Positions 1-37,677 of a DNA stretch of 37,677 bases are shown here, piece after piece. Below the pieces are notes generated by a model, which was not told the origin of the DNA, did not search any database, and worked only from the letters and a program-made list of their open reading frames with translations. Source of the DNA: Opitutales bacterium. GTDB lineage: Bacteria; Verrucomicrobiota; Verrucomicrobiia; Opitutales; Oceanipulchritudinaceae. Positions within the stretch are counted from its first letter, which is position 1. Each line of letters opens with the position of its first letter. The DNA lies in contig JAFIGG010000034.1 in NCBI GenBank assembly GCA_020831485.1, positions 1 to 37,677 on the forward strand, read 5' to 3'. The position numbers and the translations under genes are program-made.

Positions 1-1172
1 CTCGTGAGCGATTTGCTGAATTGATGGCGGATCGACCAATGATTCATCTCAAGTCGCAAATGCGTGTGAAAGCTGGAGAGGGGTATATTGACTTCGTAAA
101 CGATCTCCTGGAGGGGAGCAACGTAAGATCTTTTCAAGGCTTGAGCGATTACGAATTGGTTTTCTTCGACACCCTTGATGACCTGTATGACCGATTGAAA
201 GCGCGTGAGAGAAAATTCCAGCTCTGCCGTCTCGTTGCGGGTTATGCCTGGAAATGGACATCCAAAAATGATCCGAACCAATTCGACATAGAAATCGACG
301 GTTTACAGCTAAAGTGGAACAAGGAGCATATCGGCTGGATCAACTCAGGAACTGCCGCTGAAGAAGTGGGCTGTATCCATACGGTTCAGGGATACGATCT
401 GAATTATGTGGGCGTGATCTTTGGTCCGGAAATCGTTTTCAATCGCGAAAGTAGTACGATTGAGATTCTGAGACACAGATACGAAGACCGGAACGGAAAG
501 GCTGGAGTCGAAAACGATCATGATCTAAAACGGTATGTGCTTAATATCTATCAAACACTCATGTGCCGGGGTATTCACGGGACCTTTGTTTATGCCTGTG
601 ATCCCGGTTTGAGGGAATATCTAAAGCGTAGCTTCCAAAGCATCGGAGCGGAATGCGTTGGCGCTGGAGATCCCGAAATAGCGGAGCCATTTAAGATCCT
701 GGATCCAGAGGAATTGCGGTTTTCTCAGGGTGCGGTTCCTAAATTGGATATTCAGGCGGCTGCCGGGGGATTCAGTGCCGATCAGTGGGTCGAAGATTGT
801 GAATGGGTCGAAGTGATTGATGAGATTCGGACGGGCCCTGATCACTTTATCGTTCAAGTGTACGGGGAATCAATGAACAGAATTATTCCGAATGGGGCTT
901 GGTGTTTATTCCGAAAGAATCAGGGCGGGAGCCGGAACGGCAAAGTGGTCCTGGTCCAGCACCGGAATATTCAGGACCCGGACAATGGAGGCAACTTCAC
1001 GGTCAAATATTATAATAGTGAAAAGGTCGTAGACCAAGACTCCTACCAGCACGTAAGTATTGTGCTCAGCCCTTATTCAACTGATTCCGCCTATTCCGAA
1101 ATCCAATTGAAGGACGATCAGCTCCATGAGCTGAAAGTGATTGGGGGATTTGTGCAAGTATTGGGCAGGTAG
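1..1172 (+). CDS. DUF2075/Schlafen-like helicase C-terminal part fused to S24 (LexA-like) domain, 5' truncated
   Basis: The frame is open to the left edge; the first in-window start-like codon is TTG at 21, but residues before it (RERFAEL) read on smoothly, so the gene starts outside the window. Numbering from the TTG, residues about 1-225 match the C-terminal half of the DUF2075 helicase family: R-x-AGYAWKW (70-79), KWN (98-100), the conserved HTVQGYDLNYVGVI block (120-133) and MCRGIHGTFVYACD (181-194). The ATP-binding half would lie upstream. Residues about 240-383 look like an S24 peptidase/LexA C-terminal domain: an Ala248-Gly249 bond, Ser284 in YGESM and Lys329 in FTVKYY. Spacings of about 36 and 45 residues resemble LexA's scissile bond, Ser and Lys. 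Family knowledge: DUF2075 proteins are often found near defence genes, and S24 domains self-cleave after DNA damage. That this protein self-cleaves is inference. Confidence 0.85.
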   Translation, partial: RERFAELMADRPMIHLKSQMRVKAGEGYIDFVNDLLEGSNVRSFQGLSDYELVFFDTLDDLYDRLKARERKFQLCRLVAGYAWKWTSKNDPNQFDIEIDGLQLKWNKEHIGWINSGTAAEEVGCIHTVQGYDLNYVGVIFGPEIVFNRESSTIEILRHRYEDRNGKAGVENDHDLKRYVLNIYQTLMCRGIHGTFVYACDPGLREYLKRSFQSIGAECVGAGDPEIAEPFKILDPEELRFSQGAVPKLDIQAAAGGFSADQWVEDCEWVEVIDEIRTGPDHFIVQVYGESMNRIIPNGAWCLFRKNQGGSRNGKVVLVQHRNIQDPDNGGNFTVKYYNSEKVVDQDSYQHVSIVLSPYSTDSAYSEIQLKDDQLHELKVIGGFVQVLGR

Positions 1173-1474
1173 GGGCTGGCTGGAATTTGTGTGTGGAGGG
1201 GGCGCCACACTATGTCGGATCTGGTTGGTGAGGTCGCACGCAGGGGGACCGCCACGCCTACGGAATCTTCCCATCCCGGCCACCAAATGTACAAAAATAG
1301 ACAGCGCACACGATTCTCGAAAACATGCATGCGCTTCATTCTTGGGTGTGGTTTGAAATAACTGCGCTTTGGTTTGGGGATGAATTGAATTCATGGATAA
1401 CCCGAAAAACATGAAGTGGGCTAATTTGCGCAGTTGGGGTAACTGGCATGGGGGGTGCAAGTGGAGGGGGCGTG
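1173..1474. promoter_or_regulatory. Non-coding region before nrtA with palindromes
   Basis: This 302-bp gap holds no convincing gene. It contains a hairpin GTGTGG (1191-1196)/CCACAC (1205-1210) just after the helicase gene, too weak and without a T run to be called a terminator. At 1242-1259 there is a degenerate relative of the GC-rich repeat seen near 13.1 kb. A perfect 15-bp palindrome ATGAATTGAATTCAT lies at 1380-1394. It sits between the arms of a wider inverted repeat, AACTGCGC (1360-1367) and GCGCAGTT (1428-1435). A sigma-54-like sequence lies at 1443-1460. The region must hold the promoter and control sites of the nitrate locus, but I cannot name the regulator. Confidence 0.5.
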
Positions 1475-2833
1475 ATGAGATGCTTGACACAATTTATTCA
1501 ATCAACCCGGAAACTGGCAGGGCTTCTGGGGGTAATTTCACTGGCTGGCCTCACGGTGCAGCCGATTCATGGGGATGATTTCCCGGAAAAACTGGAGCTG
1601 ACTTTTGGCTTTATTCGCCTAACGGACTGCGCGCCGTTGATCATTGCCAAGGAGATGGGGTTCTTTGAGGACGAGTTTCTTTCGGTCAATCTGGAGTCGC
1701 AGGCAAATTGGCGGGTGCTGCTGGATCGGGTGGTAACGGGCGAGCTGGATGGCGCACACATGCTGGCGGGGCAACCGATTGCTGCGAGTGTGGGGGTTGG
1801 CCACGATGCGCATGTGGTGACGGCCTTCAGTATGGATCTGAATGGCAACGCGATCACGGTGTCCAACGATGTCTGGGCACAAATGAAGGAGCACAACCCG
1901 GAGCTTCAGGCGGAGAAGCCGGAGCGTCCGATCGGTGCCGAAATGCTGCGTCCGGTGGTGGATTCTTTCAACAGCCGGGGGCGGGACTTCCGCATGGGGG
2001 TTGTGTTCCCAGTGTCGACGCACAATTACGAACTGCGCTACTGGCTGGCCGCCGGCGGGATTCATCCTGGATTGTACCGCGGACCCAATGATACGGGTAC
2101 CCGGGATGGGGATGTCACGTTGACGGTGACGCCGCCGCCGCAAATGCCTTCGACAATGGCCCAGGGCACGATTCACGGCTACTGCGTGGGTGAACCCTGG
2201 AACCAGGCGGCTGTGGCTCAGCGGATCGGGGTTCCGGTTACAACCAACTATGACATCTGGAAAAACAATCCGGAAAAGGTTTTTGGTGTGACGGCCGAAT
2301 GGGCCGAGCGCTACCCGAATACCCACGTCGCGGTCGTGAAAGCGCTGATTCGCGCAGGGCAATGGCTGGACGAAAGCATTGAGAACCGTCAGGAGGCCGC
2401 ACGCATCCTTTCCCGTCCGGAATACATCGGCGCTGATTACGAAGTGATTGCAGCCAGTATGACAGGGACCTTTGAGTTCGAACCGGGCGATGTGCGCGAC
2501 ATGCCGGACTTCAATGTGTTCTTCCGCTACCATGCAACGTACCCATTCTACAGTGATGCAGTCTGGTTTCTGACTCAGATGCGCCGCTGGGGTCAGCTGA
2601 CCGAAGGCCGCGAGGACGACTGGTACCATGACCAGGCGAAGCGTATCTATATGCCGGAAGTCTGGCAGGAAGCAGCCCGCCGCCTGGTGGCCGAAGGACA
2701 CCTTTCCGCAGACGATGTGCCGGACACCGATGGCTTCAAGGACCCGGACGACGGTTTTATTGATGGTGTGATTTACGACGGGCGCGAACCGAATGCCTAC
2801 CTGCGCCAGTTCTCCATCGGTTACAGCGACTGA
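1475..2833 (+). CDS. nrtA: Nitrate ABC transporter substrate-binding protein (NrtA/CmpA family)
   Basis: The product is the extracytoplasmic nitrate (possibly nitrite) binding protein of the ABC uptake system encoded by the next three genes. The 452-residue product begins with a signal peptide (basic start, then hydrophobic [15 protein letters not shown]) with likely cleavage near residue 33, after HG. The mature part opens with [20 protein letters not shown], the typical NrtA/CmpA start. It also has the family features [21 protein letters not shown] and [15 protein letters not shown] chose ATG 1475 rather than the in-frame ATG at 1448 because GGAGGGGG (1463-1470) is well placed and the signal peptide then has a normal length. 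I see no lipobox cysteine next to the cleavage site, so it is probably soluble in the periplasm. It is followed 19 bp later by the permease gene. Confidence 0.93.
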
Positions 2834-2852
2834 ATTTCAACCCAATCCAACT

Positions 2853-3869
2853 ATGCTCAATCGTATCATTCATACTCTGGAAAAGATCGGCTTCGGCTGG
2901 TTGACGCCGGTCATCCGCCTCTGCGCAGGGCAGGCTCCGAAGGAGCAATTGCCGCTTATTGCCAAAGGCATTCTGGTGCCAATCCTGTCCGTGGTCCTGT
3001 TCTGCCTGGTATGGGCGGCCGCAGCGCCGAAGGTGCAGACCAATATCGGCACCGTCCCCGGCCCGGGTGAAGTGTTTTCCCAGGCGGGTCAGCTGTGGGA
3101 AGACCACAAGGAACACCGCGAACGCCGCGCCCAGCACGCCGAGCGCCAGGCCGAGTTGCAGGTTCGGTTTGAGGAGCGCTTCCCCGACCGCGAATGGACT
3201 CCGCGTCCGTTCACCGGGAGCCCGAGCTATATGGACCAGATTGTGGTTTCGCTGAAGACGGTGTTCGCCGGCTTCCTGATCGCCTCGTTCGTAGCCATTC
3301 CCATCGGAATTCTCTGTGGCATGAGTTCGACGGTGTATGCGGGGCTGAATCCGATCATTCAGATTCTAAAACCGGTGTCGCCGCTGGCCTGGCTGCCGAT
3401 CGTCATGATCCTGGTGGCCGCCCTCTACAATCCAGCCAATCCGATGTTTGAGCGGGCTTTTCTGAGCTCAGCGATTGTGGTCGCCCTGTGCTCGCTGTGG
3501 CCAACCCTGATCAATACCGCGATCGGGGTCAGCTCGGTGGACAAGGATCACCTCAATGTTGCGAAGGTGCTGAAGCTTGGCCCAGCCACACGTATCTGGA
3601 AAATCATTCTGCCTTCCTCGCTGCCTTATATCTTCACCGGCCTGCGCCTGTCTCTGGGGGTTGGCTGGATGGTGCTGATCGCTGCGGAAATGCTGGCACA
3701 GAACCCTGGCCTCGGAAAGTTCATCTGGGACATGTATCAGAGCAGTAGCAGCAGCACGCTGGCCTACATCATGGTGGCGGTGATCACCATCGGGATCATC
3801 GGCTTTGCCTTGGATCGCCTGATGCTGACCCTGCAGAACCTCGTGAGCTTCGAAGAAAAGCCCGGTTGA
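2853..3869 (+). CDS. nrtB: Nitrate ABC transporter permease (NrtB family)
   Basis: Inner-membrane permease of the nitrate importer, 338 residues from ATG 2853. One hydrophobic helix near residues 38-55 (ILVPILSVVLFCLVWAAAA) is followed by a long charged, helix-prone segment rich in Glu, Arg and Gln (about 80-115). Then come five or more membrane segments of the BPD_transp_1 fold. The EAA-like coupling loop is visible around VAKVLKLGPATRIWKIILPSS, and GLRLSLGVGWMVLIAAEML is strongly typical of NrtB/SsuC/TauC permeases. The frame stays open up to 2793, which would overlap nrtA. I prefer 2853 because the extra residues do not look conserved. No good ribosome-binding site precedes either start, so coupling to nrtA translation is likely. 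Confidence 0.92.
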   Translation: MLNRIIHTLEKIGFGWLTPVIRLCAGQAPKEQLPLIAKGILVPILSVVLFCLVWAAAAPKVQTNIGTVPGPGEVFSQAGQLWEDHKEHRERRAQHAERQAELQVRFEERFPDREWTPRPFTGSPSYMDQIVVSLKTVFAGFLIASFVAIPIGILCGMSSTVYAGLNPIIQILKPVSPLAWLPIVMILVAALYNPANPMFERAFLSSAIVVALCSLWPTLINTAIGVSSVDKDHLNVAKVLKLGPATRIWKIILPSSLPYIFTGLRLSLGVGWMVLIAAEMLAQNPGLGKFIWDMYQSSSSSTLAYIMVAVITIGIIGFALDRLMLTLQNLVSFEEKPG

Positions 3870-3889
3870 TCCCAAAGGAGAGCGCTATC

Positions 3890-4765
3890 ATGAAAGCCAT
3901 TGAATTCCAGAATGTCAGCAAGGGATTTGGTCCCGAAGGTCCGAACCGCGAGGAAGTCTTGAAAGACATCAACCTGAGCGTCGAAGAGGGCGAGTTTGTC
4001 GCCATCATCGGCTACTCGGGAAGCGGCAAGAGCACCTTGATCAACCTAATAGCCGGACTGCAAAAGCCGGATGTCGGCTCAGTCCTGTTTAGGGGCCAGC
4101 CAGTGCGCGACTGTGATCCTGAGCGCGGTCTGGTGTTCCAGAACTATTCCCTGCTGCCCTGGCTCACTGTCTACGGCAATGTTGCCCTGGCGGTGAACAG
4201 TGTGTGCAAGGAACTTTCGCCCAAGGAACGCGATGAGCGAATTCGTCATTACATCGAGATGGTCAACCTCAGCCCGGCGATCGACAAGCGCCCGGCGGAG
4301 TTATCGGGCGGCATGCGCCAGCGCGTTTCGGTGGCCCGTGCCCTGGCAACGGATCCAAAGATCCTCTTGCTGGACGAACCGCTGAGTGCGCTCGACGCCT
4401 TGACTCGGGGAGTTCTGCAAAATGAGATTGCGCAGATCTGGGAACGTGAGCGCAAGACCGTGTTGCTGATCACTAACAGTGTCGACGAAGGCTTGCTGCT
4501 GGCCGACCGCGTCATCCCGCTCACCCTTGGCCCCGGGGCGACACTTGGTCCTGAGTTTGTCGTCGATCTGCCACGGCCACGCCGGCGTGCGGATATGAAT
4601 CACAACCCTGAATACATCCGCATGCGCACGGAAATCACCGCTTACCTGAGTGATCTTCGTGGGGATGCCGGGGCACAGGATGACGACAAGCTGATTCCCT
4701 TTCCGAACCTTCAACCTTTGGACCCCAGCGAGCGCAGCGCGCACGTTTTCTCCTGGGTCCGCTGA
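3890..4765 (+). CDS. nrtC: Nitrate ABC transporter ATPase, NrtC-like
   Basis: One of two ATP-binding subunits of the nitrate importer, 291 residues. Seen: Walker A GYSGSGKST (41-49), Q-loop Gln84, signature LSGGMRQRV (138-146), Walker B ILLLDEP (158-164) and D-loop SALD. The usual H-loop histidine is replaced by Asn196 (ITNSVDEG). I believe this is normal for NrtC/CmpC proteins rather than a lesion. The C-terminal stretch LTLGPGATLGPEFVVDLPRP is also NrtC-like. Cyanobacterial NrtC carries an additional NrtA-like domain of several hundred residues; it is absent here. The start at 3890 has an AAAGGAG box (3874-3880). An upstream in-frame TTG at 3866 overlaps nrtB and is less likely. Confidence 0.9.
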   Translation: MKAIEFQNVSKGFGPEGPNREEVLKDINLSVEEGEFVAIIGYSGSGKSTLINLIAGLQKPDVGSVLFRGQPVRDCDPERGLVFQNYSLLPWLTVYGNVALAVNSVCKELSPKERDERIRHYIEMVNLSPAIDKRPAELSGGMRQRVSVARALATDPKILLLDEPLSALDALTRGVLQNEIAQIWERERKTVLLITNSVDEGLLLADRVIPLTLGPGATLGPEFVVDLPRPRRRADMNHNPEYIRMRTEITAYLSDLRGDAGAQDDDKLIPFPNLQPLDPSERSAHVFSWVR

Positions 4766-4777
4766 GTGGAACCGATC

Positions 4778-5683
4778 ATGACCGAATATAAAAAACCATT
4801 TTTGGAGCTTTCGCAGATGCGGAAGGTGTATGAAACGCCGAAGGGCCCGGCAGTCATCCTGGATGACTTCAATCTCAAGGTCTACAAGGGCGAGTTCATA
4901 ACCTTCATTGGCCACAGTGGCTGTGGTAAGTCCACGGCGCTGACGATGATTGCCGGCTTGAACAGTATCAGTGGTGGGGTCGCAATTCTCGACGGCAAGG
5001 AGATCACCGGCCCGGCACCTGATCGCGGTGTGGTGTTTCAGTCGCCCTGCCTGCTGCCCTGGATGACCGCCTATGACAATGTCATGCTCGGCGCCAAGCA
5101 GGTCTATTTCCACGGCACTCGCCAGCAACGGCGGGAGATTGTGGAGTATTTCCTGACCCAGGTGGGACTCAAGGACGCCATGCACAAGCGCGCCGCCGAC
5201 CTTTCCCAGGGCATGCGTCAGCGCTGCGGCATTGCCCGGGCCTTTGCTCTGAATCCGAAGATGCTTCTGCTGGATGAACCCTTTGGTATGCTTGACCAGT
5301 TGACCAAATACGAACTGCAGGAAGTTTTGATCGATCTCTGGTCCCGCGACCAGAAGACCGCTGTCATGGTGACTCACGACGTGGACGAGGCCATCTACCT
5401 TTCGGATCGGGTGGTCATGTTGACCAATGGCCCTGCGGCCAAAGTTGGCGACGTTCTGGAAATTGATTTTGAGCGCCCGCGCAGTCGCCTCTCCATCATG
5501 AAGGAGAAGCGTTACTACGAATACCGCGAGCACCTGATCTCCTTCCTTGAAAACTGTGAATCGGAGAAGGCCAATATCGCCCGCAAGAGCAATTCCGAAC
5601 CTTCCAGTCCCAGGCAGGGCGGATCCTTCTTTAACCGAATTACCCGTCGTAACCGCGAGAAGCCGGTTGCCGTGAATGCCTGA
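4778..5683 (+). CDS. nrtD: Nitrate ABC transporter ATPase, NrtD-like
   Basis: Second ATP-binding subunit of the nitrate importer, 301 residues from ATG 4778. Seen: Walker A GHSGCGKST, Q-loop VFQSPCLLPWM, signature LSQGMRQRC, Walker B MLLLDEPFGMLD and a canonical H-loop VTHDVDEAIYLSDRV. Unlike its NrtC partner it therefore has all catalytic motifs. The tail of about 35 residues is rich in Ser, Asn, Arg and Lys and lies beyond the usual ATPase end. A GTG at 4766 directly after the nrtC stop is in frame and would add four residues; ATG 4778 is the more usual choice. The next gene starts two bases after the stop, so the transporter and the reductase genes are almost certainly one operon. Confidence 0.9.
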   Translation: MTEYKKPFLELSQMRKVYETPKGPAVILDDFNLKVYKGEFITFIGHSGCGKSTALTMIAGLNSISGGVAILDGKEITGPAPDRGVVFQSPCLLPWMTAYDNVMLGAKQVYFHGTRQQRREIVEYFLTQVGLKDAMHKRAADLSQGMRQRCGIARAFALNPKMLLLDEPFGMLDQLTKYELQEVLIDLWSRDQKTAVMVTHDVDEAIYLSDRVVMLTNGPAAKVGDVLEIDFERPRSRLSIMKEKRYYEYREHLISFLENCESEKANIARKSNSEPSSPRQGGSFFNRITRRNREKPVAVNA

Positions 5684-5685
5684 AA

Positions 5686-7272
5686 ATGCGCAAGGAATCG
5701 TCAGTGGATTGGGATGCGGCCGAGGCCGTTGACCCGGTGACGCGCTACCTGCAGAAGGAGCAGCGCCTGGAAACACCGGTGGCCCGCTTTGCCGAGGCGC
5801 ATGCGACTGAGTCGCTGCGGACCGAGGCGTATCGGAGTCTCATTCCACTAACCGCTCCGCAGAAGGGCGAACAGTATGCTTTTGAGGTCAACCTGGATCA
5901 GTGCACAGGGTGCAAGGCTTGCGTGACGGCTTGCCATAGCCTGAACGGATTGGATGAACACGAAGCCTGGCGTGACGTGGGGTTGATGCAGGCTGATGCA
6001 CCGGCTGCCTATCAGCAAACGGTTACCAGCGCCTGTCACCACTGTGCCGATCCGGGTTGTCTCAACGGCTGTCCGGTGGATGCCTACGACAAGGATCCCG
6101 AAACCGGCATCGTTCACCACCTGGACGATCAGTGCATCGGCTGCCAATACTGCATTCTTAAGTGTCCCTACGACGTGCCGAAGTACAACAAGCGGCTGGG
6201 CATTGTGCGCAAATGCGACATGTGTCACAGCCGTTTGGCCGAAGGCGAGGCACCGGCCTGTGTGCAGGCTTGTCCAAATGAGGCGATCCGCATTGTGAAG
6301 GTGCCAACCGAGTCCACAGGCAGTGAAGAGCCGGACCCGGTTTTTAAAGGTTTTCCTCAAGGCGCCACCGAGCATGGCTATACCCAGCCAACGACGCGCT
6401 ACCTGAGCAAGCGGGGTGTTCCTGAAGCGGCGCAGGCTGCCGATGCCCGCGCGCTGCGCCCGCAGCATTTGCATGGACCTCTGGTGATAATGTTGTTGCT
6501 GACCCAATTTTCGGTTGGCCTGCTGAGCGCAGGCTACCTGCTCGGAAGTCGCGAGCTCCTTTTTGCCGCCGCAGCCAGCTGTCTGGCCGGGTTGATGGCC
6601 AGTGGCGCCCACCTCGGGCGACCCTTGAAGGGCTGGCGCGCATTCGTGGGCTGGCGGCATTCCTGGTTGAGCCGGGAAGTCATCGCCTTGGGTGCTTACA
6701 TGCCCTTGCTGGCCGCAACGCTGCTTCCTGCTCTGAATTTCATCGCACCGCTGGCCATTGGAGTCGGCCTGGTCGGAGTCTTTACTTCAGTAATGGTCTA
6801 TCACGACACGCATCGGCGCCTGTGGCAATTTTCCTGGACGGCAATGCGTTTCTACGGCAGCAGCCTGCTGGCGATGGCCTGTGGTGGGCTTGCCTTGGGT
6901 GCCTGGGTGGGCGATGGTCGTTTGCTGTCCCTTGCCTTGTTCGGAGTAGTGGCTGCCAGTCTGTTCAAAGGCGCTGGGGAGCTCAGCTTTGCAAAGCGTG
7001 CCTTGAGTAATCCGGAGCCCAGTGCGGAACGGCAAAGTTTGCGCCTGCAATGGGGCCCGCTGCGTTCCTTGAGCCTGCTTCGCTGGACCGGTCTGGTTGG
7101 CGGCGGATTGTTGCTGCCGTTGTTTTTACTGATCGGAAACTGGGGGAGTGTGCTGCAACTGACGCTCAGCCTGGCTTTAATTATCACCTGCCTGACCGCA
7201 GAAATCGCTGAGCGCATGCTGTTTTTCCGCGGCGTCGATGCACCTAAAATGCCTGGAGGAGTTTACTCATGA
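5686..7272 (+). CDS. Fused DmsB-type four-cluster ferredoxin and DmsC-type membrane anchor
   Basis: A 528-residue electron-transfer protein with two parts. Residues about 60-205 hold sixteen cysteines in four ferredoxin-like groups ([39 protein letters not shown]...CVQAC), the pattern of DmsB/NrfC subunits that bind four [4Fe-4S] clusters. Residues about 262-520 contain about eight hydrophobic segments with [26 protein letters not shown], typical of the DmsC/YnfH quinol-oxidising anchor. There is no twin-arginine signal, so the clusters should face the cytoplasm. Its gene ends inside the nasA start (ATGA overlap), so I infer that it feeds quinol electrons to the nitrate reductase. It is normally two proteins in dimethylsulfoxide reductase operons; here they are fused. 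No heme ligands can be assigned with certainty. Confidence 0.9.
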
Positions 7273-9512
7273 GCACACTTTTAAAAGCACGTCCGCAACA
7301 GAATTCATTGTTTCGCAGCTGGCAGGGTCCTTTGACCCGGGAGCTTGTGCAGGCACCCTCGGCGCATGGCCTGGGGCGGCTGCCGGAGCGTCTGCAGCCT
7401 ACTGCGACCACGGAGTCTGTCTGTGGATTCTGTTCCACCGGGTGTTCCCTTAAAGTCCACCTGCGCGACGGCGAGGCCATCAACCTCAGTGCCGATCCGC
7501 AGTATCCGGTCAACCGCGGCATGGCATGTCCCAAAGGTTGGGAAGCCCTGGCTCCCTTGTCCGCAGGTGACCGCGCCACCGAGCCCTTGCTACGTGGTGA
7601 CGACGGCCGCATGCGCAGCGTCAAGTGGAACGGCGCCTTGAGCGTCATGGTCGACCGCTTTCGTCGCATTCAGGAACGCCACGGTCCCGATTCTCTGGCC
7701 TGGCTTGGCACCGGGCAGATTCCCACAGAGGAGCTGGCGCTTCTGGGATCGGTGGCCAAATTCGTATTGGGGATTCGTCATGGCGACGGCAATACACGGC
7801 AGTGCATGGCCACTGCGGTGACCGCCTACAAGGAGTCCTTCGGTTTTGATGCCCCTCCTTATACCTATGAGGACTTCGAGGAATCCGATGTGCTGGTGTT
7901 TTTTGGATCCAACCTGTGCATTGCCCACCCGATTCTCTGGCAGCGCGTGTTGCGCAATCGGCGCAATCCGGACATCCTCGTGGTGGATCCTCGGGCGACG
8001 GAAACCGCACAGGCGGCGACCCGGCATTACGGCCTGCAACCGAAGTCCGACCTCAGCCTGGTCTACGGGCTCGCCCATCTGTTGTTGAAAAAAGACTGGG
8101 TGGACCACTCCTTTATCCGCAAACACACCAATGGATTCGATGCCTTTGCTGAGTTTGTGCAGGCCTTCCACCCGCAACGGGTTTCCGCCGAAACCGGATT
8201 GAGTGTGGAGCAGCTGGAACAGTTCGCCGAGCGCATCGGCTGCGGTGGACGGGTTTCCTTCTGGTGGACCATGGGCGTCAATCAAAGCCACGAAGGCGTG
8301 CGGGTTGCCCAGGGTATTATTAATCTTGCCCTGATGACAGGCAACATCGGCAAGCCCGGCACCGGCGCAAATTCGATCACCGGCCAGTGCAATGCCATGG
8401 GGTCGCGTCTGTTCAGCAACACCACCGGACTACTGGGTGGCCGCGATTTCGAAAACCCGCAGCACCGCAACGAAGTGGCCAGTATTCTGAACATTCCCGA
8501 GGAGCGCATTCCCGATCAGAAGAGCCTCGCCTACGACCAGATCATTGAGGGCATTCAGGAAGGCCGGATCAAGGGCCTTTGGATAGTGGCGACCAACAGT
8601 GCCCATTCCTGGATGCACCAGAACGGCTTGATGGACGCATTGCGGCAGTTGGAATTTCTGGTGGTTCAGGATATGTATGCGAGCACCGAGACCGCTCAGT
8701 TGGCCGACCTGATACTGCCCGCCGCGGGCTGGGGAGAAAAGGAAGGTACGTTTATCAACAGCGAGCGCCGGATCGGGCGGGTGCGCAAGGTGCGTCGGGC
8801 ACCGGGAGAGGCCCTGAGTGATTTTTCAATTTTTCAACTGATCGCTCATTACGCCGGTTGTGCCGACATGTTTCGCGACTGGGACAGCCCGGAGTCTGTA
8901 TTTGAAATTCTCAAAAAGTTGAGCCGAGGGCAACCCTGCGACATCAGCGGCATCGAAGGATACAGTGCCCTCGAAAACCAGGGAGGCATTCAGTGGCCCT
9001 GCAGCGAGCAGATGCTGTCCGATGCTGGTGGTAAAGTCGCTGCCCAGCGACGCCTGTTCGAGGACGGCCGTTTTCACCATGAGGATGGGCGGGCACGGTT
9101 TATTTTCGAGCAGCCCCGAGCATTGCCGGAAGCCTGCAATGTGGATTATCCTTTCACCCTCCTGACCGGCCGTGGCACCTCCGCGCAGTGGCATACCCAG
9201 ACCCGGACGGCCAAGTCCGATGTGCTGCGCAAACTGTATCCGCAGAACACCTACGTGGAACTGCACCCGGAGGACGCCCGTGCGTTGGAACTGGATCCCG
9301 GGGAAGCGGTACAGGTTCGCTCCCGTCGGGGAAGCGTTCGCGCGGTGGTCCACGTTACACCCATTGTGCAGCCCGGGCAGGTTTTCATACCAATGCATTA
9401 TCCGGAGGTCAATCGCCTGACCTTTCCTGTGGTCGATCCCTATTCCCGGCAACCCGGATACAAAGCCTGCGCGGTCTGCATTGAAAAAACCTCCAGCAAG
9501 GATTTATCATGA
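7269..9512 (+). CDS. nasA: Assimilatory nitrate reductase catalytic subunit
   Basis: Molybdenum bis-MGD enzyme that reduces nitrate to nitrite in the cytoplasm; 747 residues. After about 48 variable residues comes the [4Fe-4S] motif with Cys52, Cys55, Cys59 and Cys87 (VCGFCSTGC ... GMACPKG). Cys179 in [10 protein letters not shown] is the probable Mo ligand. [17 protein letters not shown] and the C-terminal molybdopterin-binding domain ([17 protein letters not shown]) fit the NasA/NarB family. There is no twin-arginine signal. A GGAGG box lies about 10 bases before ATG 7269, and the start overlaps the previous stop by 4 bp. The 3' end also overlaps nirA by 4 bp. I do not see the extra C-terminal [2Fe-2S] domain found in Klebsiella-type NasA, nor an adjacent NasC-type NADH flavoprotein. 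Confidence 0.95.
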
Positions 9513-11290
9513 GCACGCAAGCAATCGATTCAAAGAGTTTCAGTCCGGAGCAGCAGGAGTACCTTAAAGGCTTCTTTACCGGGATTCAGCAGCGGCCCGG
9601 GCCCAATCCCTTTGTCGGCCAAACCGCGAGTGGTCAGTTGACCGCGGATCCCTCTCAGGCCGGTGCGAACATGGCGGAGCCCAGCGTGCACGGTGTGCCG
9701 ATCGAAGACCTGTGCAAAGAGGAGCGGGTCAAACACGAGCAGCACGGCCTTGATATCTGGGATACTCTGCTCGACAACGCGGCCCGCAATAAGTTTCCCG
9801 AAGGCGGGGATGTCTTTCGCTACAAGTTCCACGGCCTCTTTTATGTCTCGCCCGCGCAGGAATCTCTGATGCTCCGTTGTCGGATTCCCGGCTGCGTGTT
9901 GCGGGCGGATCAACTGACCGGCATTGCTGAGATCGCCGAGGACTGGGGTGGCAACTATACCCACGTGACGACGCGCGGCAACCTGCAGGTGAGGGAGATT
10001 CAGCCCAAGGACTCCGTGGATGTGCTGCTCAAGCTGCGTGAACTCGGCCTGACCTCACAAGGGTCCGGTGCCGACAACGTGCGCAATGTGACCGCTTCGC
10101 CCACCAGTGGCTTTGATCCCGATGAAGTTTACGATGTGCTGCCCTTGGCAAAAGCCATGCACCACTACATTCTGAACAATCGCGAGATGTATGACCTGCC
10201 GCGCAAGTTCAACATCGCCTTTGACAACGGCGGCGCGGTCAGTGTCTGCGCGGATACCAACGATATAGGATTCTATGCCACCCGGGTGCCCGCAGGGAAG
10301 GCGGAGGACGAAGGCGTCTATTTTAGAGTTCAGCTCTGTGGCATCAGCGGACACAAACAGCTCGCCAGCGACTGTGGCCTGTTGTTGAAACCCGAAGAGT
10401 GTGTGGCCGTCGCGGCAGCCATGTTGCGGGTGTTCATTGCTCATGGCGACCGGACCAACCGAAAGAAGGCCCGCCTGAAATACCTGGTCGACGACTGGGG
10501 CGTGGAAAAGTTTCTCGAAGAGACCGAAAAGTGCCTCGCGTTTCCCCTTCGTCGTTTGCCTCTGGAGGACTGCGAACCTCGGCGCGCGGTGACCCCGCAT
10601 GGCTACATTGGCGTGCACCCGCAGAAGGATCCTGATTTTGGCTACCTCGGTGCAGTGGTGCCCGTCGGCTACCTCGAGCCCCGGCAGATGAAAGGGCTGG
10701 CGGATATTGCCCGCGAATTTGGCCGGGGCGAAGTCAGGCTGACTGTCTGGCAGAACGTGATCCTTCCCTACATTCCCATGGAGGCCATGGATACGGTGAA
10801 GGAACGGGTGCATGCCCTCGGCCTGCAGACCCGTCATCATCCCATTCAGAACGGCCTCGTCGCCTGCACCGGCAACCGCGGCTGCAAGTATGCGGCGACC
10901 GATACCAAGGGCCAGGCCATCGAGCTCGGCGATTACCTCAGCGAACGCGTTGAGCTGGACCAGCCCCTGAATATTCACCTGACCGGTTGTCCGCATTCCT
11001 GCGCCCAGCATTACATCGGCGACATCGGCCTGCAGGGCGTGAAAGTCAAGCGCGACGAAGAGTCGGTCGAGGGCTATCACGTGGTGCTCGGGGGCGGTGT
11101 CGATGACCGTCGCGGCATTGGCCGTGAGATTTGGCAGAGTGTTGCTTTTGACGAGCTGCCGCAGCGCCTGGAGGCGCTGTTGCTGGCTTACCTTGAGAAT
11201 CGGCAGGAGAGTGAATGCTTTACGGATTTCACCCGCCGACATGAAATCGATGAACTTAAAAACATGATTGAGAGCCATGCCCTCTGTTGA
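9509..11290 (+). CDS. nirA: NirA-type siroheme nitrite reductase
   Basis: Six-electron reduction of nitrite to ammonium in the cytoplasm, 593 residues. The siroheme/[4Fe-4S] ligands are Cys453 and Cys459 (CTGNRGC) and Cys494 and Cys498 (CPHSC), the C-x5-C...C-x3-C pattern of the nitrite/sulfite reductase family. [29 protein letters not shown] and [14 protein letters not shown] favour NirA-type nitrite reductase over sulfite reductase, as does the location right after nasA. The first 26 residues contain [16 protein letters not shown], which resembles the N terminus of the following CysJ-like protein. Start ATG 9509 overlaps the nasA stop by 4 bp. Sulfite reductase activity cannot be excluded from sequence alone, given the CysJ-like neighbour. 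Confidence 0.9.
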
Positions 11291-13091
11291 ACCTCCTAAA
11301 GCACCGGTACCCTTTGTTCCGGAAAACGCACCCTTCAGCACGGAGCAGCGTGCCTGGCTGAACGGCTACCTCGCCGGAATGTTTGCCGATGCGGGTGCCG
11401 GAGCCCCGCCTGCGGCAGCGAGTGCGCCCGCGCTGACCCTGCATATCCTGTATGGGTCCCAGACCGGCAATGCCGAAACGCTGGCGCGTCAGGCGGCCAA
11501 GCAGGCCAAGTCCAAAGGCATGGCTGTGGAGAGTGCGGAGCTTGACGCCTTTGACCGAGGCGCACTGAAGGACGTGAACCATTTACTTATCATCACCAGC
11601 ACTTACGGCGACGGCGAACCACCGGACAACGCCCGCGAGTTCTATGACTTTTTGTACGCTGATGATGCCCCAAGGCTGGAATCTCTTGAGTTTGCGATGC
11701 TTGGGCTCGGAGATTCCAGCTACCCGGATTTCAATCAATGCGCCAAGGATATTGAAAAGCGCCTGCTGGATTTAGGCGCCAAGTCCAAGAAACCCGCATT
11801 GCTGTGTGACCTAGAGTTCGAGGAGCCCGCACAGGCCTTTCTCGATGAACTGTGGACTGAGTTGGCGAAAGCTGCCCCCGCAGCCGAAAATGGGGTGCCT
11901 GGCACCAACGGAAAAGGCGAAAATGGGGTGCCTGGCACCAGTGGCGATGCCAAAGAGGCGGAGCCCAAGGCCTCTGCCTATGGGAAGAAGAATCCCTTTG
12001 CTGCGGAGGTGCGGCACAACGAGAACCTGAATGGGGCGGAGTCGGCCAAGGCCACCCAGCATGTGGAAATCTCGCTGGAAGGTTCGGATCTCGTTTATGA
12101 AGCGGGCGATGCCCTCGGCGTGCTGCCCAGCAATGACCTACGGCTGATCGACGAGTTCATCCTCGCTGCTGGCTTCCAGCACGACGAGCCGACGCCCTTG
12201 CCGGACAAGTCCGAAGGGCCCCTCGCGGAGGCGCTGCGGAGGCATTACGACATTACCGGACTGACTCCGGCATTTGTTCAGGCCTGCGCCCGGCTCAGCA
12301 AGAATGAGGAACTGCAGGCCATTGTTCGCGACGAAGCGGCCTTGAAGGCCTATGTGGAGGGCCGCCAGATGGTGGATCCCGTTCTGCAGTATGGCATCAA
12401 GTTTCCCACGACTGAGTACCTCATTGCGCCGTTGAAGCAGATCCAGCCACGGCTGTATTCCATTTCGTCGAGCCCGAAGGCTCATCCTGGAGAAGTGCAC
12501 ATTACTGTCGGCGTGGTTCGTTATGAAAGCCATGGACGCGAGCGTCAGGGGGTGTGTTCCAATTTTCTCGCGCGCCTAAAAGCCGGCGGCAAGGTGCCGG
12601 TTTATATTCAACCCAACAAGCAATTTCGTCCACCCAGCGATCCCGAAGCTCCCTTGATCATGGTTGGCCCCGGGACTGGTGTTGCTCCCTTCCGCGCCTT
12701 TCTTGAGGAACGCCAGGCCACTGGAGCCAAAGGACGTAACTGGCTCTTTTTTGGCGACCAGAAATCCAGCTGCGATTTTCTCTATCAGGATCAGCTTGAA
12801 GGCCTGAAACAAGCAGGTGTCCTGACCCGTCTAGATACGGCCTTCTCTCGTGACGGAGCTGAAAAAGTCTATGTTCAGCACCGCATGCGGGAGCAATCCG
12901 AGGAGCTTTTTGCCTGGCTCGAGGCTGGGGCCAGTTTCTGTGTCTGCGGCGACGCCAAACGCATGGCCAAGGATGTTGAGCAAGCCCTGCTCGAGATCAT
13001 TGCCAGCGAAGGCGGATTCGATGCCGAAGGCGCTGAGGCGTATTTGTCGCAGATGAAGAAGAAAAAGCGTTATTTGAGAGACGTCTATTGA
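11277..13091 (+). CDS. CysJ-like NADPH diflavin reductase
   Basis: A 604-residue protein with the order of sulfite reductase flavoprotein: an N-terminal segment, a flavodoxin domain binding FMN ([38 protein letters not shown]), an FAD domain ([17 protein letters not shown]) and an NADPH domain ([26 protein letters not shown]-terminal YLRDVY). It should carry electrons from NADPH to a siroheme enzyme. Its gene overlaps nirA by 14 bp (ATG 11277; nirA stops at 11290), so NirA is the likely partner. Residues about 203-225 form a linker between the FMN and FAD domains that contains ENGVPGT twice; the underlying DNA is a tandem palindrome (11885-11940). An in-frame TTG at 11268 is a weaker alternative start. 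It could also serve sulfite reduction. Confidence 0.9.
11885..11940 (+). repeat. Tandem 23-bp palindromic repeat translated within the cysJ-like linker
   Basis: Two identical 23-bp units (11885-11907 and 11918-11940) lie 33 bp apart. Each centres on GGTGCCTGGCACC, a 6-1-6 perfect palindrome (11894-11906 and 11927-11939). The 33-bp period keeps the frame and encodes ENGVPGT twice. It lies exactly in the variable linker between flavin domains, where an insertion would be tolerated. Confidence 0.9.
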
Positions 13092-13094
13092 GCT

Positions 13095-13213
13095 TTATCG
13101 GGGGGGGCGGACGCCTCGTCCGCCCACTGACCGCAACCTGATAGTCCCGTAGCAGGCACGTGGGCGTGCCTGCCCCCCGATAAGACACCCTCGCAGGCAC
13201 GAGGCGTGCCTGC
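13095..13213. repeat. REPIN-like composite of GC-rich hairpins
   Basis: Three perfect 9-bp hairpins stand in a row: GGGCGGACG/CGTCCGCCC (13105-13113/13117-13125), GCAGGCACG/CGTGCCTGC (13152-13160/13165-13173) and GCAGGCACG/CGTGCCTGC (13193-13201/13205-13213). The first two are enclosed by an 11-bp outer inverted repeat, TTATCGGGGGG (13095-13105) and CCCCCCGATAA (13173-13183). This is the architecture of paired, inverted REP elements. It separates the cysJ-like gene from the porin gene and could also end or stabilise the upstream transcript. Confidence 0.8.
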
Positions 13214-13261
13214 CCCCGAATTCACTTTCCCTTAACTAAACATAACCTAGACTATTATACG

Positions 13262-14560
13262 ATGAAACGCCCAAATCTTATACGAATTCTTACATTCCTT
13301 GCTATCCTTCTTTCAGGCTCAGTATTTTTGCAGGCCGGAGCGCCGCCAGCCTTTGCGCCTGCGCCGGAGAATACCCCGATGGGGCAGGAGCTGCGTGAGC
13401 GGATGGGGGAGCCTCTGAACCAGGGGCGAATCCTGTTCAATGTGCGCGGCCGTTTTGAGTATGCCGACCAGGATGGGCTCGACAGTTCCAAGGCCTACAC
13501 TCTCCGAACTCGCGCCGGCTATGAGACGGCGCGCTACAACGGTTTCTCAGCGCTGATAGAAGGCGAACACAACCTCGTGTTGAACTCGGGCAGCTATGCC
13601 GCTTATCCACCTCCGCACAATGCGGGACAGACCGTAATCCCTGATGGACGGCAGCGTACCTTGAATCAATTGAATGTCGCCTGGAGCGGGCACGACCTGC
13701 AAGCGAGGGTAGGGCGTCAGGTATTCAATCTCGACAATCAGCGCTTTGTCGGTGCGGTCGGTTGGCGGCAGAATAATCAGACCTTCGACGCCGCTCGTTT
13801 TGTCTGGAATCCGGATACCCGCCTGACCCTCAGTTATACTTGGGTAGATAAGGTGAACCGTATTTTTGGTTCTGCGGCCCCCGCTGCCAACCTCCGCCGC
13901 TTCAAGAGCGATTCGCATTTGCTGACCGGTCAATTCAGTTTGGGCGGTGGCGCCCGGCTTGGCGCGTATCTGTATGACCTGGACCTGAAACAAGCGGCCG
14001 CGTTGTCCGGACGCACGGTCGGCATTTATTTGGACGGACGTCAGGAGCTGGCGACCGAATCGGCCCTGGTTTATCGCTTGGAGTTCGCGCGTCAGGAGGA
14101 TACCTCGGCCAGCGGAGCGCTGGATTTCAGCCATTCCTATCTGCACGGCCGCCTGGCATTTTCCGGTCAGGGATTCACTGTCGGGGTGGGTTATGAGGAA
14201 CTCGACGGCGATGGCAGCCATGCCTTTCAGACACCGCTCGCAACCCTACACGCCTTCAACGGTTGGTCCGACGTGTTCCTGACCACTCCTGTGGACGGTC
14301 TGCGGGATCTGTATGTATTTGGCCAGTGGAATCTGCCCGAGGGCTTTGTCGCTTTCTGGGAAGCGCACCAGTTCAGCTCCGCCCGCAACAGCGACCGCTA
14401 TGGGCACGAGTTCGGAGCTGGGCTGCGCAAGGCCTTTAGCCCGAATTTCAGTGCTTTATTGAAATACAGTTATTACAGCGGTTCGAGTGCTTCAGCCAGC
14501 TTTGCGGCTGCGGCTCCTGACCGCAGCAAACTTTGGATTCAGTTTGAGTTTCAACTGTAA
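13262..14560 (+). CDS. Outer membrane porin, alginate-export-like beta barrel
   Basis: A 432-residue protein with a clear signal peptide (MKRPNLIRILTFLAILLSG..., cleavage near residue 25). A long series of alternating polar/aromatic strands follows, ending in FEFQL with a terminal aliphatic residue. Stretches such as LRTRAGYETARYNGFSALIEGEHN, LNVAWSGHDLQARVGRQVFN and DLYVFGQWNLPEGFVAFWEAHQFSS match the Alginate_exp-type porin family. The name reflects family, not substrate: its place between nitrite reductase genes and moaA suggests a role in nitrate or nitrite passage across the outer membrane (inference). No Shine-Dalgarno sequence is visible. A TATTAT at 13253-13258 is only a few bases from the ATG, so the promoter is uncertain. 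Confidence 0.82.
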   Translation: MKRPNLIRILTFLAILLSGSVFLQAGAPPAFAPAPENTPMGQELRERMGEPLNQGRILFNVRGRFEYADQDGLDSSKAYTLRTRAGYETARYNGFSALIEGEHNLVLNSGSYAAYPPPHNAGQTVIPDGRQRTLNQLNVAWSGHDLQARVGRQVFNLDNQRFVGAVGWRQNNQTFDAARFVWNPDTRLTLSYTWVDKVNRIFGSAAPAANLRRFKSDSHLLTGQFSLGGGARLGAYLYDLDLKQAAALSGRTVGIYLDGRQELATESALVYRLEFARQEDTSASGALDFSHSYLHGRLAFSGQGFTVGVGYEELDGDGSHAFQTPLATLHAFNGWSDVFLTTPVDGLRDLYVFGQWNLPEGFVAFWEAHQFSSARNSDRYGHEFGAGLRKAFSPNFSALLKYSYYSGSSASASFAAAAPDRSKLWIQFEFQL

Positions 14561-14584
14561 GCCCATAAAGGTGGGTGGCTGAAA

Positions 14585-15613
14585 ATGACTCCCAGCCTCC
14601 AACCCGTTCACGACCGCCTGCAGCGTCCTCTACAGGACCTGCGGCTGTCGGTGATTGATAGGTGCAACTTTCGATGCTCCTATTGCATGCCTGCGGAGGT
14701 TTTCGGGCCGGACTATGCATTTCTTCCGCAGGCTCAGCTGATGTCCGTCGAGGAGATGCAGCGGCTGGTGCGGGCAATGGTGGAACTCGGTGTCACCAAG
14801 CTGAGACTGACCGGTGGGGAACCCCTGCTAAGGCGGGACATTGTGGAAATTGTGCGCAGCCTGGCGGGCGTAGAGGGCCTGGAGGACATTGCTTTGACGA
14901 CCAACGGCATTCGCCTCCAGCGCCTGGCTCAGAATCTGCGGGATGCAGGCTTGCAGCGTATCAATGTCAGCCTCGATGCCTTGGACCCGGACCTATTTAA
15001 GCTCATGAGCGGCGGTCGCAGTGGCCTGCGGCAGGTATTGGATGGGATTGACGCTGCGCAAGGCGTTGGTTTGGAGGTCAAGGTGAACGCCGTCATTGAA
15101 GCAGGCGTCAATGAATCAGAAGTATTGCCCCTTGCCCGGTATTTTCGCGAGCGCGGCATTTGTTTGCGCTTCATCGAGTATATGGATACTGGCAACAGCA
15201 ATGGTTGGGGTGAGAGTAAGGTCGTACCCAGCAAGGTGTTACGCGGCTGGATTGATCGTGAACGCCCATTGGAACCGGTCCCGCCCCAGAGTCCGGGTGA
15301 GGTCGCCCGGCGCTACCGCTACCGCGATTCAGAGGTGGAAGTTGGCTTTATCTCATCTGTATCAGAGCCCTTTTGTGGAAACTGTGTGCGTGCCCGGGTT
15401 TCTGCGGAAGGCAAGTTGTTTACCTGCTTGTTTGCCTCTGAAGGGGCTGATGTGCGGTATTTGCTGAAGGAGGACGTAAAGCATAGCGAGCGCGTTGAAG
15501 CGTTTGCTGCCCTGTGGCAGCGTCGAAAAGACCGGTACTCGGAGTTAAGGTCTGCTCTGATACGGCGAGGGGAAGTCCACTCCAAAGTAGAAATGTCCTA
15601 CATTGGCGGGTAG
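14585..15613 (+). CDS. moaA: GTP 3',8-cyclase MoaA
   Basis: First step of molybdenum cofactor synthesis: radical-SAM conversion of GTP to 3',8-cyclo-7,8-dihydro-GTP. The 342-residue protein has the SAM-cluster motif CNFRCSYC (Cys27, Cys31, Cys34) and the GTP-side cluster Cys264, Cys267 and Cys281 (CGNC...C). LRLTGGEPLLRRD, LTTNGIRL and NVSLDALDPDLF are present, as is the C-terminal Gly-Gly (YIGG) needed for activity in the family. It supplies cofactor for NasA and is the only Mo-cofactor gene in the locus; the other moa/moe/mob genes must be elsewhere. It starts 24 bp after the porin stop. Confidence 0.95.
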   Translation: MTPSLQPVHDRLQRPLQDLRLSVIDRCNFRCSYCMPAEVFGPDYAFLPQAQLMSVEEMQRLVRAMVELGVTKLRLTGGEPLLRRDIVEIVRSLAGVEGLEDIALTTNGIRLQRLAQNLRDAGLQRINVSLDALDPDLFKLMSGGRSGLRQVLDGIDAAQGVGLEVKVNAVIEAGVNESEVLPLARYFRERGICLRFIEYMDTGNSNGWGESKVVPSKVLRGWIDRERPLEPVPPQSPGEVARRYRYRDSEVEVGFISSVSEPFCGNCVRARVSAEGKLFTCLFASEGADVRYLLKEDVKHSERVEAFAALWQRRKDRYSELRSALIRRGEVHSKVEMSYIGG

Positions 15614-16101
15614 GGCAGGGTGAGAGCCCCGGTATCTCTGTTCCCGAAGCAGTAGCGCAACAGCGATATCCTTTAAATTCGTGTGATCTAGGCTACATAT
15701 GCCCGATGATTTATCAATAAATCATATAACCGATAGGGTTTCTGCTCTTTCAGGGTGGTTGGTGACCTCGTTTAGGTGGATTGCTTTACGCATTGCTGGT
15801 TACGGTAAAGCAGTAAAGGAATCGAAGAATTCAAGTGGTATGACCTATTCTCATCCTTGTCTTACCAGACGTGGTGGTGTCGTAGTCTCTCGCTGGGCAC
15901 TACCGCTGTTGAAATAACACAAACAAACATACATAAGATCGCGAATGTCTAACTGCCCTGTCAATGGTTCGCCTGGATTGAATGGAGACTCTCCAGGTGA
16001 ATGGATTCCCCCGACCTCAAGTGCCGTAGGGGAATCCGGTGGCCAGATACCGCGGTTATATATGTGTCCAAACGACAAACTCTGAACACATACTCCTAGA
16101 T
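15614..16101. promoter_or_regulatory. Long leader region before the 1120-residue TonB receptor
   Basis: This 488-bp stretch has no supported gene. It contains an 18-bp AT-rich palindrome, TGATTTAT-CA-ATAAATCA (15707-15724). It also has a perfect 6-1-6 palindrome TGGAGACTCTCCA (15983-15995), nested in a wider CCTGG/CCAGG pair. A 9-bp hairpin GGATTCCCC (16003-16011)/GGGGAATCC (16029-16037) has a 17-base loop. TATATA near 16053 could be a -10 element, but no convincing -35 is seen. The structures close to the start codon may regulate the receptor at RNA level. Confidence 0.5.
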
Positions 16102-19100
16102 ATGAAACCTGTAGACTTAATGAGAAAATTCCTGCTTCCCTGCAGCTTGGTGGCCGCAACCGGCCTCTATGCGCAGCAAGCAGACCCAGGTGATGACCAG
16201 GTCTTTGACCTGTCGCCATTCACCGTTAGCGCCGGCGATCAGGTCGGCTATCGGGCTACGCAAACACTTGCGGGCACTCGTATTCGGACCAACCTTCGCG
16301 ACGTCGGAGCATCCCTCCAGGTCGTGACCGAAGAATTCCTGCAGGACACCAACGCAACTGACATTGCCGGCGTCCTGATTTACACTGCAAATACAGAAGT
16401 TGGCGGCTTGGCCGGTAACTTTTACGGCGGTCAAAACAGCCGTGGAAGTATCATTCCAGAGCTTCAGCGTGACAATAATTCTGGTGGTGTGACCCGTGTT
16501 CGTGGTTTAGCTGCAGCGGACTTGACTCGTGATTACTTCATCACAGACATTGCGTTTGACACTTACAATACCGATGCTGTCACCGTTCAGCGCGGGGCAA
16601 ACTCGACGCTCTTCGGTCTCGGCAGCCCCGGTGGTGTAGTAAATGCAAACTTGATCAAAGCTGACTTTAACGGCAATCGGGGACGCCTTCAATTTCAGAC
16701 TGATCAGCATGGTACACAGCGCTTTTCCCTGCGTAGCCATCAAGAGTTGATTGAGAACCGCTGGTCGATTTTTGCCGCTGGTTTGTATTCCATGCAGAAG
16801 TTTGAGCAGGAAGAAGCCTGGAACAAGAATCGTCGCGTGTATCTGTCGACGCTCTGGTCACCAGCGCCAAATCTGCGCATTCGCGGTAGCATCGAGTATG
16901 GCAAACGTTGGGGTGCTCCTCCACGTATGGAGCCACCGAATGACTTGATATCTCCTTGGTTTGCGGCTGGTAAACCTACAGTAGCAACGCCACAAGAAGG
17001 TGGCGCAATGTGGGACGGAACGGGCGATATTGTTGCCGGTCATCCTAATTCCTGGTATATTCAGCCTCTGGGTGATGCCCGTATGGGACCGATGACGGTT
17101 TACAGTGACCCGACACGTGCCGGGCACGATGCCCTAGGTGCGCAGGCATGGATTACGCCAGCTTGGAACACCGTTGATGGTACGACTCGCGCCATGCTGA
17201 GCATGCGTGATATACACACAACGATTCGCCTGGCCAATCAGTATCCGGACGGAACGTCGATTCCAGCTGGAAGTGCTGGGTTCTTCAGTACGGGGAATGT
17301 CAGTGGCCAATTGCTCGACCGTAGTATCTTTGATTACCGCAAACACTTGCTCGACGGTGGAGCCAGTCAGTCAATGACCGACTTCCGCTCATACATTCTC
17401 AATGTCGAAAAGACATGGTGGGATGACCAGTTGGGTGTTGAGGTCTCGGCACACCGTCAGGACCTGAAGGAGGGCCAGTTCAATCAATTGCGCGGTTCTG
17501 CGTCTGCGATCGGTATTGGTATCGACATGAATGAGTTCATGGGCGTTGCTTCTCAAGACGGAACCTTCGATGGCGATCCAGTTCCGAATCCAAATTTCGG
17601 ACGACCTTACATTGTTGGCCGTGCTGAAAATGCTCTGATTGACCGTGACCGCGAAGACTACCGGCTTACAGGTTTTGCTCAACTGCGCTTTAATGAATGG
17701 ATTGAGAATGAGCGCCTGGCAATGATTCTCGGGCAATTGAATGTCACTGGTGTTGCCAGCCAACAGGAATATCGCGCAAACATCCGCTATTCCCGTGATG
17801 CGCCAGCTCTCAATTATCCGAACCAGTTCTCGCGGCCGATCACTGCTGATATGGTGCGTGTTCACCACTATCATGCACTGCCCTACAACACTGGGATAAA
17901 TCCGTTGACCGCTAACAGTATGAGCGATTTGCGCGGAATTGCGATTGGACCTATTCCATTCGGTTCCGAGCGCACGCCTTATAACCGTGCACCAGTAAAT
18001 CGCGACTACCGTGTTTGGGACCCGGACACGCAGACTTACAAAACGGTCACAACTTCGACCAATACCATTCTTCACAACAATGGTATGCCTTCGATGTTCT
18101 TTGCCCGTCGTGACCTGATTAAGACCGATTCCCTCGTTCTTGTCGGCCAGCACTACATGCTGAATGACAAGCTGGTCTTGACCGGATCCTGGCGCCAGGA
18201 CGACACCTGGACTTACCGTACACCGGCTGCACCTGGCTTTCCAGGCTACCCGGATGCCCGTCGTAACATCAACGATTCCAATTACGTTATCTCGAGCACT
18301 CCTTTTGCATCGGGCAGTGGTCAGGTTCGCTCTTTCGGTTTCGTTGCCCACTCGCCGGAATTCATCAATCGTCGTCTGCCAAGAGGAACGGACTTCTCGA
18401 TTCACTACAGTGATTCCGAGAACTTCCAGCCCAGCGGTGGCCGTCGTAGCATCTACGGTGATGCCCTGCCACAAATCACTGGTGAGACCGAAGAAAAAGG
18501 CTTCACTATTTCGACCCTCGAAGGCCGTTTGATCGCCAAGGTCAACTGGTATGAAACCGGTGTTTATAATCGCAGCTTTGAGAATAATGCAATTTATGCA
18601 CCTCAGAGCATTCTTGTCGGTTTGGCACAACAGCTGACTCACCCAACGAATGTTGCCAATGGCTGGACCGCTGCGGATGCACAGGCCGTACTGCCACCTC
18701 AGGGCGTCATCGATCTGCAGGGTGTTCAGTTTGACTGGGCCAATGCCGATGCCTCTGCCTTCCCGGACCCAGGTCGTACGGATACGCAGGACTTCGTCAC
18801 GGACGGTATCGAGATTGAGCTCTTTTACAATCCAACACCGAACTGGACCATTATGGCGAATCTAGCCAAGCAGGAGACCATTACCAGCAATTCGTTCCCG
18901 TTTGTAAGTCGTTTCCTGGAAGAGTTTGTTGAGCCCACTTGGATCAACAGTACCTTCGCGCAGAGCTATGTGATCAACACCGCTGGGGAAACTCTTGCCC
19001 AGGTCGCAACCAACAATATTCGTAACAACGTTCTGCGTGGTAAAGCACAAGACGGTGTTCCAACCTTCGAACAGCGCAAATGGCGCGCCACAATCAGCAC

Positions 19101-19464
19101 TCAGTATTCCTTCAACGACCGCGTGGCAATGCTGCCACAGTGGTTCAGCGGGCTGACTGTTGGTGGTTCCCTGCGTTACGAGGATGAGTTGGGAATCGGC
19201 TTCGGTGTGACGCAGAACGAGTTCGGTGAGAATGTCATCGACCTCAACAATCGTTTCACCGCCAGTTCTGAGATCTTCATTGATGTTTTTGCCCGCTATG
19301 AGTGGGAACTGCGTACCGGCAATCGTATGTCGCTGCAGATGAATATCAAGGACCTCACGAACCACAATGGCCTTATCCCAGTCTACGCCAATCCGGACGG
19401 TAGCAAAGTCTACCGCATCATGGAAGGCCGTCTGGTCAGCATGAGCGCAACGCTTCATTTCTAA
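16102..19464 (+). CDS. TonB-dependent outer membrane receptor (large, carbohydrate-type)
   Basis: A 1120-residue outer membrane receptor. After a signal peptide (LMRKFLLPCSLVAATGLYAQQ) comes FDLSPFTVSAGDQVGY, then a plug domain: TRIRTNLRDVGASLQVVTEEFLQD, TRVRGLAAADLTRDYF and VTVQRGANSTLFGLGSPGGVVN. A long beta-barrel ends in LVSMSATLHF with the expected C-terminal Phe. Its length and the neighbouring sugar-enzyme and LacI/AraC genes suggest uptake of an oligosaccharide or sugar-acid polymer fragment, not iron; the substrate is unknown. No carboxypeptidase-like N-terminal domain and no SusD partner are seen. I chose ATG 16102; ATG 16120 gives a shorter signal peptide, and GTG 16039 would put 21 extra residues ahead. 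Confidence 0.9.
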   Translation: MKPVDLMRKFLLPCSLVAATGLYAQQADPGDDQVFDLSPFTVSAGDQVGYRATQTLAGTRIRTNLRDVGASLQVVTEEFLQDTNATDIAGVLIYTANTEVGGLAGNFYGGQNSRGSIIPELQRDNNSGGVTRVRGLAAADLTRDYFITDIAFDTYNTDAVTVQRGANSTLFGLGSPGGVVNANLIKADFNGNRGRLQFQTDQHGTQRFSLRSHQELIENRWSIFAAGLYSMQKFEQEEAWNKNRRVYLSTLWSPAPNLRIRGSIEYGKRWGAPPRMEPPNDLISPWFAAGKPTVATPQEGGAMWDGTGDIVAGHPNSWYIQPLGDARMGPMTVYSDPTRAGHDALGAQAWITPAWNTVDGTTRAMLSMRDIHTTIRLANQYPDGTSIPAGSAGFFSTGNVSGQLLDRSIFDYRKHLLDGGASQSMTDFRSYILNVEKTWWDDQLGVEVSAHRQDLKEGQFNQLRGSASAIGIGIDMNEFMGVASQDGTFDGDPVPNPNFGRPYIVGRAENALIDRDREDYRLTGFAQLRFNEWIENERLAMILGQLNVTGVASQQEYRANIRYSRDAPALNYPNQFSRPITADMVRVHHYHALPYNTGINPLTANSMSDLRGIAIGPIPFGSERTPYNRAPVNRDYRVWDPDTQTYKTVTTSTNTILHNNGMPSMFFARRDLIKTDSLVLVGQHYMLNDKLVLTGSWRQDDTWTYRTPAAPGFPGYPDARRNINDSNYVISSTPFASGSGQVRSFGFVAHSPEFINRRLPRGTDFSIHYSDSENFQPSGGRRSIYGDALPQITGETEEKGFTISTLEGRLIAKVNWYETGVYNRSFENNAIYAPQSILVGLAQQLTHPTNVANGWTAADAQAVLPPQGVIDLQGVQFDWANADASAFPDPGRTDTQDFVTDGIEIELFYNPTPNWTIMANLAKQETITSNSFPFVSRFLEEFVEPTWINSTFAQSYVINTAGETLAQVATNNIRNNVLRGKAQDGVPTFEQRKWRATISTQYSFNDRVAMLPQWFSGLTVGGSLRYEDELGIGFGVTQNEFGENVIDLNNRFTASSEIFIDVFARYEWELRTGNRMSLQMNIKDLTNHNGLIPVYANPDGSKVYRIMEGRLVSMSATLHF

Positions 19465-19477
19465 AACACTACTCCTT

Positions 19478-19507
19478 GGTTGATCGCTCGAGGAGGGGCG
19501 ATTAACC
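19478..19507 (+). other. Stem-loop after the TonB receptor gene
   Basis: GGTTGATCGC (19478-19487) pairs with GCGATTAACC (19498-19507) through 9 Watson-Crick pairs and one G-T, around a 10-base loop. It lies just before the terminator hairpin and may protect the 3' end of the receptor mRNA. Confidence 0.55.
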
Positions 19508-19529
19508 GAATGATGGAGGCATGGATGCC

Positions 19530-19563
19530 AAGCCGGCTCCCCGCAAGGGGGGCCGGCTTTTCT
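19530..19563 (+). terminator. Rho-independent terminator of the TonB receptor gene
   Basis: A 13-bp stem (19530-19542 with 19547-19559, one G-T pair) with a GCAA tetraloop is followed by a T-rich run (TTTTCT, ending 19563). It separates the receptor from the oxidoreductase gene, so these are probably different transcripts. Confidence 0.9.
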
Positions 19564-19669
19564 ATAAACCAGTAGCAATCTCGCTGATACTTATAGACTT
19601 CCGCATTGTTTTCGATGAATTCAACTCTGGGCTGAAATACCTCTCTGAACTCCTTAAATTCTCATTGTA

Positions 19670-20686
19670 ATGATGCATCGTGCACGCATTTCTAAGCCGA
19701 TTCGTGCGGCTATAATTGGCTATGGTGGCAGCGGCAAATTGGCTCACGCGTATGGGCTGCAGGCTAATAAACAGTTTGAAATCGCCGCGGTTTGCGACCT
19801 TTCCCCGGATAAGCGCAAAGAGGCTGAAACGGACCTCGGATGCCGGACTTACGATGACCTTGCTGGCATGCTGCAGAAGGAACCTCTGGACTTAGTGAGC
19901 ATTATCACGCGGACAGACACCCATTGCGCCTTGACCTGTCAGTGCCTGGAGGCAGGTGTAAACGTTTTGATCACCAAGCCATGGGCTATGGATCGGTCTG
20001 AGGCCGAGCAGATTCTGTCCAGTTGGAAGCGTAGCGGCTGTGAGTTGTTTGCTTGGCTGCCGTCCTATTGGTTCCCCGAATATTTGAAGATCCGGGATTT
20101 GATCCGCGAAGGTGCGATAGGGGATGTATTTCTAATCAGGCGTTACGTCAGTCAATTCTGGCGGCGCAGCGATTGGCAAACCGAGCTGCGCTACGGCGGT
20201 GGCTATTTGCTCAACTGGGGAATGCACATTGTGCAACCGGTGATGGCTTTGGCCGGAAGTCCTGTAAAACGCGTCTTCGGACAGCTTCAGCAGGTACTCA
20301 ATCCGGGCGATGCCGAGGACAATTTTCTGGCCGTTCTCGAATTTGAAAATGGAGTTCGTGGCATTACCGAATTTACCCAGGCAACCGAAGGTCTGCCGAG
20401 TTTTATGATTCAAGGAACTGCGGGGACTATCCTTTCCGATGGCAAGCAGATCCGGGTGTTCCGCAAAAACCCGAGCGAGACCGTGGAATCGGAAGTGAGC
20501 GAGTATGCGGTTGAAGGAAAAATTTATGGCGATGAAGCCGATATCTACCGGGATGTCGCTGCAACTTTGCTGGAAGGTAAGGCCTTCCCGGTTACTCCGA
20601 CCGATGCCTATGAGGGAACTTGCATTATCGATGCAATTCGTGCTTCGCATGACTCCAGACAAGTGATAACTCTGGGCAGGCTTTAA
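19670..20686 (+). CDS. Gfo/Idh/MocA family NAD(P)-dependent oxidoreductase
   Basis: 338 residues. The Rossmann nucleotide-binding start is IRAAIIGYGGSGKLAHAY (11-28). The family EKP motif appears as TKP (102-104), still with the lysine. The C-terminal substrate domain includes GGYLLNWGMHIVQPVMAL, where His of GMH is the likely catalytic residue. Members oxidise or reduce sugars, inositols and sugar acids; the substrate here cannot be told. Two adjacent ATG codons (19670, 19673) are possible starts. The stop TAA shares one base with the next start (TAATG at 20684-20688), so the AraC regulator is translationally coupled. It probably belongs with the enolase-superfamily enzyme in one catabolic route. 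Confidence 0.88.
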   Translation: MMHRARISKPIRAAIIGYGGSGKLAHAYGLQANKQFEIAAVCDLSPDKRKEAETDLGCRTYDDLAGMLQKEPLDLVSIITRTDTHCALTCQCLEAGVNVLITKPWAMDRSEAEQILSSWKRSGCELFAWLPSYWFPEYLKIRDLIREGAIGDVFLIRRYVSQFWRRSDWQTELRYGGGYLLNWGMHIVQPVMALAGSPVKRVFGQLQQVLNPGDAEDNFLAVLEFENGVRGITEFTQATEGLPSFMIQGTAGTILSDGKQIRVFRKNPSETVESEVSEYAVEGKIYGDEADIYRDVAATLLEGKAFPVTPTDAYEGTCIIDAIRASHDSRQVITLGRL

Positions 20687-21516
20687 TGTCCTTCCTTACA
20701 CAGCGTCCGATTCCAGTTCGAATTCCGGAGTGGGGGGTGGTGTTTGCCGAGAGCCGGCACCATCCCGACTTCCGTATGAGCCGGCGTACGGATTTGTTTC
20801 ATAAGTTGCTGTTGGTCAAGGAGGGGGAGTTAAAGCTACTGCAAGAAGGGCAGGCCTCCCGTGTTTTGGCTGCGGATTCAGTCGCCTATGTTCCGGCGGG
20901 AACTGTTCATCAGCTTCAGGATGCCTCCCCAGCCTCGCTGTTGATTCTTTGCCTGAATCCGAATTTTCCTGAATGTCTGGCCAGTTGTCGTCCGGTCTGG
21001 GCCGAGCTTGTCAATGCGTTGCAAGAACCTCTGGCGCCTTCCGGGGTGTTGTTGCAGCGGATTGAAACGGCTTGGCGAAAGGGCATTCGCCAGCAGGGAG
21101 TCGAGGGCGTCTATAGTCCGCTGAGTCTTCAGTTGCAGGCGATGGAGATAATGGTCGCTCTGGTTCGGGCCGCTCATTACCCGCGTAAGACGGATCCGCG
21201 AATGCGCATTCGTCAGCTCCTGCGCTTAATGGAAGAAGAGTACTCTGAAGCCTGGGACATAGAACGTGCGGCAAAAATGGTGAGCATGTCGCGGCGCAGA
21301 TTCTCGGATTATTTTCGTGAAATTGCCGGCCAACCTTTTGTGGAGAAACTCACTCGGATTCGCCTTGAGCGGGCCATGGAGTTCATGCGCTCGGGAGAGT
21401 ATTCCATCGCCGGTTCCGGATTTTCCGCTGGTTTCAACGACCTGTCGCATTTCTACCGCGTTTTCAAGAAGCACCTTAAAAAGACACCTGGGGAGTGGCT
21501 GAAACAGCAGCAGTAG
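20686..21516 (+). CDS. AraC family transcriptional regulator with cupin sensor domain
   Basis: 276 residues. The N-terminal part (about 20-100) has a cupin-like pattern (FHKLLLVKEGELKLLQEGQ, DSVAYVPAGTVHQL), suggesting binding of a small sugar-type ligand. Residues about 185-276 form the double helix-turn-helix: IERAAKMVSMSRRRFSDYF, LTRIRLERAMEFM and FSAGFNDLSHFYRVFKKH, ending TPGEWLKQQQ. It overlaps the oxidoreductase gene by one base and is followed 13 bp later by the enolase-superfamily gene, so it likely controls this operon or the TonB receptor. Confidence 0.92.
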   Translation: MSFLTQRPIPVRIPEWGVVFAESRHHPDFRMSRRTDLFHKLLLVKEGELKLLQEGQASRVLAADSVAYVPAGTVHQLQDASPASLLILCLNPNFPECLASCRPVWAELVNALQEPLAPSGVLLQRIETAWRKGIRQQGVEGVYSPLSLQLQAMEIMVALVRAAHYPRKTDPRMRIRQLLRLMEEEYSEAWDIERAAKMVSMSRRRFSDYFREIAGQPFVEKLTRIRLERAMEFMRSGEYSIAGSGFSAGFNDLSHFYRVFKKHLKKTPGEWLKQQQ

Positions 21517-21529
21517 CAGGGATTTTGAC

Positions 21530-22951
21530 ATGATACAGATTCAAGAGATAGCCATTCACAAGATGGAAATGGAAACCCGCTTTCCCTTTCGCTACGGGAT
21601 CGCTGAAATGCGCCGCCTGCCACACGTTTTTGTCAGGGTCCGGGTGGATATTTCGGGGGTAGAGGTAGTTGGCACCGCGGCGGATCACCTGCCGCCCCGA
21701 TGGTTTAAAAAGGATCCGGACCAGCACCCGCAGGATGAAATTAAGGAGATGTTTGAGGTGATCCGACACGCGGCTAAAGGCGCCGCAGGGCAAAAGGCGG
21801 ACCACGTCTTTGGCTGGTGGCGGAGCGCCTATGCGACCCAGATGGAGTGGGCTACCGAGGTTGGAGTACCGCCTTTGCTGGCCCATTTTGGGGTTACTTT
21901 GGTGGAGCGTGCCCTTATCGAGGCCTCGGCCCGGGCGGCCGGGCAGCACTTTCAGGAACACTTGCTCAGTGGGGGGCTTGGCTTTGATCCAGCCAGCGTT
22001 CACCCTGAGCTGAAGGGCTTTGATTGGCAGGCCACGCTGGGTCGACCTGCCCTTAGACAGGTTTCCCTGCGCCACACAGTTGGGCTGGGAGATCCGGTAT
22101 CCCGGGAAGACATTCTCAGCGAGGAGCGCGTGGATGATGGGCTCCCTCAAGCTTTGGACGAGAGTATTCGTGCCTACGGGTTGACGCACTTCAAAGTAAA
22201 GTTGTGCGGTCAGCTGGACGCGGACCTTGAACGTCTCGCGGCCCTCAACCGTTGTTTTGAGGTTCACTGCAAGTCCGGTTTCCGGCTTTCACTGGATGGT
22301 AACGAGCAGTTTCCGGATATGGCGGCTTTCGCCAAGGATTGGGAGCAGCTCTACCGGGCGGTGCCCATGCTGCGCGAACAGCTGCTATTTGTTGAACAGC
22401 CTGTGCTGCGGACAAATGCTTTGGACGCTGAATCCGGTCGGATAGAGGGCCTGGCAGGGGATCCTGTGGTCATCATTGATGAGTCGGATGCTGGGATTGA
22501 GAGTTTGCCCAAGGCTCTGGAATTGGGGTATCGGGGGTGCAGTCATAAAAATTGTAAAGGCGTTTTCAAAGGCTTGGCCAATCGTTGCTTACTGACGAAA
22601 CGGGAACAGACGGATCCGGATTCGCGGCCGCTCCTCATGAGTGGCGAGGATCTGGCTAACGTCGGTCCCCAGGCGCTGTTGCAGGATTTGTGCGTGCAGG
22701 CAGTGCTTGGAATTGACGATGTGGAACGCAATGGACATCACTATTTTCGCGGCCTGAGTGCCTTCCCCAACGCGCTCAACCAGCGTATCGTCGAGCTACA
22801 CCCGGATCTGTATTTCAGCCACCCTGAGGGCTTCGCCTCACTTCAGTTGCGCGACGGCAAGTTGAGCATTGATTCCGTCAATCGGGCCGCCTTCGGGGTC
22901 GGAGCCGTTTGGGAGCTTGATTTTGCAGAGCTCGACTCAGTCTATGTTTAG
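21530..22951 (+). CDS. Enolase-superfamily (mandelate racemase-like) enzyme
   Basis: 473 residues. Catalytic elements of the enolase superfamily are visible: FKVKLCG (Lys222, Lys224), metal ligands Asp256 (SLDGNEQF), Glu289 (LFVEQPV) and the 317-318 Asp-Glu pair (IIDESDAG). A late Lys region follows, SHKNCKGVFKG (338-348). Such enzymes abstract a proton next to a carboxylate: sugar-acid dehydratases, racemases and cycloisomerases. At 473 residues it is longer than the usual 360-400. The extra length is mostly in a poorly matching region at about 50-175. A weak GCAGGGA box precedes ATG 21530. With the oxidoreductase it suggests sugar-acid breakdown, but I cannot assign the reaction. Confidence 0.85.
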   Translation: MIQIQEIAIHKMEMETRFPFRYGIAEMRRLPHVFVRVRVDISGVEVVGTAADHLPPRWFKKDPDQHPQDEIKEMFEVIRHAAKGAAGQKADHVFGWWRSAYATQMEWATEVGVPPLLAHFGVTLVERALIEASARAAGQHFQEHLLSGGLGFDPASVHPELKGFDWQATLGRPALRQVSLRHTVGLGDPVSREDILSEERVDDGLPQALDESIRAYGLTHFKVKLCGQLDADLERLAALNRCFEVHCKSGFRLSLDGNEQFPDMAAFAKDWEQLYRAVPMLREQLLFVEQPVLRTNALDAESGRIEGLAGDPVVIIDESDAGIESLPKALELGYRGCSHKNCKGVFKGLANRCLLTKREQTDPDSRPLLMSGEDLANVGPQALLQDLCVQAVLGIDDVERNGHHYFRGLSAFPNALNQRIVELHPDLYFSHPEGFASLQLRDGKLSIDSVNRAAFGVGAVWELDFAELDSVYV

Positions 22952-22989
22952 TCCTGAATATAAAGGCTTTAAGGCCCTTCTGACGGTGT

Positions 22990-23037
22990 CAGGTCGACCT
23001 GCCTTGACTTAGCTGATACGGTTGCCTACCTTATAAC
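22990..23037 (+). promoter_or_regulatory. Probable promoter of the lacI-type gene with palindromic operator
   Basis: A perfect 12-bp palindrome CAGGTCGACCTG (22990-23001) with the CG centre common in LacI-family operators abuts a -35-like TTGACT (23003-23008). AT-rich sequence (TTATAACTT) lies further downstream. The -10 is not clear at ideal spacing. The site may give autoregulation by the LacI protein encoded just downstream. Confidence 0.45.
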
Positions 23038-23068
23038 TTAGTCTATTCCACTTCCTCCTCCTATTTAT

Positions 23069-24112
23069 ATGGCAAAAGCTCGCCCATCGTGTAAAACAAT
23101 TGCAGAAGCCGCAGGTGTCAGCAGCATGACGGTTTCCATGGCTTTGCGGGACCACCCGCGAGTGGCTCCCGAGACCAGGGAGCGCATAAAGAAGATCGCC
23201 CGAGACCAGGGTTATACTCCGGATCCAAATTTGACCGAGCTTATGCGCTATCTGCGCAAGCGGAATATCAGCAAAGAAGAACCGGTAATAGCGATCCTGA
23301 ATGGGCGCTCCCAACCTTTGGAGGAGATGGGCCACGATGCCCAGATGATTCGACAAGGTGCTAAAGAGCGTGCGGAGGAGTTGGGATTCCGGACAGAGGA
23401 TTTCTGGCTGCACAAGCCCGGCATGCGCCTGCAGAGGGTCGTGCAAATTTTGGAGGCGAGGGGTATTCGCGGCATTGTGGTGCTTCCGGTCGAGGACTTG
23501 CGTAGCGTGTTTTCGCTTCCTCAGGAAAACTTCATGGGGGTAGCCACCTGTGCGGTCGCGGCAAAGCTAGGTTTCAATCAGGTGCACCCGCACTTTTATC
23601 AGTCGATGCACGTGGGCGTTTCAAATCTGGCTGAAAAGGGTTTCAAGCGCATTGGATTCTGCATCAGTGAGCCCGAAGACGAGCGTTCCAATCACCTTTA
23701 CCAGAGTTACCTTTTTTACTACCAGCGGGGCATTCCGGCAAAGGATCGAATTCCTCCGTTGAACGAAAAGGAGATTACTCGAGAAAAGCTTTTTGCCTGG
23801 CTAAAAAAACACAACCCGGACGTTTTACTGAGTCCGAATGTGGAGCACTACGATTGGCTGCGCGAGGCCGGATGGAAGATCCCTGAAGACATAAGCTTTG
23901 CCGCGCTGGGGCCGGCCACTGAGGAGAAGGGGCGGATTGCTCAGGTTCAGGTTGGCTATCGAAAGATTGGAGCCACGGCTATTGACTTGCTGAAAACCAA
24001 GCTTGCAAACGAACCACTGGGCCCGACGGATAATCCTGCGGTGACCCTGATCCGCGGAGAGTGGCTGGATGGCACCAGTGTGCAGTCCCCGCTGGCTAAG
24101 GTAGTCGGCTAA
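23069..24112 (+). CDS. LacI family transcriptional regulator
   Basis: 347 residues. The N-terminal helix-turn-helix reads CKTIAEAAGVSSMTVSMALRD, followed by the hinge helix region (HPRVAPETRERIKKIARDQGYTPDP) typical of LacI/GalR proteins. A periplasmic-binding-protein-like effector domain runs to about residue 335 (ARGIRGIVVLPVE, GFKRIGFCISE, ISFAALGP). It probably senses a sugar or sugar acid handled by the preceding operon and may also control the TonB receptor. The ATG at 23069 lies about 117 bp after the enolase-superfamily stop and has its own promoter-like sequence. A CCTCCTCC stretch is upstream, but no typical ribosome-binding site. It converges with ispH, leaving only 17 bp between stops and no visible terminator. 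Confidence 0.93.
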   Translation: MAKARPSCKTIAEAAGVSSMTVSMALRDHPRVAPETRERIKKIARDQGYTPDPNLTELMRYLRKRNISKEEPVIAILNGRSQPLEEMGHDAQMIRQGAKERAEELGFRTEDFWLHKPGMRLQRVVQILEARGIRGIVVLPVEDLRSVFSLPQENFMGVATCAVAAKLGFNQVHPHFYQSMHVGVSNLAEKGFKRIGFCISEPEDERSNHLYQSYLFYYQRGIPAKDRIPPLNEKEITREKLFAWLKKHNPDVLLSPNVEHYDWLREAGWKIPEDISFAALGPATEEKGRIAQVQVGYRKIGATAIDLLKTKLANEPLGPTDNPAVTLIRGEWLDGTSVQSPLAKVVG

Positions 24113-24129
24113 GTCCGGATCGGGATTCC

Positions 24130-24993
24130 CTACAGGGCGGCGAGGCGGTTACAGACCGCATCGATCAGGAATTCCGGAGTGGATGCACCTGCGGTGACTC
24201 CGACGGATTGGTATTGGAGGATGGCCTCCTCATCAATTTCGTTCACCGTTTCAATATGGTAGGTGGGTAAGCCTGTTTTACGCGCCAGCAGGGCCAATTT
24301 ACAGGTGTTTGCCGAGTGATGGCCGCCGATTACCACGAAGGCCTGAACACCATGTTCGAACAGGACGGCGATATCTCCCTGACGGTCTTTGGTGGCTCCG
24401 CAAATGGTGTCGAAGACTAGCAGGTTCGGGACCTTTGCCTTGAGGTAGTCGGCAAGACTGTGGAAATCATCGGTAAACATGGTGGTCTGTGAGACCATGA
24501 TCACCTTGTCTCCAAGCTCTGGCAGTTGGTCGATGTCCTCGCGGCTGCGAATCGGGTGCCCACGCCCCTCTGTGTAGCCCATCAGGCCAATGACCTCCGG
24601 GTGCTTGGCATCGCCAAAAATGACGGTGGTGTAACCCTTCTTTGCGTGCAACCGGATCTTGCCGGCCACGATACCCACATCCGGGCAGGTGGCGTCCTTA
24701 AAATCAATGCCCAGGCTTTTCAGGTATTTGCGACGCTCGGGAGAGATGCCGTGAGCACGGACAACCAGCACTGAATTGTCGTCCTTCTCCAGATCGAGCT
24801 GAGTCTGACTGTGGTAGTCGCCGACCTCGCGGATTCCCTCGTCCTGCAAGCGCTCCATCATCTGGCTGTTGTGAATGAGCGGACCGTCGGTGTAAACCGG
24901 TGAGCGGCCTCTGCCAGCGAATTCGCGGGCAATGTTGATGGCTCGTTCGACGCCCCAGCAGAACCCAGCGCTTTGTGCACGAATTACTTTCAT
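24130..24993 (-). CDS. ispH: 4-hydroxy-3-methylbut-2-enyl diphosphate reductase
   Basis: Last step of the MEP isoprenoid pathway, giving IPP and DMAPP. 287 residues with the three cluster-binding cysteines: GFCWGVERA (Cys12), DATCPDVG (about 103) and DTICGATKDRQ (about 198). The His-containing VRAHGISPE and the C-terminal VTAGASTPE family signature are also present. The start at 24993 leaves the conserved N terminus MKVIRAQSAGFCWGV. It has its own likely promoter (TTGACT/TAGATT, minus strand, 25010-25037), so it may be expressed apart from ftsY. Confidence 0.96.
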   Translation of the reverse strand: MKVIRAQSAGFCWGVERAINIAREFAGRGRSPVYTDGPLIHNSQMMERLQDEGIREVGDYHSQTQLDLEKDDNSVLVVRAHGISPERRKYLKSLGIDFKDATCPDVGIVAGKIRLHAKKGYTTVIFGDAKHPEVIGLMGYTEGRGHPIRSREDIDQLPELGDKVIMVSQTTMFTDDFHSLADYLKAKVPNLLVFDTICGATKDRQGDIAVLFEHGVQAFVVIGGHHSANTCKLALLARKTGLPTYHIETVNEIDEEAILQYQSVGVTAGASTPEFLIDAVCNRLAAL

Positions 24994-25009
24994 GGTGATA
25001 AGGATGTCT

Positions 25010-25064
25010 AATCTAGCGGGCTACTGTATGGAGTCAACCCAGTCTCGTTAATCGATTACTGGGT
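25010..25064 (-). promoter_or_regulatory. ispH promoter with adjoining inverted repeat
   Basis: On the minus strand a -35 TTGACT (25032-25037) and -10 TAGATT (25010-25015) are 16 bases apart, upstream of ispH. Immediately before them is a 7-bp inverted repeat ACCCAGT/ACTGGGT (25037-25043/25058-25064) whose loop contains the palindrome TAATCGATTA (25049-25058). The repeat could act as an ftsY terminator-like stem or an operator; no T run follows it. Confidence 0.55.
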
Positions 25065-25095
25065 GGGGTGGTCTCCTTTCACTTGGTTAATCGCC

Positions 25096-26034
25096 CTACC
25101 TTATTTCTTCCTCAATGCCGAACACGGCCCGAGCATAGTCTTTGGCGGAGAAGGGCTGCAGGTCTTCGGCTTTTTCGCCGAGGCCCACGTAGAAGATCGG
25201 CAGTTTGAGTTCGCGGTAGATGCCGGTGACGGCGCCGCCGCGGCTGGTGCCGTCGAGTTTGGTGACGATCAGTCCGGTCAGGCCGAAGGATTCGTGGAAG
25301 ACTCTTGCCTGTTGGATTGAATTGCTGCCGATACTACCGTCGACCACCAGCCAGGCGTGGTGGGGGGCCGATTCGTCGAGCTTGCCCAGTACCCGGCGGA
25401 TCTTTTGCAGCTCCCGCATCAAGTTTTCCTTATTGTGGAGCCGGCCGGCGGTGTCTAGCAGCAGCACATCGCTACCACGGCCTCTGGCGGCCTGGAGAGC
25501 GTCAAAGGCCACCGCCGCTGCGTCGGCCCCGTGCTGACTGGCGATCAGCGGGACATTCAGGCGGTCGCACCATGTGCGAATCTGCTCGTTGGCGGCTGCG
25601 CGGAAGGTATCGCAGGCGGCCACCAGTGGTTGTTTGCCTTGATCCTGAAAGTTTTTGGCGAGTTTGGCGGCGGTGGTGGTTTTGCCACTGCCATTGACTC
25701 CGACCAAGGCGATGATTTCGGGTTTGTGGGTGAGTTGGTCGATGCGGCCTTCGCTGCCCTCCAGCACCCGCTCAAGCACACTTGCGCCAATACGGGCAGC
25801 GTCGAGTCCACGCAGTTCCTTGTCTTTTTTGTATGCTTCGCGCACCGCTTCGAGGATTTCTTCAGTCGTTTCGACCCCAAAGTCGGCGCTGTAAAGCGCT
25901 TCTTCCAACTCATCCAGGGAGCTGGCGTCGATCTTGCGGCCACCGAAGAGGCTGCCTGCCTTGCTGAAGGCCTTGTAGAAAGTGGGCGTGGTCCGCTTCA
26001 GACCATCCTTAAACCGTTGAAACAAAGAAGCCAT
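25096..26034 (-). CDS. ftsY: Signal recognition particle receptor FtsY
   Basis: GTPase that docks SRP-bound ribosomes to the membrane for co-translational insertion. 312 residues: a short amphipathic start (SLFQRFKDGLKRTT), the N domain helices (about 15-105) and the G domain. The G domain has G1 GVNGSGKTTTAAKLA, DTFRAAANEQIRTW, G3 LLDTAGRLHNKENLM and G4 TKLDGTSRGGAV, then the closing FYVGLGEKAEDLQPF. The long acidic A domain of Escherichia coli FtsY is missing, as in many phyla. The region DGSIGSNSIQQAR replaces the common DATTGQNA-type stretch. It lies downstream of ribH-nusB on the same strand, about 95 bp beyond nusB. Confidence 0.95.
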   Translation of the reverse strand: MASLFQRFKDGLKRTTPTFYKAFSKAGSLFGGRKIDASSLDELEEALYSADFGVETTEEILEAVREAYKKDKELRGLDAARIGASVLERVLEGSEGRIDQLTHKPEIIALVGVNGSGKTTTAAKLAKNFQDQGKQPLVAACDTFRAAANEQIRTWCDRLNVPLIASQHGADAAAVAFDALQAARGRGSDVLLLDTAGRLHNKENLMRELQKIRRVLGKLDESAPHHAWLVVDGSIGSNSIQQARVFHESFGLTGLIVTKLDGTSRGGAVTGIYRELKLPIFYVGLGEKAEDLQPFSAKDYARAVFGIEEEIR

Positions 26035-26099
26035 AGTCTGTACCTGATAAATATTGAATCGAGAGGATGCCGCAAAAGACGACCGTCATGGCCACAATT

Positions 26100-26134
26100 G
26101 CCTACCGCCTACCGATTACCGTCCACTGCTCAAA
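26100..26134. repeat. Degenerate heptamer repeat
   Basis: Successive 7-mers GCCTACC, GCCTACC, GATTACC, GTCCACT and GCTCAAA form a short period-7 array just beyond, and partly overlapping the 3' end of, nusB (minus strand). A similar array in the opposite orientation lies at 27193-27240. Confidence 0.6.
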
Positions 26135-26561
26135 CCTCCGCCTGGCGCAGGGGACGATTCAAGGTCAGTTTGTACTGGTCGAGAATTCCGTTGATGAATC
26201 GTTTGGCATCGGGATTGGAAAAGCGTTTCGAGAGGTCGATGGCTTCGTTGATGGAGACGATGGGTGGGATGTCGCGGCGGAAGGCCATTTCATAGATCGC
26301 CAGACGCAGGATGGCCAGGTCGATGCGGGCAACGCGGTCGAAATTCCAGTTCTGGCTGTATTTCTGGATCGTCTTGTCGACCTCCTCCAGGTGTTCGAGC
26401 GCTCCGCGGATCAGTTCCTCTGCAAATTGGTAGGCTTCGCGTGGCTTTTCGCGATCCTTGAAAAAAAGATCAATATCGCGATTGAGGTGCTCCGGCTTGT
26501 TGATGGACCATTGGTAGAGGAACTGCATCGCTGCTGTCCGATTTTCGCGGCGCATGCTCAT
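26130..26561 (-). CDS. nusB: Transcription antitermination protein NusB
   Basis: All-helical RNA-binding antitermination factor that acts with NusE (S10) on rRNA operons. 143 residues from ATG 26561. RRENRTAAMQFLYQW at the N terminus, VARIDLAILRLAIYEM and PPIVSINEAIDLSKRFSNPDAKRFINGILD are strongly diagnostic. The start overlaps the ribH stop in an ATGA (26558-26561). A TTG at 26570 would add three residues. It is the usual ribH-nusB pairing seen in many bacteria. Confidence 0.95.
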   Translation of the reverse strand: MSMRRENRTAAMQFLYQWSINKPEHLNRDIDLFFKDREKPREAYQFAEELIRGALEHLEEVDKTIQKYSQNWNFDRVARIDLAILRLAIYEMAFRRDIPPIVSINEAIDLSKRFSNPDAKRFINGILDQYKLTLNRPLRQAEV

Positions 26562-27136
26562 CGTTTCCAATCCTCTCCGTCGTCGTCTTCGTCCACCAAG
26601 TCGTCAATGAACGAATCCATTTCCTCGTAAAGTTGGCGCATTTGCTGGTCGGATTCAATCGCACGGGCCTTCAGGCGGCGGTTGAGCTCGGCCATTTCCA
26701 GCGCAGCCTTGGCAAACTCTTTGCCGCGGTTGAGCTCGCCTTCACAGCGGGCCAGGGCTTGGGCATCGTTGTTGACGACGACAATCCCGTTGATCACCGG
26801 CACCTCATTTTCCTCGGCAATGCGGTGCAGTGCCGCAGCTGTGGACATCGCGATCATCTCGTGGTGGTTAGTGTCTCCGGCCAGTACGAGGCCGAGGCCG
26901 ATCAGTGCATCGAACTCTTCCCCGAGCGCGAGCATCGAGCAGGCGTAAGGGATCTCATTGGAGCCGGGCACCCGCACGGTTTCAATGTCGTCCAGTTCGA
27001 CCCCCGCTTCGTCGAGTGTGGTCAACACGTTGGAAAGCAAGGCATCTACCCGCTTCTGGTTATAACGCGCGGCCACGATGCCGATGCGCATCCCGGTTCC
27101 GTCTACGATAAAATCTTTTGGCTTGTCCCTACTCAT
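26558..27136 (-). CDS. ribH: 6,7-dimethyl-8-ribityllumazine synthase with acidic C-terminal tail
   Basis: Penultimate step of riboflavin synthesis. 192 residues against the usual 150-160. Family elements: IGIVAARYNQKRVDALL (18-34), VRVPGSNEIPYA (55-65) and LVLAGDTNHHEMI (83-95), with the catalytic-type His region; then PVINGIVVVNNDAQALARC (113-131) and NRGKEFAKAALEM (136-148). After about residue 155 there is an extra tail ending in a very acidic stretch, DDLVDEDDDGEDWKR, which is not part of the known fold. The likely -35 TTGACT for the operon is at 27176-27181 on the minus strand, with a poor -10. Confidence 0.92.
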   Translation of the reverse strand: MSRDKPKDFIVDGTGMRIGIVAARYNQKRVDALLSNVLTTLDEAGVELDDIETVRVPGSNEIPYACSMLALGEEFDALIGLGLVLAGDTNHHEMIAMSTAAALHRIAEENEVPVINGIVVVNNDAQALARCEGELNRGKEFAKAALEMAELNRRLKARAIESDQQMRQLYEEMDSFIDDLVDEDDDGEDWKR

Positions 27137-27192
27137 TTGCGAAAAGTGTTGAACGATGTTTCAGGGAACCGGTGGAGTCAATCCCCAGTTCT

Positions 27193-27240
27193 GTGGGGCT
27201 GTGGGCGGTTAGGCGGTGGGCTGTGGGCTGTGTGGAGTGG
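27193..27240. repeat. Degenerate heptamer repeat between ribH and ppk2
   Basis: Reading the + strand: GTGGGGC, TGTGGGC, an 8-base GGTTAGGC, GGTGGGC, TGTGGGC, TGTGTGG. The complement (GCCCACA, GCCCACC) is close to the 26100-26127 units, so the two arrays face opposite ways around nusB-ribH. No gene is supported in 27137-27311. Confidence 0.65.
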
Positions 27241-27311
27241 TTTGGGTTGGGCTTTGACGGGGTGGGGAATCTGGGGTATGGTTTCTTTCCACCCAGAAAC
27301 ATTTGCTATTT

Positions 27312-28214
27312 ATGAAGTTATCCTGTGACCCAAACGACTTTCGTGTGCCGATTTCCGGCAAATCGGCCAAAGCGCTTCAACTCTCCGATCTACGTACTGA
27401 GGTGGATAAACTGTATAAGTCGAAGAAGGACTATAGTTCGCGGATGGATGAGTTTTCTCAGGAATTGCACGACCTTCAGCGCGTTTTGTATGCCCACGGC
27501 CGGTATTCACTGTTGTTGATTTTTCAGGGCATGGACACCGCGGGCAAGGATGGAGCAATCCGCCATGTCATGACCGGCGTCAATCCACAGGGTTGTCAGG
27601 TTCACAGTTTCAAGCAGCCGAGCCAGGAGGAGTTGGCCCACGACTTTCTGTGGCGGACGACCAAGCGCCTGCCGATGCGTGGTCACATCGGGATTTTTAA
27701 CCGTTCCTACTACGAAGAGGTCCTTATCGTGAAAGCGATGCCGACTGTTCTGGCGGCCCAGTCTTTGCCGGACGGATATACCGAACAGGATCAGTTTTGG
27801 CCGGACCGTTACAGAGATATTGTCCAATTTGAGGACTACCTTCACCGTAATGGCACGCGGGTTTTGAAGTTCTTTCTGCACCTTTCCAAAGAGGAACAGC
27901 GGCAGCGGCTGCTGTCCCGTGCTGAAGAAGCGGACAAACATTGGAAGATCAGTTCAGCGGATTTGAAGAGCCGGGCTCAGTGGGACGACTTTCAAGGCGT
28001 TTATGCCGAGTGCCTTCAGAACACTAGTCATGGCTTGGCCCCGTGGTATTCCGTGCCGGCGGATGATAAGCGCAATGCCCGGCTGATCATTTCCCATATC
28101 GTAATCGAGACCCTGCGTTCCCTGCCGCTCGCTTATCCGGAACCGGATGAAAAGCAGTTGGCCGAGGTCAAGCGCGTGCGTGAAGTGCTGAAATCAGAGG
28201 GACCGAAGCAATGA
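27312..28214 (+). CDS. Polyphosphate kinase 2 family protein
   Basis: Transfers phosphate between polyphosphate and nucleotides in the cytoplasm. 300 residues with Walker A GMDTAGKDG (73-81) inside LLLIFQGMDTAGKDGAIRHV, Walker B region HIGIFNRSYYEEV (125-137), RVLKFFLHLSKEEQRQRLLSR and WKISSADLKSRAQWDDF in the lid. Single PPK2 domain; whether it favours NMP, NDP or AMP cannot be settled by eye. I chose ATG 27312 over the TTG at 27303. The gene overlaps the following cation ATPase by 4 bp (ATGA at 28211-28214), implying coupled expression. Confidence 0.92.
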   Translation: MKLSCDPNDFRVPISGKSAKALQLSDLRTEVDKLYKSKKDYSSRMDEFSQELHDLQRVLYAHGRYSLLLIFQGMDTAGKDGAIRHVMTGVNPQGCQVHSFKQPSQEELAHDFLWRTTKRLPMRGHIGIFNRSYYEEVLIVKAMPTVLAAQSLPDGYTEQDQFWPDRYRDIVQFEDYLHRNGTRVLKFFLHLSKEEQRQRLLSRAEEADKHWKISSADLKSRAQWDDFQGVYAECLQNTSHGLAPWYSVPADDKRNARLIISHIVIETLRSLPLAYPEPDEKQLAEVKRVREVLKSEGPKQ

Positions 28215-30928
28215 GTGAATCCACACCGGAACCCTTTTTCGTTTCCCAGCCTCACTCGCTTTCGGGTGAAGAAGCCGCGCAAAAACTCGACAGTGGTCCC
28301 GAGGGTCTGTCGGAGGAGGAGGTGGAGCAACGTTTACAGGCGGTCGGCCCAAACAAACTGCCTGCCGGAGCCAAACAGGGAATTCTCAAGCGGTTCTTCA
28401 AACACTTTCACGATACCCTAATCTACATTCTCATCGCGGCCGCTGTCATCACCGCGGCCCTCGGGCATTGGATCGACACGGCGGTGATTATGGCGGTGGT
28501 TCTGATCAACGCGATCATTGGCCTGATTCAGGAAGGCAAGGCAGAACAGGCGCTGGAGGGCATCCGCAAAATGCTCTCCGCACACGCCCAGGTGCTGCGC
28601 GGCGGTGACTGGACGGAAATCGATGCCGAGGGCCTGGTGCCGGGCGACCTGGTGCGGCTGCGCTCGGGGGACCGTGTGCCGGCGGACCTTCGCCTGATCG
28701 ACACCAACAATCTGCGCATCGAAGAGTCGGCCCTTACCGGCGAGTCCGTTCCCTCGGGCAAGAAGACAGATGCGGTCGATGCCAATGCAGGAGTTGGGGA
28801 CCGCGTCGGTATGGCCTTCTCAGGCTCCATCGTCACCGGAGGGCGGGGAACAGGCATCGTCACAGCGACGGGCGCGCACACGGAGATGGGGAAAATCAAC
28901 CGTATGATCTCTGAGGTGCAAACGCTGGCGACACCGTTAACGCGGCAGATGGCGGCCTTTTCCAAAAGCCTTTCTTTTGTCATCATCGCCATGGCCGCTG
29001 GGATGTTTGCGTTGGGTTGGTTTTTGCACGACTACGCCCTGGCCGAGCTGTTTTTTGCCGCCATCGGTTTTGCGGTGGCCGCGATTCCGGAAGGCTTGCC
29101 TGCCATTCTTACGATCACGCTCGCCATCGGCGTGCAAAGCATGGCGCGGCGCAATGCCATAACCCGCCAGCTCACGTCGGTAGAGACCCTCGGCTCGGTC
29201 ACCGTGATCTGCTCGGATAAGACCGGTACCCTCACGCGCAACGAAATGACCGCCCGTCAGGTGATTACTCACCACCGCGATTACCAGGTCAGCGGCATCG
29301 GTTATGAACCGGAGGGCAAAATTACTTTTGACGGCAAAGCCGCGCCTCTCGACGCCAATGGCGATCTTCAATCCGTGATCGAAACCATGTCCGTCTGCAA
29401 CGATTCGGACATTGCCGAAAAGGACGGGCAGTGGGCCGTCACTGGCGAGCCAACTGAAGGCGCACTGTGCACGCTCGGCCGCAAGGCCGACTTTCAGGGC
29501 GATGGCTATGATCGCATCGCTACGATTCCTTTTGAGTCGGACAACAAGTTTATGGCCACGCTTAACCGTCTGCCCGGGAGCGACGGCAACCGCCGGATCT
29601 TTATGAAAGGGGCACCTGATCGCCTGCTGGACCGCTGTGCGCAACAGCGTGGCGCCTCCGGCGAGATCGAGCCCCTCGACCGTGAATACTGGGAAGGCTG
29701 GATAGAGACCCTCGGTGGGCAAGGCCTGCGCATCCTCGCTGCCGCAGCCCGTCCGGCAGATGATGGAAAAACCGAACTCTCCGTTGTTGATCTCGATGAA
29801 GACATGGTCTTTCTCGGTCTTGTCGGCATTGTCGATCCACCGCGCCCGGAGGCAATTGAAGCGATCGCAAAATGCCGTGAGGCCGGTATCCGGGTGAAAA
29901 TGATTACTGGTGACCATGCCGGTACTGCCTGCGCCATCGGTCGTGAAATGGGAATCTCTGCCAGCGGCCATGCCGTAACCGGAGCGGAACTGGAAGAGGC
30001 CAGCGACGAGGACCTGAGGGAACTCGTCCGCAGTACCGACATTTTTGCCCGCACCAGCCCGGAGCACAAATTGCGTCTGGTTAAAGCCCTTCAGGCCAAT
30101 GCTGAAGTCGTCGCCATGACAGGCGACGGAGTCAACGACGCGCCCGCCCTCAAGCGTGCGGATGTTGGTGTGGCGATGGGTATTAAAGGCACGGAGGCGA
30201 CCAAGGAAGCCGCGGACATCGTGCTGGCGGATGACAACTTTGCCTCAATTGAGCGCGCGGTTGAGGAGGGGCGGACGATCTACGACAACCTTCGGAAATC
30301 CATTCTTTTTATCCTTCCGACCAACGGAGCGGAGGCATTGGTTATCCTGGTTGCTGTCGCCATGGGCTGGGTTTTACCGCTGACGCCAGTGCAGATTTTG
30401 TGGGTCAACATGGTTACCGCCGTTACCCTCGCGCTGGCTTTGGCTTTTGAGCCCTCCGAGCCCGGCATAATGAAGCGGCCCCCCCGCGACCCCAAGGCCC
30501 GTATCCTGGGCATGCATTTCATTTGGCGTATTGGCTTCGTTTCAGTGCTCATCGGTGGCGCGACCATTGCGGTCTTCGTGATTGAGCGGCGGCTTGAAAT
30601 GCCGATTGAACTGGCCCGCACCGTGGCGATCAACACGCTCGTCTGCTCGCAAGTGTTTTATTTATTCAACAGCCGCTTTATGCGGGAGTCGAGTTGCCAT
30701 CTGAACCGCTTGTTCACCAACCGCGTGGTCTGGTTCGCCATTACTGCTCTGGCCCTGTTGCAGCTCGGGTTTGTCTATCTCCCGTTTATGCATACGGCAT
30801 TTGGCTCAGCCCCGCTTGAGTTGCGGCACTGGCTGGTCCCGCTTGGAGTTGGACTCGCAGTCTTTCTGATTGTCGAAGGAGAGAAAGCGCTGACGCGTAA
30901 GCGCCGAAATAAAAGACAAGTGGGCTGA
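28211..30928 (+). CDS. P-type cation-transporting ATPase (P2-like)
   Basis: A 905-residue ion pump of the inner membrane. Domain order: cation ATPase N-terminal region (HSLSGEEAAQKL), M1-M2, actuator domain with LTGES (Thr176-Ser179), M3-M4 with AIPEGLPAI, phosphorylation site CSDKTGTLT (Asp336), nucleotide-binding domain with FMKGAPD, hinge TGDGVNDAPALKRADVGVAMG, and C-terminal helices. M6 reads WVNMVTAVTLALALAFEP, unlike the classic NLVTDGLPA of many calcium pumps, so Na+, K+, Ca2+ or Mg2+ cannot be chosen. No heavy-metal CPx motif is seen. Its start overlaps ppk2 by 4 bp. Confidence 0.92.
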   Translation: MSESTPEPFFVSQPHSLSGEEAAQKLDSGPEGLSEEEVEQRLQAVGPNKLPAGAKQGILKRFFKHFHDTLIYILIAAAVITAALGHWIDTAVIMAVVLINAIIGLIQEGKAEQALEGIRKMLSAHAQVLRGGDWTEIDAEGLVPGDLVRLRSGDRVPADLRLIDTNNLRIEESALTGESVPSGKKTDAVDANAGVGDRVGMAFSGSIVTGGRGTGIVTATGAHTEMGKINRMISEVQTLATPLTRQMAAFSKSLSFVIIAMAAGMFALGWFLHDYALAELFFAAIGFAVAAIPEGLPAILTITLAIGVQSMARRNAITRQLTSVETLGSVTVICSDKTGTLTRNEMTARQVITHHRDYQVSGIGYEPEGKITFDGKAAPLDANGDLQSVIETMSVCNDSDIAEKDGQWAVTGEPTEGALCTLGRKADFQGDGYDRIATIPFESDNKFMATLNRLPGSDGNRRIFMKGAPDRLLDRCAQQRGASGEIEPLDREYWEGWIETLGGQGLRILAAAARPADDGKTELSVVDLDEDMVFLGLVGIVDPPRPEAIEAIAKCREAGIRVKMITGDHAGTACAIGREMGISASGHAVTGAELEEASDEDLRELVRSTDIFARTSPEHKLRLVKALQANAEVVAMTGDGVNDAPALKRADVGVAMGIKGTEATKEAADIVLADDNFASIERAVEEGRTIYDNLRKSILFILPTNGAEALVILVAVAMGWVLPLTPVQILWVNMVTAVTLALALAFEPSEPGIMKRPPRDPKARILGMHFIWRIGFVSVLIGGATIAVFVIERRLEMPIELARTVAINTLVCSQVFYLFNSRFMRESSCHLNRLFTNRVVWFAITALALLQLGFVYLPFMHTAFGSAPLELRHWLVPLGVGLAVFLIVEGEKALTRKRRNKRQVG

Positions 30929-30971
30929 GGGGGCCTTTATCCAGGGCGCATATCCGGGTACCTCGGATCGC

Positions 30972-31011
30972 TTGACCTTTTTCGGAGGGTTTGAGAGAAA
31001 TCTGTCAGATT
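30972..31011 (+). promoter_or_regulatory. Promoter-like -35 and palindromic operator before the deoR-type gene
   Basis: TTGACC (30972-30977) could serve as -35, but the -10 is poor. A perfect 6-1-6 palindrome AATCTGTCAGATT (30999-31011) lies between it and the start codon, well placed for autorepression. Confidence 0.4.
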
Positions 31012-31028
31012 CCCTCAATATCCTTCAA

Positions 31029-31793
31029 ATGGCTATCACCAACAAACAGCGACTGGACCTTATCGAGAATTATATTCGCGAGCAGAAATACGCCGATTTA
31101 CACACCCTTGCGACGACCTTCAATACCAGTTTGTCGACCGTTCGGCGGGCGCTGAATGATCTGGAATCCCAGGGAGTGATCCGCCGCCATCATGGTGGGG
31201 CGAGCTTGGTTGAGGACGATGTCGGCGGCGGATACGATTTCATCACTCAGGACGACACCAACGCCGCCGAGAAGCACCAACTGGCCGAATACGTGGACGC
31301 TATGGTGCAGGATGGCATGACGGTGATGTTGGACGGAGGGACGACGACTTACGCCATAGCCAAGCTGCTTTTGCGCAAGCGCCTGGTCGTGATCACGAAT
31401 TCCCTGCCGATCGCCGCGCTTCTAAATGAAGTGAGTGCCTGCGAGACCATTGTTACCGGTGGCAATATTTACAACCGTCTGGGCGTGCTCTACGGGCCGA
31501 CTTGTGAAGGTGTGATCAGTGAAATGCATGCGGATTTGGCCTTCATTGGCTGCGGGGGTATTACCGCGGATGGCATTTGGAACAGCAATCCGATGTTGGC
31601 CAGCTATCAGCAGAAAATGGTTTCTGCTTCCGGCTTTGCCTGGTTTGTTGCGGACGCCAGTAAATTTAACAAGCGGGCCTTGACTCTAGCGGTACGGTTC
31701 GGGTCGGGAATGGGTCTGGTTACGACCAAAACTCCGCCCCCTGAATTGGCCGGAAAGATAAAAGAATCCGGGGCACAGTTAAGAATTTGTTAG
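31029..31793 (+). CDS. DeoR family transcriptional regulator
   Basis: 254 residues from ATG 31029. The N-terminal winged helix reads KQRLDLIENYIREQKYADLHTLATTF, STVRRALNDLESQGVIRRHHGGA, typical of DeoR/GlpR proteins. The effector domain (DeoRC) has MLDGGTTTYAIAKLL, LVVITNSLPIAALL, ADLAFIGCGGI and DASKFNKRALT, resembling sugar-phosphate isomerase folds that sense sugar phosphates. The reading frame continues upstream to a TTG at 30972, but those residues look like leader sequence. The rhamnulokinase gene follows after 70 bp, so a deoxysugar phosphate is a plausible signal. Confidence 0.9.
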   Translation: MAITNKQRLDLIENYIREQKYADLHTLATTFNTSLSTVRRALNDLESQGVIRRHHGGASLVEDDVGGGYDFITQDDTNAAEKHQLAEYVDAMVQDGMTVMLDGGTTTYAIAKLLLRKRLVVITNSLPIAALLNEVSACETIVTGGNIYNRLGVLYGPTCEGVISEMHADLAFIGCGGITADGIWNSNPMLASYQQKMVSASGFAWFVADASKFNKRALTLAVRFGSGMGLVTTKTPPPELAGKIKESGAQLRIC

Positions 31794-31863
31794 GCAGCTA
31801 TTTCTCTCTCGTTACCTCTCAACTGGATAAGACTACGTAAAATACCTCAATGGAGTACTCTCT

Positions 31864-33273
31864 ATGGCAAAAACAACTCTTGCAGCAATTGATCTCGGCG
31901 CGACCAGCGGGCGCGTCATTGTTGGCACCTGGTCCGGTTCGGACCTCGATTTGACAGAAGCGTATCGCTTCCCAAACGGATTCAATGAACTGAACGGTTC
32001 AGCATACTGGGACCTGGGCACGCTTTTTAACGAAATCAAAACCGGCCTGTTGAAGGCCCGGGAACTTTTTCCTGATCTGGAAAGCTGTGGCGTGGACACC
32101 TGGGGCGTGGACTCTGTTTTGACAAACAGGGACGGTCGTCTGGCCTTTCCGGCTCATGCTTACCGCGACGTGCGGACCAATAAAGTTGTTGATGCTGTGC
32201 GGGCCGAGGGTATGGATCGCTGGTTGTTTGACCGGTCGGGTATTCCAATGGTCAATTACAACACGAGCTTTCAGCTGGCTGAGCTTCTACAGAGTTTTCC
32301 TGATTTGGATAAGGTTGTCGATCAGGCTATGCTGCTGCCTCACTATTTTAACTTTCTGCTCTCCGGAGTAGTGAAGTCTGAATACTCGGAAGCAAGCACT
32401 ACCCAGTTGCTGGAGGTGGGGGGCGATACCTATTGCCAGGATGTTTTCGAACATTTTTCGATCCCCTCGGGCTGGTTGGCGGAACCAGAGCATGCCGGGC
32501 AAATGCTGGGGCCTGTTCGGATTGATCCCCTTTTGGAGGGTGTGCAGCTCGCATTGGTTCCGGGGCATGACACTTCCTGTGCATTCGAGGTTGTGCCGCG
32601 CGAAGGCAACACCTTCATCATCAGCAGTGGTACCTGGATGTTGGCCGGGGCGATGTCAGACAAAGCCTTACTCGGTGATGAGGCTTTTGAATCGGGTATT
32701 TCCAATGAGCGCTGTGGGGATGGTAGTTACCGGCCGAATAAAATTCTACTCGGTTTGTGGTTACTGGAGCAGACCATTCCTTCATTCGACAAGAGGCCGC
32801 AGACCGATGCGGAATGGGGCGCCCTGATTTCGGCGGCTGAAGAGCGACCTGATCCGGATGTTTTGCTGAACATTCGGGACCGGGACCTCTTCAATCCGCA
32901 GAGCATGCGGGATGCGATTGATGAAAAGATTCGTAGCATGGGCGGCACTCCACCGGATGACCTGCCCGGCTACATGCGGTTGATCTGTGCCAGTCTCGGG
33001 GCCGGTGTTTGCGAGACCATGGGTATATTTGAAAACATCATGGATAAGCACTTTGACAATGTTGTCATTGTCGGAGGCGGCTCCAAAAACCGTTTGTTGT
33101 GCCAGTTGATCGCCAATGCCTGCGGCAAGGCTGTGACCAGTTATAACTTAGAGGCATCGAGCGTCGGAAATATTGCGTATCAGCTTTTGGCGCTGGGAAA
33201 AATTAAATCCCTGAAAGAGTTTCAGGATGTGTTGCGGCCTTCGCTGAGCCCGAAGGTTTATAAACCGCAGTAA
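31864..33273 (+). CDS. rhaB: Rhamnulokinase-like FGGY sugar kinase
   Basis: Phosphorylates L-rhamnulose, or possibly a related ketose such as L-fuculose, with ATP. 469 residues of the FGGY fold: phosphate-1 motif LAAIDLGATSGRV (6-18), CGVDTWGVDSVL, YRDVRT, YNTSFQLAELL, then the C-terminal actin-like domain with ISSGTWMLAG, NERCGDG and VIVGGGSKNRLLCQLIANACG. The GATSGR start and DTWGVD are characteristic of RhaB. A GGAG box precedes ATG 31864 by about 8 bases. No rhamnose isomerase, aldolase or transporter genes are present beside it, so the rest of the pathway lies elsewhere. Confidence 0.85.
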   Translation: MAKTTLAAIDLGATSGRVIVGTWSGSDLDLTEAYRFPNGFNELNGSAYWDLGTLFNEIKTGLLKARELFPDLESCGVDTWGVDSVLTNRDGRLAFPAHAYRDVRTNKVVDAVRAEGMDRWLFDRSGIPMVNYNTSFQLAELLQSFPDLDKVVDQAMLLPHYFNFLLSGVVKSEYSEASTTQLLEVGGDTYCQDVFEHFSIPSGWLAEPEHAGQMLGPVRIDPLLEGVQLALVPGHDTSCAFEVVPREGNTFIISSGTWMLAGAMSDKALLGDEAFESGISNERCGDGSYRPNKILLGLWLLEQTIPSFDKRPQTDAEWGALISAAEERPDPDVLLNIRDRDLFNPQSMRDAIDEKIRSMGGTPPDDLPGYMRLICASLGAGVCETMGIFENIMDKHFDNVVIVGGGSKNRLLCQLIANACGKAVTSYNLEASSVGNIAYQLLALGKIKSLKEFQDVLRPSLSPKVYKPQ

Positions 33274-33292
33274 TCCACGATTTAGAGCATAA

Positions 33293-33325
33293 AAAAGGCC
33301 CGCCAGAAAAGCTGACGGGCCTTTT
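33293..33325. terminator. Bidirectional terminator between rhaB and the FecA-like gene
   Basis: AAAAGGCCCG (33293-33302) pairs with CGGGCCTTTT (33316-33325); the inner CAG/CTG extends the stem. A runs on one side and T runs on the other let it work for both converging genes. Confidence 0.9.
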
Positions 33326-33359
33326 GCTCTTTATTTTACTCTTATCAGACAGACAACTC

Positions 33360-35747
33360 TTAGAAATCCATGACCATGCCGACACTGACGAAGCGGGGGT
33401 GCCCTGGGCGCGGTCCGTGTGGGAGGCGGGAGGCGATGTATTCGCGGTCGAGCAGGTTCTGAGCGCTCAGGGTAAGGGCCAGCTTGTCGTTGACCTGATA
33501 GCGGGCGCTGAGGTCGACCAGGAAGTAGGCATCGTTTTTACCGAAGCGCGCATCAGGAATCGGGCTGTTGTTCGCGCCGCCAACCGGGTTGACTTCAGCC
33601 TCGGAATTATTCGCTGAGGCATAGGTTGAAGGAATGTAGAACGTGTCCAGGTAGACTCCGAAGCGGGACCATTCGATACCGGCACCAGCTGAGATCTGGT
33701 AGCGGGCAATATAGGGCAGGCGGTTGCCTTTTTCACCGCCGGCAAAGATGGACTCGACTGCGCCACCGGAAGTGCCCGAGGCACTCACATCGCTGCGGAT
33801 GGTGGCGTCGGTCCAGGTGAAGGCCAACTGGAAGGGCGTGTTGAAGTCCCAACCGTTAGTGCGGCCTGGGTCGTAGGACAGCGCGGCTTCCAAGCCGTAA
33901 CTGCGAACGTCGCCCGCGTTTTCGGTGTTGCCGGTGCCGGCTCCTCCGATGTTGTCCGGGACAATCAGGTCATTGAAATCCGTGTGGAAGAGAACCAGTT
34001 CTGCGCGAAGGCCCTGATTGTCGCGGAAGCGAACACCCAATTCGCTGCCGATTGAGGTTTCCGCGCCAATCGGGTTGTTGGCATTGGTGGCCGCACCCGG
34101 GTTGGGCAGGGAAAAGCCTTTGTGCACGCTGGCGAAGGCAACCCAATTGGCGTTGATGTCGTAGAGTGCTGCAACGCCCGGTGCAAAAATGTCGAGTGTT
34201 CCCTTGTTCTCGGCGATCACCTGATTGAAGTCGGCTGAGGCCGGGTTCATACCGCGGCGACGGTCGGTGTAGCGGATGCGTTCGTAGCGGAAACCGGGAC
34301 TGACTGTCCATTGGTTCCAGGAGATGTCGTCACGGGCGTAAAAGGCCAGAGCCGTTGCGAGCCCGCGGCGGTTATCCTGGGTGCCTGGCTGGCGCATGGT
34401 CACATTGACAACGTTACCATTGGCATCGACTTCGTAGTCATCCTGTTGCTGGAAGCGGTCCTCGTAGTCTTTATGCAGGCGCAGGCCTGCTTCGAAAGAG
34501 TGGCTGACTTCGCCGCCGTCGACGCGGTGCTGAAGGACGGATTCAGCGCCGTAGGATTTGTATTCGCGGTTGTTGTTGCGCACCCGCCAAATGCCTGCGG
34601 CTTCGCCACGCAGGACCTGCAAAGGCTCGCCTTCGGTTCCCGCTACTGCATTGCCACCGCTGTAGAAAGGTGACCCGGCAAGTGCTTCTGCGAGGCTCGT
34701 GGCTCCCCCGCTGAGGTTCCTGACATCGTGCAGTTTATACCATGAACGGGAGAACTGGTTGTAGTAGAGAGTCGTTGCCAGACGGGTCTGGCTGCCCAGG
34801 TCGATGCTGTGGCGCAGGTAGGTGCGCCAGTGCTCTGTGGGAATGGTGTCGAACTGAGTCGACACATAGCGACGGTATGGATCGTCAGCAAAGTCACCAG
34901 TGGAAACCCCGAGGTAGGTTTCGTCGGCGGTCATATCCGAATACCCGACCTTCAGCTCAAACTGCTGGTTAACGTTGGTATTGGGCGTCCAGGCCAGCTT
35001 CAGCATTGGTTCGCTTTTTCGGAATCCGGTATCACCGCCTTTGTATGTCGGCGAGTGGTCGATGGACTTGAAGCCATCGTTCTGGCGGTAGTAGATTTCG
35101 AGCAGGACTGCGAATTCGCCCATGTCCGTTACGAAGCGATCTCCATAGTAACTATGAAAACGCTGGTCGTTGTTGCTGCCGAAGGAAGCCCGCACCCGAC
35201 CGCTGCCTTCTGCCGGCAGAGGAGTGGACAGGTAATTGAGAATACCGCCAGTGGTTTGCGGACCGTATTGGATCTGGCTGGAACCTTTGAGAATCTCAAC
35301 CCCACTCATGCGTCCGCTGGTCGGCGTGTAGTAGGCGGCTGGGTTGGAATAGGGTGCCGGTGCGGAGAGCACGCCATCCTCCATGACGGTCAATTTGGTG
35401 GTCCGCATTGAACCGACTCCACGAAAACTGATATTCGGGAAGATTCCGAAGCCATCTTCCGTGCGGAAGTAAACCCCCGGAACGCGGCGCATCACCTGCT
35501 CAATATTGTCATAGTTGTGCAGGAGAATTTCGTTGTCGTCGATGTAGTAGCCCGAGCCGGGTGTGAAGTGCAGGTTCTCCTTTGAACCGATAACCTGAAA
35601 CGGTGTCAGGTCAATCGGCGAGTCGGCCTCAACGTCGGCACCGAGCCCGATTGCAGCCGCAGCTGTCGCGCAGGCAACACAGGCTTTATTCACAAAGTTG
35701 AAGCGCAGAGACGGGCGCTTTTTATTGGGATTGAGTCGCATTAACAT
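33360..35747 (-). CDS. TonB-dependent receptor, FecA-like
   Basis: A 795-residue outer membrane receptor. The N terminus is basic followed by hydrophobic ACVACATAAAAIGLGA (signal peptide), then IDLTPFQVIGS. A plug follows: NIEQVMRRVPGVYFRTEDGFGI, NISFRGVGSMRTTKLTVMEDG and VEILKGSSQIQYGPQTTGGILNYLS. The barrel ends SVGMVMDF with terminal Phe. QNLLDREYIASRLPHGPRPGHPR is typical of siderophore/ferric-citrate receptors. Together with the Fur-like site in its promoter this suggests iron uptake; other substrates remain possible. ATG codons at 35747 and 35741 are both usable. Confidence 0.88.
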   Translation of the reverse strand: MLMRLNPNKKRPSLRFNFVNKACVACATAAAAIGLGADVEADSPIDLTPFQVIGSKENLHFTPGSGYYIDDNEILLHNYDNIEQVMRRVPGVYFRTEDGFGIFPNISFRGVGSMRTTKLTVMEDGVLSAPAPYSNPAAYYTPTSGRMSGVEILKGSSQIQYGPQTTGGILNYLSTPLPAEGSGRVRASFGSNNDQRFHSYYGDRFVTDMGEFAVLLEIYYRQNDGFKSIDHSPTYKGGDTGFRKSEPMLKLAWTPNTNVNQQFELKVGYSDMTADETYLGVSTGDFADDPYRRYVSTQFDTIPTEHWRTYLRHSIDLGSQTRLATTLYYNQFSRSWYKLHDVRNLSGGATSLAEALAGSPFYSGGNAVAGTEGEPLQVLRGEAAGIWRVRNNNREYKSYGAESVLQHRVDGGEVSHSFEAGLRLHKDYEDRFQQQDDYEVDANGNVVNVTMRQPGTQDNRRGLATALAFYARDDISWNQWTVSPGFRYERIRYTDRRRGMNPASADFNQVIAENKGTLDIFAPGVAALYDINANWVAFASVHKGFSLPNPGAATNANNPIGAETSIGSELGVRFRDNQGLRAELVLFHTDFNDLIVPDNIGGAGTGNTENAGDVRSYGLEAALSYDPGRTNGWDFNTPFQLAFTWTDATIRSDVSASGTSGGAVESIFAGGEKGNRLPYIARYQISAGAGIEWSRFGVYLDTFYIPSTYASANNSEAEVNPVGGANNSPIPDARFGKNDAYFLVDLSARYQVNDKLALTLSAQNLLDREYIASRLPHGPRPGHPRFVSVGMVMDF

Positions 35748-35765
35748 AACTAGGACTCTCGAAAA

Positions 35766-35789
35766 TGAGATTCACTCTCACTTCGTCAA
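35766..35789 (-). promoter_or_regulatory. Fur-like operator within the promoter of the FecA-like gene
   Basis: TGAGATTCACTCTCA (35766-35780) is a 7-1-7 inverted repeat with six of seven pairs matching; it agrees with the Fur core TGATAATnATTATCA at 10 of 14 positions. On the minus strand TTGACG (35784-35789) is a fair -35, so the repeat falls in the spacer of the promoter, where repressor binding would block transcription. The -10 (CATTTT) is weak. Confidence 0.55.
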
Positions 35790-35844
35790 TGCGAAAATGC
35801 CGATTTCCTAATTTAATTTCGGAGACAGGCCTAATTAAGTGGGG

Positions 35845-35904
35845 GCGGGCACGCCTCGTGCCCGCGGCGAGGCCTTGGAATGAGTGGACGAGGGCGTCCA
35901 TTCC
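35845..35904. repeat. Paired GC-rich hairpins related to the 13.1-kb repeats
   Basis: GCGGGCACG/CGTGCCCGC (35845-35853/35857-35865) has the same ACG-loop-CGT core as the hairpins at 13.1 kb with a stem change that keeps pairing. A second stem, TGGACG/CGTCCA (35885-35890/35895-35900), extends to GGAA/TTCC with a bulge. It lies between the prepilin-like gene and the FecA-like gene. Confidence 0.75.
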
Positions 35905-35921
35905 CCGGGGAAACAGCTTTC

Positions 35922-36329
35922 TTAGTCCTCGGCGCTGGGCTTTTCGAGCAAATTGCCGTCTGCGTCAAAGGTGTATGGCGCGCCGCCGCGCAGGCGGGGA
36001 GTGCTCATGGTGAACGGGCTGGTGGCCGTTAATTCGGCGGGCTGGATGTCGTAACCGGCACCGATGGATTCGAGTTTTGACTGCAGCTCGCCGGTGATGC
36101 GGCCGTCGGCTGGGCTGTAACCGTGGGCAACGCTGGAGACATCATTGCTGTGGATGTATTCCTGAACGGCGGCGCCGAGATAGCGGGCGTCGGTGATCAT
36201 CGCGCTCTCATGGGTGCTTTCGTTGACTTTTTTGAAAGCAGGAACCGCCATGATCGCCAGCAGTGCGATAATGACGACAACGATAAGGATTTCGACGAGG
36301 GTGAAGCCTTTTCGGGTAAACATGTTCAT
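35922..36329 (-). CDS. Prepilin-like protein with N-terminal methylation motif
   Basis: 135 residues. The N terminus MNMFTRKGFTLVEILIVVVIIALLAIMAVPAF is a classic type IV pilin/type II pseudopilin leader: cleavage after Gly8, Phe as new N terminus, Glu at +5, then one long hydrophobic helix. The rest is a short globular domain ending TFDADGNLLEKPSAED with no paired cysteines. It could be a minor pilin or pseudopilin; such proteins are numerous in Verrucomicrobiota, often orphan as here with no peptidase, ATPase or secretin gene nearby. AGGA lies about 10 bases before ATG 36329. Confidence 0.85.
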   Translation of the reverse strand: MNMFTRKGFTLVEILIVVVIIALLAIMAVPAFKKVNESTHESAMITDARYLGAAVQEYIHSNDVSSVAHGYSPADGRITGELQSKLESIGAGYDIQPAELTATSPFTMSTPRLRGGAPYTFDADGNLLEKPSAED

Positions 36330-36447
36330 GATCTATTTTCCTGGTCTTTAAAAATTCAGACTGTTCCGGAAGATTCCAGATGAATGGGTATCAGTTAAAA
36401 ATCCCTAACTTTATTGGCAAGTCATTTCATCAATATTCATGGCCTAA

Positions 36448-36473
36448 AAGGCGATTGCCAACAGGATCGCCTT
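36448..36473. other. Perfect 8-bp stem-loop before the O-antigen ligase-like gene
   Basis: AAGGCGAT (36448-36455) and ATCGCCTT (36466-36473) around a 10-base loop, in the divergent gap between the prepilin-like gene and the ligase-like gene. No T run follows. It may be an operator or leader structure; otherwise nothing is seen in 36330-36522. Confidence 0.4.
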
Positions 36474-36522
36474 ATCGATAGTTTTCCGGCATACCCTTTA
36501 TGACTTTCGAATTTTCCGCCCG

Positions 36523-37677
36523 ATGGACCGTCGTATAACCCCCCAGCTAATAGCTCTGATCCTGGTGACTTTGGCTTTCTTGAGCGGGGGCGGGTATCAT
36601 CAGTTGACTCAGGGCATGCTATTGCTGGCTATTGGGGTCTGGGCGATGCTCAGTCCACCCAAAAAGGGCTGTAGCTATTTGCTGAGCATCGGGTGGTTGC
36701 TGGTTCTGGGCTGGGGAGTCTTTCAGCTGCTACCGTTGGGGCTGGTTGACGCAGAATGGCGGCAGCAGGCCCTCAGCCTGGGTGTTCCGTTGAGTGTATC
36801 GGCTGTCAATCCGCAGCCCTGGATGGGCTTGCAGGCGTTGGTGTGGATCACTGCGGCTATGACTTGGCTCTATTTAATGGCCAACCTGCCGGTGAACGCG
36901 GAGCGCAGGGAGCGGAGCCTGCGCTTGTTTGCGATCGTGTTTTGTCTGATAGGGTTTGCAGTTTTCTACCTGACCTTGATCGGGGTAAAGAATCCGTTGG
37001 CTCCCTCGGTGCACAATTTCGCATTTACGCCGAACCGCAATCATACCAGCCTTGCCATTGCCGCAGGGGGGATTGCGGCCTTTGCCATTGGTTTTGATTT
37101 GCTGGTGCGAGGGCGTCTGCGTGGGGGCTTCTTTCTATTGTTCACGGTTTTGGCCTGTTTGGGTTTGGGGGCTTCGCTGTCCCGTTCGGGTATTCTTGTC
37201 TTCCTGGTCGGTTGTGGATTGTGGGTTCTGGTCATGGCTCGTAAAGGTAGCCTGGCAGGTCATTGGAAGTGGCTTGGACCCTTCGGTTTCTGGATTTTGA
37301 TCGGACTGTTTTTTCTTGGGGGAGCCACCTCGGACCGTTTGCGGGACTTTATTTCGTCGGGGTGGGGTTCGGTGCGGGATTTTAGGGCTGAAATCTATCG
37401 CGATGCCTTGGCGCTTTGGGCGGATTCCCCTCTAGTGGGAATTGGGTTCGGCAGCTTCGAGGGCGTTTTCCCTCAGTTTCGGGACGCATCCATCGTCGGT
37501 CAGCCGGTGTTACACCCGGAAAGCAGCTTACTCTGGTTTGCCTCTGAAGGGGGCTGGATTCTGCTCGTATTTATCGGAATTGTCGGCCTGGGACTGGTCC
37601 GGTGTATCTGGGCGAAGGATTACCAGTATGACCGCTTTCGAAAAATGGCTACCGTTGTCCTGCTTGCCTGCCTCTTA
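36523..37677 (+). CDS. O-antigen ligase/polymerase-like membrane protein, 3' truncated
   Basis: An open frame of 385 codons from ATG 36523 runs to the right edge without a stop. The product is very hydrophobic, with about nine or ten membrane segments (for example LLSIGWLLVLGWGVFQLLPL and IAAGGIAAFAIGFDLLV). It has the Wzy_C family pattern: SLSRSGILVFL, then a large soluble loop with YRDALALWADSPLVGIGFGSFEGVFPQF and HPESSLLWFASEGGW. Such proteins ligate or polymerise surface glycans in the inner membrane. The first-periplasmic-loop sequence HNFAFTPNRNHTSLAIA also suits the family. No ribosome-binding site is visible; other starts further in are less likely because the first helix would be lost. 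Confidence 0.85.
   Translation, partial: MDRRITPQLIALILVTLAFLSGGGYHQLTQGMLLLAIGVWAMLSPPKKGCSYLLSIGWLLVLGWGVFQLLPLGLVDAEWRQQALSLGVPLSVSAVNPQPWMGLQALVWITAAMTWLYLMANLPVNAERRERSLRLFAIVFCLIGFAVFYLTLIGVKNPLAPSVHNFAFTPNRNHTSLAIAAGGIAAFAIGFDLLVRGRLRGGFFLLFTVLACLGLGASLSRSGILVFLVGCGLWVLVMARKGSLAGHWKWLGPFGFWILIGLFFLGGATSDRLRDFISSGWGSVRDFRAEIYRDALALWADSPLVGIGFGSFEGVFPQFRDASIVGQPVLHPESSLLWFASEGGWILLVFIGIVGLGLVRCIWAKDYQYDRFRKMATVVLLACLL

Follow-up and report, generated by a model that had tools for sequence, protein, structure and literature searches.

LexA-type S24 domains on restriction-type enzymes: a GIY-YIG/Schlafen helicase fusion of an Opitutales bacterium and a possible self-cleavage switch

The window analyzed in this study, a stretch of 37,677 nucleotides from an Opitutales bacterium (GCA_020831485.1, contig JAFIGG010000034.1), begins inside a gene whose product joins a helicase to a LexA-type domain. 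What a self-cleaving domain might do at the end of a helicase is the question raised by this locus. The open reading frame at positions 3–1172 of the plus strand has no internal stop codon, and it runs off the contig edge with no stop codon at its left end. Positions 1–55 of the window (plus strand) overlap exactly with the end of contig C40, which was the sole other assembly match of positions 1–1300 at an E value threshold of 0.001, and the reading frame is continuous across this 55-base overlap, which gives a full protein of 736 amino acid residues. The N-terminal 347 codons are on the minus strand of C40 (locus L003, from position 1094) and the C-terminal 389 codons, including the stop codon, are those at positions 3–1172 of the window. 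An earlier note on this DNA had numbered the residues from the TTG at position 21, which is not the gene start; the start codon is an ATG on C40. This ATG overlaps by four bases the stop codon of the upstream gene (L003, 1091–1420, minus strand), which encodes a MazG-like nucleotide pyrophosphohydrolase (PF12643, E = 4.7e-21).

Besides the opening section of the SLFN-g3_helicase domain (PF09848, formerly DUF2075), the upstream sequence thus recovered contributed a GIY-YIG domain (PF01541, 28.8 bits with a cut-off of 22.6), so that the protein is a nuclease-helicase-S24 fusion. The GIY-YIG match covers only profile positions 3–41 of 78, and the corresponding part of the model of a relative, L089, mostly has a pLDDT below 50. 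The C-terminal part of the helicase domain (profile positions 149–354 of 354) is at positions 30–602 of the plus strand; its match in the window half had an E value of 1.2e-45, and the two halves of the gene scored 45.5 and 156.7 bits, both above the gathering score of 24 bits. It is followed by a Peptidase_S24 domain at positions 753–1145 of the plus strand (PF00717, E = 1.8e-6, 28.1 bits with a cut-off of 23.3). An assembly chimera as the source of this architecture was rejected because the same order of GIY-YIG, helicase and S24 was found in one frame in other genomes (L089, L093, L175, L176, L178, L179, L182, L183, L185, L187, and L194, all assigned by BLAST, and L089 and L182 also by Pfam). 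Downstream of the fusion, the genes at positions 1448–9512 resemble, by eye, those for an ABC transporter of the nitrate type (with binding protein, permease, and two ATPases), for an iron-sulfur/membrane protein and for a molybdopterin oxidoreductase.

The predicted scissile bond of the S24 domain is Ala601-Gly602 (positions 762–767), the predicted nucleophile is Ser637 (870–872) and the predicted general base is Lys682 (1005–1007), all on the plus strand. These are the residues that had been numbered Ala248-Gly249, Ser284 and Lys329 from the TTG, and each was confirmed at its place. The distances from bond to Ser and from Ser to Lys are 36 and 45 residues, respectively; for A84, S119, and K156 of LexA they are 35 and 37 residues. 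In the widest S24 profile (A6), AAG aligned with the AAG of LexA and GeSM with its GMSM, and when A6 was compared with PDB sequences, the best E value was 0.00067 and all 11 matches were LexA. The AlphaFold2 model of the S24 domain, built with 42 related domains, had a pLDDT of 85, with values below 50 for residues 25–27 and 29–32, a low-confidence loop at the predicted bond. Structural comparison matched this model to LexA (3k2z) with a Z score of 13.3 and an rmsd of 3.1 over 128 residues, to lambda CI (8gmu, Z = 12.7), LexA (8gms, 12.4) and UmuD (8gmt, 10.3) from complexes with RecA filaments, and to UmuD with a Z score of 10.4 at best. The first match outside the LexA/CI/UmuD family was signal peptidase (Z = 6.8). 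The residues and the modeled fold support the S24 part of the window protein as a LexA-type domain with apparently intact cleavage residues.

Similar to LexA, UmuD and lambda CI, the S24 domain has this fold, a Ser-Lys dyad, and, close to its N-terminus, an Ala-Gly or Cys-Gly bond. Different from them, however, the N-terminal partner of the S24 domain in the window protein is a nuclease-helicase and not a DNA-binding domain. The helix-turn-helix that marks LexA repressors at the N-terminus is replaced by GIY-YIG and helicase, and the NCBIfam lexA equivalog scored 14.6 bits against a threshold of 110.95. The domain also belongs to a subfamily distinct from other S24 domains: in the window's genome the S24 profile (E 1e-10) found the fusion only and not a 221-residue S24 protein on contig C137 that was found by Pfam. 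Given that LexA, UmuD and CI chains on RecA filaments were among the best fold matches, the domain might serve as a dimerization or RecA-filament-binding arm that takes the enzyme to single-stranded DNA or stalled forks, with cleavage being incidental. We regard this as quite unlikely. Such an arm would need neither a nucleophile, a base, nor a scissile bond, yet most members retain all three, and most of the variation at the bond is between two types for which cleavage is known.

The evidence for this conservation came from two kinds of searches. A pattern scan with three S24 domains over the genomes of 84,980 species (one genome each) identified 115 relatives, 80 of which were kept. The majority had an architecture other than that of the window protein, with an N-terminal domain followed by an SLFN-g3 helicase and S24, which was found in Halomonadaceae, Marinobacter, Thermodesulfobacteriota, Myxococcota, and others. 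In L016, the representative of this type, the N-terminal domain had no Pfam or PHROG match and was covered by a match of 67 bits to PDC-S41, a candidate family of PADLOC; a D...ELK motif seen by eye suggests that it may be a PD-(D/E)XK nuclease. The same architecture as that of the window protein was found in L089 and L093 of Flavobacteriaceae, while other S24 partners were found in L072, L073, L082, and L088. Profile searches (E 1e-10 throughout) were then centered on five groups, with the centre genomes, which had been picked for having a match, counted in each. Profile A3 matched 21 of 387 genomes of the window's phylum, 9 of 369 of the class of Halomonas L034 and 18 of 395 of the phylum of Flavobacterium L089, and the broader A6 matched 9 of 345 and 20 of 195 genomes of the phyla of L057 and L073, respectively. 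A total of 71 loci were fetched: 20 of 25 matches from the window's phylum, 8 of 9 from the class of L034, 18 of 18 from the phylum of L089, and 25 of 30 from the phyla of L057 and L073. Among 194 genomes of the window's phylum, 29 had SLFN-g3 (PF09848), and it was fused to S24 in five of the 29 (G000, G123, G166, G176, and G257). The S24 domain is thus an optional addition.

In the 72 distinct domains found by the pattern, Ser and Lys as well as P1 Ala and P1' Gly were each present in 72 of 72; the search pattern could favor the bond, yet 46 of 75 rows matched the IPNGAWC pattern alone. In the 44 domains from the first three profile searches, Ser was present in 43 and Lys in 44. The sole exception for Ser was L198, a fragment with an in-frame stop. 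The bond was covered in 42 of these domains, all with Gly at P1', and P1 was Ala in 37 and Cys in five, namely an HsdR, an AlwI, an HsdS, a type III Res and a ResIII helicase. Cys-Gly is the cleavage bond of UmuD. The 25 domains from the phyla of L057 and L073 had Ser in 24, Lys in 25 and Gly, as aligned, in 21, one of which (L251) rests on a doubtful alignment gap. Those lacking an aligned Gly were L237, whose domain start is outside the frame, L249, L250, and L256. L249 and L250 are near-identical type III Res-S24 proteins with Ala-Thr at the bond and with Ser and Lys kept, which makes them natural candidates, by their sequences, for uncleavable versions; for them, docking with no cleavage may be the proper reading. 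L256, an HTH-S24 regulator, has Ala in place of Ser, and L251 (2963–5554) encodes an 864-residue protein with no Pfam match and with an S24-like domain in its middle that has no adjacent scissile Gly. L139, an ordinary type III-like fusion, has Cys-Gly at the bond. The dN/dS of the S24 domain was 0.044–0.166 in 11 of 14 pairs, in three of which dS exceeded 1.5. Of the other three pairs, L180/L181 had zero non-synonymous changes, L089/L093 was saturated and L253/L259 had a wrong domain border.

The dyad and the bond are thus kept in most members, not all, and the domain is under purifying selection. A chance resemblance to LexA was ruled out by residue conservation, the LexA fold and dN/dS. Selection and conservation also argue against a vestigial S24 domain in most members, with L198, L249, L250, L256, and L251 as the exceptions. 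The view of the earlier note that a helicase carries an apparently intact LexA-type self-cleaving domain was therefore borne out by conservation, fold, and selection. The dyad and the Ala-Gly bond, whose lack in homologs would have spoken against it, were both kept in most distant relatives, the predicted structure of the S24 half matched LexA, and the proposed search for the same fusion and its neighbors found this architecture elsewhere and a general pattern across restriction-type enzymes.

That pattern was evident in the 71 profile-found loci, 56 of which encode restriction- or defense-type enzymes and seven HTH-S24 regulators, with eight unassigned (representatives were classified by Pfam and the remainder by BLAST to the representatives). 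The enzymes were 22 SLFN helicases, 11 HsdR, 10 ResIII helicases that belong to the PLD/DUF3427 type or come close to it (including one fragment 87% identical to another and one with S24 as a separate frame directly behind), three HNH proteins, three type III Res, two DruE, two UvrD-type helicases that are near copies, one AlwI, one HsdS, and one ResIII adjoining a type III methylase. The loci without class were L128, L190, L198, L199, L237, L245, L251, and L252, i.e. contig ends, short frames, and one S24 in the middle of a protein. The names of the partners came from Pfam and PADLOC: SLFN-g3 helicases, whose N-terminus is GIY-YIG or a different domain, HsdR, HsdS (Methylase_S), type III Res, AlwI, HNH proteins, PLDc/ResIII/DUF3427, DruE, and UvrD-type helicases. 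An S24-fused type III Res scored 1153 bits with the PADLOC type III model, and other fusions matched PADLOC models of type I and type III systems and of DruE. Contig C127 of the window's genome carries a further S24 fusion (G000:C127, L014:249-2474), consisting of a methyltransferase domain, an HNH_4 nuclease and S24; its Ser and Lys are present and its Ala-Gly, shifted by one column in the alignment, was seen by eye. By eye, L253 and L259 have a nuclease-like N-terminus before the UvrD-type helicase and S24, and L127 has another S24-tailed frame (8322–10607) near its SLFN-S24 gene. The HTH-S24 regulators of the same subfamily (L246, L247, L248, and L255–L258) may be the source of the S24 subfamily.

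The S24-fused HsdR, HsdS, AlwI, and Res are like standard type I, II, and III restriction-modification enzymes, except that they bear an additional C-terminal S24 domain. Of ten chosen neighboring genes that were scanned, six were methylases, all at restriction-modification-type fusions of the type I, type III and AlwI kinds (L188, L136, L133, L073, L072, and L140), and the remainder were an HsdS and an AAA protein (L188), a NUDIX protein (L184) and a PLD-type helicase (L135). A profile scan of a neighbor of the DruE fusion L130 yielded no match. The MazG-like gene was found in 80 of 95 SLFN-S24 loci and in 4 of 34 other loci (a few duplicates included), and in those four an SLFN helicase was just upstream in a different frame. 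A small gene also precedes the PLD-type ResIII/DUF3427/S24 genes of L180, L184, L189, and L191, which is NUDIX in L184 by Pfam and alike in the others by eye; NUDIX would be another nucleotide hydrolase partner besides MazG. In L012, a phage-labeled fecal contig, a GIY-YIG/helicase gene that has no S24 by eye is preceded by a MazG-like gene. The Halomonas loci varied, each of the seven frames upstream of the L034 gene being found in no more than 2 of 25 loci, and AbiEi was present in 16 and AbiEii in 14 of the 25 loci compared. TIR and ThsB-like genes (Thoeris-like) were near the fusion in L034. In Marinobacter, 5 of 7 loci compared with L021 had a methylase/PLD/ResIII/DUF3427 protein that itself contains an internal S24 and adjoins the SLFN-S24 gene (L021:9555-13427; also in L023, L024, L026, L028, and L052). 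In the internal S24 of L021, Cys-Gly and Ser were seen by eye, with Arg where Lys is expected. The suggestion that the window protein serves defense gained indirect support from the S24 domains on DruE and on restriction-modification enzymes with methylases, and from the loci near AbiE and Thoeris-like genes.

Whether self-cleavage would release or abolish the activity of the enzyme had been left open, and loss is the likelier of the two given how widely the domain is spread over restriction enzymes. Enzymes of types I, II, and III all cut unprotected DNA and endanger the host after damage, which would favor switching off. We consider it about evenly balanced whether S24 is a self-cleavage switch, triggered by RecA and portable among restriction-type enzymes, that most likely turns them off. 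In the reverse case, S24 would hold the enzyme inactive, e.g. as a repressor-like dimer, and RecA filaments arising from phage attack or damage would free an active nuclease-helicase, so that the fusion would be an SOS-activated defense or suicide protein. The conserved self-cleavage machinery speaks for such activation as much as for switch-off. The best PDB match in a Foldseek search with the full-length L089 model was human SLFN11 (E = 1.9e-10), an executor of the damage response, with a TM score of only 0.27 and a model of low confidence (pLDDT 68, pTM 0.46), and the window protein had weak PADLOC matches to candidate defense families, including one of its window half to PDC-S41 (E = 2.5e-7). 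Type I, II, and III enzymes, however, meet the phage first and must act before damage, release upon damage would threaten an incompletely methylated chromosome, and activation fits poorly with the fusion to HsdS, a recognition subunit. We therefore hold switching on to be unlikely.

The partners also bear on how the domain has spread. In a quick tree of 84 S24 domains, 74 labeled rows with 10 partner labels required at least 17 changes of partner (the least possible being 9), a minimum that fell to 15 when the two Schlafen classes were merged and to 13 when the longest rows were left out. The labels were clustered on the tree, as 0 of 200 shuffles gave so low a number. Many partner changes together with clustered labels point to inheritance plus repeated exchange. 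One starred clade (96) united DruE and HsdR with type III Res and a ResIII helicase, and in another (100) one HNH protein stood with GIY-YIG/SLFN and PLD-type proteins. Only 16 of the 81 inner branches were starred, and none of these fixes the place of the window's own domain.

The closest PHROG to the S24 domain was a phage transcriptional repressor family (E = 1.9e-9), and the phylum of L073 has HTH-S24 regulators of the same subfamily. Both observations would suit a domain derived from a CI-like repressor that answers phage signals, such as antirepressors, phage SSB or recombinases, and not RecA. A trigger shared by types I, II, and III would more easily be RecA, however, and the subfamily was nearly absent from the mobile records scanned: no relative was found in viral contigs scanned with the S24 alignment, the S24 domain of L133 had no match in 50,697 phage records, and the domains of two members matched one record each, the same one, among 72,556 plasmids. 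Phage sensing is thus very unlikely in our view. A viral origin of the fusion was likewise rejected, with no relative in the viral contigs and none for the L133 domain among the phages.

Control by SOS promoters gained no clear support either. In 41 gammaproteobacterial operons, a group other than the window's phylum, no exact SOS box was found, and boxes with one mismatch were found in 6, with 3.2 expected from shuffled sequence, which is not a clear enrichment. The "SOS-gated" part of the earlier proposal, in its transcriptional sense, accordingly received no support from these operons. The lack of SOS boxes fits post-translational control, as weak evidence, and recA is present in the window's genome.

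The sequence of events that we propose is as follows. In undamaged cells the fusion protein would be active as a defense nuclease-helicase. After chromosome damage, a RecA-ssDNA filament would dock on S24 in the way known for LexA, UmuD, and lambda CI. The docked domain would then sever the linker of its own chain at the Ala-Gly (or Cys-Gly) bond. The cut would part the enzyme from S24 and leave a new C-terminus that usually reads ...Ala-Ala, an end that we take to be like that of the LexA N-terminal fragment. As the cut LexA N-terminal fragment is a ClpXP substrate, and LexA fragments are said to carry latent ClpX signals, the resemblance suggests that the enzyme could be degraded by ClpXP. 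Its removal during DNA repair and re-methylation would amount to a built-in, post-translational restriction alleviation. In the window's genome, the switched enzyme would be the GIY-YIG/Schlafen-group-3 nuclease-helicase beside the MazG-like nucleotide pyrophosphohydrolase. Several points weigh against switch-off. The final Ala-Ala may be just part of the S24 cleavage motif, the five profile-found members with Cys at P1 would end in ...Cys, a few members have no cleavable bond as judged from their residues, and in HsdS the loss of the enzyme would also halt modification. We know of no cleavage, RecA-binding or defense assay of S24-tailed enzymes, and none was found in the open-access literature.

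Each half of the window protein is of a known kind. Its PF09848 domain is common to Schlafen group 3 helicases, including the helicase domain of human SLFN11, and different from these it adds a GIY-YIG N-terminus, an S24 C-terminus, and a MazG-like partner. The recurring combination of S24 with restriction-type enzymes, however, appears undescribed in the open-access literature that was searched, where no account of S24 domains on restriction enzymes was found. The open-access papers naming DUF2075 were unrelated by their titles, and in the accessible text a paper on YprA helicases did not contain the terms S24, LexA, protease, peptidase, SOS or Schlafen, nor did one on BREX contain S24 or LexA. 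The proposed switch would have the same purpose as the ClpXP-dependent restriction alleviation of EcoKI, i.e. restraining a restriction enzyme upon damage of host DNA (PMC3874165, PMC4231737, in the portions available). According to PMC3874165, exposure to UV, 2-aminopurine or nalidixic acid leads to suppression of type I systems. For EcoKI, ClpXP is a separate protease and the available portion of PMC4231737 describes the HsdR degron as not identified, whereas in the S24 fusions the sensor and the protease would belong to the enzyme itself. The nuclease-protease pairs of antiviral immunity, as far as the accessible part of PMC12799240 describes them, are likewise a case of a protease recurrently joined to unrelated defense systems; there, trypsin-like proteases activate a partner nuclease, whereas in the S24 fusions a LexA-type domain is in the enzyme's own chain.

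Restriction enzymes endanger their owners when the host DNA is damaged and incompletely methylated. We place a little short of an even chance on the whole proposal that a LexA-derived "fuse" has been recruited repeatedly, in several phyla, by type I, II, and III, Druantia, and Schlafen enzymes, and that RecA filaments would lead it to cut itself, with degradation of the enzyme. If true, the link between damage and restriction would be direct and testable with single point mutations, S24 switching would reach beyond transcription and lesion bypass into immunity, and S24 tails of defense proteins could be interpreted by a general rule.
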